Shown: positions 1 through 64,000 of the stretch, piece after piece | How positions within the stretch are numbered: the first letter of the stretch is position 1 | Layout: each line of letters opens with the position of its first letter | Assembly (NCBI GenBank): GCA_002839505.1 | Contig: PGYE01000001.1 | Location: forward strand, 1-64,000 | Reading direction: 5' to 3' | From: Candidatus Peregrinibacteria bacterium HGW-Peregrinibacteria-1 | GTDB taxonomy: Bacteria > Patescibacteriota > Gracilibacteria > UBA1369 > LOWO2-01-FULL-3 | DNA: 64,000 nucleotides | Program-made: the position numbers and the translations under genes | Notes under the pieces: model-generated | Told to the model about the DNA's origin: nothing | What the model saw: the letters and a program-made list of their open reading frames with translations, nothing else | Database searches by the model: none

Positions 1-21
1 ACCACAAACATAATCTCAAAA

Positions 22-984
22 ATGACAACTCGTTCTTTAAACCTATCCAGCCCCACCGACCTTGCCACAATCATCACCTACGGCCGTAATTGTCGCCTCC
101 AAAAAGAATCCATCCGAAATGGCGAAAACACCCGCGTCACCCCCGGAGAAATATTTGAAGGAAAAATAAAAAACCTAAAACTCGGAACCCCCGTAGTAAT
201 AAGAGGCGCACGCAACCTTACTAGCTCCAGCCTCCAACGAGTAACCATCGACAACTCACCAGAAGACATTCGTTTCCACACCAAAACCTCAGTCTACAAA
301 ATCATTGATATGGACAATGAAAACACCAATCATTGCACCTCGCTTTTATATCTTCAAAAGGGATCGCTCGGACTCGACCAAGAAATACCCGATGGTTTCT
401 ACGACGGCGGTCCCCAAACCACCTTTCAAATTGATGAAGACGGACACCTATCCATAAAAGCCCCTCAAGAAATCATCTTCCTCGATCAACAAGTCGACGA
501 AGAATTAAGAAGAAAAACCCAACAATCCATATCACTTCTAAAAGATATCAAAGACCCACGAGCAAAAGCAAAAATTCTGGCAATGTATGTCTCATCAGCT
601 TTAGGCGGACATCAGTACGCCCAACGCCCTGAAATCAGCATCATCAGACTCACCAGACATGAAATCACACAAATCCTGAAAAAAAGTGATGATGATTACC
701 TACCACTCGGCCAACTCAATCACGGAACCAGTTATCACAGAGCATTACTATTTAAATATCTTGCCGACCGCAACAACATCTACAGTACCATCACCAAATC
801 GCGTACCAAAGCACAACCCGACAACCAACATGCCTGGAATATTGTCATGATTGACGAAAAATTCTACTTCGTTGACCTAATCCACTCTCCAGGATCACTA
901 TATGAAGACTATTCACCAAAAGCAGGCGCCTATAAAAACGCCTGCCACACAACCCTAAATCATCTCCACAACTTCGTCGAATGA
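22..984 (+). CDS. EDR1/transglutaminase-like domain protein
   Basis: A 320-residue protein. Residues about 226-293 resemble the EDR1/CTR1-type transglutaminase-fold domain (PF14381): an LGQLNHG...HRALLFKYLAD segment, then HAWNIV (His270) and FVDLIHSPG (Asp285). In that family the first segment usually reads GLCRHRALLFK, with the putative nucleophilic Cys before the His; here it reads GTSYHRALLFK, so Ser237 stands at the Cys position. Residues 1-220 match nothing I recognise; no signal peptide or membrane segment is seen. The 3' end overlaps the convergent nitroreductase gene by 30 bp. Family assignment is from motif spacing, and substrate and role are unknown. With Ser in place of Cys it may be a binding domain and not a peptidase. 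Confidence 0.6.
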   Translation: MTTRSLNLSSPTDLATIITYGRNCRLQKESIRNGENTRVTPGEIFEGKIKNLKLGTPVVIRGARNLTSSSLQRVTIDNSPEDIRFHTKTSVYKIIDMDNENTNHCTSLLYLQKGSLGLDQEIPDGFYDGGPQTTFQIDEDGHLSIKAPQEIIFLDQQVDEELRRKTQQSISLLKDIKDPRAKAKILAMYVSSALGGHQYAQRPEISIIRLTRHEITQILKKSDDDYLPLGQLNHGTSYHRALLFKYLADRNNIYSTITKSRTKAQPDNQHAWNIVMIDEKFYFVDLIHSPGSLYEDYSPKAGAYKNACHTTLNHLHNFVE

Positions 985-1590
985 TCGACGCACCTTCTTC
1001 GCATCAGCCATCGGATCATCTCCGCGATATCCCAAGGCCAGCATCGTCACCGAGCTAAGGTTTTTATCTTTTAAACCAAGCACCTCATCCACCTTGTCCG
1101 GCAAAAAGCCTTCCATCGGCCCAGCATCAACTCCCAGCAACGCCGCCGTCTCCATCATCACTCCCAAAGCAATATAAGTCTGTGCCTTAGCCCAAGCATC
1201 CACCATCCCATCTGCCGCCTTCATCCCAATCGCACCATCAACCATATTCTTCAAACCACTCAAATCATCCAAGGCCACTCCCCTCACACTTGAAACCCGC
1301 TCCACCAACTCTCGACTAATATTTTCCGCCACGTCAGTTCGATATGCCAAAACCACTAAATGACTCGCATCTGTCACCTTAGCCTGTCCAAAACTCACCT
1401 CCTTCAATTGTGCCCTCACCTCCGGATTATTAATCACCAAAAATTTCCACGCTTCCACTCCAAAAGAACTCGGAGCCAGCCTGCCAGCCTCTAAAATAAC
1501 CTTCAGATCTTCATCACTCACCTTCTTTGAAGTGTCAAAAACATTGACCGCATAACGCCAATTTAGCGCTTTCAAAATTGCTTCTTGCAT
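955..1590 (-). CDS. Nitroreductase-family flavin oxidoreductase
   Basis: A 211-residue NAD(P)H:FMN oxidoreductase of the NfsB/nitroreductase family, probably a cytosolic homodimer reducing nitro- or quinone compounds. Visible family features are the N-terminal RYAVNVFD (FMN phosphate-binding Arg), APSSFGVEAWKFLVI (residues about 40-54), GPMEGFLPDKVDEVLGL, and the C-terminal MLALGYRGDDP. Length is typical. The gene is transcribed away from an HxlR-type regulator across a 111-bp spacer containing a perfect dyad. That arrangement resembles quinone/electrophile-responsive pairs such as HypR-HypO in Bacillus, so regulation by the neighbour is likely. The substrate cannot be read from sequence. Confidence 0.88.
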   Translation of the reverse strand: MQEAILKALNWRYAVNVFDTSKKVSDEDLKVILEAGRLAPSSFGVEAWKFLVINNPEVRAQLKEVSFGQAKVTDASHLVVLAYRTDVAENISRELVERVSSVRGVALDDLSGLKNMVDGAIGMKAADGMVDAWAKAQTYIALGVMMETAALLGVDAGPMEGFLPDKVDEVLGLKDKNLSSVTMLALGYRGDDPMADAKKVRRSFDEVVEMI

Positions 1591-1646
1591 AAAGTATTAA
1601 TCAAACAATAAAATAGAAATTGAATTTACAGCAATAACACTATTAA

Positions 1647-1665
1647 TACTATAAATTCTATAGTA
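1647..1665. promoter_or_regulatory. Dyad operator between nitroreductase and HxlR genes
   Basis: Perfect inverted repeat TACTATA-N5-TATAGTA in the divergent intergenic region. A -10-like TATAAT at 1667-1672 lies directly beside it and points toward the HxlR gene. HxlR/DUF24 regulators bind TACT...AGTA-type dyads (for example the YodB box), so this is the likely autoregulatory and divergent operator. Binding is inferred. Confidence 0.55.
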
Positions 1666-1701
1666 CTATAATAGACATAGTAACGCTACGCAAGGTCATT
1701 T

Positions 1702-2034
1702 ATGAAAAACCACCATTTACCCAAAAACAAAGCCGACCAACCAACCAAATGCCCCACTCAAGGCATCACCCTCTTCGGTGACGCCCACACCCTCCTCATA
1801 ATCAGCACCCTCGACAACCAAGAAAAACGCTTCTGCGAACTCCAACGCGATCTCGGCGACCTCAATCCCGTAACCCTCACCAACCGCCTCAAAAAATTAG
1901 AAAAGGAAGGCTTCCTCAAACGCCACGAAGAAACCATCACCCGCCTATCCGTCAGCTACTCACTCACTCCCAAAGCCCAAAAAATGATCCCCATCATCAA
2001 CAGCATCAAAGAATACTCAATCAAATACCTATAA
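1702..2034 (+). CDS. HxlR/DUF24-family transcriptional regulator
   Basis: A 110-residue winged-helix protein with the HxlR pattern: an N-terminal Cys (Cys17 in KCPTQG), RFCELQRDL, then the recognition region NPVTLTNRLKKLEKEGFLKR and a wing with SYSLTPKA. HxlR proteins of the HypR/YodB/QorR type sense quinones or disulfide stress through the N-terminal Cys; Cys17 and a second Cys45 would allow an intersubunit disulfide, which is inference. It is divergent from the nitroreductase gene and has a dyad operator in the shared spacer. The epmA gene starts 4 bp after its stop, so it may be cotranscribed with the translation genes downstream. Confidence 0.85.
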   Translation: MKNHHLPKNKADQPTKCPTQGITLFGDAHTLLIISTLDNQEKRFCELQRDLGDLNPVTLTNRLKKLEKEGFLKRHEETITRLSVSYSLTPKAQKMIPIINSIKEYSIKYL

Positions 2035-2037
2035 CTC

Positions 2038-3042
2038 ATGATCGAAGCCCACACCCTCAAGCAAATTTCCACCCTCTATCGTGAAATCCGCCGCTTCTTC
2101 GACCAACAAGACTTTATCGAAGTCCACACCCCCATCATGACACCCATCCCAGGCATGGAACCCCACCTCACACCATTCGAAACCACCCTCACCACCCCAC
2201 TCGACAACAAACAATACCCCGTCTATCTCAACACCTCTCCCGAACTCCAAATGAAACGCCTCCTCGGCGCCGGCCTCGAAAAAATTTACAACATCACCAA
2301 GGTGTTCCGCGACTATGAACTCGGCGGCGGCCGCCACAACCCCGAATTCACCATGCTCGAATGGTATCGCCAAAAAGCCGATTACTTCGACCTCATGACC
2401 GACTGTGAAAACCTCATCACCACCCTCCTCCCCCACTCCAACCCCAACCCCAAAATCGACTTCACCACGCCATGGGACCGCGCCACCACCCAAGAACTTT
2501 TCCACCAATACTGCGACATCGACCTCAACCAAAACCAGACCTTCGAAAAAATCTCACAGACCGCCATCTTCAAAAATCTCGACATCGCCGGCTGCCAAGA
2601 CTGGGACGACATCTTCTTCAAAATCTTCCTCAACCACATCGAACCACATCTCGGAATCAATAAACCGATCTTCATTTATGAATACCCTGCCACACAGGCC
2701 GCCCTCTCCAAGAAATCCACAAAAAACACCTTTTTCGCCGAACGCTTTGAGCTCTACATCGACCGTCAAGAAATAGCCAACGCCTTCTCCGAACTCATCG
2801 ACCCCGACGAACAAACCCAACGACTAAAAGAAGAACAAGAGCTCAGAAAAAGCCTCAACAAAAGAGTATTCCCCATTGACGAGCAATTCATCGCTAGTCT
2901 AAAATCCATCAAGCATCCATCGGCGGGCATTGCCCTCGGAATCGACCGACTGTTTATGGTACTCTTAAACAAACTTAAGATCGAAGAAGTAATTCTCTTC
3001 CCCATGGATCAACTACTCAAAGAAAACTTTAACAACCAATAA
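2038..3042 (+). CDS. epmA: EF-P--(R)-beta-lysine ligase (PoxA/GenX)
   Basis: A 334-residue class II aminoacyl-tRNA-synthetase paralogue lacking the anticodon-binding domain of lysyl-tRNA synthetase. Motif 2 is FRDYELGGGRHNPEFTMLEWY and motif 3 is GIALGIDRLFMVLL near the C terminus. The PGMEPHL and EYPATQAALS segments are typical of EpmA. It attaches lysine or beta-lysine to a conserved lysine of elongation factor P, and efp starts 1 bp after its stop, which strongly supports the call. Length is close to E. coli EpmA (325). No EpmB (lysine 2,3-aminomutase) gene is in the window, so the form of lysine used is unknown. Confidence 0.92.
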   Translation: MIEAHTLKQISTLYREIRRFFDQQDFIEVHTPIMTPIPGMEPHLTPFETTLTTPLDNKQYPVYLNTSPELQMKRLLGAGLEKIYNITKVFRDYELGGGRHNPEFTMLEWYRQKADYFDLMTDCENLITTLLPHSNPNPKIDFTTPWDRATTQELFHQYCDIDLNQNQTFEKISQTAIFKNLDIAGCQDWDDIFFKIFLNHIEPHLGINKPIFIYEYPATQAALSKKSTKNTFFAERFELYIDRQEIANAFSELIDPDEQTQRLKEEQELRKSLNKRVFPIDEQFIASLKSIKHPSAGIALGIDRLFMVLLNKLKIEEVILFPMDQLLKENFNNQ

Positions 3043-3043
3043 A

Positions 3044-3607
3044 ATGGCAACCACAACCAACATCACCCAAGGTCTGGCTGTAAAATACAAGAACCAAGAC
3101 TGGATTGTATCCTTTGCCCAATTCGTCAACCCTGGAAAAGGAGCCGCCTTCACCCGCGCAAAACTCAAAAACCTCAAAACCGGACAAGTTGTCGAAAACA
3201 CCTTCCGTTCCGGAGAATCTATCGAAACCATCGATGTCGTACGCAACAAATGCCAATACCTCTACAACGACAGCTCCGACTTCTACTTCATGGACAATGA
3301 AACATTCGAACAATTCGCCCTCAGCGCCGACATAATCGGCGACCAAAAAGACTTCCTCCTCGACAACACCGAATGCTATTCCCTCTATATCGACGGCACC
3401 CCCATGAGCATACAGTTACCTCCAAAAATGACCTTCACGGTTATCTCCACTCCCCCGGGAGTCAAAGGCGACACCGCCACTGGCGGTTCCAAAGAAGCAA
3501 TAATTGACAGCGGCGCCACCATAAAAGTGCCCCTCTTTATCAAAGAAGGCGAAAGAATCATAGTAAACACCGAAGACCGCAGCTATGTTAGCAAAGACAA
3601 CTCATAA
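3044..3607 (+). CDS. efp: Elongation factor P
   Basis: A 187-residue EF-P with three beta-barrel domains, which relieves ribosome stalling at polyproline stretches. The modification loop reads VNPGKGAAF, placing the acceptor lysine at Lys32, equivalent to Lys34 of E. coli. The C-terminal domain has GDTATGGSKEAIIDSGATIKVPLFIKEGE, the usual EF-P signature. It sits in epmA-efp-serS order with 1-5 bp spacing, so enzyme and substrate are almost certainly cotranscribed. A lysine at the loop tip together with the adjacent ligase indicates the lysylated (not rhamnosylated) class. Confidence 0.96.
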   Translation: MATTTNITQGLAVKYKNQDWIVSFAQFVNPGKGAAFTRAKLKNLKTGQVVENTFRSGESIETIDVVRNKCQYLYNDSSDFYFMDNETFEQFALSADIIGDQKDFLLDNTECYSLYIDGTPMSIQLPPKMTFTVISTPPGVKGDTATGGSKEAIIDSGATIKVPLFIKEGERIIVNTEDRSYVSKDNS

Positions 3608-3612
3608 AAATT

Positions 3613-4881
3613 ATGATCGACATAAAATTCATCACCGCAAACCCGGACATCATCAAAAAAGGCGCGACCCGAAAAATGGTCACCGTCGACATTGATCAAA
3701 TAATCCAACTCGACGACAAACGCCGCACCAGCCTTCAACGCCTCGAAGAACTCAGAGCAACCCAAAATCGCGTCTCCAAAGAAATCCCTCAAGCCGCCGA
3801 CAAAGAAATACTCTTGGAAGAAATGCGCCTCGTCAAAGACGAAATCAAAATCCTCGAACCCGAAATCAGCAAACTCGAAAACGAAATAGAAGAGCTCGCC
3901 ATCCTCGTACCAAATCCCCCCCTAGATTCCACCCCCGACGGCCGCGAAGACAGCGACCACGAAATCATCAAAACTCACGGCAAAAAACCAAAATTCGACT
4001 TCACTCCCAAAGACCACATCGAACTCGGCAAACTCCTCGATGTCATCGACATCGAACGCGGTGTCCGCACCTCCGGAGCCCGCTTCTACTACCTCAAAAA
4101 CGACGGGGCCATGCTCGAATTTGCCCTCACCCAACACATCATCCACAAATTAAGATCCAAAGGCTTCGCCCCTATAATCCCCCCCGTCCTAGTCAAAGAA
4201 GAAGCCATGTATGCCACCGGATTTTTCCCCGCCGATCGCAATGAAGTCTACCATGTCAACCCCGACGACGACGACCTTTACCTCGTTGGAACCTCCGAGG
4301 TACCGCTCACCATGCTACACGCCAAAGAAATCGTTCCCGAAGAAAAACTTCCAATCCGTTACTGTGGATATTCCACCTGCTTCCGCCGTGAAGCCGGATC
4401 CTACGGTAAAGACACCGCCGGAATCATCCGTGTACACCAATTCAACAAAATAGAAATGTTCAGCTTCTGCCACCCCGACAAATCCCAAGAAGAACACGAA
4501 CTCATCCGCTCCATCGAAGAAGAAATCATGCAAGAACTCGGATTCCACTACCAAGTATTAAACATCGCTGCCGGAGACCTTGGAGCACCCGCTGCCAAAA
4601 AATACGACATCGAAGTCTGGATCCCCACCCAAGAAAAATTCCGCGAACTCACCTCCTGCTCAAACTGCACCGACTTCCAAGCCCGCCGCGCCCAAATCCG
4701 ATACAAAGACAAAGAAGGCAACAACCAATATCTCCACACTCTCAATGGCACATCCATCGCCATTGCCCGCACCATCGTCGCCATTCTTGAAAACAATCAA
4801 CAAGCCGATGGCTCCGTCCTAATACCCGAAATCCTCCGCCCCTACATCGGGAACCAAGAAACCATCACCCAAAAAATTTAA
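3613..4881 (+). CDS. serS: Seryl-tRNA synthetase
   Basis: A 422-residue class II synthetase that charges tRNA-Ser (and tRNA-Sec if present). Residues about 1-105 form the long antiparallel coiled-coil arm (RRTSLQRLEELRATQNRVSKE onward). The catalytic domain carries motif 2 CFRREAGSYGKDTAGIIRVHQFNKIEMF and motif 3 NGTSIAIARTIVAILENNQ. LVPNPP precedes the catalytic domain as is usual. Length is normal for bacteria. It follows efp by 5 bp in the same apparent operon. Codons are strongly C-ending, as in the neighbouring genes. Confidence 0.97.
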   Translation: MIDIKFITANPDIIKKGATRKMVTVDIDQIIQLDDKRRTSLQRLEELRATQNRVSKEIPQAADKEILLEEMRLVKDEIKILEPEISKLENEIEELAILVPNPPLDSTPDGREDSDHEIIKTHGKKPKFDFTPKDHIELGKLLDVIDIERGVRTSGARFYYLKNDGAMLEFALTQHIIHKLRSKGFAPIIPPVLVKEEAMYATGFFPADRNEVYHVNPDDDDLYLVGTSEVPLTMLHAKEIVPEEKLPIRYCGYSTCFRREAGSYGKDTAGIIRVHQFNKIEMFSFCHPDKSQEEHELIRSIEEEIMQELGFHYQVLNIAAGDLGAPAAKKYDIEVWIPTQEKFRELTSCSNCTDFQARRAQIRYKDKEGNNQYLHTLNGTSIAIARTIVAILENNQQADGSVLIPEILRPYIGNQETITQKI

Positions 4882-4892
4882 AACCTCAACCT

Positions 4893-5684
4893 ATGCTCCT
4901 TCTCTCGACCTCATCCCTGGCCGGTTATGATATTAATCACATATTTGAATTTGTAAAAACCGCCGCCTACGACGGCCTAGACCTACACATTTCAAAAGAT
5001 CTCTTCGACACCTACGACTCCGAATACCTCAGCAAACTCATCACCCAACACCAACTCCCCATCCCCACCATCACCGCCCCGCTAAACTCCACTCCCGAAC
5101 AAATCGAACTCATCATCAAGCTCGCCGAAGCATTAAACAGCAAAATAATAGTCCTCCAAAATCCCCGCGCCCTCACCTCAAAAACCTCCGACTGGCTACT
5201 AAAAAACATCACCAACCTCCAAACCAAACACAACATCGCCATCGCCATCGAAAACAGCTCCACCCAATACTTCCTTGGCATCTTCCCGAAAAACACCACC
5301 ACCAGTGAAGATGACATCAAGATCTTCAAACACTTCTCACTCAACACCACTCGCCTCGGCGAACGAGGACAAGACCTCTTCAACATCTTCGACCAGGTAA
5401 AACAATATCTCGCTCATGTCCGTCTTGCCAACTACGACAAAAAACGAAAATACACCCCCCTCACCTCTGGCAACCTTCCCCTCGAAGGATTCCTCGCCAA
5501 ACTCAAACAACACAATTACCAAGGCCCAATATCAATTCAAATCGCCCCACCATTCCTCAAAGCCGGTGACAACAAAACTGTCATAAAAAACCTCATAGCG
5601 GCAAAAAAGTTTCATGAACAATACTTTATGAAACTAACGCCCACACCACCTGACATCACCCCCAATAACCCCTCCGACTACTAA
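4893..5684 (+). CDS. Xylose-isomerase-like TIM-barrel protein
   Basis: A 263-residue protein with the pattern of sugar-phosphate isomerases/epimerases and AP endonuclease family 2 (PF01261). The N-terminal strand LLLSTSSLAGYDINHIFEFVKTAAYDGLDLH, the SKIIVLQNP strand, IAIAIENSS with a metal-ligand-type Glu, VRLANYDK, and the C-terminal PISIQIAP mark successive barrel strands. It is short and keeps only some metal ligands, so substrate and activity are open. The stop codon overlaps the ATG of the ABC ATPase (TAATG), implying translational coupling with the transporter genes. Confidence 0.6.
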   Translation: MLLLSTSSLAGYDINHIFEFVKTAAYDGLDLHISKDLFDTYDSEYLSKLITQHQLPIPTITAPLNSTPEQIELIIKLAEALNSKIIVLQNPRALTSKTSDWLLKNITNLQTKHNIAIAIENSSTQYFLGIFPKNTTTSEDDIKIFKHFSLNTTRLGERGQDLFNIFDQVKQYLAHVRLANYDKKRKYTPLTSGNLPLEGFLAKLKQHNYQGPISIQIAPPFLKAGDNKTVIKNLIAAKKFHEQYFMKLTPTPPDITPNNPSDY

Positions 5685-6340
5685 TGATTACACTGGAAAA
5701 AGTCACCAAAAAATTCCCCAAACAAATCGACACGGCCATAAAAACCGTCAGTCTCAAAATCCCTGACCATGACTTTGCCGTTCTCCTCGGCCCCTCCGGC
5801 TCCGGAAAATCAACAATTCTCCATCTCCTGGCCGGCCTCACAAAACCCACCTCCGGCAAAATTCACATCAACAATAAAATCATCAGCCAGCTGACCGACC
5901 AAGAAGCATCTCTACTCCGCAACCAAACAATCGGATTCATCTTTCAAGAATTCCACCTCATCCCGCACTTAACCGTCCGACAAAACATCGAGCTCCCCTC
6001 CCAAATATCCCACAGCAAAACATCCCAAACCCACATCGACTCCCTCATCAAAGAAGTTGGCCTCACCAACAAACAACACGACCTGCCCTCCGCCCTCTCC
6101 GGCGGCCAAAAACAACGAGTCGCCATCGCCCGCGCCCTAGTCAACAATCCCTCCATCATACTTGCCGATGAACCAACCGGCAACCTCGACCAAGCCACCG
6201 CCAAAACCATCATCCAACTCCTCAAATCCCTACACGAAAAACACCGCTCCACCCTGATCATCGCCACCCACGACGAAGAAATCGCCAAAATAGCAAAACA
6301 CAAAATATTCATCCGCGACGGCCAAATAACCAAGGACTAA
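5684..6340 (+). CDS. ABC transporter ATP-binding protein, MacB/LolD type
   Basis: A 218-residue nucleotide-binding subunit. Walker A is GPSGSGKST (residues about 38-46), the Q-loop is [14 protein letters not shown], the signature is [15 protein letters not shown], Walker B is [12 protein letters not shown], followed by the H-loop [14 protein letters not shown] and DEPTGNLD are characteristic of the LolD/MacB/FtsE branch that works with FtsX-type permeases. The permease gene follows after 1 bp. Such pairs power mechanotransmission, lipoprotein or peptide export, or cell-wall hydrolase control; which applies here cannot be told. Confidence 0.92.
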
Positions 6341-6341
6341 C

Positions 6342-7571
6342 ATGAAAATCAATCCCCTCTCCAAAAGTCGCACCATATCCGTCTCACTAATCATTGCCGT
6401 AACCTCCCTATCTTTTTTCCTCAACATCAAAACCGGCATCGAGACCGCCACCTTTCAACAACTCCAACAAAACACCTCTCACACCGAAATCCGCGTCCTC
6501 CCAGACATTCAAAACACCGGCACCCTCTCCTTCTTAACCGCCAAGGTAAATAAATTCTCCCCAGAAACCATTACTCAGATCAGCCAACTCAACAATGTCG
6601 AATCCGTCTACCCCGAAACCCAACTCGACGGCTTTGCCTCCGTCCAAGGATCCGTATTCGGCATCAACCTCATCACCGACGCCATGATCTATGGAGTCCC
6701 CTATGAATTCGTCAGCCAAGACATCTCAACGCCCGAAACATGGTCCACCACCGAACAACCCTACCCCGCAATCATACCGCGCAAAATCCTCGACCTATAC
6801 AACCTCGGCGTATCAGCACCCCGCAACCTCCCCATAATATCTGAAGAAATTCTCATTGGAAAAGAACTCACCCTCTTCCCAAATCACTCCACCCTCTTCA
6901 ACACCTCCACCGACTCCGACGAACCCATTAGGCTCAAAGTTGTTGGCTTCTCCGACAAAGTCAGCCTCCTCGGAATCACCCTCCCCTCACACATCCTACA
7001 AAAGATAAACCCCACCCCCGACCTTCCAATTCTCCAACTCCTAGTAAATGTTGACCAAGAAAACCAAGTCACCGCAGTCGCCCAAAACATCGAAGACCTA
7101 GGATTCGAAACCCAATACCTCCAAAAAAGCCTTGAATCATTAGAATCGAAACTCAACTACATCTACTGGGTCATAGCAATAATCACCAGCGTAATCATCC
7201 TATTGTCCGCCTCCGTCATCACCTCGCGCTTCACAAACCAAGCCCTCAAAGAACAAAAATCCATCGCCATCCTCCGATCTCTCGGCGCCACCAAAAAACT
7301 AATCCGCAAAATCATCCTCAAAAACGCCCTCGCCATCGGCACAATCTCCACCACCATCGGCATCATAATCGCCACCATCCTCAGCTACTCCCTCAACAAA
7401 ATCATCTCCCAAAATCTCTCCACCACATCATTAAAAGTCGATTCACTATTGCAAATCGACCTTATCAACACAATACTCGTCCTGCTATTCGGCATCCTCC
7501 TAACCATCCTCTCCGCATACATCCCCGCCTTTAAAGCCTCCAACAACGACCCGCTCCAAGATCTCAAGTAA
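6342..7571 (+). CDS. FtsX/MacB-type ABC permease
   Basis: A 409-residue membrane subunit. There is one N-terminal transmembrane segment (ISVSLIIAVTSLSFFLNI), a large extracytoplasmic domain (about residues 30-265) and three C-terminal transmembrane segments in the FtsX arrangement: IYWVIAIITSVIILLSASVI, NALAIGTISTTIGIIIATILS, and INTILVLLFGILLTILSAYIPA. The AILRSLGATKKLIRKIILKNA motif between C-terminal segments is the typical ATPase-coupling helix of this family. It directly follows its ATPase. The periplasmic domain is shorter than in MacB and lacks an obvious sabre-like region, and no membrane-fusion protein is adjacent. Confidence 0.88.
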   Translation: MKINPLSKSRTISVSLIIAVTSLSFFLNIKTGIETATFQQLQQNTSHTEIRVLPDIQNTGTLSFLTAKVNKFSPETITQISQLNNVESVYPETQLDGFASVQGSVFGINLITDAMIYGVPYEFVSQDISTPETWSTTEQPYPAIIPRKILDLYNLGVSAPRNLPIISEEILIGKELTLFPNHSTLFNTSTDSDEPIRLKVVGFSDKVSLLGITLPSHILQKINPTPDLPILQLLVNVDQENQVTAVAQNIEDLGFETQYLQKSLESLESKLNYIYWVIAIITSVIILLSASVITSRFTNQALKEQKSIAILRSLGATKKLIRKIILKNALAIGTISTTIGIIIATILSYSLNKIISQNLSTTSLKVDSLLQIDLINTILVLLFGILLTILSAYIPAFKASNNDPLQDLK

Positions 7572-7617
7572 CCCGATTCAATTAAGTTCGAATCACCTGA
7601 GACCTTTCACTATCAAA

Positions 7618-10092
7618 CTACATTATCCTTGTCATCAAGACGATCACCTTGGCAGCTTGTGCTCTTGTCAAATTATCACTCGGCCCAAAATTACCATCTC
7701 CATAACCGGCCACTATGCCCCATTCCACCGCAAAAGACACAAAGTCCGCATACCAAGCATTCTCACTCACATCAGCAAAAGATGCCTCCTCCCCAAAATT
7801 AAGTGCCATCTCCGAAGCGCGCAACATAATTACCAATGCCTCCGCTCTATTCACAGCATCATTAGGTCTAAAAGTACCATCAGCATATCCTGAAATATAA
7901 CCACCTGTCCTTGCGCTCTCTACATAAGGAGAAAACCAGTCATTCACACTGACATCAGAGAAAGACGAAACACTTGCCTCTTCCACACTAATTTCATAAG
8001 CCTCCATCACCATCTTCAAAAGCTCCGCCCTCGTAATTGAATCCTCCGGAGCAAAACTACCATCACCCTTCCCACTCACCACACCCTTCTCTCTCAACTC
8101 CTCCACAAACGACTCTGCCCAATGTCCACGAACATCCTCAAAACTCGCCACCACTGCTGAAGATTCTCCCGATCCAGCCGTCGCTCCACCATCCTCATTA
8201 CCAGCTGCATTACCGCCTCCCGTACTTCCAGAATTACCGATAATCAAAATACCGCTACCTCCACCAGTCGCCCCGACAGGAGTCGCAACCGCCGCAGAAA
8301 CAACACTAGAATTAACCACTCCATCATTAGCTACCACATACACACAATATGTACCGCTTTCACCAGGCAAGTCTGTACCAAAAGCCCATGTCGCAACTAC
8401 TTCATTATCAGCCACCGCAGTACTAACAGCCGTAACCACATTATCAACTATGACCAAATCGCCACTGCTATCGCTAGCCGCACTGATTGTCGCAACATTT
8501 TGAAAATCATAATCTCCACAAGCTCCCTCATGATAATAGTAAGACAAGCTAACATCATCATCATCCTGATCATTCACCTCGACAGACACATTAACCGACT
8601 CCGCACCACTCAAAAAACTGGCACTGATAGCGCTCAAAACCGGAACACCATTTGAATAAATCCAAAGTTCTGAACCATTCACACCATCATCAGCAAAAAA
8701 GTACAAAGCTCCATCTATCACAGTAAGCCAGTTCAGAGAAGCACTTCCTGCTCCTTCAGCTATGTCCTCTACCATCATGGTACCCGCATCAGTACCATCA
8801 GTAACCCATAATTCGTGACCATTAGTACCATCATTAGCAGTAAAATACAAGTAACCATCGAACTCAGTAAAGAGCCCTGGATTCCCACCAGCTGCGCCAG
8901 GATTGATATCCTTTAACATCACTGTCCCATCTTCTGTACCATCAATAACCCATACTTCATAGCCATTCACTGAATCATCCGCATAAAAATATAATTTTCC
9001 ATCAAACTCCACAAAATCACCAGGCAAAGAACCACCAGCTCCCTCAGTAATATCCTTCATAAGATTAGTACCACCTTCGGTACCATCAGACACCCATAAA
9101 TCATCACCATGCACCCCATCATCAGCACCAAAATATAGCTTGTTATTCAATACACCTAGCTCAAACTCATTAATATCAGAGCCAGAAGCCCCGACATTAA
9201 TATCCTTCACCATCATCGTACCTATCTCAGTCCCATTAGTAACCCACAGCTCATCACCATGCGTCCCATCATCCGCAGCAAAATAGACCTTATCCCCTAT
9301 GTTCACATAAAGATCCGACCGAAAAGCAAAGTTCCCAGCCTCACTATGACCAGCACCAGGATTAATATCCTTCACCATCCCCGCAGTGTCCAAAGCAATA
9401 TCATATTTCCATAACTCGCGACCATTTGTACCATCATTAGCATAGAAGAATATAAAACCATCAACATGAGTAAGTGTTGAGCTCCATAGCGTTGAACCCA
9501 CTCCATGACCAGCTCCAGTATTTATATCTACAACCATACCAGTTCCAGGTACGGTTCCATCAGTAACCCACAACTCCATTCCATCTGTCCCATTATCAGC
9601 AGCAAAATACAAAGATGATCCCACTACAAGCATCTTCGGAGACAAAGAAAGGGCATGCGCTGTAGCATCACCTACATTGATATCCAAGAATAATGATGTT
9701 CCGGGCCCCGTACCATCAGATACCCATAATTCTCTGCCATTGACACCATCATCTGCCTGAAAAAACAGTTTGCCATCAAAAACAGTGATACCACTAATAT
9801 CTGAACCATTAGGCCCTACATTAATATCCTTCACTATATTGGTGCCCCCCTCTGTGCCATCAGATACCCATAACTCATTCCCATTCACTCCGTCATCAAC
9901 TGTAAAATATACCTTATTATTAAGCTCCACCATGTTAGCATAACCCGTCAAGGAGCTCCCCGCTCCCACATTAATATCCTTCACCATGGCCACCCCCAAA
10001 GAGGCCGCCATTACAGAATTACTCACAAACAAAGCCGAGATCGCCATGGCGGCCACCCCTTTTCGCACTAGCCTTAAAACAAATAATTTCAT
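7618..10092 (-). CDS. Secreted ELWxxDGT-repeat protein with three SLH domains
   Basis: An 824-residue surface protein. Residues 1-29 form a signal peptide (basic start, hydrophobic core, VMA-A cleavage site). About eight ELWVxDGTxxGTxxxKDINxG repeats with a period near 50 residues cover roughly 65-505; the fourth is degenerate (ELWKYDIALDTAG) and the last is a half repeat. They fit the TIGR04534 ELWxxDGT family, probably a beta-propeller. A beta-sandwich-like region with two Cys follows, then a Gly/Ser-rich linker, then three SLH domains (about 650-824; for example SFSDVSVNDWFSPYVESA) that anchor proteins to secondary cell-wall polymer. It is likely an S-layer-associated or adhesive protein. 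Val/Gly/Asp richness reflects the G+T-rich coding strand. Confidence 0.9.
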   Translation of the reverse strand: MKLFVLRLVRKGVAAMAISALFVSNSVMAASLGVAMVKDINVGAGSSLTGYANMVELNNKVYFTVDDGVNGNELWVSDGTEGGTNIVKDINVGPNGSDISGITVFDGKLFFQADDGVNGRELWVSDGTGPGTSLFLDINVGDATAHALSLSPKMLVVGSSLYFAADNGTDGMELWVTDGTVPGTGMVVDINTGAGHGVGSTLWSSTLTHVDGFIFFYANDGTNGRELWKYDIALDTAGMVKDINPGAGHSEAGNFAFRSDLYVNIGDKVYFAADDGTHGDELWVTNGTEIGTMMVKDINVGASGSDINEFELGVLNNKLYFGADDGVHGDDLWVSDGTEGGTNLMKDITEGAGGSLPGDFVEFDGKLYFYADDSVNGYEVWVIDGTEDGTVMLKDINPGAAGGNPGLFTEFDGYLYFTANDGTNGHELWVTDGTDAGTMMVEDIAEGAGSASLNWLTVIDGALYFFADDGVNGSELWIYSNGVPVLSAISASFLSGAESVNVSVEVNDQDDDDVSLSYYYHEGACGDYDFQNVATISAASDSSGDLVIVDNVVTAVSTAVADNEVVATWAFGTDLPGESGTYCVYVVANDGVVNSSVVSAAVATPVGATGGGSGILIIGNSGSTGGGNAAGNEDGGATAGSGESSAVVASFEDVRGHWAESFVEELREKGVVSGKGDGSFAPEDSITRAELLKMVMEAYEISVEEASVSSFSDVSVNDWFSPYVESARTGGYISGYADGTFRPNDAVNRAEALVIMLRASEMALNFGEEASFADVSENAWYADFVSFAVEWGIVAGYGDGNFGPSDNLTRAQAAKVIVLMTRIM

Positions 10093-10213
10093 AAATGTAT
10101 TGTTAAATATTTAAGTAAAAATAGCACAGGAGCCCGCCAGCTAGTAAATTTTATTTACAACTAGGTCGAGCTCCAGAAAGATACAATAATATTTCACTCA
10201 AAACAACCTATTA

Positions 10214-10528
10214 CTACCCAGTCCCCCACGGCGGACAAGCCCCATATTTTCCCTCTATCATATAACTTCTTTCATTTTGATCCATATCAATAGATGTAAT
10301 CCTATGCATCCGACCTGCTCTACTCACACCGCGTTCATCAATACCCTGCTCATCACTAAGTATCCTCTCCGCTTGCATCGCATTCATCTCAGCCAAATAT
10401 TGCAAGCTTCTCTCTATCCCCGCCCTTTCCTCATCACTAAGAACCGAAACACCGTCCGGAGACTCCGCCACGACCGCACCCGAAACTTCAATCTCATCAC
10501 TCACCTCACCTTTTTTATCCAAAGCCAT
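10214..10528 (-). CDS. Small hypothetical protein
   Basis: A 104-residue soluble, acidic protein starting MALDKKGEV; no family recognised. It has a predicted helical central part (SDEERAGIERSLQYLAEMNAMQAERIL) and ends with two aromatic/Pro-containing residues stretches around GACPPWGTG, with a single Cys. The open frame continues 29 codons upstream, but a near-consensus promoter lies exactly inside that extension, so the start at 10528 is preferred. The gene stands alone between the SLH protein and the HAD protein. Confidence 0.6.
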   Translation of the reverse strand: MALDKKGEVSDEIEVSGAVVAESPDGVSVLSDEERAGIERSLQYLAEMNAMQAERILSDEQGIDERGVSRAGRMHRITSIDMDQNERSYMIEGKYGACPPWGTG

Positions 10529-10552
10529 AAATTTTTTAGTTAAATTATCAAA

Positions 10553-10581
10553 TGTATAACCAACAGCGCTAAACTTGTCAA
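10553..10581 (-). promoter_or_regulatory. Promoter of the 104-residue hypothetical gene
   Basis: On the minus strand TTGACA (10581-10576), a 17-bp spacer and TATACA (10558-10553). Transcription would start near 10546, leaving a leader of about 18 nt before the ATG at 10528. This excludes the longer reading frame. Confidence 0.7.
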
Positions 10582-10708
10582 CACATTGCCTGCCCCAAAG
10601 TTTCGTGTATAACAATAATATGGTGTCACGGTCACAATCGGTCCATTAAAGTTACCCCAAATCATCCGACACCAACCAACAAATCAACCAAATATTAAAA
10701 TCTGAAAT

Positions 10709-11380
10709 ATGAACGCAAAATCAAAATTACATGTTGCCGTCGATCTCGACGAAGTTGTCGTCGATTGCCACAGATTTTTTATCGAATATTACAATGCCCG
10801 TCATCACACCAACTTCGATCCCGATGGAATGACCAGCTACAATTATAAACATTTCATGAAAGATCAAAGCACCGAAAAAATTGACACTACCCTCAATGAC
10901 TTTTACCAAACGCCTATGTTTCGAGATCTTCCCTTTCGCGAACACGCCCTCGAAGGCCTCCGAGCCGCATCTCAAGCCCCACATATCGCTGGCTTACATG
11001 TTGTTACCGCCAGAGGAGGAATTGCTATACCAAAAACATTTGAATGGATCGAGCAAAGAGCGGCCGGTATTTTCCGCAGTATCAATTTCAGCAAACCATT
11101 TGATCCAAACATCTCCGGCAAAAACAAAGGGGTAATATGTGAAGAACTCGGTTGTAATGCCTTAATCGACGACTCCATCGGTAATATCACTGAGTGCACA
11201 TCCCGAGGCATCGCTGGAATACTCGTTACTCAACCCTGGAATATCTCACACCCCACCACAAAAAAATACAATCCTTCAGGGCCGAATCCACTATCTCCCG
11301 CAGAAACAATCCGGGTCAACGGATGGTCAGAAATCTACAATCCCCACGGCACCGGAATTCTCAATCAAAAAATTGTTTGA
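10709..11380 (+). CDS. HAD-family 5'(3')-deoxyribonucleotidase-like protein
   Basis: A 223-residue HAD-superfamily hydrolase close to the NT5C/5'-nucleotidase group (PF06941). Motif I is VAVDLDEVVVD with nucleophile Asp12 and acid/base Asp14; motif II is the Thr of HVVTARGG; motif III is the Lys of KNKGVICEELG; motif IV is ALIDDSIGN. The helical cap between motifs I and II is typical. Likely activity is dephosphorylation of a nucleotide or another small phosphate. Its stop codon overlaps the -35 box of the rpoB promoter, so it is the last gene of its transcription unit. Confidence 0.8.
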   Translation: MNAKSKLHVAVDLDEVVVDCHRFFIEYYNARHHTNFDPDGMTSYNYKHFMKDQSTEKIDTTLNDFYQTPMFRDLPFREHALEGLRAASQAPHIAGLHVVTARGGIAIPKTFEWIEQRAAGIFRSINFSKPFDPNISGKNKGVICEELGCNALIDDSIGNITECTSRGIAGILVTQPWNISHPTTKKYNPSGPNPLSPAETIRVNGWSEIYNPHGTGILNQKIV

Positions 11381-11404
11381 CTAATCGAATAATACAGGTA
11401 AAAT
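11377..11404 (+). promoter_or_regulatory. Promoter of rpoB-ssb-rpoC
   Basis: TTGACT (11377-11382), 16-bp spacer, TAAAAT (11399-11404), followed by CTAACGGC. The same octamer follows the -10 of the rplC promoter and a close variant follows that of infA. Predicted start is about 11411, giving a leader of about 90 nt. Confidence 0.75.
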
Positions 11405-11438
11405 CTAACGGCTTAAAGGTCGCACACGGATGAGTTGA

Positions 11439-11484
11439 GGAAGCAAAAAGACCTGCCAGAGCATTACGCTTTTTGTTTACTTCC
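11439..11484 (+). promoter_or_regulatory. Hairpin in the rpoB 5' leader
   Basis: GGAAG-CAAAAAG (11439-11450) can pair with CTTTTTG (11469-11475) and, across a TTTA bulge, CTTCC (11480-11484). The stem ends 15 nt before the rpoB ATG and could affect ribosome access. Function is inferred from position only. Confidence 0.45.
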
Positions 11485-11499
11485 TTGACTTTTTAAACC

Positions 11500-14400
11500 A
11501 TGCCAAAGAACCCGACTGAAAAAAAATCTACTGCCACAAAACCGCAGAAGAAGAATTTAGTTATGTCTACTGACATCGAAATCAGTGACGACATGATTAC
11601 CGGTAAAACCAATCGCACACTCTACGCCCCTCAGATTGATGAAAAAATTACCATTCCAAATTTAATCGAAGTCCAACTCAACTCCTATAAGTGGTTACTT
11701 GAAGACGGTATCCGCGAGCTTCTCGATGAAATCACTCCAATCCAAGACTTCTCAGGAAAAAAACTCGAGCTTCGCCTACTTGACCACTCACTTGGAGAAA
11801 TCAAATACCCGGCTGAAATCGCCAAAAATAAAAACCAGACCTACGAAGCCCCGCTTAAAGTCCATGTCCAATTAATCAATAAAGAAACCGGAGAAATTAA
11901 AGAACAAGATGTCTTCTTAGGTAACATACCTTTGATGACACACCGCGGAACCTTCATCATCAACGGAATCGAAAGAGTCGTTGTCAGCCAAATCGTCCGC
12001 TCCCCAGGTGTCTTCTTCTCTCAAAATCCTGCCGTTCCCGGCATGAACTCCGCCAAAATAATCCCAAAGAGAGGAGCTTGGCTTGAAATCGAAACCGACA
12101 AAAAAGGAATTATTTCCGTCAAAATCGACCGTAAACGAAAAATACCTATTACATCCTTACTCCGTGTCTTTGGATTCGAAAGTGACAAAGAAATCCTTAA
12201 CCTCTTTAAAGACGAAATCACTGGACCAGAAAAAGATTACATCCTAAACACCCTTGAAAAAGACAGCGCCAAGACCGTCAACGAAGCTTACCAAAACATT
12301 TACAAAAAAATCCGTCCTGGAGATCTTGCTACAGCCGAAAATGCCAAGGCGCTGATCGACTCCATGTTCTTCGACTACCGTAAATACAACATGGGACCAG
12401 TTGCACGCTACAAGCTCAACAAACGCTTCGACCTTGCCACTCCAAATGATCGCGATCACCATGTTTTCCAAGTCGAAGACCTCGTCCTCATCCTCAAACA
12501 CCTCATCAACCTTAATAATGGCGAAGGTAAATCCGATGACATCGACCACCTTTCAAATCGCCGTATTAGAGCCGTTGGTGAACTAGTTCAAAACAAATTC
12601 CGAGTTGGTCTACTTCGTACCGACCGTATCGCCAAAGACAGAATGACCGTCATGGACCTTGAAACCGTCACCCCAACTCAGCTAATCAACTCCCGTCCAA
12701 TCACAGCTGCTCTCCGCGAATTTTTCGCCAGCTCTCAGCTTTCCCAATTCATGGACCAAACCAATCCCCTATCCGAACTGGAACACAAGCGTCGTCTTTC
12801 AGCCATGGGACCGGGTGGTCTTTCCCGCGAACGAGCCTCATTCGATGTTCGTGATGTACACCCTTCTCACTATGGTCGCATCTGTCCAATATCAACTCCC
12901 GAAGGACCAAACATCGGTCTCGTCGTACAACTGGCAAATTATGCCAAGGTCAACGACTACGGATTCATCGAAACTCCATTTAAAACCGTTGCCCGCACCA
13001 TAAAAAACAAATCCAAAGCTCTCATCGGCCACACCATCCGCGAAGCCGTCAAAGACGGAGCAAAAGTCATCGCCAAAGCTGGTGAAGTTATCGACGCCAA
13101 GTTAGCCGAAAAATTATCAAAAGTTAAAATCGACGAAATTCCAGTAGTACCATATGTAAGTGACGAAATCACCTACATGGATGCCGACCGCGAACAAAAT
13201 CTTGTCATCGCTCAAGCCAACTCCGACATCAACGCAATGCAAGAATTCACCAACACCAGAATCTCTTCTCGTAAAGAAGGTGAAGCCGCACTAGCCCATG
13301 TCAACGACATCACTCACATCGATGTCTCTCCAAAACAAATCATCTCAATCAGCACCTCACTCATCCCCTTCTTGGAGCATGACGACAACACTCGTGCCTC
13401 AATGGGTTCAAACATGCAGCGTCAAGCCGTATCTCTCATCAACCCCAAAGCTCCGATCGTCGGTACCGGTATTGAAGGTATCGCCGCTAAAAGTTCTGGA
13501 CAAGTCATTATGGCCGAACAAAAAGGAGAAGTATCTTATGTCGATGGAGGAGAAGTCACAGTCGTCTATGAAAATGGTAAACAAGTAACCTACAAAGTAC
13601 AAACATACCAAAGATCCAACCAAGGAACCTGTATTCACCAGCGTGTCGTAGTAAATAAAGGCGACAAAGTAAATAAGGGCGATGTCCTTGTTGATGGACC
13701 AGCAATCGAAGCAGGTGAATTGGCACTCGGACAAAATCTTCTCGTAGCATATATGTCTTGGGGTGGTTACAACTTTGAGGATGCCGTCATCATGTCAGAC
13801 CGTATCGTCAAAGAAGGTCTCTATGATTCCGTACACATCGAAAGTTTTACCGTTGATGTCCGTGAGACAAAACTAGGACCTGAAATTATAACTCGCGACA
13901 TCCCAAATGTTGGAGAATCAAAACTAAAAGATCTTGATCACGATGGTATCGTTCGTATCGGTGCCCGCGTCAACGAAGGCGACATCTTGGTTGGTAAAAT
14001 TACACCCAAAGGAGAAACCGAGCTCACCGCCGAAGAAAGACTTCTTCGAGCAATATTCGGTGACAAAGCCCGCGATGTCAAAGACACCTCTCTTCGACTT
14101 CCAGGAGGAGAAGGAGGAAAAGTTGTCGATGTTCAAGTATTCACAAAAGAAAATGGCGACGAACTATCTACCGGAGTCCTAAAACAAATCCGTGTTGATG
14201 TTGCCCAATCTCGCAAAATATCAGTAGGAGACAAGATCGCCGGAAGACATGGAAACAAAGGTGTCATCTCAATAATCGTCGCTCAAGAAGACATGCCATT
14301 CCTGCCTGACGGTACACCAATCGACATCATCCTCAACCCACTTGGTGTCTCCAGTCGTATGAACATCGGACAAATCCTCGAAACCCACATTGGATGGGCC

Positions 14401-15117
14401 GCCAAAGAACAACAAATAAAAGTAGCAACACCACCTCTTAACGGTATTCCTACCGAAGAGATTACCCGTCAGCTCAAAAAAGCCGGACTACCCGAGGACG
14501 GAAAAATCACCCTCTTCGATGGTAAAACCGGTGAACCATTCGACCGTCCTGTCACAGTCGGAGTTACCTACATCATGAAGCTTCACCACTTGGTCGAAGA
14601 TAAGATCCATGCCCGTTCCGTTGGTCCATACTCACTCGTTACTCAACAGCCACTTGGAGGTAAAGCCCAACACGGAGGACAGAGATTCGGAGAGATGGAG
14701 GTCTGGGCCCTCGAAGCCTACGGAGCTGCCCACACCCTGCAAGAAATGCTCACAATCAAATCCGATGATGTCTACGGAAGATCCAAAGCCTACGAATCAA
14801 TCGTCAAGGGCGAAATCATCCGCAAACCACGCGTCCCTGAATCATTCAATGTCCTTGTAAAAGAGCTCCAAAGTCTTGGTCTCTCAGTCAAACTACTTAC
14901 AAGTGATGATGTTGCCGATGTCGTCGATGAAAGTGAAGTACTCGAAGAAGATCCCGAAATCCGAGATGCAATCAGTGAGGAAATTATCGAAGAAATAGAG
15001 GAAGAAAGTGACGGCACCGACAGTCAATCCGGAGGACTGGAAGGAATCACCGAAGAAAACATTAAAGATTCAATTGAAGAAGCTGTGTCGGACTTAGATG
15101 AAGAAGAAGCCGCATAG
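11500..15117 (+). CDS. rpoB: DNA-directed RNA polymerase subunit beta
   Basis: A 1205-residue beta subunit of RNA polymerase. Recognisable conserved segments include the rifampicin-pocket stretch SSQLSQFMDQTNPLSELEHKRRLSAMGPGGL, ERASFDVRDVHPSHYGRICPISTPEGPNIGL, the MSWGGYNFEDAVIMSDRIV region, GEGGKVVDVQ, and KISVGDKIAGRHGNKGVIS. Because LSQFMDQTNPL and HKRR are intact, the pocket looks like a rifampicin-sensitive type, although that is inference. The first 25 residues are a Lys-rich extension and the last 70 are strongly acidic, longer than in E. coli. No rplJ/rplL genes precede it; it has its own promoter. ssb follows after 36 bp. Confidence 0.98.
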   Translation: MPKNPTEKKSTATKPQKKNLVMSTDIEISDDMITGKTNRTLYAPQIDEKITIPNLIEVQLNSYKWLLEDGIRELLDEITPIQDFSGKKLELRLLDHSLGEIKYPAEIAKNKNQTYEAPLKVHVQLINKETGEIKEQDVFLGNIPLMTHRGTFIINGIERVVVSQIVRSPGVFFSQNPAVPGMNSAKIIPKRGAWLEIETDKKGIISVKIDRKRKIPITSLLRVFGFESDKEILNLFKDEITGPEKDYILNTLEKDSAKTVNEAYQNIYKKIRPGDLATAENAKALIDSMFFDYRKYNMGPVARYKLNKRFDLATPNDRDHHVFQVEDLVLILKHLINLNNGEGKSDDIDHLSNRRIRAVGELVQNKFRVGLLRTDRIAKDRMTVMDLETVTPTQLINSRPITAALREFFASSQLSQFMDQTNPLSELEHKRRLSAMGPGGLSRERASFDVRDVHPSHYGRICPISTPEGPNIGLVVQLANYAKVNDYGFIETPFKTVARTIKNKSKALIGHTIREAVKDGAKVIAKAGEVIDAKLAEKLSKVKIDEIPVVPYVSDEITYMDADREQNLVIAQANSDINAMQEFTNTRISSRKEGEAALAHVNDITHIDVSPKQIISISTSLIPFLEHDDNTRASMGSNMQRQAVSLINPKAPIVGTGIEGIAAKSSGQVIMAEQKGEVSYVDGGEVTVVYENGKQVTYKVQTYQRSNQGTCIHQRVVVNKGDKVNKGDVLVDGPAIEAGELALGQNLLVAYMSWGGYNFEDAVIMSDRIVKEGLYDSVHIESFTVDVRETKLGPEIITRDIPNVGESKLKDLDHDGIVRIGARVNEGDILVGKITPKGETELTAEERLLRAIFGDKARDVKDTSLRLPGGEGGKVVDVQVFTKENGDELSTGVLKQIRVDVAQSRKISVGDKIAGRHGNKGVISIIVAQEDMPFLPDGTPIDIILNPLGVSSRMNIGQILETHIGWAAKEQQIKVATPPLNGIPTEEITRQLKKAGLPEDGKITLFDGKTGEPFDRPVTVGVTYIMKLHHLVEDKIHARSVGPYSLVTQQPLGGKAQHGGQRFGEMEVWALEAYGAAHTLQEMLTIKSDDVYGRSKAYESIVKGEIIRKPRVPESFNVLVKELQSLGLSVKLLTSDDVADVVDESEVLEEDPEIRDAISEEIIEEIEEESDGTDSQSGGLEGITEENIKDSIEEAVSDLDEEEAA

Positions 15118-15153
15118 TAAAATCCGTCCGCTAATTCACAATTAATCAATATT

Positions 15154-15675
15154 ATGAGAAGTGTAAACAAAGTAATAATCATCGGAAACCTAACCAGAGC
15201 GCCGGAACTTCGATCCACACCAAGCGGTCAACAAGTTGCCACCTTCGGAGTTGCCACCAATCGCGACTGGACCACAAGAGAAGGTGAGAAACGATCTTCC
15301 GCAGAGTTCCATGAATGCGTCGCTTGGGCAAAACTAGCTGAAATATGCGAAAAACACATTAGCAAAGGAACCCTCGTCTACATCGAAGGCTACCTTAAAA
15401 CTCGCAGCTGGGACGGTGAAAATGGCAACCGAAAATTCAAGACAGAGATTGTCGTTCAAGAACTAACCATTCTCAACAAAAAAAGTTTCGATGATGACAG
15501 TGATGACAACGAAGAAACTTACCACCAAGACAGCAGCCGCTCAGAAGACAATTTCAAGCCCGAAAGAATCACCACCCCAGATCCAGAACCTCAAGCTCCC
15601 GCCGCAGATTCTCAGCCCCCAGAAGATATAGACACATTTGATGATGATCCCATCAGTAAGGATCTCGGACTCTAA
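15154..15675 (+). CDS. ssb: Single-stranded DNA-binding protein
   Basis: A 173-residue SSB: an N-terminal OB fold (MRSVNKVIIIGNLTRAPELRSTPSGQQVATFGVATNR, then FHECVAWAKLAEICEKHISKGTLVYIEGYLKTRSW) and a long disordered acidic tail from about residue 112. It coats single-stranded DNA in replication and repair as a tetramer. The C terminus ends DDDPISKDLGL; it lacks the usual hydrophobic DDDIPF tip that docks partner proteins, although an acidic DDDP stretch sits eleven residues from the end. Its position between rpoB and rpoC is unusual. Spacing of 36 bp on both sides without a terminator implies cotranscription with the polymerase genes. Confidence 0.95.
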   Translation: MRSVNKVIIIGNLTRAPELRSTPSGQQVATFGVATNRDWTTREGEKRSSAEFHECVAWAKLAEICEKHISKGTLVYIEGYLKTRSWDGENGNRKFKTEIVVQELTILNKKSFDDDSDDNEETYHQDSSRSEDNFKPERITTPDPEPQAPAADSQPPEDIDTFDDDPISKDLGL

Positions 15676-15711
15676 TTATAAAATTTTAGCTAATTTACCT
15701 ACCCAAAGCAC

Positions 15712-18700
15712 ATGGATACAAATCAAACACAAGCTCATCAATTTAATTCGATTGCCTTATCAATCGCCTCTCCTGATGAAATATCATCTTGGTCACACGG
15801 TGAAGTTAAAAAGCCTGAAACAATTAACTACCGTACCCAAAAACCAGAACGCGACGGTCTATTCTGCGAAAAAATATTCGGCCCAACTAAAAACTACGAA
15901 TGTTACTGTGGGAAATACAAAAGAGCTCGTTACAAAGGAGTAATCTGTGAAAAATGTGGAGTTGAAGTCACTAGATCATCAGTTCGTCGTGAACGCATGG
16001 GGCACATTAAATTAGCCGTCCCTGTTACTCATATTTGGTTCTTGAGATCAACACCTAGTCGTATCGGACTACTTCTAGATCTTCCAATCAAAACCCTCGA
16101 ACAAGTGGTTTACTTCGCCGCCTACATCGTTTCCGAAGTTGACGAAACTGCCCGCCAAGAAGTACTAAGCCAACTCGAAGAAGAATACCGCTCAACCAAA
16201 AAGAAAATCCAACAAGAATTCAAGGAAAAAAGCCTCGAACTCGAAAAGCTCGACGAAGATAAAACTCGTCAAAAAGAAACTATCAACCTCGAGTCCGAAT
16301 ACGCTCGCAAAATTGAAGACCTCGACTTCCAAAACGGAGAGATCAAAGAAAACCTTGAAAAACTAGCTGTCGGAAAAGTTTACTCCGAGCTGGAATACCG
16401 AAAAATGTCCATGAAATACGGACACATCTTCAAAGCCGGAACCGGTGCCGAGACACTTCGCGACATCATCGGAAAAATCGACCTCAAGAAACTTATCACC
16501 GAGCTTGAAGAAGAAGCCAAAAAAAGCTCAGGCCAGAAGCACAAAAAAATCATCAAACGCATCAAGCTTGCCGGTAGCCTCTTGAAATCCGGCGTAAGCC
16601 CAGAATGGTTTATCATGACCATATTACCTGTTATCCCACCCGATCTGCGACCAATGGTCCAGCTCGACGGAGGACGATTCGCCGCATCCGACCTCAACGA
16701 CCTTTACCGTCGTGTTATCAACAGAAACAACCGTCTTCGCCGCCTAATGGAAATCGGCGCCCCTGAAGTAATCTGCCGAAATGAAAAGCGTATGCTCCAA
16801 GAAGCCGTTGATACCCTTCTAAACAACAGCGCCCGCCAAGGAAGAACCGCCTTCAACGCCGGTGACAAACGCAAATTGCGCTCACTTTCCGACATGCTAA
16901 AAGGTAAACAAGGACGCTTCCGTCAAAATCTTTTAGGTAAGCGTGTCGATTACTCCGGTCGTTCCGTTATCACCATCGGACCAAACCTAAAACTCCACCA
17001 ATGTGGTGTCCCAAAACTAATGGCAATCGAGCTCTTCAAGCCTTTCATCATGGGACGACTGATCAGAGATGGCTACGCTCACAACATTAAAAACGCCGAA
17101 AAACTAATTCAAGAAGGTAAACGCGAAGTCTGGGATATCTTGGAAGAAGTTACCAAAGACCATTATGTCCTCCTAAACCGCGCCCCAACTCTTCACCGTC
17201 TCGGTATCCAAGCCTTCCAGCCTATTCTGATCGAAGGTAAATCAATTCAAGTACATCCACTTGTCTGTCTCGCCTTCAACGCCGACTTCGATGGAGACCA
17301 AATGGCAATCCATGTACCTCTGTCAAAAGCTGCACAACAAGAAGCCAAAACATTAATGGTATCATCAAACAACCTCCTCAAACCATCTGCCGGAGAACCT
17401 ATCGTTACTCCAACGCAAGACATGGTATTGGGATGTTACTACCTCACAAAACTCACCTCCGGCAAAAAAGGTGAAGGCATGGTATTCACAAATGTCGAAG
17501 AAGCCGTATTGGCCTACCAGAGCGGGCATGTTGAGCTACAAGCAGCCGTAAAAGCCCGTCACGAAGGAGAAATTATCGAAACCACCGTTGGAAGATTGAT
17601 CTTCAACAGCTACCTACCAGAAGGTCTTTCATTCATCAATGAAAACATGGATAAGAATGAATTAAGCGAATTGGTGACCAGCTGTTATGAACTTCTCGGC
17701 GAAAAAGCAACTGCCCACCTAGTCGACAATCTCAAACACATCGGATTCAAATTCGCTACCAAATCTGGAATATCAATTGGTCAAGACGACATGATCATCC
17801 CTGATGACAAAGAAAAAATCGTCGAAGAAACATCTGCAATCGTTAAAGAAATCGGAAACTACTACTGGAAAGGTATCATCACCGATGACGAAAGATATCT
17901 CCACACCATCAAAGTTTGGTCTGAAGCAAAATCCAAGATTACTACCCGCATGATCAACTCCATTGACGAAGACAACAACATCTTCTACATGATCGACTCT
18001 GGAGCCCGTGGTAACTGGGGACAAATCACTCAGTTATGCGGAATTAAAGGACTCGTTGCCAATCCTGCCGGTAAAACAATCGAACTTCCGATTACCTCAA
18101 ACCTCAAAGAAGGATTCCAAATCCTTGAATACTTCATCGCGACGCATGGAGGTCGTAAAGGTAAGTCCGATACAGCCCTAAAGACTGCTGAAGCCGGATA
18201 CCTGACTCGTCGTCTAGTTGATGCCAATCAAGATGTAATCATCCGAGAACAAGACTGCAACTCCAACCAACCCCACACCATCACTCGTGCCGAATCCGAG
18301 CAAATCGGAGAACACTTCGAAACACGAATTTATGGTCGTGTCCTTGCCGTTCCACTTGCTGACCCAAAGACTGGTGAAATCGTCCAAGAAAGCAACACCA
18401 TCATTGAAAAAGAAACCATCAAGAAAATCAATGCCGTCGGAATCGACAGTGTTGAAGTAAGATCTGTCATGACCTGTAACACCGAAGGCGGAATCTGCGT
18501 CAAGTGTTACGGTAAAGACCTCGGTACTAATCGCCAAGTCCAAATCGGTACCGCAGTCGGAATTATCGCCGCACAAAGTATCGGTGAACCAGGTACACAG
18601 CTAACAATGCGTACCTTCCACATGGGAGGAGTTGCCGAAGGAAGCGATATCACGCAGGGTCTTAACCGCGTACAAGAGCTCTTCGAAGCCCGCACCCCAA

Positions 18701-19605
18701 AAAATCCAGCAATCATTGCCGAGCTTGACGGAATAGTGAAGGTTAAACAAAAAGGTAAACAAACTGAGCTAATCCTAACCTCACACGAACCAGTAAAAAT
18801 ATCTCATCCCCTACTTGAAGACATGAAAGCCACAGTTGAAGTCGGAGATAAGGTCAAAGCAAAAGGCACTATCGCCAAGGGAGTCACTCAAAAGGCTTCT
18901 GTTAAAGCCCTTGAATCTGGAATCGTTCGAGAAATCACCCCGTTAAATATAGTAATTGAAACCGAGGAACCTCTCGAAAAAGTTTACAAAGTCCCACACG
19001 GAAGAACCGTTAAAGTCTCAAATAATGCCACCGTAGCCAAGGGTCAACCCCTTACAAACGGCCATCTTGACCTTAAGGAGCTAATGAATCTCACCGACAA
19101 CTACATCGTTCAAAAATACATCGTTACCGAGGTACAAACGATTTACGCGTCTCAAGGACAAAGCATCAACGACAAACATATTGAAATCATCGCTCGTTCA
19201 ATGCTATCAAAAATCCGCATCCTTGAAGGAGGTGACAGCCGATTCTTACCAGGTGAAATCGTTGACATCATCACCTTCACCAAAGAAAACCAATCTCTTA
19301 TCGATGCCAAGAAAAACATCTCCAAAGGAGAAAGACTTCTACTCGGACTTACTCGTGTCGCTCTATACACCGAAAGTTGGCTATCAGCAGCATCCTTCCA
19401 GGAAACAGTCCGTGTCCTTGTTGAAGCATCAACCACCAACAAACTGGATAGCCTCGAGGGACTCAAGGAAAATGTCATCATCGGTAAATTGATCCCTGCT
19501 GGAGAAACATACCGCAAGAAATACCCACATCTTCTCGAAGAAGGAGATCACCACGAACTCACCAGTACTCATGGAGACAGCATCCAAAAATTACCGGTTA
19601 TCTAA
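15712..19605 (+). CDS. rpoC: DNA-directed RNA polymerase subunit beta'
   Basis: A 1297-residue beta' subunit. The N-terminal zinc ribbon is [20 protein letters not shown]; the active-site Mg2+-binding loop is [29 protein letters not shown] and [15 protein letters not shown] are diagnostic. The second zinc site is [13 protein letters not shown] with a preceding DCNSN Cys, and the trigger-loop/bridge-helix region is [19 protein letters not shown] coiled-coil clamp-helix region near residues 150-225 is Glu/Lys-rich. Length is on the short side, without the large lineage-specific insertions of proteobacteria. It ends the rpoB-ssb-rpoC unit and the rpsL promoter follows. Confidence 0.98.
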
Positions 19606-19622
19606 GACAGTCAACAATTAAC

Positions 19623-19651
19623 TTGATTTTCAAAAAAACATCCTATAAATT
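19623..19651 (+). promoter_or_regulatory. Possible rpsL promoter
   Basis: TTGATT (19623-19628), 17-bp spacer, TAAATT (19646-19651), about 30 bp before the rpsL ATG. The -10 is weak, but there is no other candidate in the 76-bp gap after rpoC. Readthrough from rpoC is an alternative. Confidence 0.4.
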
Positions 19652-19681
19652 AACCCAGCTTAAAACTAAAAGCACTAAATT

Positions 19682-20104
19682 ATGCCAACAATAAACCAAT
19701 TAATCAGAAAAAGCCGAAAACCAAAAACGCAAAAGAGCAAATCCCCTGCACTACAGTTCCTCAAGAACCACCTGCAGAACAAAGAAAAGAATGTGACAAA
19801 AGGATGCCCTCAAAAGCGTGGTGTTTGCACAAAAGTTACCACAATGACTCCAAAAAAACCGAACTCCGCATTGCGTAAAGTTGCCAGAGTAAGACTTACC
19901 AATGGTAGTGAGGTCAACGCCTACATCCCAGGAGAAGGACACAACCTTCAAGAGCACTCCGTCGTACTAATCAGAGGTGGAAAAGTAAAAGATCTTCCCG
20001 GTGTGCGTTACCATATCGTCCGCGGAAGTCTTGATACTCAAGGAGTTCAGAACCGCAAGCAAGCACGCTCAAAATATGGAGCAAAAAAGAACGCCAACAA
20101 ATAA
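19682..20104 (+). CDS. rpsL: 30S ribosomal protein S12
   Basis: A 140-residue S12, decoding-centre protein of the small subunit. It contains [10 protein letters not shown], the [31 protein letters not shown] core, the loop [30 protein letters not shown] (Asp and Pro of the PGVRYH segment contact mRNA/tRNA), and a basic tail. Lys in TPKKPNS and in RGGKVKD positions corresponds to the streptomycin-sensitive state, an inference from known resistance sites. It is first of a two-gene unit with rpsG, 11 bp apart; fusA and tuf are not directly joined to it. Confidence 0.97.
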
Positions 20105-20115
20105 CCATTTAAATA

Positions 20116-20562
20116 ATGTTAAAACAGTTTATCCCCGAAAATTCATCTCCTACTCTTGAAAAATTCACAAACTACCTGATGCTTGATGGTAAAAAGTCAA
20201 CCGCACGCAAGATCATCGACGAAACTTTCAACATCATCAGCAAAAAGACCTCCAAGGATCCTGAAGAAGTATTCAAGATCGCCTTGGAAAATGTAAAACC
20301 AAAACAAGAAGTAAGAGCAAAAAGAATCGGAGGAGCTGTCTACCAAATCCCTCACGAAGTTCCAGCAAAAAGACAAATCGCATTGGCCTTCCGTTGGATT
20401 CTTGGAGCCGCTCGTGGCCGCAAAGGTTCACCAATGGCCCAAAGACTTGCAAGTGAGTTAATCGATGCCTCAAACGAACAAGGTTCCGCAATCAAAAAGA
20501 GAGAAGACACTCACCGTATGGCTCAAGCCAACAAAGCCTTCTCACATCTTGCACGATATTAA
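20116..20562 (+). CDS. rpsG: 30S ribosomal protein S7
   Basis: A 148-residue S7, which nucleates assembly of the 30S head by binding the 3' major domain of 16S rRNA. Diagnostic segments are KFTNYLMLDGKKSTARKI, ENVKPKQEVRAKRIGGAVYQIPHEV and RRWIL-like AFRWILGAARGRKGSPMAQRLASELIDASNEQGSAIKKREDTHRMAQANKAFSHLARY in shortened form. Length is a little under the bacterial norm (about 156), the C terminus ending at the ARY. A strong bidirectional terminator follows, so it ends the rpsL-rpsG unit. Confidence 0.96.
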   Translation: MLKQFIPENSSPTLEKFTNYLMLDGKKSTARKIIDETFNIISKKTSKDPEEVFKIALENVKPKQEVRAKRIGGAVYQIPHEVPAKRQIALAFRWILGAARGRKGSPMAQRLASELIDASNEQGSAIKKREDTHRMAQANKAFSHLARY

Positions 20563-20599
20563 TCGACCCCACACGGATCGTCTTCAAACACACACAATC

Positions 20600-20636
20600 A
20601 AAGAGCCCGCCGGCCAAAAGCCGGCCGGGCTCTTTT
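20600..20636. terminator. Bidirectional terminator between rpsG and the sigma factor
   Basis: A 15/16-bp GC-rich stem (AAAGAGCCCG-CCGGC against GCCGGCCGGGCTCTTT, one bulged G) with an A-rich side and a T run on the other, between two convergent genes. It can end transcription from both directions. Confidence 0.88.
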
Positions 20637-20649
20637 CAAATCCCAACAC

Positions 20650-21546
20650 CTAATCAGTCAGGAAATCCTCTGGTACCACTCCCGCAGACCTAAAATGCAA
20701 CTCTAGTTTATTAATCACCTCTCCTCTAATTTGATGAACTCGCTGCCTACTAACCCCAACCGCCTCTCCTACTTTAGCCAAAGTCATAGGCTCATCCGTA
20801 AAAATATTCTTATCCAAAATATGAGCCTCCACCTGCTTGATCCTAGCTCTAAACTTACCAACACACGATCTTAGCTTCTCCTCAGCATCCTTTCTAATTA
20901 TATCTCTCTCAACATCAACACTTCTATCCAGAAGTCGCAGCCCCTCATTTGCACCACCCTCCTCAAGCGGGGCATCCATCGGAACCTCCGCAAAAAGCCC
21001 AGCTTCAGAATTACGATAAGCCCTTTCAAATCTAACCTTCTCCCACTTGGCTAACTCCGAAGACCTTCTTAGTTCCTCTTTGTTAGGAACTCTATTTTCT
21101 CTTCTCTCAAAGTCCCACCGAATTCGCCTTAACTTCCGTACATCTACCACGCTCATCACACTACTCCCCGCCTTTTCGCTCACCCTCCTATTAACCTGCA
21201 TCATCACTACTCCATTAGCCCAAGTCAGACAGCATGCGACCAATGCCGCCCCCTCTCTAGTCTCATCAAATCTATCGATCCCCTGCAACACACCCTCCAC
21301 CACCATCATATACACATCATCAAACGACCAACCAGCTGGATCAATTTTTTCAATATCCCTATATTTCCAATAATACTTCTTTGTCCACTCTATAATCAAA
21401 CCACCTAAAGAATATACAAGCTCATCCCTCGCTTTTTGATTTCCCGCCTTGGCCTCAATAGCCAACTGTACTCTCCTATCCACACTCACTGGCTCTTTGG
21501 AAGCTTTATCTCTCAGATAAACTCCCACCGCATTTTCATGTTCCAT
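20650..21546 (-). CDS. Sigma-70 family RNA polymerase sigma factor (alternative)
   Basis: A 298-residue sigma factor. Region 2 is recognisable around ARDELVYSLGGLIIEWTKKYYWKY...SFDDVYMMVVEGVLQGIDRFDETR, and region 4 ends in a helix-turn-helix, TLAKVGEAVGVSRQRVHQIRGEVINKLE. There is no region 1.1 and region 2.4 (NGVVMMQVNRRV) departs from the housekeeping consensus, so it is an alternative factor, closest in size to RpoH-type group 3 factors. It lies on the opposite strand between rpsG and fusA, an unexpected place, and ends at a terminator shared with rpsG. Its target promoters are unknown. Confidence 0.8.
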   Translation of the reverse strand: MEHENAVGVYLRDKASKEPVSVDRRVQLAIEAKAGNQKARDELVYSLGGLIIEWTKKYYWKYRDIEKIDPAGWSFDDVYMMVVEGVLQGIDRFDETREGAALVACCLTWANGVVMMQVNRRVSEKAGSSVMSVVDVRKLRRIRWDFERRENRVPNKEELRRSSELAKWEKVRFERAYRNSEAGLFAEVPMDAPLEEGGANEGLRLLDRSVDVERDIIRKDAEEKLRSCVGKFRARIKQVEAHILDKNIFTDEPMTLAKVGEAVGVSRQRVHQIRGEVINKLELHFRSAGVVPEDFLTD

Positions 21547-21636
21547 TTATTGACTAAGTAAAAAGATAAGTCGCCAAAATAATCACCAGACTCATCTTTG
21601 TCAACACCCCGCCCAAAAATCACCCCTCTTTCAGAA

Positions 21637-21664
21637 TTGACAATCACATCTTCATCTTTATAAT
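21637..21664 (+). promoter_or_regulatory. fusA promoter
   Basis: Consensus TTGACA (21637-21642), 16-bp spacer, TATAAT (21659-21664). Predicted start near 21671 leaves a leader of about 57 nt containing the small hairpin CTGTC-AAAC-GACAG. It shows that fusA is transcribed separately from rpsL-rpsG. Confidence 0.82.
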
Positions 21665-21727
21665 GCACCCGATCTCTGTCAAACGACAGAACCTCAAACA
21701 TATTTATATAACTTTATAATAACAACA

Positions 21728-23818
21728 ATGGCCGACACTCTAAAAAATCTGCGTAATATCGGTATCATCGCCCATATCGACGCCGGAAAAACCACTACAA
21801 CAGAACGAATCCTATTCTATACCGGACGAACTCACAAAATTGGTGAAACCCACCAAGGTGAATCTCAAATGGACTGGATGGAACAAGAAAAAGAACGCGG
21901 AATTACCATCACCTCCGCCGCAACCACCTGTTTCTGGAAAACGCCCAATGGCGAACAATTCCAAATCAACATCATCGACACACCGGGACACGTCGACTTT
22001 ACCGTCGAAGTAGAACGCTCACTTCGCGTCCTTGATGGTGGTGTCGCCGTCTTCGACGGAGCCATGGGAGTCGAACCCCAATCCGAAACAGTATGGAGAC
22101 AAGCTGACAAATACAATGTGCCCCGTGTCGCCTTCATCAACAAAATGGACAAAATGGGTGCTGACTTCTACATGAGCCTAAAAAGTATCCACACTAGATT
22201 GACCCCAGACGCTGTCGCAATTCAACTACCTATCGGTACCGAACGAGACTTTACTGGAGTCGTTGACCTCGTAGAAATGGTCGCCTACAAATTTGCTGGA
22301 AAACCGGGAGAAGCCCCTGAGGAAGTTGCGATCCCTGAAGACATGAAAGAAAAAGCCGAAGAATACCGTGCGATCATGATTGAAAAACTTTCCGAAAACG
22401 ACGACAACATGATGGAAAAGTTCCTCGAAGGACAAGATGTCACAGTTACCGAAATCAAAGCTGCAATCCGCAACGCGACAACTCAAGCCAAAATTTACCC
22501 TGTACTATGTGGTACCGCCCTTCAAAATGTCGGAGTGGAACCAATGCTCAACTCCGTATGCTGGTATCTACCAAGCCCGGCCGATGTTGAAAACATCAAA
22601 GGTAAAAACATCAAAACCGGTGAAGAAATAGTTCGCAAACCAGACAATGATGAACCTTTCTCCGCCCTTGCCTTTAAAATCGCCTCTGATCCATTCGTCG
22701 GAACTCTTTGCTACTTCCGCGTCTACTCTGGAAAACTTGAATCTGGAAGTTACATCATCAACGCCTCCACCGGAAACAAGGAAAGAGTAGGGCGTCTTCT
22801 TCAAATGCACGCCAACTCTCGTGAAGAAATCAAAAGCGTAAAAGCTGGTGACATCGCCGCAATCGTCGGACTAAAAAACACTACTACCGGAAATACTCTT
22901 TGTGATCCAGACCACCCAATCCTATTGGAATCCATTGAATTCCCAGAGCCAGTTATCCGTATCGCCGTCGAACCAAAGACCAAGGCCGACCAAGAAAAAA
23001 TGGGACTCGCATTACAAAAACTTGCTCAAGAAGACCCAACATTCCGCGTAAACAGTGATGAAGAAACCGGTCAAACCATCATCGCCGGAATGGGAGAGCT
23101 TCACCTTGATATCATCGTCGACCGTATGAAACGCGAATTCAAAGTCGAAGCCAACATCGGAGCCCCACAAGTAGCCTACCGTGAAACCATCACCAAGGAA
23201 GTTACCATGGAGGAAAAGTACGCAAAACAATCTGGTGGTCGTGGACAATTTGGACATGTCCATATTCGTGTCACCCCACAAGAACCGGGAGCAGGTTATG
23301 AATTCGTAAACTCCATCGTCGGAGGTAAAATCCCAAGAGAATATATCCCAGCTGTTGATAAAGGTATTCAAGAAGCACTCACCAAAGGTGTCGTTGCTGG
23401 ATACCCAATGGTCGACATCAAAGTAGAACTATATGATGGAAGTTACCATGATGTTGACTCATCTGAAATGGCCTTCAAGATCGCCGGATCAATCGCCTTC
23501 CAAAATGCATCTAAACAAGCTGCACCAGTTATCTTGGAGCCGATCATGGCAGTCGAAGTTGTTGTCCCTGAAGATTACTTCGGAGATGTTATGGGTAATA
23601 TCAACTCACGACGAGGACAAATCCTTGAAAGCGGTGATCGCGGATTGGTTAAATTCATCAAAGCAAATATTCCACTGGCAGCAATGTTCGGTTATGCCAC
23701 AGACCTTCGCTCCATGACACAAGGCCGAGGTAACTACTCAATGGAGTTTGGACACTACGCCAAAGCTCCGGCAAATGTCATTGAAGAAATCGTCGCAAAA
23801 CGCGGAAAATCAGAATAA
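21728..23818 (+). CDS. fusA: Elongation factor G
   Basis: A 696-residue translocase GTPase. G1 is [16 protein letters not shown]2 [12 protein letters not shown]3 [22 protein letters not shown]4 [11 protein letters not shown]5 [14 protein letters not shown]; the C-terminal domains include [43 protein letters not shown] and the domain [14 protein letters not shown]. Length is normal. It drives tRNA-mRNA movement on the ribosome and recycling. The last codons and stop lie inside the first copy of a tandem 69-bp repeat that separates it from tuf. Confidence 0.98.
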
Positions 23819-23948
23819 TAAAATTACTTGCCAGCCGCTATATTTTCATATAGCATTCACGCCGCTGATTCTCAGTAATCAGAATAATAAAATTACTTGC
23901 CAGCCGCTATATTTTCATATAGCATTCACGCCGCTGATTCTCAGTAAT
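23811..23948. repeat. Two tandem 69-bp repeats with hairpins between fusA and tuf
   Basis: Two identical copies (23811-23879 and 23880-23948). The first begins in the last two codons of fusA, so it contains the fusA stop. Each copy contains the perfect hairpin GCTATAT-TTTC-ATATAGC, bracketed by CAGC and GCTG. The exact identity suggests a recent duplication; a role in mRNA processing or fusA/tuf regulation is possible. Confidence 0.9.
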
Positions 23949-23997
23949 CGGCACAACAAATTTATAAAAATTTATTACTATTTAAACCCAGTACAAT

Positions 23998-25188
23998 ATG
24001 GCTGACGGAAATTTTGACAGGAGTAAAACCCACGTCAACGTCGGTACTATCGGTCACGTAGATCACGGAAAGACCACCCTTAGTGCCGCAATCACTGCAG
24101 TAGCTCACGCACACTTTGGTGGTAACAACAAAGCAATTGCGTTCGATCAAATCGATAATGCTCCTGAAGAAAGAGAGAGAGGTATCACAATCGCAACTTC
24201 TCACCAAGAATATGAGACCGACAAGAGACACTACGCCCATGTGGATTGTCCAGGGCATGCCGATTATGTTAAGAACATGATTACTGGTGCCGCTCAAATG
24301 GACGGAGCTATATTGGTGGTTTCAGCTGCTGATGGACCAATGCCACAGACTCGTGAACACATCCTTCTTGCTAAGCAAGTTAATGTTCCTTACATCGTTG
24401 TATTCATGAACAAAATGGATATGGCTGATCCGGACATCGCTGAACTATCAGAAATGGAAGTTCGTGAACTATTGAACAAATATGAATTCCCTGGTGACGA
24501 CACGCCTATCCTTAAAGGATCTGCATTGAAAGCACTTGAAAACCCATCCGGGCCAGATGCTGAACCGGTCGTTGAACTACTCAAGACTCTTGACAGTTAC
24601 ATCCCAGACCCAGTGCGTGAATTGGACAAACCATTCATCATGCCGGTTGAAGATGTATTCTCAATCAAAGGTCGTGGTACAGTTGCAACAGGAAGAGTTG
24701 ACCAAGGTATCGTAAGAACTGGTGATGAAATCGAAATCGTTGGAGTTAAAGACACTAGAAAAGTAGTTGTTACCGGAGTTGAAATGTTCAAGAAAAACCT
24801 TGATCAAGGACAAGCCGGAGACAATGTAGGTATCCTACTTCGTGGTATTGAAAGAGAAGAAATTGAAAGAGGACAAGTTCTTGCTAAACCAGGAACCATC
24901 ACTCCTCACACTAAGTTTGAATCTGAGATCTACATCCTGACAAAAGATGAAGGTGGAAGACATACTCCATTCTTTAAAGGATACAAACCTCAATTCTACA
25001 TCCGAACAACTGATGTAACCGGTACAATCGAACTACCTGCAAATGTAGAGATGGTTATGCCTGGAGACAACGTTCAAATGATCGTTACTCTTGGAGCGCC
25101 TATCGCCCTTGAAGAAGGAACTCGTTTCGCAATCCGTGAAGGAGGTCGTACAGTTGGAGCCGGAGTAGTAGCAAAAATTATCGAATAA
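23998..25188 (+). CDS. tuf: Elongation factor Tu
   Basis: A 396-residue EF-Tu which delivers aminoacyl-tRNA to the ribosome. G1 is [10 protein letters not shown], switch I ends [15 protein letters not shown]3 is [40 protein letters not shown]4 NKMD, G5 GSALKAL. Domains 2 and 3 follow normally, including the C-terminal [19 protein letters not shown]. Codon choice is less C-ending than in most neighbours, as expected of a very highly expressed gene. It is followed by a strong terminator, and no promoter is obvious apart from the repeat region upstream, so readthrough from fusA is possible. Confidence 0.98.
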
Positions 25189-25219
25189 TTTCTGCTCAGA
25201 AAATAGAAAACCGACCACC

Positions 25220-25248
25220 AAAGAGCCTTTGAAAATCAAAGGCTCTTT
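25220..25248 (+). terminator. Terminator after tuf
   Basis: A perfect 12-bp stem AAAGAGCCTTTG / CAAAGGCTCTTT with the loop AAAAT, 31 bp after the tuf stop. It separates the fusA-tuf unit from rpsJ. Confidence 0.85.
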
Positions 25249-25321
25249 GTTCATATTAGCCCAAGCGTAATACAAACAATAACATTTTACCGAATCCGTC
25301 AAATCCCATTTGGTCATTACA

Positions 25322-25350
25322 TTGACATATCAAATCAATACATATATAAA
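25322..25350 (+). promoter_or_regulatory. rpsJ promoter
   Basis: Consensus-like TTGACA (25322-25327), 17-bp spacer, TATAAA (25345-25350). Start near 25357 predicts a 120-nt leader before rpsJ, which contains the attenuator described separately. Confidence 0.82.
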
Positions 25351-25363
25351 AGCACTACAAAAT

Positions 25364-25451
25364 TGATCAGCTAGCAAAACTAGTAAGATCACTCGCACTG
25401 CGGGACAGCTCAATTTTTTTTAACCGAGCTGCAAAAAACTCGGTTTTTTTT
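25364..25451 (+). promoter_or_regulatory. Transcription attenuator in the rpsJ leader
   Basis: The terminator is AACCGAG (25422-25428) paired with CTCGGTT (25439-25445), followed by a T run to 25451. CAGCTC (25406-25411) can instead pair with GAGCTG (25426-25431), which shares GAG with the terminator stem, so it is a mutually exclusive antiterminator. An upstream hairpin CTAG-CAAAA-CTAG flanked by GATC/GATC (25364-25390) could host a ligand or protein. The architecture is that of a ribosomal-protein autoregulatory leader; ligand unknown. Confidence 0.68.
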
Positions 25452-25476
25452 ATCTCTAATTAACCAACCTTAATTA

Positions 25477-25797
25477 ATGTCCAAACAAAAAATTCGCATC
25501 AAAATCAAATCATTTGATCACAAAGTAATTGATGCAACAGCTGAACAGATCATCCGCACTGCGGAGTCCACAGGGGCAATCATAGCCGGTCCTATCCCCC
25601 TTCCAACAACGATCCGTAAGTTCACAGTTAATAAGTCTACATTTGTCCACAAGACCTCTCGTGAACAATTTGAAATGAGAACTCATTCTCGTCTCATCGA
25701 CATCCGAGAAACAACTCCAAAAACAATCGAAGCACTTCAAAACCTCAGTCTTCCAGCCGGAGTACAAATCGAGATCAAAATGCTTCACCAGGTATAA
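25477..25797 (+). CDS. rpsJ: 30S ribosomal protein S10
   Basis: A 106-residue S10, head protein of the 30S subunit and partner of NusB in antitermination. It shows [65 protein letters not shown], and the conserved C-terminal [11 protein letters not shown]. Length is typical. Unlike the standard S10 operon it has its own promoter with an attenuator and is followed immediately by a strong terminator, so it appears to be monocistronic. Confidence 0.97.
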
Positions 25798-25826
25798 CAC
25801 CGCAAACAACAGTTCAATTCAAGTCC

Positions 25827-25855
25827 AAGACCCCGCAATGCGGGGTCTTTCTTTT
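25827..25855 (+). terminator. Terminator between rpsJ and rplC
   Basis: Perfect 10-bp stem AAGACCCCGC / GCGGGGTCTT with a 3-nt loop, followed by TCTTTTT. It lies 30 bp after the rpsJ stop. The 110 bp between it and the rplC promoter hold nothing recognisable. Confidence 0.87.
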
Positions 25856-25965
25856 TCACCACCATTTACTTATTCCTCGCAGGTGTTTTTATTCCAAAAA
25901 ACAAACAGTGCTCTTTTAGCTATAAAAAAAGAAAAACCCCAATTAAAAAATGTCACTAAAATCTA

Positions 25966-26002
25966 TTGACTCACAAAAAATCGCTCTGTATATTCTAACG
26001 GC
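25966..26002 (+). promoter_or_regulatory. Promoter of the rplC ribosomal operon
   Basis: TTGACT (25966-25971), 17-bp spacer, TATATT (25989-25994), followed by CTAACGGC (25995-26002), the same start-region octamer as at the rpoB promoter. It would serve rplC through at least rplO. Confidence 0.78.
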
Positions 26003-26080
26003 AAATTTCGAAAGTAAGTTAAAAACTAGCCTTTAGCGGTTTCACTAGAAATCTAAAAAGGAAATCCGAAATTTTATCGG
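26003..26080 (+). promoter_or_regulatory. Structured rplC leader with alternative pairings
   Basis: AAATTTCG (26003-26010) is complementary to CGAAATTT (26067-26074). The second half can instead form TCCGA...TCGGA close to the start codon, and CTAG/CTAG encloses a small stem between. Two exclusive structures suggest feedback control, as L4 does for S10 operons, but this is inference. Confidence 0.45.
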
Positions 26081-26098
26081 AATTAACCTCTACACATT

Positions 26099-26686
26099 AT
26101 GCCAGGAATACTTGGAAAAAAAATAGGAATGACTCGTATCATTCAAGATAACGGTCGCGTGATCCCAATTACGGTAGTTGAGTGCCAGCCAAACACTGTC
26201 ACACAAGTAAAAACTATCGAAAAAGATGGATATCCGGCAATAGTCCTAGGCTTTTCTAAACTGAAAAAGCCTACAAAGACTAAAAAATTTAAAACTCTCA
26301 AAGAATTTAAATTAGCCGGCGAACAATCTGAGGAATACAAAGCCGGTGATGCAATCACACTTGAAAGATTCAAAGAAGTTGAAACCGTAAATGTCGTTTC
26401 AGTTTCTAAAGGTAAAGGTTTCCAGGGTGTAATCAAACGCCACAACTTTTCCCGAGGGCCTGAGAGTCACGGATCCACTCATCACCGTGAGCCAGGATCT
26501 GTCGGAGCTTGTACTAAGCCTGGGCGCGTTGCCAAGGGTAAGAAGCTTCCGGGTAGACATGGAGGAAAACAAGTGACCCTGAAAGGTGTGAAAATATCAT
26601 ATCTCGACAGCAACAGAAATCTTATCGGCTTGAAAGGAGCTGTACCCGGACCAAATGGTTCGCTAGTAACAATCACAATATCTTAA
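26099..26686 (+). CDS. rplC: 50S ribosomal protein L3
   Basis: A 195-residue L3, an early-assembly protein near the peptidyl-transferase centre. It begins MPGILGKKIGMTRIIQDNGRVIPITVVE and has the central FSRGPESHGSTHHREPGSVGACTKPGRVAKGKKLPGRHGGKQVT loop, with the Gln equivalent to the methylated residue in GKQVT. It is slightly shorter than in E. coli (209). It is the first gene of the long ribosomal operon, followed by rplD after 5 bp. Confidence 0.97.
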   Translation: MPGILGKKIGMTRIIQDNGRVIPITVVECQPNTVTQVKTIEKDGYPAIVLGFSKLKKPTKTKKFKTLKEFKLAGEQSEEYKAGDAITLERFKEVETVNVVSVSKGKGFQGVIKRHNFSRGPESHGSTHHREPGSVGACTKPGRVAKGKKLPGRHGGKQVTLKGVKISYLDSNRNLIGLKGAVPGPNGSLVTITIS

Positions 26687-26691
26687 TTACA

Positions 26692-27327
26692 ATGAAAGTA
26701 GACTTATACTCACAAACTGGAGAAAAATCTGGAAGTCTCGAACTACCAAAAGAGTGTTTTGAAGTTGAATACAACGAAGACTTGATTCACCAAGCATTAG
26801 TTCGACAGCTAGCCAACGGTCGTGTAGCAATTGCGCACACCAAGACCAAGGCTGAAGTATCCGGTGGTGGTCGCAAACCATTCCGTCAAAAAGGAACAGG
26901 TCGTGCCAGACAAGGATCTATTCGTTCACCTCACATGAAAGGTGGAGGTGTCGTCTTTGGACCTCGCAACGAACGCAACTTCACTAAAGACATGCCAAGA
27001 AAACAACGCCGAAAAGCACTTCTATCTGCTCTCTCTCTTAAGGTGAAAAACAAAGAAGTTATCGGGCTTGAAGGTTACAGCGCTAAAGCGCCAAAAACTA
27101 AAGAGTTCGTCAGCCTAATGTCTAAACTTCCTATCACAAGAAATGTTTTGATCGTTATGCCTGAAAAGAACGCAATGCTACAAAAATCTGCCGCAAACCT
27201 CCCAAACACCAAGACCATCCTAGCTAGCTATCTAAATATTCATGACCTTCAAAAATACAGCAGCATTCTGATTCTCAAAGACTCCGTAAAAGTAATTCAA
27301 GATACCTTCTCACCTACTAAAAAATGA
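26692..27327 (+). CDS. rplD: 50S ribosomal protein L4
   Basis: A 211-residue L4, which lines the exit tunnel with its extended loop. That loop is visible as KTKAEVSGGGRKPFRQKGTGRARQGSIRSPHMKGGGVVFGP. In E. coli L4 also represses its own operon by acting on the S10 leader; a comparable role on the rplC leader here is possible but unproven. The stop TGA overlaps the upstream of two candidate rplW start codons (ATGA). Confidence 0.96.
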   Translation: MKVDLYSQTGEKSGSLELPKECFEVEYNEDLIHQALVRQLANGRVAIAHTKTKAEVSGGGRKPFRQKGTGRARQGSIRSPHMKGGGVVFGPRNERNFTKDMPRKQRRKALLSALSLKVKNKEVIGLEGYSAKAPKTKEFVSLMSKLPITRNVLIVMPEKNAMLQKSAANLPNTKTILASYLNIHDLQKYSSILILKDSVKVIQDTFSPTKK

Positions 27328-27638
27328 CAATGAACGCCTACAACACTATCCTAAAAAACGTCGTTACCGAAAAGAGCTCTGTCAGACAGGCTGACGCCAA
27401 ACAATACACATTCATTGTTAAGCGTAATGCCACCAAGATTGATGTCAAAAACGCCATCAAAGCTATTTACGGTGCTGATGTTGACTCAGTAAGAATGCTT
27501 ATTTCCCCCTCTAAAGAAAGATTTGTCGGAAAAGGACGCCTGATAACAAAAAGACCTGTCCTCAAGAAAGCTATCGTAAGCTTGAAAGGCGGAAAAACTC
27601 TCGACCTAAATAAATTTAAAGAAGATAAAACTAAATAA
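27324..27638 (+). CDS. rplW: 50S ribosomal protein L23
   Basis: A 104-residue L23 at the tunnel exit, docking site for trigger factor and SRP. It has NTILKNVVTEKSS, YTFIVKRNATKIDVKNAIKAIYG, VDSVRMLISPSKERFVGKGRLITKRPVLKKAIVSLKGGKTLDL. The first ATG overlaps the rplD stop by 4 bp; a second ATG at 27330 (MNAYNT) is equally plausible and would give 102 residues. Confidence 0.94.
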   Translation: MTMNAYNTILKNVVTEKSSVRQADAKQYTFIVKRNATKIDVKNAIKAIYGADVDSVRMLISPSKERFVGKGRLITKRPVLKKAIVSLKGGKTLDLNKFKEDKTK

Positions 27639-27640
27639 TA

Positions 27641-28474
27641 ATGGCTTTAAAAAAGTTTAAACCAACAACTCCCGGCTTGCGTCAGATGACAGTTTCTTCC
27701 TTCGAAGAGATCACTAGAACAACTCCTGAAAAAAGTTTGACTATTGGAATCAGAAAACGCGCTGGTCGCAACAATGTTGGTAAGATCACAACTAGACATC
27801 GTGGTGGAGGAAGCAAGCGCCTATACCGAATCGTTGACTTCAAGCGTACCGACAAAATCGGTATCGAAGGAACTGTAAAACACATCGAATACGATCCAAA
27901 TAGAACCGCTTACATCATCCTCGTTCAATATGTGGATGGAGAAAAGAGATACCACCTTGCACCTGAAGGAATCAAAGTTGGAGACACAATCATCACCAAT
28001 CCTAAATGCGAGATCAAGACTGGAAACAGAATGCTTATCACCAGCGTTCCTGTTGGATACAGCATCTACAATGTTGAATTACACGAAGGACGCGGAGGCC
28101 AAATGGGAAGAACTGCTGGATCAAGCATCAAGCTAGTTTCTCTCGAGGGTGAATACGCTCAAGTCCAAATGCCATCCGGTGAAATCAGATTGATTAGCAA
28201 GAAATGTTACGCCACAATCGGAAGCGTTGGAAATGCTGAATGGACAAATGTAAAGATTGGTAAAGCTGGAAGAATGAGGAACATGGGGCGTCGTCCACAA
28301 GTTCGTGGTAAAGCCATGAACCCAGTTGATCACCCGCATGGAGGAGGAGAAGGTAGAACATCAATCGGTCTAAAATATCCAAAAACTCCTTGGGGGCTAC
28401 CGGCACTCGGTGTCAAAACCCGCAGGAGAAAAAGTACTAATAAGATGATCGTCAAAGATCGCCGTAGAAAATAA
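27641..28474 (+). CDS. rplB: 50S ribosomal protein L2
   Basis: A 277-residue L2, required for subunit association and peptidyl-transferase activity. It shows GRNNVGKITTRHRGGGSKRLYRIVDFKR, PVGYSIYNVELHEGRGGQMGRTAGSS, and the C-terminal NPVDHPHGGGEGRT loop with the conserved His of PHGGG. Normal length (E. coli 273). It lies 2 bp after rplW. Confidence 0.98.
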   Translation: MALKKFKPTTPGLRQMTVSSFEEITRTTPEKSLTIGIRKRAGRNNVGKITTRHRGGGSKRLYRIVDFKRTDKIGIEGTVKHIEYDPNRTAYIILVQYVDGEKRYHLAPEGIKVGDTIITNPKCEIKTGNRMLITSVPVGYSIYNVELHEGRGGQMGRTAGSSIKLVSLEGEYAQVQMPSGEIRLISKKCYATIGSVGNAEWTNVKIGKAGRMRNMGRRPQVRGKAMNPVDHPHGGGEGRTSIGLKYPKTPWGLPALGVKTRRRKSTNKMIVKDRRRK

Positions 28475-28484
28475 TTAAATAGCC

Positions 28485-28757
28485 ATGTCTAGAAGTTCAA
28501 AAAAAGGACCATACATCGATCCGAAACTACTCAAGAAAATCATCGCACTTGAGGCCGAAGGTAAAAAAAGACCAATTAAAACATGGTCTCGCAATAGCGA
28601 CATCTCACCTGAGTTTGTCGGGCACACCTTCGCCGTCCACAATGGAAAACAACACATCCCAGTCTTCGTAAGTGAAAACATGGTCGGACACAAGCTTGGA
28701 GAATTCTCTCCGACAAAGATGTTCCGCGGACACGGAGGTAAACTAGCTAAAAAATAA
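28485..28757 (+). CDS. rpsS: 30S ribosomal protein S19
   Basis: A 90-residue S19 which contacts 16S rRNA and the A-site finger of 23S r[77 protein letters not shown] are all diagnostic. Length typical; 10 bp after rplB and 9 bp before rplV. Confidence 0.97.
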
Positions 28758-28766
28758 TCATAAGAA

Positions 28767-29213
28767 ATGAAAGCAATACTCAAACAAATTAGAATCTCCC
28801 CTAAAAAAGCTAACCTAATAGCTAGCTTGGTCAGGAACAAAAGCGTACAAGAAGCTATTGATACTCTTGAATTCACGCCGAAAAAAACAGCACCAATTCT
28901 TCGCAAGCTGATTATGTCTGCTGCTGCTAACGCCGAGAACAACTTCAAGCAAGACCCTGCCGCTCTATATGTCAAAGAGATCATCGTTACCGAAGGACCT
29001 ACCTACAAAAGAAGCCTCCCAATCTCTAAAGGACGAGTTCACCCTGTCATGAAAAGAACTTCTCATATCACAGTCAAAGTTGAAAGCAAGGTAGTCGAAG
29101 AACCAAAAAAAACTAGCTCCAAAAGCAAAGTTAAAGAGGAAGTTAAAGGAAAAGAAAAAGTGAAAGAAAAAGAAACAGTAAGCGAACAGAACGAAACTAA
29201 AAATAATTCTTAA
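28767..29213 (+). CDS. rplV: 50S ribosomal protein L22 with Lys/Glu-rich tail
   Basis: A 148-residue L22. Residues 1-110 are the ordinary domain lining the exit tunnel (RISPKKANLIASLVRNKSVQEAIDTLEFTPKKTAPILRKLI and the loop GPTYKRSLPISKGRVHPVMKRTSHITVKVE). About 38 extra C-terminal residues are almost all Lys, Glu, Ser and Val and are presumably disordered; such low-complexity tails recur on several ribosomal proteins here (see rpsE). 12 bp separate it from rpsC. Confidence 0.94.
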   Translation: MKAILKQIRISPKKANLIASLVRNKSVQEAIDTLEFTPKKTAPILRKLIMSAAANAENNFKQDPAALYVKEIIVTEGPTYKRSLPISKGRVHPVMKRTSHITVKVESKVVEEPKKTSSKSKVKEEVKGKEKVKEKETVSEQNETKNNS

Positions 29214-29225
29214 CACCAAATATCC

Positions 29226-29909
29226 GTGGGACAAAAGGTAAATCCAAAAGGAATCAGAATCGGAATCACCCAAGATTGGGACTCAAAATGGTACGCCAAT
29301 AAAAAAGAGTACAAAAAACTCTTTCACCAAGATTTGGCTATCGAGGAATTCATCAGAAAAGAATTAAAAGCTGAAGGTGGTGTATCTCAAATAGAGATCA
29401 TGAGAACTCAAGGAAAAGTTATCATCAACATCCACACTTCAAAACCTGGTGTTATCATTGGACGCGGAGGAGAATCCATAGAGAAACTCAAAGAACGTCT
29501 CAATAAATTATTTGGTGACAACTTCTCTATCAACATCAAAGAGATCAAAAAACCAATGCTCGATGCTCATATTGTTGCTGAAAGTATCGCTCAACAAGTT
29601 GAAAAAAGAATTTCCTACCGTCGTGCTGCAAAAATGTCCCTTGAAAAAATACTTGAAAATGGAGCTATCGGAGCAAAGATTTATCTTGGAGGAAGACTAA
29701 ATGGTGTGGAAATCTCTCGTGGTGAATTCTTCAGCAAAGGTAAAGTACCACTACACACATTCCGAGCTGATATCGACTACGCTTCCCTACCTGCAAATAC
29801 CTCTTACGGTAAAATTGGAATCAAAGTGTGGATCTACAAAGGCGAAGTATTCAAAAAAGACCTGAAAATCAAGCTTCAACAACAGATCGAAGAAATTAAA
29901 CAATCATAA
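29226..29909 (+). CDS. rpsC: 30S ribosomal protein S3
   Basis: A 227-residue S3 at the mRNA entry site, with helicase function. It has a GTG start (GTGGGACAAAAG) which begins the conserved GQKVNPKGIRIGITQDWDSKWYA. The KH domain shows SKPGVIIGRGGESIEKLKERL, and the C-terminal half has KRISYRRAAKMSLE, GAIGAKIYLGGRLNGVEISRGE and TSYGKIGIKVWIYKGEVF. Length matches E. coli (233). Confidence 0.96.
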   Translation: MGQKVNPKGIRIGITQDWDSKWYANKKEYKKLFHQDLAIEEFIRKELKAEGGVSQIEIMRTQGKVIINIHTSKPGVIIGRGGESIEKLKERLNKLFGDNFSINIKEIKKPMLDAHIVAESIAQQVEKRISYRRAAKMSLEKILENGAIGAKIYLGGRLNGVEISRGEFFSKGKVPLHTFRADIDYASLPANTSYGKIGIKVWIYKGEVFKKDLKIKLQQQIEEIKQS

Positions 29910-29919
29910 TTAAACACCA

Positions 29920-30339
29920 ATGTTAGTACCAAGAAAGCAAAAACACCGAAAAGTATTCCGCGGGCGATCAGAGCTCAAGGGTAATGCAACACGCGGAACT
30001 CAAGTAAGCTTTGGGACTTATGGCTTAAAAGCTATCACTGCTCAAGAAATAACATCTCGCCAAATTGAAGCCGCTCGTCGTGCTATGACCAGATACATTA
30101 AGAGAGGTGGAAAAATCTGGATCCGCATCTTCCCACACAAACCAATCACTCGTAAAGCATCTGAAGTACCGATGGGAAGTGGTAAGGGAGCACCTGATCA
30201 CTTCGTAGCAGTAGTTAAACCGGGAAGAATCCTCTTTGAAATGGAAGGTGTTGAAGAAAGCGTTGCCAGAGAAGCTATGAGACTTGCCGCACACAAACTA
30301 CCAGTTAAATGTAAATTCATTAATACTCAAGAATTATAA
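29920..30339 (+). CDS. rplP: 50S ribosomal protein L16
   Basis: A 139-residue L16, near the A-site tRNA and needed for late 50S maturation. It has [98 protein letters not shown] in sequence, with the conserved Arg that is hydroxylated in E. coli lying in this region. The stop shares a base with the rpmC start (TAATG). Confidence 0.97.
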
Positions 30340-30545
30340 TGAAAAAAATAGAAGAACTCCGAAAACTAGACCACAAAGACTTACAGGAAGAACTTAAACA
30401 AGCGTCCATCAAGAGCTTTCAAGTAAAATTTCCAGTAAAGAACAACGAATCAAACAATAGTCACCTCGTCAGAAAATACCGCCGCTATATTGCTCAGATC
30501 AAAACACTATTAAAAGAAAAAAGTGCCGTCAGCGAATCAAAATAA
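30339..30545 (+). CDS. rpmC: 50S ribosomal protein L29
   Basis: A 68-residue L29, a two-helix protein beside L23 at the tunnel exit. It shows KKIEELRKLDHKDLQEELKQ, then the second helix HLVRKYRRYIAQIKTLLKEK. The family LRxLxxxxLxxEL pattern is loose but the position between rplP and rpsQ is canonical. It overlaps the rplP stop by one base. Confidence 0.9.
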   Translation: MKKIEELRKLDHKDLQEELKQASIKSFQVKFPVKNNESNNSHLVRKYRRYIAQIKTLLKEKSAVSESK

Positions 30546-30592
30546 TATTGAAATTGTTTCAGTAAACCTATATAAACTTTAAACTCAGAATA

Positions 30593-30838
30593 ATGCGACA
30601 GAAAAAAGGAGAAGTAACAAGTACCAAGAATGACAAGACCCTAGTCGTCACAGTACACCATTACGAAAATCACCCTAAGTACAAAAAGAGATTCCGCATT
30701 TCAAAGAAATACCATGTTCACAACCCTGAAAACACAAAGTTTATGGAAGGAGATGAGGTAACATTCTACGAAACAAGACCGATCAGCAAATTAAAAAAGT
30801 GGACTCTTGAGAGACCAGCTAACGAAAAAACTAACTAA
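30593..30838 (+). CDS. rpsQ: 30S ribosomal protein S17
   Basis: An 81-residue S17, an OB-fold primary 16S rRNA-binding protein. It shows [70 protein letters not shown] in pieces typical of the family. The 47-bp gap upstream is longer than its neighbours but holds no convincing promoter. Confidence 0.95.
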
Positions 30839-30843
30839 AAACA

Positions 30844-31212
30844 ATGATTCAACCGGAAACACTACTAAAGGTCGCAGATAACACAGGAGCTAAGATGGCA
30901 AAATGCATCAAAGTTCTAGGTGGATCAAAAAGAAGATATGCTCGCATTGGAGATTTGGTCGTTGTCAGTATCAAAGAAGCCAGCCCTAAAGGAGTAGTCA
31001 AAAAGAAATCAGTACAAAGAGGAGTTGTCGTCAGACAAGTAAAAGAATTCAACCGCCCAGATGGCTCAAGTATCAAATTTGATGAAAATGCTATCGTAGT
31101 TGTAGACAAAGACAAAAACCCGAAAGGAACTCGTATTTTTGGACCGGTTGCCCGTGAACTTAGAGACCGTGGATACCAAAAAATTATCTCATTAGCTAAA
31201 GAAGTACTCTAA
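30844..31212 (+). CDS. rplN: 50S ribosomal protein L14
   Basis: A 122-residue L14, bridging 50S and 30[47 protein letters not shown] and [44 protein letters not shown] are standard. Exact normal length. The rplX start follows after 1 bp. Confidence 0.98.
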
Positions 31213-31213
31213 C

Positions 31214-31525
31214 ATGAAACTAAAAGTAAACGACCAAGTGGTTGTCATCGCAGGAAAAGATAAAGGCAAGAAAGGAAAAATCACCAAAGTATTCCGAGAA
31301 GCTGAAAAAGTTGTTGTTGAAAAAGTGAATATGAGAGTTAAACACATCAAAAAAAGCACCAACGGACCAGGGGAAAGAATAACATTCGAAGCTCCTATAC
31401 ATGCATCAAATGTTATGGTACTTGATCCAAAGACCAATGAAAAAACCAGAATCGGTTACAAGAAATTGGAGGATGGTAAAAAAATTAGAATCGCTAAGAA
31501 AAGCGGTGAATCATTAGATAAATAA
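31214..31525 (+). CDS. rplX: 50S ribosomal protein L24
   Basis: A 103-residue L24, an assembly initiator for 50S. The KOW motif is VNDQVVVIAGKDKGKKGKITKVFREAEKVVVEKVN, followed by GERITFEAPIHASNVMVLDPKTNEKTRIGYK. Length typical. It lies between rplN and rplE as in most bacteria. Confidence 0.96.
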   Translation: MKLKVNDQVVVIAGKDKGKKGKITKVFREAEKVVVEKVNMRVKHIKKSTNGPGERITFEAPIHASNVMVLDPKTNEKTRIGYKKLEDGKKIRIAKKSGESLDK

Positions 31526-31537
31526 TATTAAATAACA

Positions 31538-32089
31538 ATGGCTGAACTTCTAGACTTAAAAACCAGATTTGAAAAAGAGATCATTCCAGCTCTCAAAAAA
31601 GAGCTGAAACTTAAGAACAACATGCAAGTTCCCAAAGTTAAAATGGTCAAACTCAATGTTGGAATAGGAACATACCTAAAATCTCACGGCAAAGACTTCC
31701 AACCTATCGTTGACAGCATCACTGCCATAACAGGCCAAAAGCCCGTTGTAAACAAAGCCAGAATGTCCGTTTCTAACTTCAAACTCCGCGAAGGTGAACC
31801 AGTTGGAATATCTGTAACCCTTAGAGGAGCTAAGATGTACCACTTCCTAAATAAGTTGGTGAACATCGTCTTCCCTCGTGTGCGAGACTTCCGTGGTATA
31901 TCACCAAAATCGTTTGATGGAGCTGGAAACTATACTATTGGCTTCAAAGAACACACTGTCTTCCCTGAAATCAGTCCTGACGAAGCTATGAAAACACACG
32001 GACTTCAAATAATCATAACAACTACAGCCCAAGACGATGAACAAGGTAGAGCACTACTGACATCTATGGGATTCCCATTTAAAAAATAA
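31538..32089 (+). CDS. rplE: 50S ribosomal protein L5
   Basis: A 183-residue L5 which binds 5S rRNA and the P-site tRNA. It has [85 protein letters not shown] and a normal C terminus. Typical length. Confidence 0.97.
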
Positions 32090-32102
32090 CACTAATTTTC
32101 CG

Positions 32103-32327
32103 ATGGCTAGAACAGCAATAAAGGTTAAGAACCAAAAAAGACAAGAAACAGCTCGCAGAAGACATAGCATGGGTAAACCCATCTTACATCCAACAAAAGT
32201 TTACAACCGATGTGAGAAGTGCGGTAAAGTAGGAGCTTATATGAGAGATTTTGGAATCTGCCGAATTTGTTTCCGCGAACTAGCATCCCAAGGAAAAATT
32301 ATGGGAGTCAAAAAATCATCTTGGTAA
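32103..32327 (+). CDS. rpsZ: 30S ribosomal protein S14, zinc type
   Basis: A 74-residue S14 with two Cys pairs, [20 protein letters not shown], so it is the zinc-binding (type Z) form of 61 or so residues with a short N-terminal basic extension ([18 protein letters not shown]). It is a late-assembly protein of the 30S head. The C-terminal [19 protein letters not shown] is diagnostic. Confidence 0.95.
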
Positions 32328-32347
32328 TATAAAATAATCGTTTAAAA

Positions 32348-32731
32348 ATGCACACCGATCCAATAGCAGATCTGCTAACCAGAATTAGAAACGGCCTTAG
32401 GGCACATCATCAAAGTGTTAATATCGGACACTCCAATATTAAAGAAGACATTCTCAAAGTACTAAAAGAAAGAAACTTCATTCTTGATTACAAAGTTACT
32501 GGAGAACTAGCCGCTAAAAACATTGAGATTTTCCTTAATGAAGACTTGGAAGACCTAACACTGAAAAGAATCAGCAAGCCGGGACAAAGAATTTACATCA
32601 AACACCCTGAAATCAGAACCGTCAAAAGTGGCCTTGGAATCCAAATAATCTCAACCTCAAAAGGTGTCATGACTAATTATGAAGCAAAAAAAGGTCAACT
32701 AGGAGGAGAATTACTCTGCGAAATATACTAA
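32348..32731 (+). CDS. rpsH: 30S ribosomal protein S8
   Basis: A 127-residue S8, primary binder of helix 21 in 16S rRNA. It has DPIADLLTRIRNGLRAHHQSVNI at the N terminus, RISKPGQRIYIKHPEI in the middle and the C-terminal GLGIQIISTSKGVMTNYEAKKGQLGGELLCEIY. Normal length and position. Confidence 0.97.
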   Translation: MHTDPIADLLTRIRNGLRAHHQSVNIGHSNIKEDILKVLKERNFILDYKVTGELAAKNIEIFLNEDLEDLTLKRISKPGQRIYIKHPEIRTVKSGLGIQIISTSKGVMTNYEAKKGQLGGELLCEIY

Positions 32732-32752
32732 TAAAATAACAACTACCATAAG

Positions 32753-33301
32753 ATGTCACGTATTGGAAAACAACCAGTAGAAATCCCAACAGGAGTAACA
32801 GTAGAAGTCAACGGCGCCGAAGTTACAGTAAGAGGATCTAAAGGAGAACTAAAACAAGCACTCACACCAAATGTCAAAGTAGAAGTCAAAGACAACCAAG
32901 TTTTGATAACTAGAATTGACGAAAGCAAAGAGTCACGATCACTTCACGGTCTTACTCGCAGCCTAATAGCAAACATGGTGTCCGGCGTTAGCAATGGATT
33001 TGAAAAGCAAATTGAAATTGTTGGAGTTGGATATCGTGCACAAACCAATAAGAATAAAATTACTCTTAACCTTGGTTTTTCTCATCCAATCGAATATGTT
33101 GCCGACAAGCAAATCGAGATGATCCAAGATGAAAAGAACAAGAATCTCATCACAATCAAAGGAATCGACAAACAAGTTGTTGGAGAAACCGCTGCAAAGA
33201 TCCGATCATTCAGAAAACCAGAACCATATAAAGGAAAAGGAATCAAATATGTGGGTGAACACATTGTCAGAAAAGCTGGTAAGTCAGCAGGTAGCAAATA
33301 A
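32753..33301 (+). CDS. rplF: 50S ribosomal protein L6
   Basis: A 182-residue L6 near the factor-binding site. MSRIGKQPVEIPTGVTVEVNGAEVTVRGSKGEL begins the first domain; the second contains VGYRAQ and ends with the conserved FRKPEPYKGKGIKYVGEHIVRKAGKSA. Typical length. Confidence 0.97.
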   Translation: MSRIGKQPVEIPTGVTVEVNGAEVTVRGSKGELKQALTPNVKVEVKDNQVLITRIDESKESRSLHGLTRSLIANMVSGVSNGFEKQIEIVGVGYRAQTNKNKITLNLGFSHPIEYVADKQIEMIQDEKNKNLITIKGIDKQVVGETAAKIRSFRKPEPYKGKGIKYVGEHIVRKAGKSAGSK

Positions 33302-33325
33302 TAAACAGTTAATTTACACATTAAA

Positions 33326-33670
33326 ATGAGTAACACAAAAGTAACAACCAGAGAAAGACGCAAAAACAAGATAAAAGCTAAAATTCTTAGTAACTCTCCG
33401 AAAACTAAACTTTTGGTATTCCGAAGCAACACCACTAACTACGCTCAACTTATCGATCCAGCTACTGGAAAGACCATTGCTGCCGTTGCTGATGGCCAAA
33501 AAGCTACTGGTACTAAAAGTGAAAAAGCTAAACAAGTTGGGATTGAAATCGCAAAAAAGGCTCTTGAGAACAACATTAAAGAAGTTGTCTTCGACCGCAA
33601 CGGATATAAATACCACGGCCGCGTCAAAGCAATAGCTGAAGGGGCAAGAGAAGGTGGCCTTAAATTTTAA
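33326..33670 (+). CDS. rplR: 50S ribosomal protein L18
   Basis: A 114-residue L18 that binds 5S rRNA together with L5. It has KLLVFRSNTTNYAQLIDPATGKTIAAVAD, AKQVGIEIAKKALENNIKEVVFDRNGYKYHGRVKAIAEGAREGGLKF, all standard. It is followed by rpsE after 21 bp. Confidence 0.96.
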   Translation: MSNTKVTTRERRKNKIKAKILSNSPKTKLLVFRSNTTNYAQLIDPATGKTIAAVADGQKATGTKSEKAKQVGIEIAKKALENNIKEVVFDRNGYKYHGRVKAIAEGAREGGLKF

Positions 33671-33691
33671 CCAATAACTATAATAACTAGC

Positions 33692-34372
33692 ATGTCAAGA
33701 AGCGCACACAAAAATCCAGGTAAAAAAAGTCGTGAACCGAAAGAATTTGAAGAAAGCGTAATTCAGATTGACCGTGTGACGAAAGTGGTTAAAGGTGGTC
33801 GTAGGTTAAGATTTAGAGCAACCGTTGTCATCGGAAACAAGCGTGGTAAAATTGGTATCGGAATCGGAAAATCACATGAAGTAACCGGTGCGATTCAAAA
33901 GGGTATTGCAAAAGCGAAAAAGGACATGATCGATGTGATTCTTGATGGCACTACAATCCCCCACGACATAAAATTGAAATACAAGGCTGCAAAAATCCTT
34001 CTAATGCCCGCTAGTGAAGGTACCGGTATCATTGCTGGAGGAACCATCCGTAAAGTACTCGAGCTCGCCGGTGTACAAAACATTCTTAGTAAGTCCTTTG
34101 GTACAACCAACAAAGTAAACACTACAAAAGCCGCATTTGAAGCACTAAAAAGATTGAAAGAGACTCCATACATGGAAAAGAGAAAAGCCAAAGCCGCAGC
34201 TGCCAAAGCTCCAAAACCTGTCCAAAAAGCCCCAGCTACTTCAACTCCTGCACCAGAAGCCAAAAAACCAGTAACAGAAAACAAACAAGCTCCAGCTAAA
34301 AAACCTACAACCAAGCCTTCTGCTGACAAGAAACCGGCTGCCAAGGCTACATCAGCAAAGACCGACAAATAA
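33692..34372 (+). CDS. rpsE: 30S ribosomal protein S5 with Ala/Lys/Pro tail
   Basis: A 226-residue S5, which acts in decoding fidelity. Residues about 20-165 are the normal two-domain core (VIQIDRVTKVVKGGRRLRFRATVVIGNKRGKIGIGIGKSHEVTGAIQKGIAKAKK, then the ASEGTGIIAGGTIRKVLELAGVQNILSKSFG segment). The last 60 residues are low-complexity Ala, Lys, Pro and Thr. rplO follows after 20 bp; rpmD (L30), which most bacteria carry between them, is absent. Confidence 0.95.
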   Translation: MSRSAHKNPGKKSREPKEFEESVIQIDRVTKVVKGGRRLRFRATVVIGNKRGKIGIGIGKSHEVTGAIQKGIAKAKKDMIDVILDGTTIPHDIKLKYKAAKILLMPASEGTGIIAGGTIRKVLELAGVQNILSKSFGTTNKVNTTKAAFEALKRLKETPYMEKRKAKAAAAKAPKPVQKAPATSTPAPEAKKPVTENKQAPAKKPTTKPSADKKPAAKATSAKTDK

Positions 34373-34392
34373 ACCTAACCGATTAAGTCATC

Positions 34393-34881
34393 ATGTCATT
34401 ACAAATATTAAAGCCCAAAACATCCAACAAAAAAAGTAAACGCATCGGTCGTGGAAACGGATCCGGAAGCGGTACTTATAGTGGCCGTGGAATGAAAGGA
34501 CAAACAGCAAGAACTGGAGGAAAAAGAAGACCAGGATTTGAAGGAGGACAAATGCCCTACATTCAAAAGCTTCCAAAAATGAAAGGATTCAAAAATCCCA
34601 ACTATGTTGAATATCAAGTAGTCAATGTTGGAGACTTAAATGTCTTCGAAAAAGGAAGCACCGTTGATGTTAAAACCTTGAAAGAAAAAGGTCTGATCTC
34701 AAAAACATCCATGCCAATTAAACTTCTTGGAGGTAAAGGAGGACTCGATGTCGAACTTACTGTAAAAGTCGACAAAGCTTCACTATCTGCAATCAAAGCC
34801 GTAGAAGAAAAAGGCGGACAAGTAGCGCTACCTGCCATCAAGCCAATCAGAAAAAAAGGTGAAACTAAGCCTAAAAAATAG
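34393..34881 (+). CDS. rplO: 50S ribosomal protein L15
   Basis: A 162-residue L15. The N-terminal extension shows RIGRGNGSGSGTYSGRGMKGQTARTGGKRRPGFEGGQMPYIQKLPKMKGF, and the globular domain has VDVKTLKEKGLI and LLGGKGGLDVELTVKVDKAS, then a Lys-rich end. It closes the ribosomal run before secY, 42 bp downstream. Confidence 0.96.
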   Translation: MSLQILKPKTSNKKSKRIGRGNGSGSGTYSGRGMKGQTARTGGKRRPGFEGGQMPYIQKLPKMKGFKNPNYVEYQVVNVGDLNVFEKGSTVDVKTLKEKGLISKTSMPIKLLGGKGGLDVELTVKVDKASLSAIKAVEEKGGQVALPAIKPIRKKGETKPKK

Positions 34882-34923
34882 TCCGGAGCAGGGAAATTTA
34901 ATAATCAATAATTCTTCATAGCA

Positions 34924-36222
34924 ATGTTCACTTATCTAAAACAAATTTGGAACACCAAAGAACTTCGTAATCGCATACTTTTCACAATTGCTATCTTGGT
35001 TCTTTACCGTTTCATAGCACAGATTAGTGTTCCTGGAGCAAATCAAGAAATCCTTCAACAAATACAAGGTCAGCAAAACGAACTCCTCCAAGTACTTAGT
35101 CTTCTTACGGGAGGTAGCACCGAAAATTTCTCCATCGTATTAATGGGAATCGGACCTTACATTAATGCCGTCATCATCATGCAACTACTTCAGGTTGTCT
35201 CTCCAAAATTGGAAAGCATCGCTGAAGAAGGTGAAAGCGGTAAACGCAAACTCAACGGCTACACACACTGGCTTACCCTTCCCCTGGCCTTCCTTCAATC
35301 CTACGGAATGCTCGTCCTATTAAACAGCTCAGTCGGAGGAGTCAGCATCATTGACACCACCAGCATCTCAGTATTATTACCAATGATCACAGTCACCGCC
35401 GGAACCATACTTCTCGTCTGGCTTGGTGAACTCATCACCGAAAAAGGAATCGGTAACGGAATATCGCTACTCATCTTTACCAGCATCATGTCCCAAATCC
35501 CAGGTGCCATCGGATCTGGAATATCTTTGGCAACAGGTGATCAACAAGCACTCGTCGCCTTCCTAGCAGTCCTAATAATTACCGTTCTACTCGTAATAAT
35601 AGTCGTCCTCGTCAACGAAGCCGACAGAAAAATACCATTAACTTACGCTGGACAAGGAATGAAGAGCAAAGCCGATCAAGCCTTCCTACCAATCAAAATC
35701 AATCAAGCCGGTATGATCCCGATCATCTTTGCCGTAGCCCTTATCACCTTCCCAGGTATTATCGGACAATTCATGGCCAGCTCCACCTCCCCTACCCTAC
35801 AAACAATAAGTAGTTACCTTACAAGCATCTTTACCGTTGGAAGTTGGTCTTACGCTAGCGCCTACTTCTTTTTGACTCTACTCTTCACCTTCTTCTATGT
35901 ATCAATCACTTTCAAACCTAGCCAAATAGCTGAAAGTATTCAAAAACGCGGAGGATACATCCCTGGAATTCGTCCTGGAAAACAAACCATCGACTATATC
36001 CAAACCATCAGCCGACGACTCACTCTATTTGGAGCATTATTCCTCGCCATCATCGCCATCATCCCAATCGTACTTAATTCAATTTTCCGAACTGGAAGCA
36101 TCACCGCCTTCACCCTTGTACTATCTGGTGCCGGTATCATAATCATCGTCGGAGTAGTCCTCGAACTATTAAGGCAAATAAATGCCTCAATGGTAATGCA
36201 TGATTACAAAAAGTTTTACTAG
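34924..36222 (+). CDS. secY: Protein translocase subunit SecY
   Basis: A 432-residue polytopic membrane protein, channel of the Sec translocon, with ten predicted transmembrane segments. Recognised pieces are the N-terminal ILFTIAILVLYRFIAQISVPG, the plug-region LMGIGPYINAVIIMQLLQ, LVWLGELITEKGIGNGISLLIF, QAGMIPIIFAVALITFP and the C-terminal cytosolic loop IQKRGGYIPGIRPGKQT with its SecA-contacting Arg. Length is normal. It follows rplO and precedes adk as in the standard spc operon. Confidence 0.98.
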   Translation: MFTYLKQIWNTKELRNRILFTIAILVLYRFIAQISVPGANQEILQQIQGQQNELLQVLSLLTGGSTENFSIVLMGIGPYINAVIIMQLLQVVSPKLESIAEEGESGKRKLNGYTHWLTLPLAFLQSYGMLVLLNSSVGGVSIIDTTSISVLLPMITVTAGTILLVWLGELITEKGIGNGISLLIFTSIMSQIPGAIGSGISLATGDQQALVAFLAVLIITVLLVIIVVLVNEADRKIPLTYAGQGMKSKADQAFLPIKINQAGMIPIIFAVALITFPGIIGQFMASSTSPTLQTISSYLTSIFTVGSWSYASAYFFLTLLFTFFYVSITFKPSQIAESIQKRGGYIPGIRPGKQTIDYIQTISRRLTLFGALFLAIIAIIPIVLNSIFRTGSITAFTLVLSGAGIIIIVGVVLELLRQINASMVMHDYKKFY

Positions 36223-36245
36223 GAAGATTTAAAGCCCCCAAAAAA

Positions 36246-36878
36246 ATGGATTTGATATTATTTGGAATGCAAGGAGCCGGAAAAGGAACCTTGGCAAAAG
36301 GAATTGCTGACAGATATGATTTTGAAATATTTGAAACCGGCAGTGAACTCCGAAAACTATCAAACCAAGACTCCCCTCTCGGAGAAAAGATCAGATCAAT
36401 CCTTGAAGCCGGAAATCTGGTTTCCAATGATATCGTCATGGAAATAGTCACAAACTTTGTCGAAAATCTTCCCGCCGGAAAAAAAATCCTCTTTGACGGA
36501 ATCCCCAGAGGCGTCGAACAAGCTCAAACCCTCAACGCCCTCATCGCCCGACACAACCGCGTAGCACTTCCAATATTCATTGAGATAAGCGAAGAGACAG
36601 CGCTTATTAGGCTCACAACTCGGAAAATATGTAGCGACTGCAAGACCGTTTACCCCCGCAACTACACCAAAACAGACTGTGAAAAATGTGGTGGCAAGCT
36701 CACTACCAGATCCGACGACACCCCCGAAGCCATCAAAAAACGCCTTGAAAACTTTAAAGAAAGTACCATCCCAGCAATAGAAATTTACAAGGACAACATC
36801 CTGGTCATAGATGGTGAACCTGACATCCAAACAGTCGAAAACAACGCCATTGAAAAACTCGATCGCATTCTAAAATAA
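36246..36878 (+). CDS. adk: Adenylate kinase
   Basis: A 210-residue adenylate kinase (AMP + ATP to 2 ADP). The P-loop is FGMQGAGKGTLAKGIA, the AMP-binding site includes TGSELRK and LFDGIPRGVEQAQ, and the lid carries four Cys in CSDC...CEKCGG, a zinc lid common in Gram-positive and CPR enzymes. The canonical DGFPR motif is DGIPR here, a small deviation. It lies in secY-adk-map order. Confidence 0.96.
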   Translation: MDLILFGMQGAGKGTLAKGIADRYDFEIFETGSELRKLSNQDSPLGEKIRSILEAGNLVSNDIVMEIVTNFVENLPAGKKILFDGIPRGVEQAQTLNALIARHNRVALPIFIEISEETALIRLTTRKICSDCKTVYPRNYTKTDCEKCGGKLTTRSDDTPEAIKKRLENFKESTIPAIEIYKDNILVIDGEPDIQTVENNAIEKLDRILK

Positions 36879-36889
36879 GCTCTCACATT

Positions 36890-37648
36890 ATGGCCATTCA
36901 TATTAAAACCCCGCAAGAAATCGACAACATGAGAAAGAGTGGTCAAATTTTAGCTGCCACCCATGATATCATCGCCCAAGCCGCCCGCCCCGGAATATCC
37001 ACCCTCGAACTCGATCAACTCGCCGAACAAACCATCATCAAACTCGGCGGAAAACCCGGTTTCAAAGAAGTCCCAGGATACAAACACACCCTATGCACCG
37101 CCATCGATGCTACCATCGTCCATGGAATTCCCCGCAAAGACGAAATACTCCAAGAAGGTGACCTCTTTACCGCCGACTGTGGCGTCATATATAAAGGCAT
37201 GAACACCGACGCCGCCCGCTCCATCGGAATCGGCACCATTTCCCCAATCAAAGAAAAACTCATCAAAACCGCCAAACTTGCCCTCGCCAAAGGAATCGCA
37301 ATGGCAATACCAGGAAACCCCGTCTACAAGATCGGCGAAGCCATCGAGCAAGTAATCAACCAAAACGGCTTCAAAGTAATCTACGACCTCACCGGCCACG
37401 GCCTAGGAAAAACCCTTCACGAAGACCCCATCATTCCAAATTACAAAGACACACACTACAAAGCAATCCTCAAACCCGGCATGACTATCGCCATTGAACC
37501 AATTTTTTCCATCGGAACACACGAACTGATCACCGACACAGATGGCTGGACCATCAAGACCAAAGATGGATCCTGCTCTGTCCAAGAAGAACACACCATT
37601 CTCATCACTGAAACCGGAAATGAAATCCTCACCGAATCAAAACCATAA
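36890..37648 (+). CDS. map: Type I methionine aminopeptidase
   Basis: A 252-residue enzyme that removes the initiator methionine co-translationally using two metal ions. Metal ligands are visible: Asp in FTADCGVIYKGMNTDAARS (two Asp), His in LTGHGLGKTLHEDP, Glu in IAIEPIFS and Glu in VQEEHTILIT. HGIPRKDEIL carries the substrate-site His. It follows adk after 11 bp and ends this operon; a promoter for infA follows. Confidence 0.97.
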   Translation: MAIHIKTPQEIDNMRKSGQILAATHDIIAQAARPGISTLELDQLAEQTIIKLGGKPGFKEVPGYKHTLCTAIDATIVHGIPRKDEILQEGDLFTADCGVIYKGMNTDAARSIGIGTISPIKEKLIKTAKLALAKGIAMAIPGNPVYKIGEAIEQVINQNGFKVIYDLTGHGLGKTLHEDPIIPNYKDTHYKAILKPGMTIAIEPIFSIGTHELITDTDGWTIKTKDGSCSVQEEHTILITETGNEILTESKP

Positions 37649-37686
37649 AACAAAAATCAATACCGCAATCTTTTTTTAAAAAACTA

Positions 37687-37723
37687 TTGCATAGAATTAT
37701 CCTCTCGGGTAAAATCTGACAGC
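37687..37723 (+). promoter_or_regulatory. Promoter of infA and the downstream cluster
   Basis: TTGCAT (37687-37692), 17-bp spacer, TAAAAT (37710-37715), then CTGACAGC (37716-37723), a two-substitution variant of the octamer after the rpoB and rplC -10 boxes. It would serve infA through rpsI. Confidence 0.68.
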
Positions 37724-37758
37724 TTTACACCAGTAAAACACTAAAAAAGGGCATAAAA

Positions 37759-38022
37759 ATGGGGAAAGAAGATGTTATTGAAATCAACGGTACGGTTATC
37801 GACACCCTGCCAAATGCTAATTTCAAGGTTGAGCTGGATAAAAACACGCCCGAAGAAGAAACAAGAGTGATCGTCGCACACCTGTCTGGAAAAATGCGAA
37901 TGAATTACATCAAGATACTTCCCGGAGATCAAGTTACTGTTCAAATCAGCATCTACGATCTCACAAAAGGACGAATTACTTATCGTCATAAAAAACAAGA
38001 AAATAACACGTTAAACCAGTAA
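37759..38022 (+). CDS. infA: Translation initiation factor IF-1
   Basis: An 87-residue OB-fold factor that binds the A site during initiation. It has [21 protein letters not shown], then [40 protein letters not shown], the IF-1 signature. It is longer than the usual 72 residues: about six residues (NTPEEE) expand the loop between strands 2 and 3, and the C terminus has a short polar tail. First gene of its unit. Confidence 0.95.
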
Positions 38023-38027
38023 AGATC

Positions 38028-38141
38028 ATGAAAGTAAGGTCATCAGTAAAGAAAATTTGTGATAAATGTAAAGTTATTAAACGCCAAGGCGTGCTAAGAG
38101 TTATCTGTGAAAACAAAAGGCACAAGCAAAGGCAAGGATAG
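38028..38141 (+). CDS. rpmJ: 50S ribosomal protein L36
   Basis: A 37-residue L36 starting [19 protein letters not shown], with the zinc ligands Cys11, Cys14, Cys27 and His32. This is the classical zinc form and exact usual length. It begins 5 bp after the infA stop. It lies between infA and rpsM as in most bacteria. Confidence 0.96.
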
Positions 38142-38218
38142 CTAGTTGCTTTTTAAGTGGCTGGCTCAAACATAGTAAATAGAAAAAGCTCGCTGATTAA
38201 AAATTAATTAGTAAAAAC

Positions 38219-38593
38219 ATGGCTAGAATCGCTGGAGTCAATCTCCCCAAAGAAAAACGAATTGAAATCGCCCTAACTGCTATCTACGGGATAGGTCCAA
38301 GTACCTCTAAAAAACTCGTCGACCAGGCAAAGATCAACGGCAACCCAAAGGTAACTGAACTTTCGGAAGAAGAAGTCGATAAGCTCAGAACCCTGCTGGA
38401 GAAATATCCTACCGAAGGTGATCTCAAGAGAGCTGTTGCTATGGACATCAAACATCTTAAAGAAGCAGGAACTTACCGTGGCTTCCGCCACACTCGTGGT
38501 CTACCCACTCGTGGTCAACGCACCAGATACAATGCTCGTACCAGAAAAGGTAAGAAAAAGACCATTGCCAATAAAAAACAAGTAGGTAAATAA
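38219..38593 (+). CDS. rpsM: 30S ribosomal protein S13
   Basis: A 124-residue S13 of the 30S head, contacting the 50S and the P-site tRNA. MARIAGVNLPKEKRIEIALTAIYGIGPSTSKKL, DIKHLKEAGTYRGFRHTRGLPTRGQRTRYNARTRKGKKKTI are diagnostic. Normal length. The 77 bp upstream hold no clear promoter. Confidence 0.97.
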   Translation: MARIAGVNLPKEKRIEIALTAIYGIGPSTSKKLVDQAKINGNPKVTELSEEEVDKLRTLLEKYPTEGDLKRAVAMDIKHLKEAGTYRGFRHTRGLPTRGQRTRYNARTRKGKKKTIANKKQVGK

Positions 38594-38627
38594 ACCTGAC
38601 TAACCGATAATTAATAAAACATATTAA

Positions 38628-39020
38628 ATGGCTACAACAACCAAGAAAACCACTACTAAGAAAAAGAAAAGACTCGTACCTGAGGGAAATGCTTATGTTA
38701 AAGCATCCTACAACAACACCATTGTTACACTGACTGATACCGAAGGAAATGTTATCAGCTGGAGCAGTTCAGGTGCCAAAGGTTTCAAAGGTGCCAGAAA
38801 ATCAACTCCCTACGCCGCTCAAATGGCCGCTGAAGATGCCGCAGAAAAAAGCCAAATGTATGGTTTACAAAAAGTAAATGTTTTCATTAAAGGTGTTGGG
38901 CCAGGTAGAGAACAAGCCGTTAGAGGACTAAGTGCCGCTGGATTAGACCTATTGTCTATCATTGACACAACCGGAATCCCCCACAATGGATGCCGCCAGA
39001 AAAAAACTCGTCGCACCTAA
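38628..39020 (+). CDS. rpsK: 30S ribosomal protein S11
   Basis: A 130-residue S11 on the 30S platform. After a Thr/Lys-rich start it shows [52 protein letters not shown] and [42 protein letters not shown]. Normal length and position. Confidence 0.97.
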
Positions 39021-39056
39021 GTTTCTCATTAATTCATTTAATTCATTTTTCAAATT

Positions 39057-39671
39057 ATGTCTCGATACACAGGACCAATAACAAAATTATCACGCCGCCT
39101 TGGAATCATGCTCTTCACAAACGGCCAAAGTAAATCAAAAGCCTTCCAAAAGAAAAACTACAAACCAGGAGAACACGGACAAAAAAGATTTCGCCAGTCT
39201 TCAGAATACAACAAACAACTCCAAGAGAAGCAAAAAGCTCGTTTTATGTATGGTATCAGCGAAAAACAATGCCGCAAATACTACGAATTGGCAAATAAAA
39301 GTGACGAAGTTACTGGTACTCAGTTCTTGAAACTACTTGAACAAAGACTAGACAATGTTGTCTACCGCGCTGGATTCGCAGCTACTCGTCCTCAAGCGAG
39401 ACAAATCGTTAGCCATGGGATCGTAATGGTTAACGGCAAAAAAGTAAAAACTCCATCGATCTTGGTTAGCGCCGGTGATAAAATCGAGGTTAGAGAAAAC
39501 AAGAAAAAATCACAACTCTTCGAAGAGGCCAAAAACAGCAAAGTTAAAACGCCAAAGTGGCTAAAATCAGAGCTCAAGTCCTTGTCAGCTGAAGTTATTG
39601 CACTTCCTGACAGCCAAGACATTGAAAGAGCAATCAACAGTCAATTAATTACAGAGTACTACTCCAAATAA
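39057..39671 (+). CDS. rpsD: 30S ribosomal protein S4
   Basis: A 204-residue S4, primary assembly protein and translational repressor of its operon in other bacteria. SRYTGPITKLSRRLGIMLF starts a zinc-free (C-minus) N-terminal domain, and the S4 RNA-binding domain is QRLDNVVYRAGFAATRPQARQIVSHGIVMVNGKKVKTPSILVSAGDKIEVRE. Normal length. Confidence 0.97.
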   Translation: MSRYTGPITKLSRRLGIMLFTNGQSKSKAFQKKNYKPGEHGQKRFRQSSEYNKQLQEKQKARFMYGISEKQCRKYYELANKSDEVTGTQFLKLLEQRLDNVVYRAGFAATRPQARQIVSHGIVMVNGKKVKTPSILVSAGDKIEVRENKKKSQLFEEAKNSKVKTPKWLKSELKSLSAEVIALPDSQDIERAINSQLITEYYSK

Positions 39672-39698
39672 TAAAAGCTTAAGCTAACCAATCATAAT

Positions 39699-40676
39699 AT
39701 GCATCTTATCCAAGAAGAAATTGGGATCCCAAAGATTAAAACTCAAAACGTTGGAGAAAACCACGTAGTTTTCAATATGGGCCCACTACCTACCGGATAT
39801 GGCGTTACCCTGGCAAATGCGTTGAGAAGAGTTCTTTTATCTTCACTTCCTGGAGCTTGTGTAACCGGAGTAAAAATCGACGGTGTCAGTCACGAGTACT
39901 CCACAATCAAAGGAGTGAAAGAAAGCGTCCTCGACATCACCCTAAACCTTAAGCTTCTTGAGCTTAAAAAATCCTCAAAGGAAATCAGCACCATCACACT
40001 TGAAGCTCCTGCCAAAGGTGGCGAAATTTATGCTAAAGACATCAAGACTACCAGCGATATCGAAATCCTAAATCCTGACCTTTACATTGCAACTGTCGAG
40101 AAAGGCACAAAGTTCAAAATGGAAATGCAAGTTGAGAAAGGAGTTGGATACGAACCAGCAAGCTTCCGTCACAAAAAAGAAACCGATGCTGAGCTAATAA
40201 TTCTTGATTCTGTCTTCTCTCCCGTAAAGAAAGTACGCTACGAAGTAGAACCAACTCGTGTCGCTCAAATGACCAACCTTGACAAGCTAACCCTTGAAAT
40301 CAAGACAAACGGAGCGATCAGCCCTGAAGAAGCTCTCAAATTCTCATCCAATGTATTGAAATCCTACTTTGACCTCTTCAATGTTGAAAACATCATGGTC
40401 GAAGAAGACTACATGTCCGACATCAAATCAATTCTTGAAAAAGAGCAAGAAGAAGAGCAAAACAAACCAAAGCAAGAATCTTACACTCCGATTGAAATCC
40501 TTGGATTTTCACCAAGAACACTCAATGCCCTTATCAACGGAGGAATCGGTTCAATCGAACAACTATCTCAATGCACTGAAAGCAAACTCAGCAATCTTCG
40601 CGGCTTCGGAAAGAAAGCTCTTACAGAAGTTAGCGATGCCCTAAAACAACGAGATCTTTCTCTTGCGGAAGACTAA
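39699..40676 (+). CDS. rpoA: DNA-directed RNA polymerase subunit alpha
   Basis: A 325-residue alpha subunit. The N-terminal dimerisation domain has GPLPTGYGVTLANALRRVLLSSLPGACVTGVKIDGVSHEYSTIKGVKESVLDITLNLK; an acidic linker (EKEQEEEQNK) leads to an intact C-terminal domain, PIEILGFSPRTLNALINGGIGSIEQLSQ...LRGFGKKALTEVSDAL, which can contact UP elements and activators. Length is normal. It lies between rpsD and rplQ. Confidence 0.97.
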   Translation: MHLIQEEIGIPKIKTQNVGENHVVFNMGPLPTGYGVTLANALRRVLLSSLPGACVTGVKIDGVSHEYSTIKGVKESVLDITLNLKLLELKKSSKEISTITLEAPAKGGEIYAKDIKTTSDIEILNPDLYIATVEKGTKFKMEMQVEKGVGYEPASFRHKKETDAELIILDSVFSPVKKVRYEVEPTRVAQMTNLDKLTLEIKTNGAISPEEALKFSSNVLKSYFDLFNVENIMVEEDYMSDIKSILEKEQEEEQNKPKQESYTPIEILGFSPRTLNALINGGIGSIEQLSQCTESKLSNLRGFGKKALTEVSDALKQRDLSLAED

Positions 40677-40715
40677 TAAAACCGCTAAGTTGAGAGCCAT
40701 TAAATTAATCAAATC

Positions 40716-41069
40716 ATGAGACACAAAGTAAAAAAAGTAAAACTCGGATCTGACAAAGATCACACAACATCACTTCTGCGAAATCTTGCAATGTCAGTAA
40801 TCATCTACGAAAAGGTGAAAACTACCCCAAAGCGTGCTAAAGCCGTACAACCGATCATTGATAGAATGATCAGTATTGCCAAGAAAAGTGATACTCTCCA
40901 CGCTATCCGTGAAATCGAGAAAAACCTACAACACGAAAACAGTTCTAAAAAAATCCTAGAAGTACTAAAAGAAAAATATAAAGATCGAGACTCCGGATTT
41001 ACCAGAATCACCAAAGTTGGACTTCGCAAAGGAGACGGTGCACCAATGGTACAAATCGAACTAGTATAA
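40716..41069 (+). CDS. rplQ: 50S ribosomal protein L17
   Basis: A 117-residue L17. It has MRHKVKKVKLGSDKDHTTSLLRNLAMSVIIYEKVKTTPKRAKAVQPIIDRMI and the C-terminal GFTRITKVGLRKGDGAPMVQIELV. This is the short bacterial core without the extended tails seen elsewhere. rplM follows after 19 bp. Confidence 0.96.
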   Translation: MRHKVKKVKLGSDKDHTTSLLRNLAMSVIIYEKVKTTPKRAKAVQPIIDRMISIAKKSDTLHAIREIEKNLQHENSSKKILEVLKEKYKDRDSGFTRITKVGLRKGDGAPMVQIELV

Positions 41070-41088
41070 CAGATTAATTATTCACACA

Positions 41089-41529
41089 ATGCAAAAATCA
41101 TTTGTCGCTCATGCTAAAGATCTCACACCGAAATGGTATCTGATTGATGCGGAAAACAAAACACTCGGAAGACTGGCAACAGTAATAGCCAACAAACTAA
41201 GAGGTAAAGATAAACCAATCTTTTCACCTCACCTTGATTGCGGAGACAATATTATCGTCGTTAATGTTGATAAAATTCACCTTAGCAGCAACAAAACCGA
41301 GTCAAAAATGTATTACCGACATTCCGGATTCCCAAGTGGATTTAAAGAAGAAAACGCCCAAAGCTTAATGGACCGCAATCCAGGCAAAGTCTTGGAACTC
41401 GCTGTCAGTGGTATGCTTCCAAAAAATAAACTTCGTAAAGTATTCATGCAAAAATTGAAACTATACCCAGGAGCTGAACACCCACACGAAGCACAAACAC
41501 CGGAAAAATTAACAATTGATAATATCTAA
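41089..41529 (+). CDS. rplM: 50S ribosomal protein L13
   Basis: A 146-residue L13, an early-assembly protein. WYLIDAENKTLGRLATVIANKLRGKDKPIFSPHLDCGDNIIVVNVDKIHL, KMYYRHSGFPSG, and VSGMLPKNKLRKVFMQKLKLYPGAEHPHEAQ are diagnostic. It pairs with rpsI, as in nearly all bacteria, here appended to the alpha operon. Confidence 0.97.
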   Translation: MQKSFVAHAKDLTPKWYLIDAENKTLGRLATVIANKLRGKDKPIFSPHLDCGDNIIVVNVDKIHLSSNKTESKMYYRHSGFPSGFKEENAQSLMDRNPGKVLELAVSGMLPKNKLRKVFMQKLKLYPGAEHPHEAQTPEKLTIDNI

Positions 41530-41533
41530 ATCC

Positions 41534-41956
41534 ATGTCTGAAAAAGAAATCACTTCAACAAAACCAACTGGCAAATACACCTACTCTAAAGGAAACCGAA
41601 AAACTGCCATCGCTAAAGTAAGACTTTACAAAGGTGAAGGAAAAATCACCGTCAACGGTAAAGAAGCCAAGGAATACTTCAATGTGAAAACACTACTTGA
41701 AAAAATAAAAGCTCCACTCAAACTGACTGGAACTGTCAAAGAGTTTGATATCTCAATCATGGTTGAAGGTGGTGGAATCAGCGCACAAGCTGAAGCTGCC
41801 GTACATGGAATCTCAAGAGCACTGGTTGAAACCAGCAGCGACAACCGTACAACTCTCAAGAAAGCTGGAATGCTTACCCGAGATGCCCGCAGCAAGGAAA
41901 GAAAGAAATATGGACTTAAGAGAGCTCGTAAAGCACCACAATTCAGTAAGCGTTAA
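41534..41956 (+). CDS. rpsI: 30S ribosomal protein S9
   Basis: A 140-residue S9 whose C-terminal Lys/Arg tail touches the P-site tRNA. YSKGNRKTAIAKVRLYKGEGKITVNGKEAKEYF, EGGGISAQAEAAVHGISRALVE, and MLTRDARSKERKKYGLKRARKAPQFSKR are standard. An ATG six codons upstream (41516) lies inside rplM; the ATG at 41534, 4 bp after the rplM stop, is preferred. A terminator follows. Confidence 0.96.
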   Translation: MSEKEITSTKPTGKYTYSKGNRKTAIAKVRLYKGEGKITVNGKEAKEYFNVKTLLEKIKAPLKLTGTVKEFDISIMVEGGGISAQAEAAVHGISRALVETSSDNRTTLKKAGMLTRDARSKERKKYGLKRARKAPQFSKR

Positions 41957-41981
41957 TATCTCGTTTACATACGTCTGAAAC

Positions 41982-42009
41982 AAAAAAGCACCGATATCGG
42001 TGCTTTTTT
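41982..42009 (+). terminator. Terminator closing the ribosomal cluster
   Basis: A perfect 14-bp self-complementary stem AAAAAAGCACCGAT / ATCGGTGCTTTTTT with a T run, 25 bp after rpsI. It isolates the P-type ATPase gene downstream, which must have its own promoter in the remaining 57 bp. Confidence 0.88.
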
Positions 42010-42066
42010 GTTAATAAAATTACTAAATTCCTGTTAAAATACATCGGCATATTCCTAAATTCCCTC

Positions 42067-44604
42067 ATGAACTATAAAGAATTAACAAAAGCTCAAATTC
42101 CCGAGCTGAGATCCATCTATGGCTTCAACGAAATAAAACTAAAAAAAGACTTCACCCTTTTCAAAATCCTCATATCCCAGTTCACCTCATACCTCATTAT
42201 CATACTAATGATCGCCGGCGGCATCTCCATCTATGTCGGTGAAACCGTTGACGGTATTGCCATTCTCACAATAGTCGTCATCAATGCCATCATCGGCTTC
42301 ACACAAGAATACAAAGCCGACAACGCCGTCAAAAAGCTCAAAAGCAATATCCTCGAAACCACCATTGTCTATCGTGACGGACAACAATCCGAAATACCAA
42401 TCCGAGAACTACTGCCAGGAGACATCGTTATCATCAACGAAGGCGACAAAATACCGGCCGACATTGAACTACTGGAGTCCTTCAGCATGCAAGTCAACGA
42501 GTCCATGCTCACCGGTGAAAGCTCCTCCGTCAACAAAGACAACAAAACCAACAACAAACTCTTTAAGGGAACAATCACCACCACCGGACGCGGAATAGGA
42601 AAAGTCCTCACCATCGGGCAAGAAACCGAATTTGGCAAAATAATCGGATTTATCAGCCAAAATGAAACCACCTCCTCCCCTCTCACCGCCCAACTCAATC
42701 AACTGGGAAAAAAACTCGGAATCACCATTCTCATATTAATTGCCATCTTGATCGTCATTAACCTCTACAAAAAAACGACCGGAGTCGAAGAAATGCTCAT
42801 GACCTCAATTGCCCTTGGTGTCTCCGCCATTCCTGAAGGTCTCCCAATTATCATCACTCTCACCCTCGCAACCGCCGTCCAAATACTGGCTCGAAAAAAT
42901 GCCATTGTCCGCAAAATGAGCGCCATCGAAACACTTGGTGCCACCACCATCATCTGCTCCGACAAGACCGGAACGCTCACCCTCAACGAAATGACTGTCA
43001 CCAGCATTTACAGCATCAACAAAAAACAAGAAATCAAAGGGCAAGGCTATGAACTCACCCCAAATATCAAAATCCAAGACCCCGACCAGCAAAAACTGAT
43101 CGAAATCGGGACCAACTGCAACAATGCCTACATTGGACAAGATATTCTCGGTGACCCAACCGAAATAGCCCTCAAAGTGCTCGCCAAGAAAGCCAAAATC
43201 GAAAGCAGCGAACCAATCGATGAAAACACTTTCACCTCCGAACGCAAAATGATGAGCGTACTCGTAGCAACCGACAACAGAAAAGAAATCCAAGTCAAAG
43301 GTGCCCTCGAAAGCGTTCTTACAAAATGTAAACAAATCCTCGACAACGGCAAAATCCGTCCGATAACCGAAAAAGACATCGAGCAAATCAAGAAAACCAA
43401 TATCAGCTATGCCAAAAAAGCCCTCCGGGTTCTCGCCACCGCCTACAAACCCTACAAATCAAAGTTTGATGAAAACAATCTCATCTTTGTCGGACTAGTT
43501 GCCATGCTTGATCCTCCCAGAAGCACCGTTAAAGAATCTCTATCAATCGCCAAAAAAGCTGGCATCAAGGTAAAAATCATTACCGGCGATAATGCCATCA
43601 CCGCCAAAGCCATCGCCTCACAAATTGGTATCTCCTCCAGCAACATTCTAACGGGCGCCGACATCGACGAGCTCACCGACCAAGAGCTCCAACAACACCT
43701 CAAAACAACAAACATCTTTGCCAGAACCAACCCCGAACACAAATATCGAATTGTTAAAGTCCTCCGAAACCAAGGAGAAATAGTCGCCGTCACCGGTGAC
43801 GGCGTCAACGACGCCCCCGCCCTCAAACACGCCCATGTCGGTATTGCCATGGGAATAAAAGGAACCGAAGCCACCAAAGAAGTCGCCGATATCGTCCTCA
43901 AAGACGACAACTTCACCACCATCGTCAACACCATCGAAGAAGGCCGCCGCATCTACCGCAACATTCTCTCGTTCATTAAATACATGCTCTCCGCCAACTT
44001 CGACACCATTATGGCCGTCGGTGTAATCACCATCATGGGTTACCCGCTGCCAATCCTGCCCCTCCAAATCCTCTGGCTCAACATCGCCACCGACGGCCTC
44101 CCCGCCCTCGCACTCGGCAAATCCCCTGCCCCTGCCAACATCATGCTCCAGAAACCTCAGCCCAACAACGAAAGCCTCTTCAGAAAATTCCTCCCCTTCA
44201 TCTTCACCGCCGTGCTCCTCCAAACCATTATCAACATCGTAATATACTTCTACGGCTACGGCCTCGACAACCAGCTAGGAATCAACACCTTCGACCTAAG
44301 CGAACCCTCCTACGCCCGAACCCTCGTCTTCACCCAAGTCGTAATCTTCCAACTATTCTTCGTCTTCATCTGCAAGGACGACAATTTCAAAAATTTCAAA
44401 ACCTTCTTCAACAACAAACACCTCATCTACGCCGTATCGATATCCTTAGTAATGCAAATCGCCATGATTCACTTGCCATTTATGCAAACAATCTTTAAAA
44501 CTGTACCCCTAAGCATTAGTCAATGGCTGCTCGTTACACTCGCCGCCTCAACTTGTTTCTTGATTCCCCTAATTACCAATAAAATTAAAAAACATGCGGT
44601 TTGA
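42067..44604 (+). CDS. P2A-type Ca2+-transporting P-type ATPase
   Basis: An 845-residue cation pump. The actuator motif is LTGES, the phosphorylated Asp is Asp299 in SDKTGTLT, the nucleotide domain has KGALESVLTKC, the P domain DPPRSTV...KIITGDNAITAKAIA and VAVTGDGVNDAPALKHAHVGIAMG. Helix M4 carries PEGLP (Glu257), and M6 reads LNIATDGLPALALG with Asn672 and Asp676, the SERCA site II ligands. The M5 stretch SANFDTI lacks the site I Glu of SERCA (SSNVGE), so a one-ion, PMR1/LMCA-like stoichiometry is likely. Ten transmembrane helices. trmD overlaps its end by 11 bp. Confidence 0.93.
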   Translation: MNYKELTKAQIPELRSIYGFNEIKLKKDFTLFKILISQFTSYLIIILMIAGGISIYVGETVDGIAILTIVVINAIIGFTQEYKADNAVKKLKSNILETTIVYRDGQQSEIPIRELLPGDIVIINEGDKIPADIELLESFSMQVNESMLTGESSSVNKDNKTNNKLFKGTITTTGRGIGKVLTIGQETEFGKIIGFISQNETTSSPLTAQLNQLGKKLGITILILIAILIVINLYKKTTGVEEMLMTSIALGVSAIPEGLPIIITLTLATAVQILARKNAIVRKMSAIETLGATTIICSDKTGTLTLNEMTVTSIYSINKKQEIKGQGYELTPNIKIQDPDQQKLIEIGTNCNNAYIGQDILGDPTEIALKVLAKKAKIESSEPIDENTFTSERKMMSVLVATDNRKEIQVKGALESVLTKCKQILDNGKIRPITEKDIEQIKKTNISYAKKALRVLATAYKPYKSKFDENNLIFVGLVAMLDPPRSTVKESLSIAKKAGIKVKIITGDNAITAKAIASQIGISSSNILTGADIDELTDQELQQHLKTTNIFARTNPEHKYRIVKVLRNQGEIVAVTGDGVNDAPALKHAHVGIAMGIKGTEATKEVADIVLKDDNFTTIVNTIEEGRRIYRNILSFIKYMLSANFDTIMAVGVITIMGYPLPILPLQILWLNIATDGLPALALGKSPAPANIMLQKPQPNNESLFRKFLPFIFTAVLLQTIINIVIYFYGYGLDNQLGINTFDLSEPSYARTLVFTQVVIFQLFFVFICKDDNFKNFKTFFNNKHLIYAVSISLVMQIAMIHLPFMQTIFKTVPLSISQWLLVTLAASTCFLIPLITNKIKKHAV

Positions 44605-45238
44605 TATTGCCACAATCCTGCCCGATGCCTTCACCTCCTACCTCAACGAAAGCATCATCAAACGAGCAATCGACAACAAACTGATCGAAGTCTATATTCA
44701 TGACATCAGATCTTTTTCAGAAAACAAACACCACAAAGTCGATGACATCCCATTTGGTGGTGGTGCCGGTATGGTAATGACCCCTCAGCCTCTCTACGAT
44801 TGCCTGACACACATCAAAACCCTAAACCCCGGCCCAGTAGTCTATATGACGCCACAAGGCCGCAAATTCACCCAAAGCAAGGCCGAAAAATTAAGCCTTA
44901 AATCTGGCCTGATCCTCCTCTGCGGACGCTACGAAGGAATCGACAACCGCATCCGTGAAACCTTAATTGACAGCGAATTATCAATCGGAGACTATGTCCT
45001 CACCGGAGGCGAACTCGCCGCCATGGTCATTCTCGACAGCGTCGCCCGCCTGATTCCTAATGTTCTCGGAAAAGAAGAATCCCACCTCGAAGACTCTTTC
45101 TCCAAAAAACTCGATCGCAAAAAAGAATACCCCCACTACACCAGACCCGCCGAATTCAAAGGAAAAAAAGTCCCCGAAGTCCTCTTATCCGGCAACCACA
45201 AAGCAATCGCCGACTGGCGTAAAAACCATCTCAAATGA
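44594..45238 (+). CDS. trmD: tRNA (guanine-N1)-methyltransferase
   Basis: A 214-residue SPOUT methyltransferase making m1G37 in tRNAs, which prevents +1 frameshifting. FDIATILPDAFTSYLNESIIKRA, DDIPFGGGAGMVM, and the trefoil-knot AdoMet site LCGRYEGIDNRIRE...SIGDYVLTGGELAAMVILDSVARLIPNVLG are visible; PHYTRPAEF ends the domain. It is shorter than E. coli TrmD (255) at the C terminus. It is wedged between the active P-ATPase (11-bp overlap) and the ATPase-like protein (4-bp overlap), so all three are translationally coupled. Confidence 0.95.
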   Translation: MRFDIATILPDAFTSYLNESIIKRAIDNKLIEVYIHDIRSFSENKHHKVDDIPFGGGAGMVMTPQPLYDCLTHIKTLNPGPVVYMTPQGRKFTQSKAEKLSLKSGLILLCGRYEGIDNRIRETLIDSELSIGDYVLTGGELAAMVILDSVARLIPNVLGKEESHLEDSFSKKLDRKKEYPHYTRPAEFKGKKVPEVLLSGNHKAIADWRKNHLK

Positions 45239-46974
45239 TCACCCTCCAACTTGCAAAACAAATTGGCTTCCTATTAATCGCAATTCTCCCGATCAGCTAC
45301 TTCATATTCAAAATTTTTGACTACATCACCGGCCGATCCGCCGTAAAAATGAGCAAAACCAATGTCATCTGCACCAACATCACCGGCAGCTTCACCGCAA
45401 AAGACCGCATCGTCAAAACCCTAAACTTCGAAACATTCACTATCGAACGCCCCGACAACAAAGACTTCCTCAAACTCGTCAACCTCACCAACAACGAAGA
45501 ACTCTTCATCAAAGAACAATCCCTAAAAAACACCCCCGAGCTGCAAAAAATCGCTATCCCAACCTACTTCTGCCGTTACCCAAAAACCCATGAACTCGAA
45601 AAAATAATCATCGAATTTCTTCAAAAAGCACAATTCAACAAAGATGAAATTGAAGACCAATATGAAATCCTGGAAAAAGTAACGCCTCAAAACGATTCTA
45701 AAATATCAACAGTCGTCCTTCAAGACCGCCGCACCAAAGAAATATTCGCCTTCAGTAAAGGAAACCCCAAAGAAATCCTCGCCCAATGTAATCGAGTTCT
45801 TGAGAACGAGAAGAACAAAAAACTAACAGCCTCAAAAAAAAGAACTCTCACCCAAAAATTCAAACGCCTCAACCAGAGCGGCCAAAAACTCATCGCCTAC
45901 TCCTTCCGCCCACTACCTCTCAAAAAACAGTCCAAATATACCTCCGCCTTCACCGAAAAAGACATGGTCTTCACCGGCACCATCGGCCTAATCGAACCAC
46001 TTTTGGAAATACCTGAAAACACCATCAATATAGCTCAAGCCCTCAATATCAAAACCTACGTCATCTCACACAAAAGAGAACGCGAAGCCGTCGGAATCAG
46101 TAAAACCATCGGCCTCATCAACCCCAAATACTACGAAGCCATCACCGGCCCCTACCTCCAAAAGCTCAATGATAAAAAACTGAAGAAAATGCTTCGCAAC
46201 AAAGAAAAGGACTATGTCTTCTGCGAACTCACCCCCGCCGACAAAATCACCGTCATCGACACCCTCAAACAAATGGGCAATAAAGTCACCACCGCCACCG
46301 ACGGAAAACACAGCTTCTCCAGCATCATCGGCACCATCCATCGTGGAAAAACCATCAAAGCTAAAAACAAGCTCCTCCTCAGTCATATCATCCCCATCAC
46401 TCTCGCCAAAATAATTCTTCTCGCTACCGCCATAATTTTCCTCGACACCACCAACATCTTCACCCCTGAAACCGTCACCACATTAATCACCATCAACCTC
46501 ATCACCCTCTTCCTAATCCGAATTCACACCAACACCAAAGACCTCCCCAAAAAAATATCCCCCGCCATCCTCAAAGGACTCCTCCTCGGTACTTTCATCG
46601 TCGCCACCACCTTTCTCCTTCTCACTTACCACGGCTGGACAATCAACGCCTCCACCACAACCCTCGAAAACACCCTAAACCAAAAAATCATCACCGGCAT
46701 CTTCATCACCCTAGCAATCTATCAACTTGCCAACACCATCGCCCTCACCAAATACGGCAAACTCACCAGAAAAGCCTCCCTACTGCAAAAGATCCTCACC
46801 TTCGGAATAATCGCCGCTCTCGCCATCACCATCATCGCCCGCCACAAAGACAACCTAGCAATCATGCAAGGAATCGAAATTCAACTCCTAATCTTCACCA
46901 TAATATCGGTCATCACAATCCAACAAATCGCCAAATTTCTCACCGGAATCAAACATGCCACCCCAACCAACTGA
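45235..46974 (+). CDS. Degenerate P-type ATPase-like membrane protein (pseudo-pump)
   Basis: A 579-residue protein resembling the C-terminal two thirds of a P2-type ATPase. One transmembrane segment (IGFLLIAILPISYFIF) leads to SKTNVICTNITGSFT, where ICSDKTGTLT is expected: the phosphorylated Asp is Asn48. The N domain keeps FSKGNPKEILAQC; the P domain has FTGTIGLIEPLLEIPENTI, but ITGD is ISHK (278-280) and TGDGVND is ATDGKHS, so Asp356 remains while the Asn and second Asp are His359 and Ser360. About six C-terminal membrane segments follow. M1-M2 and the TGES actuator domain are missing. The frame is long and intact, so it is probably a maintained pseudoenzyme, perhaps a partner of the nearby pump. 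Confidence 0.8.
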   Translation: MITLQLAKQIGFLLIAILPISYFIFKIFDYITGRSAVKMSKTNVICTNITGSFTAKDRIVKTLNFETFTIERPDNKDFLKLVNLTNNEELFIKEQSLKNTPELQKIAIPTYFCRYPKTHELEKIIIEFLQKAQFNKDEIEDQYEILEKVTPQNDSKISTVVLQDRRTKEIFAFSKGNPKEILAQCNRVLENEKNKKLTASKKRTLTQKFKRLNQSGQKLIAYSFRPLPLKKQSKYTSAFTEKDMVFTGTIGLIEPLLEIPENTINIAQALNIKTYVISHKREREAVGISKTIGLINPKYYEAITGPYLQKLNDKKLKKMLRNKEKDYVFCELTPADKITVIDTLKQMGNKVTTATDGKHSFSSIIGTIHRGKTIKAKNKLLLSHIIPITLAKIILLATAIIFLDTTNIFTPETVTTLITINLITLFLIRIHTNTKDLPKKISPAILKGLLLGTFIVATTFLLLTYHGWTINASTTTLENTLNQKIITGIFITLAIYQLANTIALTKYGKLTRKASLLQKILTFGIIAALAITIIARHKDNLAIMQGIEIQLLIFTIISVITIQQIAKFLTGIKHATPTN

Positions 46975-47209
46975 AAACTATTTAAGAATCAAGGTCGTCC
47001 CCCGAAGCCACAAAACCGAACTCATCGAAACAATCCACGACCACAACGGCACCACCCATAAAATACGACTGAAATCCGCCCCCGAAAAAGGCAAAGCCAA
47101 TCAAGAACTCATTAAATTCCTCTCCAAACTCCTCGACACCCCCACCGAAACCATCACCATCATCAGTGGAAAAAGCGACCGCACCAAACTAATTAAAATC
47201 AAGCAATGA
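46955..47209 (+). CDS. DUF167/YggU-family protein
   Basis: An 84-residue protein of the UPF0235 (YggU) family, with RIKVVPRSHKTELIE, KIRLKSAPEKGKANQELIKFLSKLL and ITIISGKSDRTKLIKI in the typical order. Function of the family is unknown. It overlaps the pseudo-ATPase gene by 20 bp and rsmA by 4 bp (ATGA), so it belongs to the same tightly packed operon. Confidence 0.88.
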   Translation: MPPQPTENYLRIKVVPRSHKTELIETIHDHNGTTHKIRLKSAPEKGKANQELIKFLSKLLDTPTETITIISGKSDRTKLIKIKQ

Positions 47210-48051
47210 CACAACCTCCCGCAAACCAAACAGACCTCGCAGATCTAACCGACATCAACCAAATCAAAGCCCTCCTCCAAAAACACAACCTCTGGGCCAA
47301 AAAAAGCCTCGGCCAAAATTTCCTTACAAACTCTTCCGTCATCGACACCATCATCCAAGCCTCACAAGTAACATCCGATGACATCGTCCTCGAAATCGGA
47401 CCGGGCCTCGGCGTACTCACCAAAGCCCTCGCCCAAAAAGCCCAACATGTCCACAGCATCGAAATAGACCAAGACATGCTCCCGATCCTCAACGAAACCC
47501 TTTCTCAAAGCGAAAATGTCACCATCATCCCCGGCAACTCCCTGAAAATAGATCTCACCAAAATCATCAGCCATCACCCCTACAAAGTAGTCGCCAACAT
47601 CCCCTACTACATCACCTCCCCCCTCCTAAACCTCTTTCTCCAAAACGAACACCAACCCGAGTCCATCACCTTCCTAGTCCAAAAAGAAGTCGCCGAAAAA
47701 ATTTGCCACAAAGAGCCCGACATGAGCGTACTCGCCCTCCAAGTCCACCTTTTCGGAACACCAAAACTAATTGCCACCGTCAAGAACAGCGACTTCCACC
47801 CAGCACCAAAAGTCGACTCCGCCATCCTCCACATCAACCTTCACCAACCCAATGACCCCTCATACCTCGACCCCGAAACCGCGCTCAAAATATTAAAAAC
47901 CGCCCAGCAAGCCTTCACCTCCGGACGCAAAAAACTATCCAACACCCTCCCCCACCTCAAAGACCAACTCCAACAACTCCACCTCGACACCCAGAGACCT
48001 CAACACCTCTCCATCAAAAACTGGCTCGACCTCATAAAAATCTCAACCTAA
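47206..48051 (+). CDS. rsmA: 16S rRNA dimethyladenosine transferase
   Basis: A 281-residue Rossmann-fold methyltransferase (KsgA) that dimethylates A1518 and A1519 of 16S rRNA. KKSLGQNFLTN, the AdoMet motif LEIGPGLGVLTKAL, the acidic EIDQDM and the catalytic NIPYYITSPLL are all present, then the C-terminal FTSGRKKLSNTL domain. Length is normal. It ends the plus-strand operon and converges on pyrF with 10 bp between the genes. Confidence 0.96.
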   Translation: MTQPPANQTDLADLTDINQIKALLQKHNLWAKKSLGQNFLTNSSVIDTIIQASQVTSDDIVLEIGPGLGVLTKALAQKAQHVHSIEIDQDMLPILNETLSQSENVTIIPGNSLKIDLTKIISHHPYKVVANIPYYITSPLLNLFLQNEHQPESITFLVQKEVAEKICHKEPDMSVLALQVHLFGTPKLIATVKNSDFHPAPKVDSAILHINLHQPNDPSYLDPETALKILKTAQQAFTSGRKKLSNTLPHLKDQLQQLHLDTQRPQHLSIKNWLDLIKIST

Positions 48052-48061
48052 GATCTCTCCC

Positions 48062-48997
48062 CTACTTCAAATCCTTAATCATCTCCTCCACAGCCCTGCG
48101 GGCCGCCTCATCATAAAGCTTCGCCCCCAAATCTTCATAGCGCTCATAAGCATGAATGATTCCTCGGCTATTATTCACAATCGCCCCTAAACCATCCGCA
48201 TTAAAAGAACTCTTCACATCCTGCGCCGTAGCACCTTGCGCCCCATACCCTGGAACCAAAAACACCGCCTCCGGCATCAACTTACGCAAAGCCGCCGCCT
48301 CATCCGGATAAGTTGCACCAACCACCGCTCCGACACTACTATATCCACTCTCTCCAACCATATCCGCCCCCCAACTATCCACATATCCCGCCACAATTTC
48401 CGCCACAGTCCTACCATCATCCATCTTCAAATCCTGAATATCTCCACTCGTCGCATTCGAAGTCTTCACCAAAATAAAAACCCCCTTTCCATGAAGCCCG
48501 GCCTTCTCGACAAAAGGCTTCACGCTATCCCATCCCATATACGGATTAATCGTAATCGCATCCGCATCAAACCCCGGCACCACAAACTCCTCCTCATCCC
48601 CCTCAAACATCACCGCCTCCCCCAAATAAGCATCCGCATAAGCCTCCGCCGTCGAACCAATATCCCCCCGCTTCACATCCGCAATCGTCAAAAGCCCTCT
48701 ACTCTTAGCATATTGAATACTCTCAGCATACGCCTTCATCCCAAAGCTCCCATAAATTTCATAAAACGCCGCCTGCAACTTAACCGCCGGCACCAAATCC
48801 GCCACCGCATCAATAATTCCCTTATTAAACTCCAAAAGCATCTCACCCGCCACCTCCAACGGATTCTTCTCCGAACTCCAACAACGATCCTTCAAAAACT
48901 CCGGAATCTTATCCAGCCTCGGATCCAACCCCACACACACAGCATTCCCCTTCAACCCCACCGCCTCAATCAACTTATCTGCAAAATTGTTTTTCAT
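48062..48997 (-). CDS. pyrF: Orotidine 5'-phosphate decarboxylase, long form
   Basis: A 311-residue OMP decarboxylase, final step to UMP. The catalytic segment is LLTIADVKRGDIGSTAEAYADAYLG (Asp-Lys-Asp/Gly pattern). VGLDPRLDKIPEFL at the start and FLVPGYGAQGATAQDV, VNNSRGIIHAY near the end identify the longer type 2 (PyrF_sub2) form, not the 230-residue enterobacterial type. Val/Gly/Asp-rich composition reflects the G+T-rich strand. It is the last gene of a minus-strand pyr run. Confidence 0.96.
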   Translation of the reverse strand: MKNNFADKLIEAVGLKGNAVCVGLDPRLDKIPEFLKDRCWSSEKNPLEVAGEMLLEFNKGIIDAVADLVPAVKLQAAFYEIYGSFGMKAYAESIQYAKSRGLLTIADVKRGDIGSTAEAYADAYLGEAVMFEGDEEEFVVPGFDADAITINPYMGWDSVKPFVEKAGLHGKGVFILVKTSNATSGDIQDLKMDDGRTVAEIVAGYVDSWGADMVGESGYSSVGAVVGATYPDEAAALRKLMPEAVFLVPGYGAQGATAQDVKSSFNADGLGAIVNNSRGIIHAYERYEDLGAKLYDEAARRAVEEMIKDLK

Positions 48998-49064
48998 AAA
49001 AATTATATTAACTTAAACAAAAGCTAACATAAATACACCGCTTAAGAAAACGCAAATAAAACAA

Positions 49065-49703
49065 TCACAAACTATCCGCCCAAGTCCTCGGACTTTCCCT
49101 AAACTTCAACACCGCCTCCCGATCAGCACTCGTAATATCACCACGCTCCAAAGCACCATCAATCAAATCATCAAAACCCACCAAGTGATCAAACTTCACG
49201 CCGGCCTCGGAGAAACGCTCCGCCGTACCATCAAGCCCCCAGCTCACAATTGCCACTACATCATCAACCACCGCCTTCACCTCCCCTCTCAGCGCCTCCA
49301 ACGCCTTCAAACTCGAACCACCGGTAGAGACCAGGTCCTCCACCAATAACACCCTGCTACCCTCCTCCACAAATCCCTCCACTTGCCGACCGGCGCCGTG
49401 CAACTTCTTCTCCGGTCTAACATAAACCATCGGCGCCCCCACCTCATACGCCAAAAACGCCGCCCACGGAATCCCCGCCGTCGCCGTCCCCGCAATCACA
49501 TCAAACTCCAAATTCTTCCTCGCAATCAAATCCTTAAAACCCTCCACAATCAACTTTCGCTCCTCCACAAACCCAATCATCTTCCGATTATCACAATACA
49601 CCGGCGACTTAATACCACTCGCCCAAGTAAAAAGTGGATCCACCTGCACCTTCACCGCCCCTCTCTCCAACAAACCGCTCGCAACCATTTTCGCATAATT
49701 CAT
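49065..49703 (-). CDS. pyrE: Orotate phosphoribosyltransferase
   Basis: A 212-residue enzyme that joins orotate to PRPP to give OMP. The PRPP loop is VLLVEDLVSTGGSSLKALEAL; FTWASGIKSPVYCDNRKMIGF marks the orotate site; IAGTATAGIPWAAFLA and VYVRPEKKLHGAGRQVEG carry the phosphate-binding Lys residues. Length is normal. A 67-bp gap separates it from pyrF downstream. Confidence 0.96.
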   Translation of the reverse strand: MNYAKMVASGLLERGAVKVQVDPLFTWASGIKSPVYCDNRKMIGFVEERKLIVEGFKDLIARKNLEFDVIAGTATAGIPWAAFLAYEVGAPMVYVRPEKKLHGAGRQVEGFVEEGSRVLLVEDLVSTGGSSLKALEALRGEVKAVVDDVVAIVSWGLDGTAERFSEAGVKFDHLVGFDDLIDGALERGDITSADREAVLKFRESPRTWADSL

Positions 49704-49753
49704 AACTAAGATTTTATTAACATTTATTTAGATCATTTTCACAAAACAGCTAT

Positions 49754-50812
49754 TTAAACTGCCTCATTCCACTGCAACGCCAACATCGGATTCCACATCG
49801 CCCCCGTACCCGTCATCGCCACCGTCGCTCCCGCCTCCAACAAATCATCAAAATCCTCCGGCCGCACCACTCCACCTACTCCAAAAATCTCATAATCATA
49901 CTTCATCGTCCTCTTCAGCTCCGCCAAACGCCCCACCGTCTCCAAAGCATAAGGCTTTAAAGCCGCACCACAAAGCCCACTCCCCAATCTTCCCTCACCG
50001 GGCAACGCCTGACTTCCATCCCCATTTCTCACCAACATCGTAATCGTATTAATCGCTGAAATTCCGTCCACAAAAGGCGCCACTGCCGCCGCCACCGCAT
50101 CCAAATCCGCCAAATCCTTATAATAACCCACCTTAATCACCACCGGCGTCGCACCCAACTCCTTTTTCACCGCCGCCACAATCTCCGCCGAAAAATCCGG
50201 ATCCGTATAAATGCTACCCTCACCTCCAGCCTTCACATTCGGACAAGAAAAATTCAGCTCTACCACCTTCGCCCCTGCATCCTTCGCCAACGCCGCCGTA
50301 TAAACAAAATCCTCCTTCATATCACGCCCACTCTCCCCTGGTGTCGAAGTCACCGACATCATCAAAAGCTGCCCATCTCCCATATAACTCTGCGCCAAAT
50401 CAAAATCTTTCTGCCAATCCTCAGCCCCCAAAGAATTCATCCCAAAAGAATTCGTAATCGTAATCTTACTCAAATCACTCGGCTCCTTCCCAACCACAAT
50501 ATCGCTCCCCAGCCGATCCTTCGTAATCCCCGCCCCCGGATCCACAAAAACAATATTCGGATTCGGATGCGCCTTCCTCGCCACCGACCGCACCGTCTTA
50601 TAAACCAAAACATCAAACCCCAAATCCGCATACAACTTAATAAAATCAGAATTAAAAAGCGGCCCCGCCGGCACACCCAACGGAGAATTCAACTCAAAAT
50701 CCCAAAGCCTCGCCCTCTTACGAAAACTACTACGAATCGGAATATCCCCCTCAAACAACGGCCCATTCTCCATATTCCACTCCGTCGATTTCGTCACATC
50801 ATAAGTTGGCAT
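49754..50812 (-). CDS. pyrD: Dihydroorotate dehydrogenase, class 1-like
   Basis: A 352-residue FMN enzyme oxidising dihydroorotate to orotate. LNSPLGVPAGPLFNSDFIKLYADLGFDVLVYKTVRS binds FMN, NSFGMNSLG and LNFSCPNVKAGGEG surround the active site; the base is the Cys of SCPN, as in class 1 enzymes (class 2 has Ser). VVIKVGYY supplies the FMN-binding Lys and FGVGGVVRPEDFDDLLEAGATVAMTGTGAMWNP ends the barrel. No pyrK (class 1B electron-transfer subunit) gene is seen in the window, so the electron acceptor is undetermined. Confidence 0.92.
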   Translation of the reverse strand: MPTYDVTKSTEWNMENGPLFEGDIPIRSSFRKRARLWDFELNSPLGVPAGPLFNSDFIKLYADLGFDVLVYKTVRSVARKAHPNPNIVFVDPGAGITKDRLGSDIVVGKEPSDLSKITITNSFGMNSLGAEDWQKDFDLAQSYMGDGQLLMMSVTSTPGESGRDMKEDFVYTAALAKDAGAKVVELNFSCPNVKAGGEGSIYTDPDFSAEIVAAVKKELGATPVVIKVGYYKDLADLDAVAAAVAPFVDGISAINTITMLVRNGDGSQALPGEGRLGSGLCGAALKPYALETVGRLAELKRTMKYDYEIFGVGGVVRPEDFDDLLEAGATVAMTGTGAMWNPMLALQWNEAV

Positions 50813-50847
50813 AATATTTCTGGTTAAAATTTGTTTTTCAATGATTT

Positions 50848-50971
50848 GAAAATGTTTCTGGGGTATCAGATGCGAGGCGAAGGATTAAAAGCAAAGTGAG
50901 GCGTACAACCTTAGTACGTAGAGCTGGTTTTAATCCTTCAACAAAGTAGATGATACTTCAGAAACATTTTC
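50848..50971. repeat. Long palindromic element overlapping the end of pyrC
   Basis: Nested complementary arms: GAAAATGTTTCTG (50848-50860) with CAGAAACATTTTC (50959-50971), GAAGGATTAAAA (50879-50890) with TTTTAATCCTTC (50928-50939), and CGTAC (50902-50906) with GTACG (50914-50918). The right side encodes the last 14 residues of pyrC and its stop. Internal-loop sequences (TGAGSCGTAC, AGTAGATG) recur in the element at 62929-63054, suggesting one repeat family. Confidence 0.78.
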
Positions 50972-52234
50972 TCCTGCCACAAAAGTCATCACCGGCCAGC
51001 CTTTTAAAACAACCCCCTCATAAGGCGACCACCCACACTTACTCACAACATTTTCCCTCTCCACCTTCCGCTCCAACTCCATATCCACCACCACCAAATC
51101 CGCATCAAACCCCGCTCGCAAACTACCCTTCTTCTCAAAACCAAAAATCTTAGCTGGATGTTCACAACACATCCGCACCACCTCTGAAATATCAAGACCA
51201 TCATCGTTTACCATATTCAAAAGCAACGGCAACATCATCTCCACCCCCGGCACCCCCGAAGGACAACCCGGAAAAGGCAAAGACTTCTCCTCCAAGGTAT
51301 GCGGCGCATGATCCGTAGCAATAATATCAACCATCTCCGCCTTCACACACTTCCACAAATCAAAGACCGACTCCCGATCCCGCATCGGCGGATTCATCTT
51401 CACCAAACTCCCCAAATGCTCATAATCATCAGTCGACAAAAACAAATGATGCGGCGCCACCTCACAAGTCACCCCAAACTTTCGATATTTATTAATCAAA
51501 TCAATCTCCGCCGCGGTCGAAACATGACAAATATGTACCCCACGGTGATACTTCTCCACCAACTCCATCACCCGACGCACCATCTTCAAAGCACAATTCG
51601 CACTCCTGATCTCAGAATGCATCCACACCTCCAAATCCTCATTATACTTCTCCCGATACTCACGCTCCTTCACCGCCATACACTCCTCATCCTCACAATG
51701 AAAAAGCAAAAGCTTATCCTTATCAATCTCCACAAAAGCCCGCTCCAAATACTCATCACTAATCCCCATATTCCCTGTCGAATGCGCACAATAAATCTTC
51801 ACCCCTCTCGCACCCTTCACCGCATTAATCTCCGCTACATTCTCCCCGTTGTAACCCATATACAAACCATAATTAACCACCGAACGATCCCCTATCAATC
51901 GCTCCTTATTCTCAAAATCCTCCTTCGTAATCACGGGCGGATTATTATTAGGCATATCGATCACAGTCGTCACTCCGCCCGTCGCCGCCGCCCTCGAACC
52001 CGTCGCCCAATCCTCCTTATGCCCATGCCCCGGCTCCCTAAAATGCACATGCACATCAATCAACCCCGGCAAAATCAGCTTTCCCCGACAATCCACCACC
52101 TCACCGCCAAACTCATCTCCCTTATACCCTCCATTAAGCACCTCCGAAATCTTCCCATCCACCACTATCAAATCCCCATAACTAACCTTCCCATCCACAT
52201 ACATCTCCCCTCCCTTAAACAACTTCCTTGTCAT
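50930..52234 (-). CDS. pyrC: Dihydroorotase, class I
   Basis: A 434-residue amidohydrolase closing carbamoyl-aspartate to dihydroorotate. The first metal site is DVHVHFREPGHGHKEDW (HxH); MPNNNPP, HICHVSTAAEI, CEVAPHHLFLS and IIATDHAPHTLEEK give the remaining His/Asp ligands. A carbamylatable Lys is likely in the GVKIYCAHS strand. Length and motifs fit class I (B. subtilis/human-like). The C-terminal 14 residues lie in the palindromic element, which may have replaced the original end. Confidence 0.95.
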   Translation of the reverse strand: MTRKLFKGGEMYVDGKVSYGDLIVVDGKISEVLNGGYKGDEFGGEVVDCRGKLILPGLIDVHVHFREPGHGHKEDWATGSRAAATGGVTTVIDMPNNNPPVITKEDFENKERLIGDRSVVNYGLYMGYNGENVAEINAVKGARGVKIYCAHSTGNMGISDEYLERAFVEIDKDKLLLFHCEDEECMAVKEREYREKYNEDLEVWMHSEIRSANCALKMVRRVMELVEKYHRGVHICHVSTAAEIDLINKYRKFGVTCEVAPHHLFLSTDDYEHLGSLVKMNPPMRDRESVFDLWKCVKAEMVDIIATDHAPHTLEEKSLPFPGCPSGVPGVEMMLPLLLNMVNDDGLDISEVVRMCCEHPAKIFGFEKKGSLRAGFDADLVVVDMELERKVERENVVSKCGWSPYEGVVLKGWPVMTFVAGENVSEVSSTLLKD

Positions 52235-52285
52235 ATGAATAAAGTTAACAAAATTTTAAAAAATCACACCAACACCTCACCACCA

Positions 52286-53209
52286 TCACCCCAAAACCCT
52301 CGCCAAAAGCGCCATCCTAATAGCCACCCCATTACTCACCTGCTCAAAATAACGACACCTCGGATCCTCGTCTATCTCAGGACTTATCTCATCGACGCGC
52401 GGTAAAGGATGCAACACTATAGCGCCCGTCCTCGCGCGCCCCATCTCCCCCTTCCCAAGCACATACACCCCCGCATACTTCGCATACTCCTCCTTGCTCT
52501 CAAACCGCTCCTCCTGCACCCGCGTCATCCCAATCACATCCATCTCCCCAATCGCCTCACCAAAATCCTCCGTCTCCCGCACCTCATGCCCCGACTCCCT
52601 CAGCTCCTCCACAATCCCCCTCGGCATCGCCAGCGCCTCCGGCGCCACAAACACAAAACTACAATCAAAATGCTTCAACAAATCACACTGCGAATGCGGC
52701 ACCCGCCCATTCTTCAAATCTCCCACCATCCCAATCACCACCCCATCAAGACTCTTTCGCTCCTTCCAAATCGTATAAAGATCCAGTAACGCCTGCGACG
52801 GATGCTCCGCCGGCCCATCACCACCATTAATCACCGGCACCCTACTCCCCCGCGCCAACTCCGCCACCGAACCCACCTCCGGATGCCTCATCACAATCAC
52901 ATCTGCAAACCTCGACACCACCTTCCCCGTATCAAAAAGCGTCTCCTTCTTCTGCACCGACGAAGTCGTCGCCATACTATAATTACTAATCACACTCCCC
53001 CCCAGCCTCAGCATCGCCGTCTCAAAACTAAACCTCGTCCGCGTCGACGGCTCAAAAAAAAGAGACGCCAATATGCGTCCCTTCAATAAATCATTTCCAC
53101 CACCTGCGAGCACCCTCTCCATCTCCAAAGCTTCCTCAAAAAGCAAAATCAACGAAGCCCTATCAAATTGCCTCGTCGTCAATATGTGCTTTTCATAATT
53201 TTGCATCAC
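52286..53209 (-). CDS. pyrB: Aspartate carbamoyltransferase catalytic subunit
   Basis: A 307-residue ATCase catalytic chain (carbamoyl phosphate + aspartate). FFEPSTRTRFSFETAMLRLGG is the carbamoyl-phosphate site, HPEVGS and GDGPAEHPSQALLDLYTI follow, and ILHPLPRVDEI closes the aspartate site. No pyrI regulatory subunit is adjacent. The first codon in frame is GTG (53209) immediately before an ATG (53206); the ATG is the likelier start. The promoter puts the transcript start within about three bases of it. Confidence 0.96.
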   Translation of the reverse strand: MMQNYEKHILTTRQFDRASLILLFEEALEMERVLAGGGNDLLKGRILASLFFEPSTRTRFSFETAMLRLGGSVISNYSMATTSSVQKKETLFDTGKVVSRFADVIVMRHPEVGSVAELARGSRVPVINGGDGPAEHPSQALLDLYTIWKERKSLDGVVIGMVGDLKNGRVPHSQCDLLKHFDCSFVFVAPEALAMPRGIVEELRESGHEVRETEDFGEAIGEMDVIGMTRVQEERFESKEEYAKYAGVYVLGKGEMGRARTGAIVLHPLPRVDEISPEIDEDPRCRYFEQVSNGVAIRMALLARVLG

Positions 53210-53214
53210 TGGTA

Positions 53215-53242
53215 ATAATATTACGAACCGCTAAAAAGTCAA
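53215..53242 (-). promoter_or_regulatory. pyrB promoter (near-leaderless transcript)
   Basis: On the minus strand TTGACT (53242-53237), 16-bp spacer, TATTAT (53220-53215). The expected start is about 53209-53207, so the mRNA would have 0-3 nt before the ATG at 53206. It probably drives the whole pyrBCDEF run. Confidence 0.7.
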
Positions 53243-53246
53243 ACAT

Positions 53247-53750
53247 ATGAACTTAATGAATTTAACCAACTCCCCCCTCACCAATTACATTATCAACTGC
53301 ATCTCCTTAGCAATTCAAACCATTTTTATTTTCTACATAGTACTCCGCTATTTCGGCCTTAGTTTCTGGCCGGAAAACATCGTCATCTACTCATTCATCT
53401 TCTTCTTCATCCTCATCGAATTTATCGTCATCACTCGCAGCTACTACAAATCAAAAGACAACCCCCAAAAAGAAGCCACAACGAAAATGATCAACCCCCT
53501 CGACTTCGCCTTCAGCCCCTTCCGTGGGCGAGAATTCTTCGAATCACTCGTCACCGACGAACCCTCAGCCCGAAAAGAAATTCTCGAAACTTTTTACGAA
53601 ATCGACAAATTCAAAAAACGAACCGTCATCGACGACACCACCATGGACATTGAAGCCACTGATCAAATGGGCGCCCCACACATCTACCGCCTCAAATACG
53701 AAATTCAAGATAAAACACTACGAATCACATCGTTTAATAAATACAAATAA
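53247..53750 (+). CDS. Small membrane protein, unknown function
   Basis: A 167-residue protein with two transmembrane segments near the N terminus (CISLAIQTIFIFYIVLRYF and IVIYSFIFFFILIEFIVI) and a cytosolic C-terminal domain of about 100 residues that includes RKEILETFYEIDKFKKRTVIDD and a beta-strand-rich end. I recognise no family. It is divergent from pyrB and its stop abuts the carA ATG (TAA|ATG), so it is likely cotranscribed with carA. No pyrimidine-related motif is visible. Confidence 0.75.
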   Translation: MNLMNLTNSPLTNYIINCISLAIQTIFIFYIVLRYFGLSFWPENIVIYSFIFFFILIEFIVITRSYYKSKDNPQKEATTKMINPLDFAFSPFRGREFFESLVTDEPSARKEILETFYEIDKFKKRTVIDDTTMDIEATDQMGAPHIYRLKYEIQDKTLRITSFNKYK

Positions 53751-54824
53751 ATGAACCAAACCGCTAAACTAATCCTCCAAGACGGAACCACCTTCACCGG
53801 CCAAAGCTTTGGCGCCGACCACTCCACCAGCGGCGAAGTCATCTTCAACACCTCCATGGTCGGCTACCCCGACAGCTTCACCGACCCCTCCTACACCGGC
53901 CAAATCTATGTCGCCACCTCACCCCTCATCGGCAACTACGGCATCCCCTCCAACGAAACCGACCAACACGGCATCCCCAAATACTTCGAAAGCAACAAAG
54001 CCACCATCAAAGGCCTCATCGTCAGCGAATACTCCGACAACCACAGCCACCACCAAAGCGTCCAAAGCCTCGGACAATGGCTCAAAGACAACCACATCCC
54101 CGCCATCACCGGCATCGACACCCGCCGACTCACCAAAATCATCCGCGAGCACGGCAACACCCTCGGCAAAATAATCATCGACGACCAAGACACCCCTTTC
54201 TACAACCCCGACCTCGAAAATCTCGTAGACAAAGTCTCACCAAAAGAAGTCACCACCCACGGCAACGGCTCCAAAACCATCATCGCCATCGACTGCGGCA
54301 TGAAAAACAACATCCTCCGCTCCCTCCTCACCCGCGACCTCACCGTCATCCGCGTACCCTGGGACTACGACTTTATTGGCGCCGGGATAACTTTTGACGG
54401 CATCTTCATTTCCAACGGCCCCGGAAACCCCGCCCTCCTCAAACCCCTCCACCAAATCCTCCAAAAAGCCCTCGCCCTCCAAAAACCCATCTTCGGCATC
54501 TGCCTCGGCATTCAGATGCTCGCCCACTCCGCCGGCGCCACCACCTACAAACTCCCCTACGGCCACCGCTCCCAAAACCAACCCGTCATCGACACCCAAA
54601 CCCAAAAATGCTACATCACCAGCCAAAACCACGGCTTCGCCATCCACGAACCCTCCCTCCCCCCCGACTGGCAAATCTGGCTCCGCAACATCAACGACCA
54701 CACCATCGAAGGCATCCGCCACCGCACCCTCCCCTACTTCGCCTGCCAATTCCACCCCGAAGCCACCCCCGGCCCCACCGACACCATGCACTTCTTCGAT
54801 GAGTTCAGGGGGATGTTGGGGTGA
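53751..54824 (+). CDS. carA: Carbamoyl-phosphate synthase small subunit
   Basis: A 357-residue glutaminase subunit supplying ammonia for carbamoyl phosphate. The N-terminal domain shows LILQDGTTFTGQSFGADHSTSGEVIFNTSMVGYPDSFTDPSY. The class I glutamine amidotransferase triad is visible: Cys in PIFGICLGIQML, His and Glu in FACQFHPEATPGP. HGFAI precedes the last motif. Length is normal. The large subunit carB is not in the window. Coding is extremely C-rich, and the C-rich style stops right at its end, where the accessory island begins. Confidence 0.96.
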   Translation: MNQTAKLILQDGTTFTGQSFGADHSTSGEVIFNTSMVGYPDSFTDPSYTGQIYVATSPLIGNYGIPSNETDQHGIPKYFESNKATIKGLIVSEYSDNHSHHQSVQSLGQWLKDNHIPAITGIDTRRLTKIIREHGNTLGKIIIDDQDTPFYNPDLENLVDKVSPKEVTTHGNGSKTIIAIDCGMKNNILRSLLTRDLTVIRVPWDYDFIGAGITFDGIFISNGPGNPALLKPLHQILQKALALQKPIFGICLGIQMLAHSAGATTYKLPYGHRSQNQPVIDTQTQKCYITSQNHGFAIHEPSLPPDWQIWLRNINDHTIEGIRHRTLPYFACQFHPEATPGPTDTMHFFDEFRGMLG

Positions 54825-54895
54825 GGAGTACAGAAATCACGCAAAACCCAAAATATTGTGCAAAAACCCGCTGTCTAAATTAAATTTTTTAAAAT

Positions 54896-55051
54896 ATGGA
54901 AGCCATTACTATTTTAGCCTTAGCCATAAATTTGATCATATTAACAATTCTTGGATTTCAGACATTTTATACAATGGAAGTCATCACCATTTTGGCCTTA
55001 GTTTTAAACTTCATCACACTGATCATTGTTGGATTCCAAACATTTTATACA
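54896..55051 (+). repeat. 78-bp in-frame tandem duplication
   Basis: The first 26 codons (54896-54973) are repeated directly (54974-55051) with moderate divergence, mostly synonymous or conservative. Both copies begin with ATG GAA and end in FQTFYT. Confidence 0.9.
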
Positions 55052-55531
55052 AAAAAATCATTAGAAGCAGCTAAAAATAGTATAGAGCTAACGAAAACTC
55101 TCAATCAACTTGAGCAACTTCCGGATATGCACCACGTAATACATGTAACCATTTATTTAGAACGATGGAATAAAGAACTCAAAGAAGTGATCAAAACCCT
55201 AAAAGATAACAATAAGGAAAAGATAATTGAAATATCAAAAAGAAAAAGTGTTGAAGCAAAGGGTTTAATTCAAAAATGGTCTTTTGAAAAAATGCCAAAT
55301 TGGCTTTCTATCATCTATGCGTCTGGAGCTCAGTATTATTACAATTCAAGCGGTGCCTATAAATATCTATGGGACGAAAAATCAAGCAAGATAGATCCAT
55401 ATGAGTATCTATCAAGATTTGAAGAATCTTCATACTACTTAGATATCCTGCTCAAATACATTGATGATCAAGTTCCAGAAGTTTTTCTAAATTGCCCCGC
55501 TTCACTTTATACTAGTGATTTTTTTGAATAA
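54896..55531 (+). CDS. Membrane-anchored hypothetical protein with duplicated first segment
   Basis: A 211-residue protein: two near-identical N-terminal hydrophobic segments (ITILALAINLIILTILGFQTFYT and its copy), then a coiled-coil-like stretch (KKSLEAAKNSIELTKTLNQLEQL) and a soluble helical domain. No family recognised. Translation could begin at the second ATG (54974), which would give a single-pass protein of 185 residues. Codon use is AT-rich and unlike carA next door, marking the start of a transferred region. Single-pass anchors followed by coiled coils occur in phage-defence and exclusion proteins, but nothing specific supports that here. Confidence 0.65.
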   Translation: MEAITILALAINLIILTILGFQTFYTMEVITILALVLNFITLIIVGFQTFYTKKSLEAAKNSIELTKTLNQLEQLPDMHHVIHVTIYLERWNKELKEVIKTLKDNNKEKIIEISKRKSVEAKGLIQKWSFEKMPNWLSIIYASGAQYYYNSSGAYKYLWDEKSSKIDPYEYLSRFEESSYYLDILLKYIDDQVPEVFLNCPASLYTSDFFE

Positions 55532-55955
55532 GCCTAACATGGTATAACATCACCTATGAAGTTCATTCTTTCACGGTATTAATCGAGTTATCTCTGCTCT
55601 CGCTGGCCGTTCGGAAAACCTTATTTTACATGATGTACTAACGCGCTATAATACAGCGGAAGTCAAACCAAAATTAACTTATGCCCACACTAAACTGGGA
55701 TGAACTAAAACACTGCAAATTGGTCAATAGCGATAATAATGCGAGTATCGTACTTCATAGAGACAATTTGCTCTATATGATTGCCCAAAAGTTGCTCAGC
55801 ATCTAAAGATCAAGGCTCTTATCATTTTAATTTTTTCACTTTGTTAGCAAAAATCACAAGAAAATGGTGGATCATTTATGCAAGGATGATATTAAAAACA
55901 ATTCAGGTAAGTTCTTCAATTGGAGAAAATTTAATGAAAGTTTAACGAGCTAAAC
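55532..55955 (+). pseudogene. Gene-poor stretch with a possible DNA methyltransferase remnant
   Basis: 424 bp without a full gene. TTTACA (55625-55630), 16-bp spacer and TATAAT (55647-55652) form a good promoter for a 41-codon frame at 55681-55806 that starts MPTLNWDELKHCKLVN. MPTLNW is a very common beginning of adenine-specific DNA methyltransferases, and RDNLLYMIAQKLL resembles the GDNLLxLxxL stretch that follows in them, as if the middle were deleted. A second 29-codon frame (55864-55953) matches nothing. Interpretation as a decayed methyltransferase is tentative. Confidence 0.4.
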
Positions 55956-56774
55956 ATGAACACAATCTCACAAAAATACTTTGACATTGGTGAATGCATC
56001 TATTGTCACAAAAAGGAATGCAAATTAACAACAGAACATGTAATCCCATTTGCTCTTGACGGAACTTTAACCCTCCGAAATAGCTGCTGTGAGAACTGTA
56101 GAGCAATAACCTCGAAATGTGAACGCAACCCATTAAACGAAAATTGGGCTGAGGTAAGAGCGTGCTTAGATTATCCATCAAGAAAAAGGAATTTCGAAAA
56201 TGAAGACTTTAAACTTGAAGTTGTTTTAAGGAATGGCAACAAGGAAACATTATCCCTCAAAAAATCAGAAATTCTAGGTATTACTCAATTTTTAGAATAT
56301 GGATTACCAACCATTCTCACCAATCAAATAAGTCAAAATGGAATTACAGTCAGAGGTGTTTCAACTTTTGGTTTTGGCGTGAATCTTGATGAATTTATAG
56401 AAAAGCACAATATCAAACAATTCTCTTATTCAGCAAAATATAAGCAGAATTTCTTTGAAACAATGCTAGCTAAAATAGCCTATGGCTTTGTTATTGCATG
56501 CTGGGGAACAGAGTGTTTTGAAGAGTGTTTTGTTTTGCCAAGCATTCTAAGAAAGACAGATAACATTGGACTCTGGGTAGGATGTGATTTTGAAGAAAAG
56601 ATATTACCAAAAATTGGCATACAAAATGGAAAAAACATACTAAAGTTAGGCATTTTTGAGCCAGCAAAATCAGATAAACAATTGATAATCGTGAGATTAA
56701 AGTTTTTTGCAAACACGGCGACACCTGAATACCTAGTTGTAGTAGGCACTTTAAATAAAGAGTTTAAAAAATAA
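55956..56774 (+). CDS. HNH endonuclease-like protein
   Basis: A 272-residue protein. Residues about 14-52 have the HNH_5-like zinc/HNH pattern: CIYC, then TEHVIPFAL (catalytic-type Glu-His), then NSCCENCRAITSKCERN. Four Cys would hold zinc. The C-terminal 200 residues are unrecognised, mixed alpha/beta, and could be a target- or partner-binding domain. The next gene starts after 5 bp, so the two form an operon. Such HNH proteins are common in restriction and abortive systems. AT-rich, within the defence-like island. Confidence 0.68.
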   Translation: MNTISQKYFDIGECIYCHKKECKLTTEHVIPFALDGTLTLRNSCCENCRAITSKCERNPLNENWAEVRACLDYPSRKRNFENEDFKLEVVLRNGNKETLSLKKSEILGITQFLEYGLPTILTNQISQNGITVRGVSTFGFGVNLDEFIEKHNIKQFSYSAKYKQNFFETMLAKIAYGFVIACWGTECFEECFVLPSILRKTDNIGLWVGCDFEEKILPKIGIQNGKNILKLGIFEPAKSDKQLIIVRLKFFANTATPEYLVVVGTLNKEFKK

Positions 56775-56779
56775 CATTT

Positions 56780-57682
56780 ATGCAAAATTCAATCTTCACA
56801 CTGGAACTTCCTACTATTAACACAAATAATCAATTAGATGAGGTAATGAAGTTATACTCAAAATATGATCCATATTTCATAGCAAGTGGTTGCATAAAAG
56901 ACCGTAAAGAAAAATTTGATAAGCTCTGGCAAAAATTCCGGCCATACGCAGATACACATTTTCTTAGTCAGGTAAAAACAAATTTTCATCAAAGAACTTG
57001 GGAGATGTATGTTGGCAACATACTGCTTGAAAAAAACTTATCAATTGCATCTAACAATGAAGGTCCTGATTTTGTGGTAAATGATAATTTTTACGTTGAA
57101 TGTATTGCTTCTACAAAGGGAGAGGCAGGAAAACCTGACTCTGTGCCACCAATGTATGTAGCAAAAAAAACATCAGAAATGATTGTACAAGATGTACCGG
57201 TTGATAAAATGATTCTTCGAATAACACAGGCACTAAAAGACAAAGCAATAGATCAATATGAAAAATGGAAAACCAAAGTTTGGTTTGATTCAAATAAACC
57301 GTTCATTATTGCAATTAATACTGGCGACTTAGAATATCCTCAAGATTATTTGGGAATACCACTTGTCATAAAAGCTCTTTTTGGACTTCAGTTTTTGCAA
57401 ATCAATCAAGATGGTTATTCAACCTATAGTTGGCGAACAGCAATTAAAAAAGGAGATGGCGTGCCCGTTACATATTTTGCAAATGAAAATTTTAACTTTG
57501 TGAGCGGAATTATTTATTCAGACAAAACTGTGCTTAATCATCCAGAACCAATTGGAAATGACTGTATCTTTGTAAACAATCCATTCGCTAAAAATGAAGT
57601 TAATAATAGTTTCATTAAACTAATGAAAAACTGGAAAGTCGAAAGGAATGCAACTGGAATAAATCTGCAAAAGAATTACTGA
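56780..57682 (+). CDS. PD-(D/E)xK nuclease-like protein
   Basis: A 300-residue protein with a probable nuclease core: Glu75 in RTWEMYVGNILLEKN, then GPDF (Asp97), nine residues, and FYVECIAST (Glu107), the spacing of PD-(D/E)xK enzymes. The usual Lys after Glu is absent (ECI), as in some branches where Lys migrates; a Lys lies at STKGE just after. Two helices (SEMIVQDVPVDKMILRITQALKDKAIDQYEKWK) follow, then FIIAINTGDL. It is coupled to the HNH gene upstream. Function as a restriction or abortive effector is inferred from fold and position. Confidence 0.55.
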   Translation: MQNSIFTLELPTINTNNQLDEVMKLYSKYDPYFIASGCIKDRKEKFDKLWQKFRPYADTHFLSQVKTNFHQRTWEMYVGNILLEKNLSIASNNEGPDFVVNDNFYVECIASTKGEAGKPDSVPPMYVAKKTSEMIVQDVPVDKMILRITQALKDKAIDQYEKWKTKVWFDSNKPFIIAINTGDLEYPQDYLGIPLVIKALFGLQFLQINQDGYSTYSWRTAIKKGDGVPVTYFANENFNFVSGIIYSDKTVLNHPEPIGNDCIFVNNPFAKNEVNNSFIKLMKNWKVERNATGINLQKNY

Positions 57683-57704
57683 AAGAGAAAGTAGGCGTTT
57701 GAGG

Positions 57705-57764
57705 TCGGGGTAATTCACCCCTTTTGTTCCCCTCTGTCCGCCACCCAAAACGGAAAAACAAAAT
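57705..57764 (+). repeat. Direct repeat A flanking the restriction-modification module
   Basis: About 60 bp matching 60138-60195 closely with two small gaps; the shared core includes TTCCCCTCTG and CCACCCAAAAC. A shorter match is at 63245-63275. It brackets the C-R-M genes with its partner. Confidence 0.75.
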
Positions 57765-57837
57765 CAGATTCTTTTTTATAGAGGGGAAAATATGGAGTTT
57801 TCTTCGCTCCGCTACGAAAACATACTGAAAACACCAT

Positions 57838-57889
57838 GCTAACTTTAGTATGTAGAACTATAGTTAGCATAATATATACTAAAGTTAGC
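57838..57889. promoter_or_regulatory. C-box operators of the restriction regulator
   Basis: Three related half-sites: GCTAACTTTAGTAT (57838-57851), its approximate inverse CTATAGTTAGC (57858-57868), and the exact inverse ATACTAAAGTTAGC (57876-57889). They precede the regulator start at 57910 and overlap AT-rich -10-like sequence. The same 14-mer occurs before the methyltransferase gene. This is the layout of C-protein operators. Confidence 0.8.
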
Positions 57890-57909
57890 CTAATAAGCTA
57901 AATAAAATT

Positions 57910-58119
57910 ATGAGTAAAGAAGTTTTAGTTAAATTTGGACAAAGAGTTAAAGAAGAAAGACATAAGCTAGGTTGGTCTCAAGAAGAACTTGCATCTAAAG
58001 CAGGTGTACACAGAACATATATAGGCATGATAGAACGAGCAGAAAAAAACATAACTCTTGAAAATATAGAGAAACTTGCAAAGGCGCTCTCAATTAAAAT
58101 CATCAATTTTTTTAAATAA
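57910..58119 (+). CDS. Restriction-modification controller (C) protein
   Basis: A 69-residue single-domain XRE-type helix-turn-helix protein: FGQRVKEERHKLGWSQEELASKAGVHRTYIGMIERAEKNITLENIEKLAKALSI. Size and sequence are typical of C proteins of type II systems, which activate their own and the endonuclease gene after a delay and repress the methylase. Its operator boxes lie just upstream. The endonuclease gene starts 4 bp after its stop, so C and R are cotranscribed. Confidence 0.88.
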   Translation: MSKEVLVKFGQRVKEERHKLGWSQEELASKAGVHRTYIGMIERAEKNITLENIEKLAKALSIKIINFFK

Positions 58120-58123
58120 AAAC

Positions 58124-58804
58124 ATGTATCACCCTGAAACAATAAAAATTTTTAAAAAGCTCACAAATGATTTAGGAAATCTAAAAGGATACACGATCTT
58201 TAAAATTGGTGAAATTTCTATAAATGTTACAGGGAGAGATGGTCTAGGGGGATTAATTGAAGAATGGTTTGGAGTCTGGGCAAAACAAACAGGATTTCAA
58301 ATTAAAAACCCAAAAGAAGAAGGAAAAAGCCAAGAGTTCCCAGATTTTTACATTGGAAAAGATAATTCCCTTCTAGAAATAAAAACATTTGATGCAGATA
58401 GATCACCAAACTTCGATTTAGCAAATTTCGAATCCTACTGCGATTCCTTAGCGAAAACACCAGAACGTATTGATTCAGACTATCTAATCTTTGCATATAA
58501 ACTTAACGGCAAAAATCTTTCTATCACAAATATATGGCTAAAAAAAATATGGGAAATCTCTTGTCCATCTGAAAGATACCCTTTGAAAACGCAAGTAAAA
58601 CGTAATGTGATTTATAATATTCGACCAGCAACTTGGTATTCTAAAAACCCACAATACAAAGTTTTTAATAATAAAGAAGAATTTATAGAAGCCCTATTTG
58701 AAACACAAAGATTATATAGGGGGGAAAGCAATAAAGACCTCTACTTATCTAAGGTAAAATCTCTAAAAGAGGTTTTACCAATCTTAACGAAACGTCTTTT
58801 ATAA
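58124..58804 (+). CDS. Type II restriction endonuclease (PD-(D/E)xK)
   Basis: A 226-residue protein beginning MYHPETIK. An upstream in-frame start lies inside the C gene and is less likely. The catalytic core is EFPDFYIG...LLEIKTFD: Asp, ten-residue spacing, Glu-x-Lys. DGLGGLIEEWFGVWAK and YPLKTQVKRNVIYNIRP suggest the NgoBV family (PF09564), whose members cut GGNNCC-type sites; that identification is from memory of motifs and tentative. Its 3' end overlaps the convergent methyltransferase by 56 bp. Confidence 0.75.
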   Translation: MYHPETIKIFKKLTNDLGNLKGYTIFKIGEISINVTGRDGLGGLIEEWFGVWAKQTGFQIKNPKEEGKSQEFPDFYIGKDNSLLEIKTFDADRSPNFDLANFESYCDSLAKTPERIDSDYLIFAYKLNGKNLSITNIWLKKIWEISCPSERYPLKTQVKRNVIYNIRPATWYSKNPQYKVFNNKEEFIEALFETQRLYRGESNKDLYLSKVKSLKEVLPILTKRLL

Positions 58805-60038
58805 CAGGGACAACAACCGTATTCCCAATTAAGTCATATAAATTTTTATGAGAGATATTTGATTTATACCATTCCGGAAAACCAAATAAACGTAAACATT
58901 CCCTTTCGGACATTCTTCTTATTTTATTAGTATCAATCACGCCAATTCTATCTGCTTCCGTTGCAACAATTGTTGGAGCTATAGAGGTTTTCCCCAGAAT
59001 TTTATTGAATTCGAAACTTAATTTCCCCGCAACAATATTATAACCTTTTTCCTTCGTGGTATCGTGCTGTCTAACATTTCTTCCATCCTCAGTGATTACA
59101 ATATCCTTTGGATGCTCATAGCGCAGATACTTTTTTTCAACCAAATCATCAAGAATCTCTTTAAGATTTAACAAAGAAGTTTCATTATAAAAAGAATAAA
59201 TTTCCTCTAATGTTAATGGCATACCATCCATCCATTTTATTTGTTTTATTTCTGCCCACTTTTTTTTCCTCCTTTCTTTTAAAAGAATACTCATTAGATA
59301 TTTCTGCTGCTTTGTTAACGATCCTTTCAGCTCTAAATCCCAACTATGGATATTATCAATCCCTCCTCTTTTATCCTTAATTGCCTTTCCTTCCAATTCC
59401 GATGGGGAAAATAACTTTAACAGCTGTTTAGTAAATTTTGTTTCGACCGGATTTAAGCCAAATTCTTGAATATCCCCAAAGGTAGCCCTACTTGTATTAA
59501 AATCATATATATCTATTTTCTCTACTTTTGTTCCAACCATATAAATCCTCTTTCTTGATTGAGGTATACCAAAATTCTCTGCATTTAACACGTTATAACT
59601 TACTATATAGCCAAGCTCCTTTAATACATTTAAAATTGTTCTCAAGGTATTACCATTATCATGGTTAACCAAACCTTCTACATTCTCCAATAAGAAACCC
59701 ATCGGCTTCTTCTCCTTTAATATTCTTGCGACATCAAAAAATAACGTCCCCCTTGTATCATTAAATCCATGCCTTTTTCCAGCTGAACTAAATGCCTGAC
59801 AAGGAAAACCACCAAGTAGAAAATCAAAATCTGGAATCATATTAGCTTCAATTTTTGTTATATCACCAGAGACCTCATCATTTTTAAAATTATGTTTATA
59901 TATATCAACCGCATATTCCTTTATCTCTGAGGTAAATACACATTTTGTTTTCACCCCCAACTCCATACAGGCTTGTTCAAAACCAATCCTAGTACCCCCC
60001 AGACCCGCAAATAAATCTATAAATCTAATTGTCCTCAT
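58749..60038 (-). CDS. DNA (cytosine-5)-methyltransferase of the type II system
   Basis: A 429-residue C5 methylase. Motif I FIDLFAGLGGTRIGFEQA, motif IV GGFPCQAFSSAGKRHGF with the catalytic Cys, motif VI LENVEGLVNH, motif VIII QSRKRIYMVG, motif IX RMSERECLRLFGFPEWY and motif X LIGNTVVVPV are all intact. The target-recognition region (about 190-340) is long and includes a helical stretch with ERRKKKWAEIKQIKWMDGMPLT. It protects host sites from the endonuclease. The C-box 27 bp before its start predicts control by the C protein. Confidence 0.93.
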   Translation of the reverse strand: MRTIRFIDLFAGLGGTRIGFEQACMELGVKTKCVFTSEIKEYAVDIYKHNFKNDEVSGDITKIEANMIPDFDFLLGGFPCQAFSSAGKRHGFNDTRGTLFFDVARILKEKKPMGFLLENVEGLVNHDNGNTLRTILNVLKELGYIVSYNVLNAENFGIPQSRKRIYMVGTKVEKIDIYDFNTSRATFGDIQEFGLNPVETKFTKQLLKLFSPSELEGKAIKDKRGGIDNIHSWDLELKGSLTKQQKYLMSILLKERRKKKWAEIKQIKWMDGMPLTLEEIYSFYNETSLLNLKEILDDLVEKKYLRYEHPKDIVITEDGRNVRQHDTTKEKGYNIVAGKLSFEFNKILGKTSIAPTIVATEADRIGVIDTNKIRRMSERECLRLFGFPEWYKSNISHKNLYDLIGNTVVVPVIKDVSLRLVKPLLEILP

Positions 60039-60064
60039 ATTTAATCAAAGAGTAAAAATTTAGT

Positions 60065-60080
60065 GCTAACTTTAGTATAC
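60065..60080. promoter_or_regulatory. C-box upstream of the methyltransferase gene
   Basis: GCTAACTTTAGTAT, identical over 14 bp to the half-site at 57838-57851, lies 27 bp before the methyltransferase start and would let the C protein regulate (probably repress) methylation. Confidence 0.78.
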
Positions 60081-60137
60081 ATGCAATTTTGTGAATTTCA
60101 ATCAATATAATATTTAATTCCTTATTGCATTTTGGGC

Positions 60138-60195
60138 TCGGGCATTTACCCCTTTAATTCCCCTCTGCCCACCACCCAAAACAGAAAAAGAAATT
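60138..60195 (+). repeat. Direct repeat B flanking the restriction-modification module
   Basis: Partner of 57705-57764 in the same orientation. Together they enclose about 2.4 kb holding only the operators and the C, R and M genes. The rest of this gap (60196-60351) has short inverted repeats (for example GGCTTG/CAAGCC) but nothing else I recognise. Confidence 0.72.
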
Positions 60196-60339
60196 TGAAA
60201 ATTTTTAAAACAACCGGCTATCGTCGGAAAAGAAAAGGAATACATCACATAACACTGCGTATGCGGCTACGGCTTGGTCCATACCTCCGCAAGCCTTCCC
60301 CCATATTTGCCACATCACTCCATTTTCCCAAAAAAGGCC

Positions 60340-60389
60340 TTGTAAAGCATGGGTTAATTTGTATACTAGCATTACCATACAAATTAACC
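60340..60389. promoter_or_regulatory. Promoter with a perfect 13-bp dyad operator
   Basis: GGTTAATTTGTAT (60352-60364) and ATACAAATTAACC (60377-60389) are perfect inverse copies around a 12-bp centre. TTGTAA (60340-60345), 16-bp spacer and TATACT (60362-60367) form a promoter overlapped by the left arm and centre. This fits autorepression of the two-gene cassette that follows. Confidence 0.75.
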
Positions 60390-60398
60390 GACAATATT

Positions 60399-60965
60399 AT
60401 GTCTAATTACGAAACAGAAATGGTTGCAATCGCCAACATTCTCAAAGAGATTGAAAAGATTGACGAGGGCAGCAGAGAGGCAGCGCTTAAATTTATCATA
60501 GAACGGCTAGGTATAAAATCTGACAACCTGGGAACGGTCCGGACGCAGGACCAAGCAAGTGAAGTTATAGATACAAAGCCAACTACACCCAAAAAGGCAA
60601 GTGACCAAAGCATTGAGGAGTTCCTTCAAAATAAAAAACCTGCTAATAATTACCAACTCATTGCATGTATCGGATACTACCTAGAGCAAGTTAAGAATAT
60701 AAAAGAATTTGGAACCACAGAAATTAGAGAGGCGAATTCAGATGCCAGGTTGCCAGTAATTTCAAATATAACAAGAGATCTAAAGAACAGCCATTATCAG
60801 TACAATTTTGTTATGCCATCAGGAAAAGGCAAAAAGAAGCTAACTACATACGGAATAGAAGTGGCCAAAGCGCTGCCTGATCAAGAAAAAGTAAAAACAA
60901 TTATCAAAAAAAGCCGAGCTAAGATTAACAAAAAAAGCTCCAGCAAAAAGAAGATAAATAAATAG
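60399..60965 (+). CDS. Hypothetical protein, first gene of a dyad-regulated pair
   Basis: A 188-residue protein starting MSNYETEM; the frame is open further upstream but the promoter and operator lie there. The N terminus is helical (VAIANILKEIEKIDEGSREAALKFIIERLGI), then a linker, then a winged-helix-like domain: SIEEFLQNKKPANNYQLIACIGYYLEQVKNIKEFGTTEI...VISNITRDLKNSHYQYNFV, ending with a Lys-rich tail. This domain type often accompanies small accessory loci. It may be the regulator of the cassette, binding the dyad. The next gene starts 8 bp after. Confidence 0.6.
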   Translation: MSNYETEMVAIANILKEIEKIDEGSREAALKFIIERLGIKSDNLGTVRTQDQASEVIDTKPTTPKKASDQSIEEFLQNKKPANNYQLIACIGYYLEQVKNIKEFGTTEIREANSDARLPVISNITRDLKNSHYQYNFVMPSGKGKKKLTTYGIEVAKALPDQEKVKTIIKKSRAKINKKSSSKKKINK

Positions 60966-60973
60966 AATGAATA

Positions 60974-61591
60974 ATGAAAACTAATGAAGCAATAACACAA
61001 TTATGGGAAGAAGGATTCTTCGAAACTGAAAAAAGGCCAATAGAAGTCAAAAACGAACTGCAAAAGAGATACGGCATCACACCCTCTAACACTTCTTCCC
61101 ACCTAAAATCATGCAGCAGATTTCTGAGAAAGGTTAATAAAGGGTGGATACAAAAAATCAGGCACGGCATTTCCGAAAGCCGCAAAGACAGTGGTGTACA
61201 TTCATTCGATTTATACAGATTAGCACCTGAAATCAGAAAAGTCAGCAAAAAGCTTTTTGACGACAAACACTATTCACAGGCGGTCCTTGAGACCCTAAAA
61301 TATTTAAATAACTTTATCAAAAATAAATCAGGTGTGCAGGACGACGGAAAAAGTCTGATGCTAAAAGTATTCAATGAAAATAACCCTTCTCTCAAATTAA
61401 ATCAGCTTAGTACTACAAGCGAAAAGAATGAACAAGAGGGTTTCAAGTTTCTTTTTGCAGGAGCGATGGTTGGTATAAGAAATCCCAAGGCTCATGAAAA
61501 CATTATAGACAACGACCCTGTAAAGGCCATGGAAATGCTTGCCCTCGTCAATCTCCTATTTAACAAAGCAAGAACATCACATAAAGTTTGA
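60974..61591 (+). CDS. Hypoth_Ymh (TIGR02391) family protein, HEPN-like
   Basis: A 205-residue protein. Residues 1-60 look like another winged-helix or helical module ([34 protein letters not shown]). Residues about 78-200 match the Hypoth_Ymh family: [74 protein letters not shown]. The Arg169-x4-His174 arrangement in RNPKAH is the RNase motif of HEPN proteins. Many HEPN proteins are toxins or abortive-infection effectors. Pairing with the preceding gene and a dyad operator suggests a toxin-antitoxin-like unit; activity is unproven. Confidence 0.72.
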
Positions 61592-61782
61592 AATGGAATG
61601 ATACGGCAATATCTGGCTCGCTTAAGCTCGCCCATATTGACCGGCAATTCCGCTTCGCGGTATTTTATCACCGGCCAACATCAGATATACGCGGACATTG
61701 TGGCGGACATCGCTTCGCTCGTCAAAATTTACTTTCCACTTCATTGCACGTACACTTCGCCTATAGTTCACCCCCCACCCCC

Positions 61783-62142
61783 ATGCACACCAAACTAACC
61801 CCCGAAGAAGAAGCCATCATTCTTCACAAAGGCACCGAAGCGCCCTTTTCCGGCGAATACAACGACCACCGCGAAACCGGCACCTACACCTGCAAACGCT
61901 GCCGCGCCCCACTCTACAAATCCCAAGACAAATTTGACTCCCACTGTGGCTGGCCCAGCTTTGATGACGAAATCCCCGGTGCCGTCAAAAGAATCCCCGA
62001 CCCCGATGGAACCCGAACCGAAATCATTTGCAACAACTGCCAAGCCCACCTCGGCCACGTCTTCCAAGGAGAAAATTTAACCGAAAAAAACACCCGCCAC
62101 TGCGTCAACTCCCTATCCCTAAGCTTCAAAAAACATGAATAA
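61783..62142 (+). CDS. msrB: Peptide-methionine (R)-S-oxide reductase
   Basis: A 119-residue MsrB starting [17 protein letters not shown]. The structural zinc is held by CKRC and [14 protein letters not shown] is the substrate loop; the catalytic Cys lies in [11 protein letters not shown]. It repairs the R epimer of oxidised methionine. The reading frame is open upstream but that stretch is non-coding in style, so the ATG at 61783 is chosen. msrA overlaps by 8 bp. C-rich codon use returns here, marking the end of the AT-rich island. The 190-bp gap upstream holds inverted repeats such as ATATCTG/CAGATAT but no gene. Confidence 0.95.
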
Positions 62143-62599
62143 CACTCACGAAAAAGCCTATTTTGCCGGAGGATGTTTCTGGGGCGTCGAATACTACCTC
62201 CAAAACATCGAAGGCGTAATATCCACCCAAGTCGGCTACATGGGAGGCACCACCAAAAACCCCACCCATGCCGAAGTCGTTGAAGTCATTTTCGACAATT
62301 CCAAAACCAGCTTCCAAGAAATCGCCAAACTATTCTTCGAAATCCACGACCCCGGCCAAATCAATCGCCAAGGCCCCGACATCGGCGACCAATACCGCTC
62401 CGAAATATTCTACACCACCGAAAACCAAAAACTCACCTCCCAACACCTCATCGACACCCTCAGACAAACCGGCCACCAAGTCGCCACAAAACTAACCAAA
62501 GCCCCCACCTTCTGGCCCGCCGAACAATACCACCAAGAATACTACACCAAAACCGGCCACCTCCCCTACTGCCACACCCGAAAGAAAAAGTTTACCTAG
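62135..62599 (+). CDS. msrA: Peptide-methionine (S)-S-oxide reductase
   Basis: A 154-residue MsrA with the catalytic Cys in [15 protein letters not shown], then [28 protein letters not shown] and the substrate/tyrosine site [39 protein letters not shown] ends the domain. It lacks long extensions and probably resolves through a second Cys (HLPYCH) near the C terminus. The reading-frame overlap with msrB implies translational coupling; together they repair both methionine sulfoxide epimers. Confidence 0.96.
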
Positions 62600-62618
62600 C
62601 CTCCCACACATAAAAAAA

Positions 62619-62636
62619 CCCCAACCGAAGTTGGGG
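62619..62636 (-). terminator. Minus-strand terminator after msrA
   Basis: CCCCAAC-CGAA-GTTGGGG; on the minus strand the stem is followed by seven T. It is oriented to end the predicted ncRNA, 20 bp past msrA; it may also stop msrBA transcription weakly. Confidence 0.82.
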
Positions 62637-62928
62637 AACACGTCCTATCAATAAAATATTTTGTTTATCGAGAACTTTTGTTTTTGTTTTATATCCATAG
62701 CCAAAGCTTTGGTGTTATTTTCAGCCGCACCACCGGCCGTCTGAAATCTCCTATAGTAAGTCCAGAGTCCTTAGTACAAGAGCAGAACCGTGTTTAGAAC
62801 TGTCTAAACGTCATCGGATTGACAAATTTTTATCAACCCATCGCTTCAGCAAGGACAGAGAGAGAAACAATCATCACCACCTCGAGCCCCTTATAATTTG
62901 GGACAAGAGTCGTTTGTTGCAGTTGAAT

Positions 62929-63054
62929 TGTCAAAGCTTTCATGGCCGCAGATACGCAGTGCTGGAGTAGAAAAGGTAGATGAGCCGTACTGGGTAGTAC
63001 GGTGAATCGCTTTTCTGCGAAGCACCAGTAGATGCAGCCATGAAAGCTTTGACA
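62929..63054. repeat. Palindromic repeat element with 18-bp perfect arms
   Basis: TGTCAAAGCTTTCATGGC (62929-62946) and its exact inverse (63037-63054) enclose inner pairings AGAAAAG/CTTTTCT and the hairpin CCGTACT-GGGT-AGTACGG (62985-63002). Loop sequences GATRCG, TGAG-CGTAC and AGTAGATG are shared with the element at the end of pyrC. Confidence 0.82.
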
Positions 63055-63160
63055 GGATTGTTTCCCCTATCTGTCTTCGCTTTTTTTTTAAAAGATCACA
63101 GAACCTCACACCGGACTTTTTATTTTTGTTTTTGATTTCCTTAACTGAAGAAATCATACG

Positions 63161-63188
63161 ATTATATCAAAGACTAAAATAAAGTCAA
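63161..63188 (-). promoter_or_regulatory. Promoter of the predicted ncRNA
   Basis: On the minus strand TTGACT (63188-63183), 16-bp spacer, TATAAT (63166-63161), one of the strongest promoters in the window although no protein gene follows it. Confidence 0.78.
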
Positions 63189-63244
63189 CAAAACAATCCT
63201 AGTCAAACCCTTAAAATCATTGTGCAACACAAAATCATCACGCC

Positions 63245-63275
63245 TTATCCCCTCATCTAAGCCACCACCCAAAAC
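63245..63275 (+). repeat. Partial third copy of the island direct repeat
   Basis: TATCCCCTC and, 7 bp on, CCACCACCCAAAAC recall the core of the repeats at 57705 and 60138. The match is short. The remaining sequence between the ncRNA promoter and 63385 shows nothing else recognisable. Confidence 0.4.
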
Positions 63276-63385
63276 GCCACCTCACCAAAAAAACTTTTCA
63301 ATTCTCCACCTCCAACCACAAATTTACCTATGTTAACACCTCGATATCATATATTCTATACCCGCAATTTAATTAATTCAGCACC

Positions 63386-64000
63386 TTGAACCAACAAATC
63401 TTCGTCTCCCTCGACCTCGAAACCACCGGATTCGACAAGGAAAAAGATCAAATCATCGAATTTGGAGCCGTTAAATTCAACCTCGACGGATCCATCAACG
63501 AAACCCTCCAATTCCTCATCAACCCCAAAACCACCATCCCCGAAGTCGTCAGCCACATCACCAATATCTTCGACAAAGATGTCAAAGACGCCCCCTTCTT
63601 CGAGCACAAAAAACAAGAAATTATCGATTTCGTCGAAGACTACCCCATCATCGGCCACAACATCCAATTTGACACCAACTTCCTGAAGACCAAAGGCATT
63701 CCGCTCATCAACAGCGAATACGACACCTGTGAACTCGCCAGCATCCTCATCCCCGGACTCCCCTCATACAGCCTCGAAATCATCGCCGCCATCCTCAAAC
63801 TCCAGCACCACGAAGCCCACCGCGCCCTCGACGACGCCATCGCCGCCCAATACCTCTTCATCGAACTCATCAAACAATTCTCCGGCCTCCCCAAAGAACT
63901 CATCGATCAAATCAAAACCCTCTCCCTCAAATCCGAATGGCCCCTCAAAGAACTCCTCCAACACATTGAACACATCCCCAACAGTGGACAAACCATCGAA
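63386..64000 (+). CDS. DEDDh 3'-5' exonuclease domain protein (partial, runs off window)
   Basis: At least 205 residues starting at a TTG (NQQIFVSLDLETTGFD...). The DEDDh exonuclease motifs are all visible: ExoI DLETTGFD, ExoII GHNIQFDTNFL, ExoIII HRALDDA with catalytic His. The segment after the domain (LPKELIDQIKTLSLKSEWPLKELLQH) resembles the linker of DnaQ-type exonuclease-DinG helicase fusions, so the missing part may be a DinG-type helicase; a stand-alone polymerase III epsilon-like protein is the alternative. No ATG upstream fits the frame. Coding is C-rich like the core genome. Confidence 0.88.
   Translation, partial: MNQQIFVSLDLETTGFDKEKDQIIEFGAVKFNLDGSINETLQFLINPKTTIPEVVSHITNIFDKDVKDAPFFEHKKQEIIDFVEDYPIIGHNIQFDTNFLKTKGIPLINSEYDTCELASILIPGLPSYSLEIIAAILKLQHHEAHRALDDAIAAQYLFIELIKQFSGLPKELIDQIKTLSLKSEWPLKELLQHIEHIPNSGQTIE

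Follow-up and report, generated by a model that had tools for sequence, protein, structure and literature searches.

The minus strand of the 64,000-nt stretch of DNA analysed here (the window) was confirmed to carry, between nucleotides 62612 and 63154, a large folded non-coding RNA which is predicted to form a free-standing transcription unit. It probably (at roughly 0.6, judging from the sequence) represents a new family of structured RNAs, transcribed independently and acting in trans, that is restricted to a single bacterial order whose genomes measure ~0.7–1.5 Mb. The marks of a large structured free-standing non-coding RNA – promoter, terminator, covariation, conservation and the absence of a conserved open reading frame – were all found. 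Its homologues fall into two subtypes, A and B.

Limits, signals and layout

The features of the window copy, from 5′ to 3′, are as follows.

62612..63154, minus strand: predicted non-coding transcript of ~542 nt, both borders being predictions
63161..63188, minus strand: promoter TTGACT-16-TATAAT, 11/12 consensus, with TG before the -10 box; in the same place in homologues
63134..63155, minus strand: 5′ hairpin GATTTC..GAAATC, also present in most homologues
63117..63133, minus strand: A-rich unpaired linker AAAAACAAAAATAAAAA
63056..63080, minus strand: helix Pa, 5′ strand (partner 62849–62872)
62930..63053, minus strand: hairpin insert of ~124 nt in the tip of Pa, private to the window copy
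62849..62872, minus strand: helix Pa, 3′ strand
62843..62850, minus strand: closing helix P1, 5′ strand GCUGAAGC
62816..62839, minus strand: helix P2; 7/9 pairs with compensatory change in subtype A
62792..62809, minus strand: helix P3 GUUUAGACAGUUCUAAAC; 6/7 pairs with compensatory change and 99.4% paired in subtype A
62740..62786, minus strand: helix P4, outer UCUG/CAGA plus inner helix; in the subtype A covariation count
62711..62739, minus strand: P5 hairpin plus pseudoknot GGUG (62731–62728)/CACC (62714–62711); in the covariation counts of A and B
62700..62707, minus strand: closing helix P1, 3′ strand GCUUUGGC
62675..62690, minus strand: second A-rich linker AAAACAAAAACAAAAG; A positions invariant across subtype A
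62640..62679, minus strand: 3′ hairpin P6, from the fold and the reading of homologues; outside the covariation count
62612..62636, minus strand: intrinsic terminator CCCCAAC-UUCG-GUUGGGG-U7 (stem 62636–62619 plus T-tract)

The consensus promoter and strong terminator are those of the original prediction, and the borders which it proposed, 62619–63154, are accurate to a few bases as judged from the positions of these two signals. A near-consensus promoter is present at all 25 homologous loci with sufficient upstream sequence; nearly all homologous loci also have a GC-rich terminator. The anticipated length of ~535 nt holds for the window copy but is not typical of the family, the predicted RNAs of the homologues measuring 300–643 nt and mostly 300–440 nt; the private hairpin insert accounts for the length of the window copy. 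This insert is absent from relatives and has no second copy in its own genome at the search threshold, while a 17-mer taken from it gave only unrelated matches to the genome contigs. A retron msd or a guide RNA was considered for the long hairpin and rejected, since the hairpin is private to this copy and genes for reverse transcriptase, TnpB/IscB or Cas proteins do not occur among the conserved neighbours tested.

The minus-strand fold has a free energy of −192.4 kcal/mol, against −132 ± 6 in shuffled sequences (z −9.5), the near-perfect hairpin of ~124 nt accounting for part of this stability. When the isolated core of the window copy was folded with RNAfold, a program that cannot return pseudoknots, P1 to P5 were obtained. 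Reading of the loci of relatives revealed a constant layout of promoter, 5′ hairpin (GATTTTC..GAAAATC), A-rich linker AAAAACAAAAAC, Pa, 3′ core, second A-rich linker, 3′ hairpin and terminator. Pa is in relatives a long helix with a variable tip; the 3′ core is compact (~160 nt), with P1 closing P2, P3, P4 and an H-type pseudoknot. A motif, CGCCCTAGAAAAGC, is often present 3′ of the 5′ hairpin in subtype A (for example L003, L122 and L125, among most homologous loci) and lies within the tip of the long helix in some B copies, as would a movable conserved module; it was not seen in the window copy.

Homologues, covariation and genome context

BLASTN comparison of the region with 60 relatives gave matches in 25, almost all from the window's own family. 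Two covariance models were built, R1 from subtype A and R2 from subtype B only. R1 matches 26 of the 30 genomes of the window's family; it also finds weaker, diverged copies, most of them subtype B, in some of these genomes as well as in other families. R2 has matches in 59 of the order's 88 genomes and picks up the window copy too (E=4e-12); as this model was made from B alone, A and B are homologous. The other 29 genomes of the order gave no R2 match, whether through loss, incomplete assembly or divergence. Outside the order there was no match to R1 among 288 genomes of the class or to R2 among 380 of the phylum, under stricter filters with which weak matches are lost. Both models give a single copy in the window's own genome, and three genomes (G003, G012 and G022) have two subtype A copies each at site 1. 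A coiled-coil-like protein of ~706 amino acids without a Pfam match is specified between the tandem copies of G012 (L130, 5986–8103), and a coiled-coil-like protein is likewise found between the two of G022. Taken at the sequence level, the distribution shows that two ancient paralogues, often both in one genome, occupy two syntenic sites.

The context of these sites was defined by clustering of neighbours and Pfam. Pfam supplied the identities of carA, mscS, cofE, the formyltransferase and aroE, and reading of the sequences contributed to those of pyrB, pyrC and serine dehydratase. At site 1, occupied by subtype A and some B, a divergent gene for a DnaQ-type exonuclease with a DinG-like helicase end lies upstream, and a convergent carA, with pyrB and pyrC behind it, lies downstream. 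At site 2 (subtype B), cofE or serine dehydratase (sdaA) and purN are found upstream and mscS, convergent in most cases, then aroE downstream. The position of carA-pyrB-pyrC in relatives is occupied in the window by msrA, msrB, a Hypoth_Ymh gene and one for a cytosine-5 DNA methylase. Homologues had been expected near msrA; conservation proved not to be tied to that gene, and the conserved neighbour of the window RNA is the dnaQ-like gene instead. The stretch 58749–62599, containing the C-5 cytosine DNA methylase, an unknown gene, the Hypoth_Ymh gene and msrB-msrA, resembles an inserted block.

Covariation among the homologues shows that the predicted RNA has structure beyond chance. In subtype A (24 sequences; P2, P3, outer and inner P4, P5 and the pseudoknot) 95.1% of the cells are paired and double changes occur in 21 of 34 pairs, with 148 double-change cells against 42 when shuffled and at most 39 when slid. 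In the pseudoknot GGUG/CACC, pairing reaches 100% in this subtype, with one compensation, GGUU/AACC in L022. P1 was counted separately with its register set by hand; in 20 sequences 144/146 cells are paired, and double changes number 22, as compared with 6.2 when the partners are shuffled. The R2 alignment (37 sequences, nearly all B; P1, pseudoknot and a loop-loop contact included), which leans towards P1, P2, P4 and P5 because it was fitted to that model, is 90.7% paired and has double changes in 24 of 37 pairs (168 cells versus 52 shuffled and at most 46 slid). Model R2 itself contains neither the pseudoknot nor the loop-loop contact. The contact, between UGACYAA in the P2 loop and UURGUCA downstream, is 77% paired in the R2 alignment and is weaker than the pseudoknot, its covariation being mainly at one position.

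Known RNAs and rival explanations

The whole window was compared with all 4227 families of Rfam 15 without a match at the gathering score, the RNA region giving only weak matches at chance level; when 20 loci were searched at E up to 10, no family recurred consistently over the RNA. The original prediction of a large structured RNA outside the known families is thus upheld on both counts: no housekeeping RNA was matched in Rfam, and conservation and covariation among relatives are strong. It had also reported no hallmarks of tmRNA, RNase P, SRP or 6S RNA, and indeed the features by which membership of these families is assigned were looked for in the window RNA and not found: the tRNA-like domain and tag reading frame of tmRNA (RF00023), a match to the RNase P model, the S domain of SRP RNA with its GNRA tetraloop and AGG/AGCAG loop, and a match to the 6S models. 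ARAGORN found no tRNA, tmRNA or tRNA-like domain. The bona fide tmRNA (G000:C1:189309–189727) and RNase P RNA (G000:C1:925309–925693) of the genome lie elsewhere. The window RNA resembles tmRNA in its similar length, its pseudoknot and its housekeeping-like distribution but differs in having no tRNA-like domain. Weak tmRNA/tRNA-like matches were noted near the RNA, outside its bounds, in L160 (1109–1178, plus strand) and L088 (1094–1163, plus strand).

An early comparison with ROOL, GOLLD and OLE is apt as far as size and structure go, but does not extend to membership, the covariance models of all three giving no match to the RNA. ROOL and GOLLD usually occur in phage- or tRNA-linked contexts. 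They share with the window RNA family large size, complexity and a possible loop-loop contact (in subtype B), whereas that family occupies syntenic chromosomal sites and has no Rfam match. A mobile or phage RNA was rejected on the two fixed syntenic sites and on a search of IMG/VR viral contigs with the core pattern, which gave no match. OLE RNA, according to two reports (PMC9723947, PMC10898510), is ~600 nt long and works in a ribonucleoprotein complex. It too is a large, free-standing structured bacterial RNA; it differs in belonging to Gram-positive extremophiles and anaerobes, the window RNA being from another lineage and without a match in Rfam, and no gene for an OLE-associated protein was recognised among the tested neighbours of the window RNA family. 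The raiA-motif RNA (ModT), a widespread structured bacterial non-coding RNA (PMC11706538), is from different phyla, and again Rfam gave no match for the window RNA. Such an RNA was not found in the open-access literature on non-coding RNAs of the lineage.

Could one of the housekeeping RNAs – SRP RNA, tmRNA, RNase P or 6S – be present here in a form too divergent for the Rfam models? This is very improbable. Only SRP RNA comes seriously into question, since the order yielded none: RF00169, for the small bacterial form, detected no SRP RNA in 40 genomes, the window's (G000) included, and RF01854 gave no large SRP RNA in the window's genome in a search that also missed the B. subtilis control. 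The lack of SRP RNA across the order may reflect a very divergent SRP RNA or a limit of the tools. An S-domain pattern was no commoner than in the control; no S-domain motif was recognised in the RNA, and SRP families are absent even from the weak matches. The frequent occurrence of two paralogues in one genome also speaks against this reading, as do the tmRNA and RNase P RNA already accounted for. SRP RNA is undetected in the f14 genomes without a detected copy of the RNA as well, so that there is no complementary pattern. The notion of a small-protein mRNA or pseudogene folded by chance is hardly credible: an 88-amino-acid open reading frame does span 62891–63157 on the minus strand, but it has a counterpart in no homologue, the open reading frames of homologues mostly have the lengths found in shuffled sequences, and the covariation is of the RNA type. 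The early verdict of no convincing reading frame holds, and a peptide was ruled out because the frame is not conserved.

The conserved position of the RNA, adjoining dnaQ/DinG-like and carA, or cofE/sdaA/purN and mscS, could point to a cis-acting leader, attenuator or antisense element for a neighbouring gene. This is unlikely, since a promoter and a terminator are predicted for the RNA itself, most homologues lie between a divergent upstream gene and a convergent downstream one, the two neighbourhoods are unrelated and the window copy no longer adjoins carA. As the downstream gene is usually convergent, the RNA is a leader of neither neighbour; nor does it lie upstream of a controlled gene and in the same direction, as a riboswitch or leader would. 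A long base-pairing sRNA, with unpaired A-rich or conserved loop segments contacting mRNAs, possibly with an Hfq-like chaperone, is less improbable, though doubtful. The independent promoter and terminator would suit it, and the conserved unpaired segments with A-A-C/A-A-A repeats are compatible with putative ARN-type binding, but the conserved sequence is for the most part taken up by helices and the pseudoknot and does not form a single long accessible seed.

Proposed role

As a new family of trans-acting structured RNAs, these molecules would act away from their own locus, as a ribonucleoprotein scaffold or a regulator; the former is probably their role. The 3′ core may serve as the module for binding or function, while the A-rich linkers, being unpaired, may tether domains or bind protein.

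A second partner for P1 suggests, albeit weakly, that strands may be exchanged. In 13 subtype A sequences the 5′ strand of P1 is complementary to a strand 49–97 nt upstream, with 96/104 cells paired and 5 double changes against 2.2 when shuffled (14 and 10 of 1000 shuffles being as good), figures which are no more than suggestive, as the 13 sequences were chosen for having the motif. The pairing is missing from about half of subtype A; a similar overlap, AGCAGAA/UUCUGCU, was seen by eye in B. A P1 strand with two partners would allow refolding during transcription or a two-state switch. An extension to a (near-)essential housekeeping ribonucleoprotein RNA with two specialised paralogues and a strand-exchange switch, in which the loop-loop contact of B may act intermolecularly to build a homo-oligomer, appears rather unlikely.

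The covariance models and the anatomy given above make the RNA testable in metatranscriptomes or co-cultures of the lineage. Genomes of ~1 Mb keep little unneeded DNA, yet most of the searched members of the order retain one or two copies of this RNA, and the spread of the family over the order, with two anciently separated copies at fixed sites, suggests that it may serve a basic cellular task.
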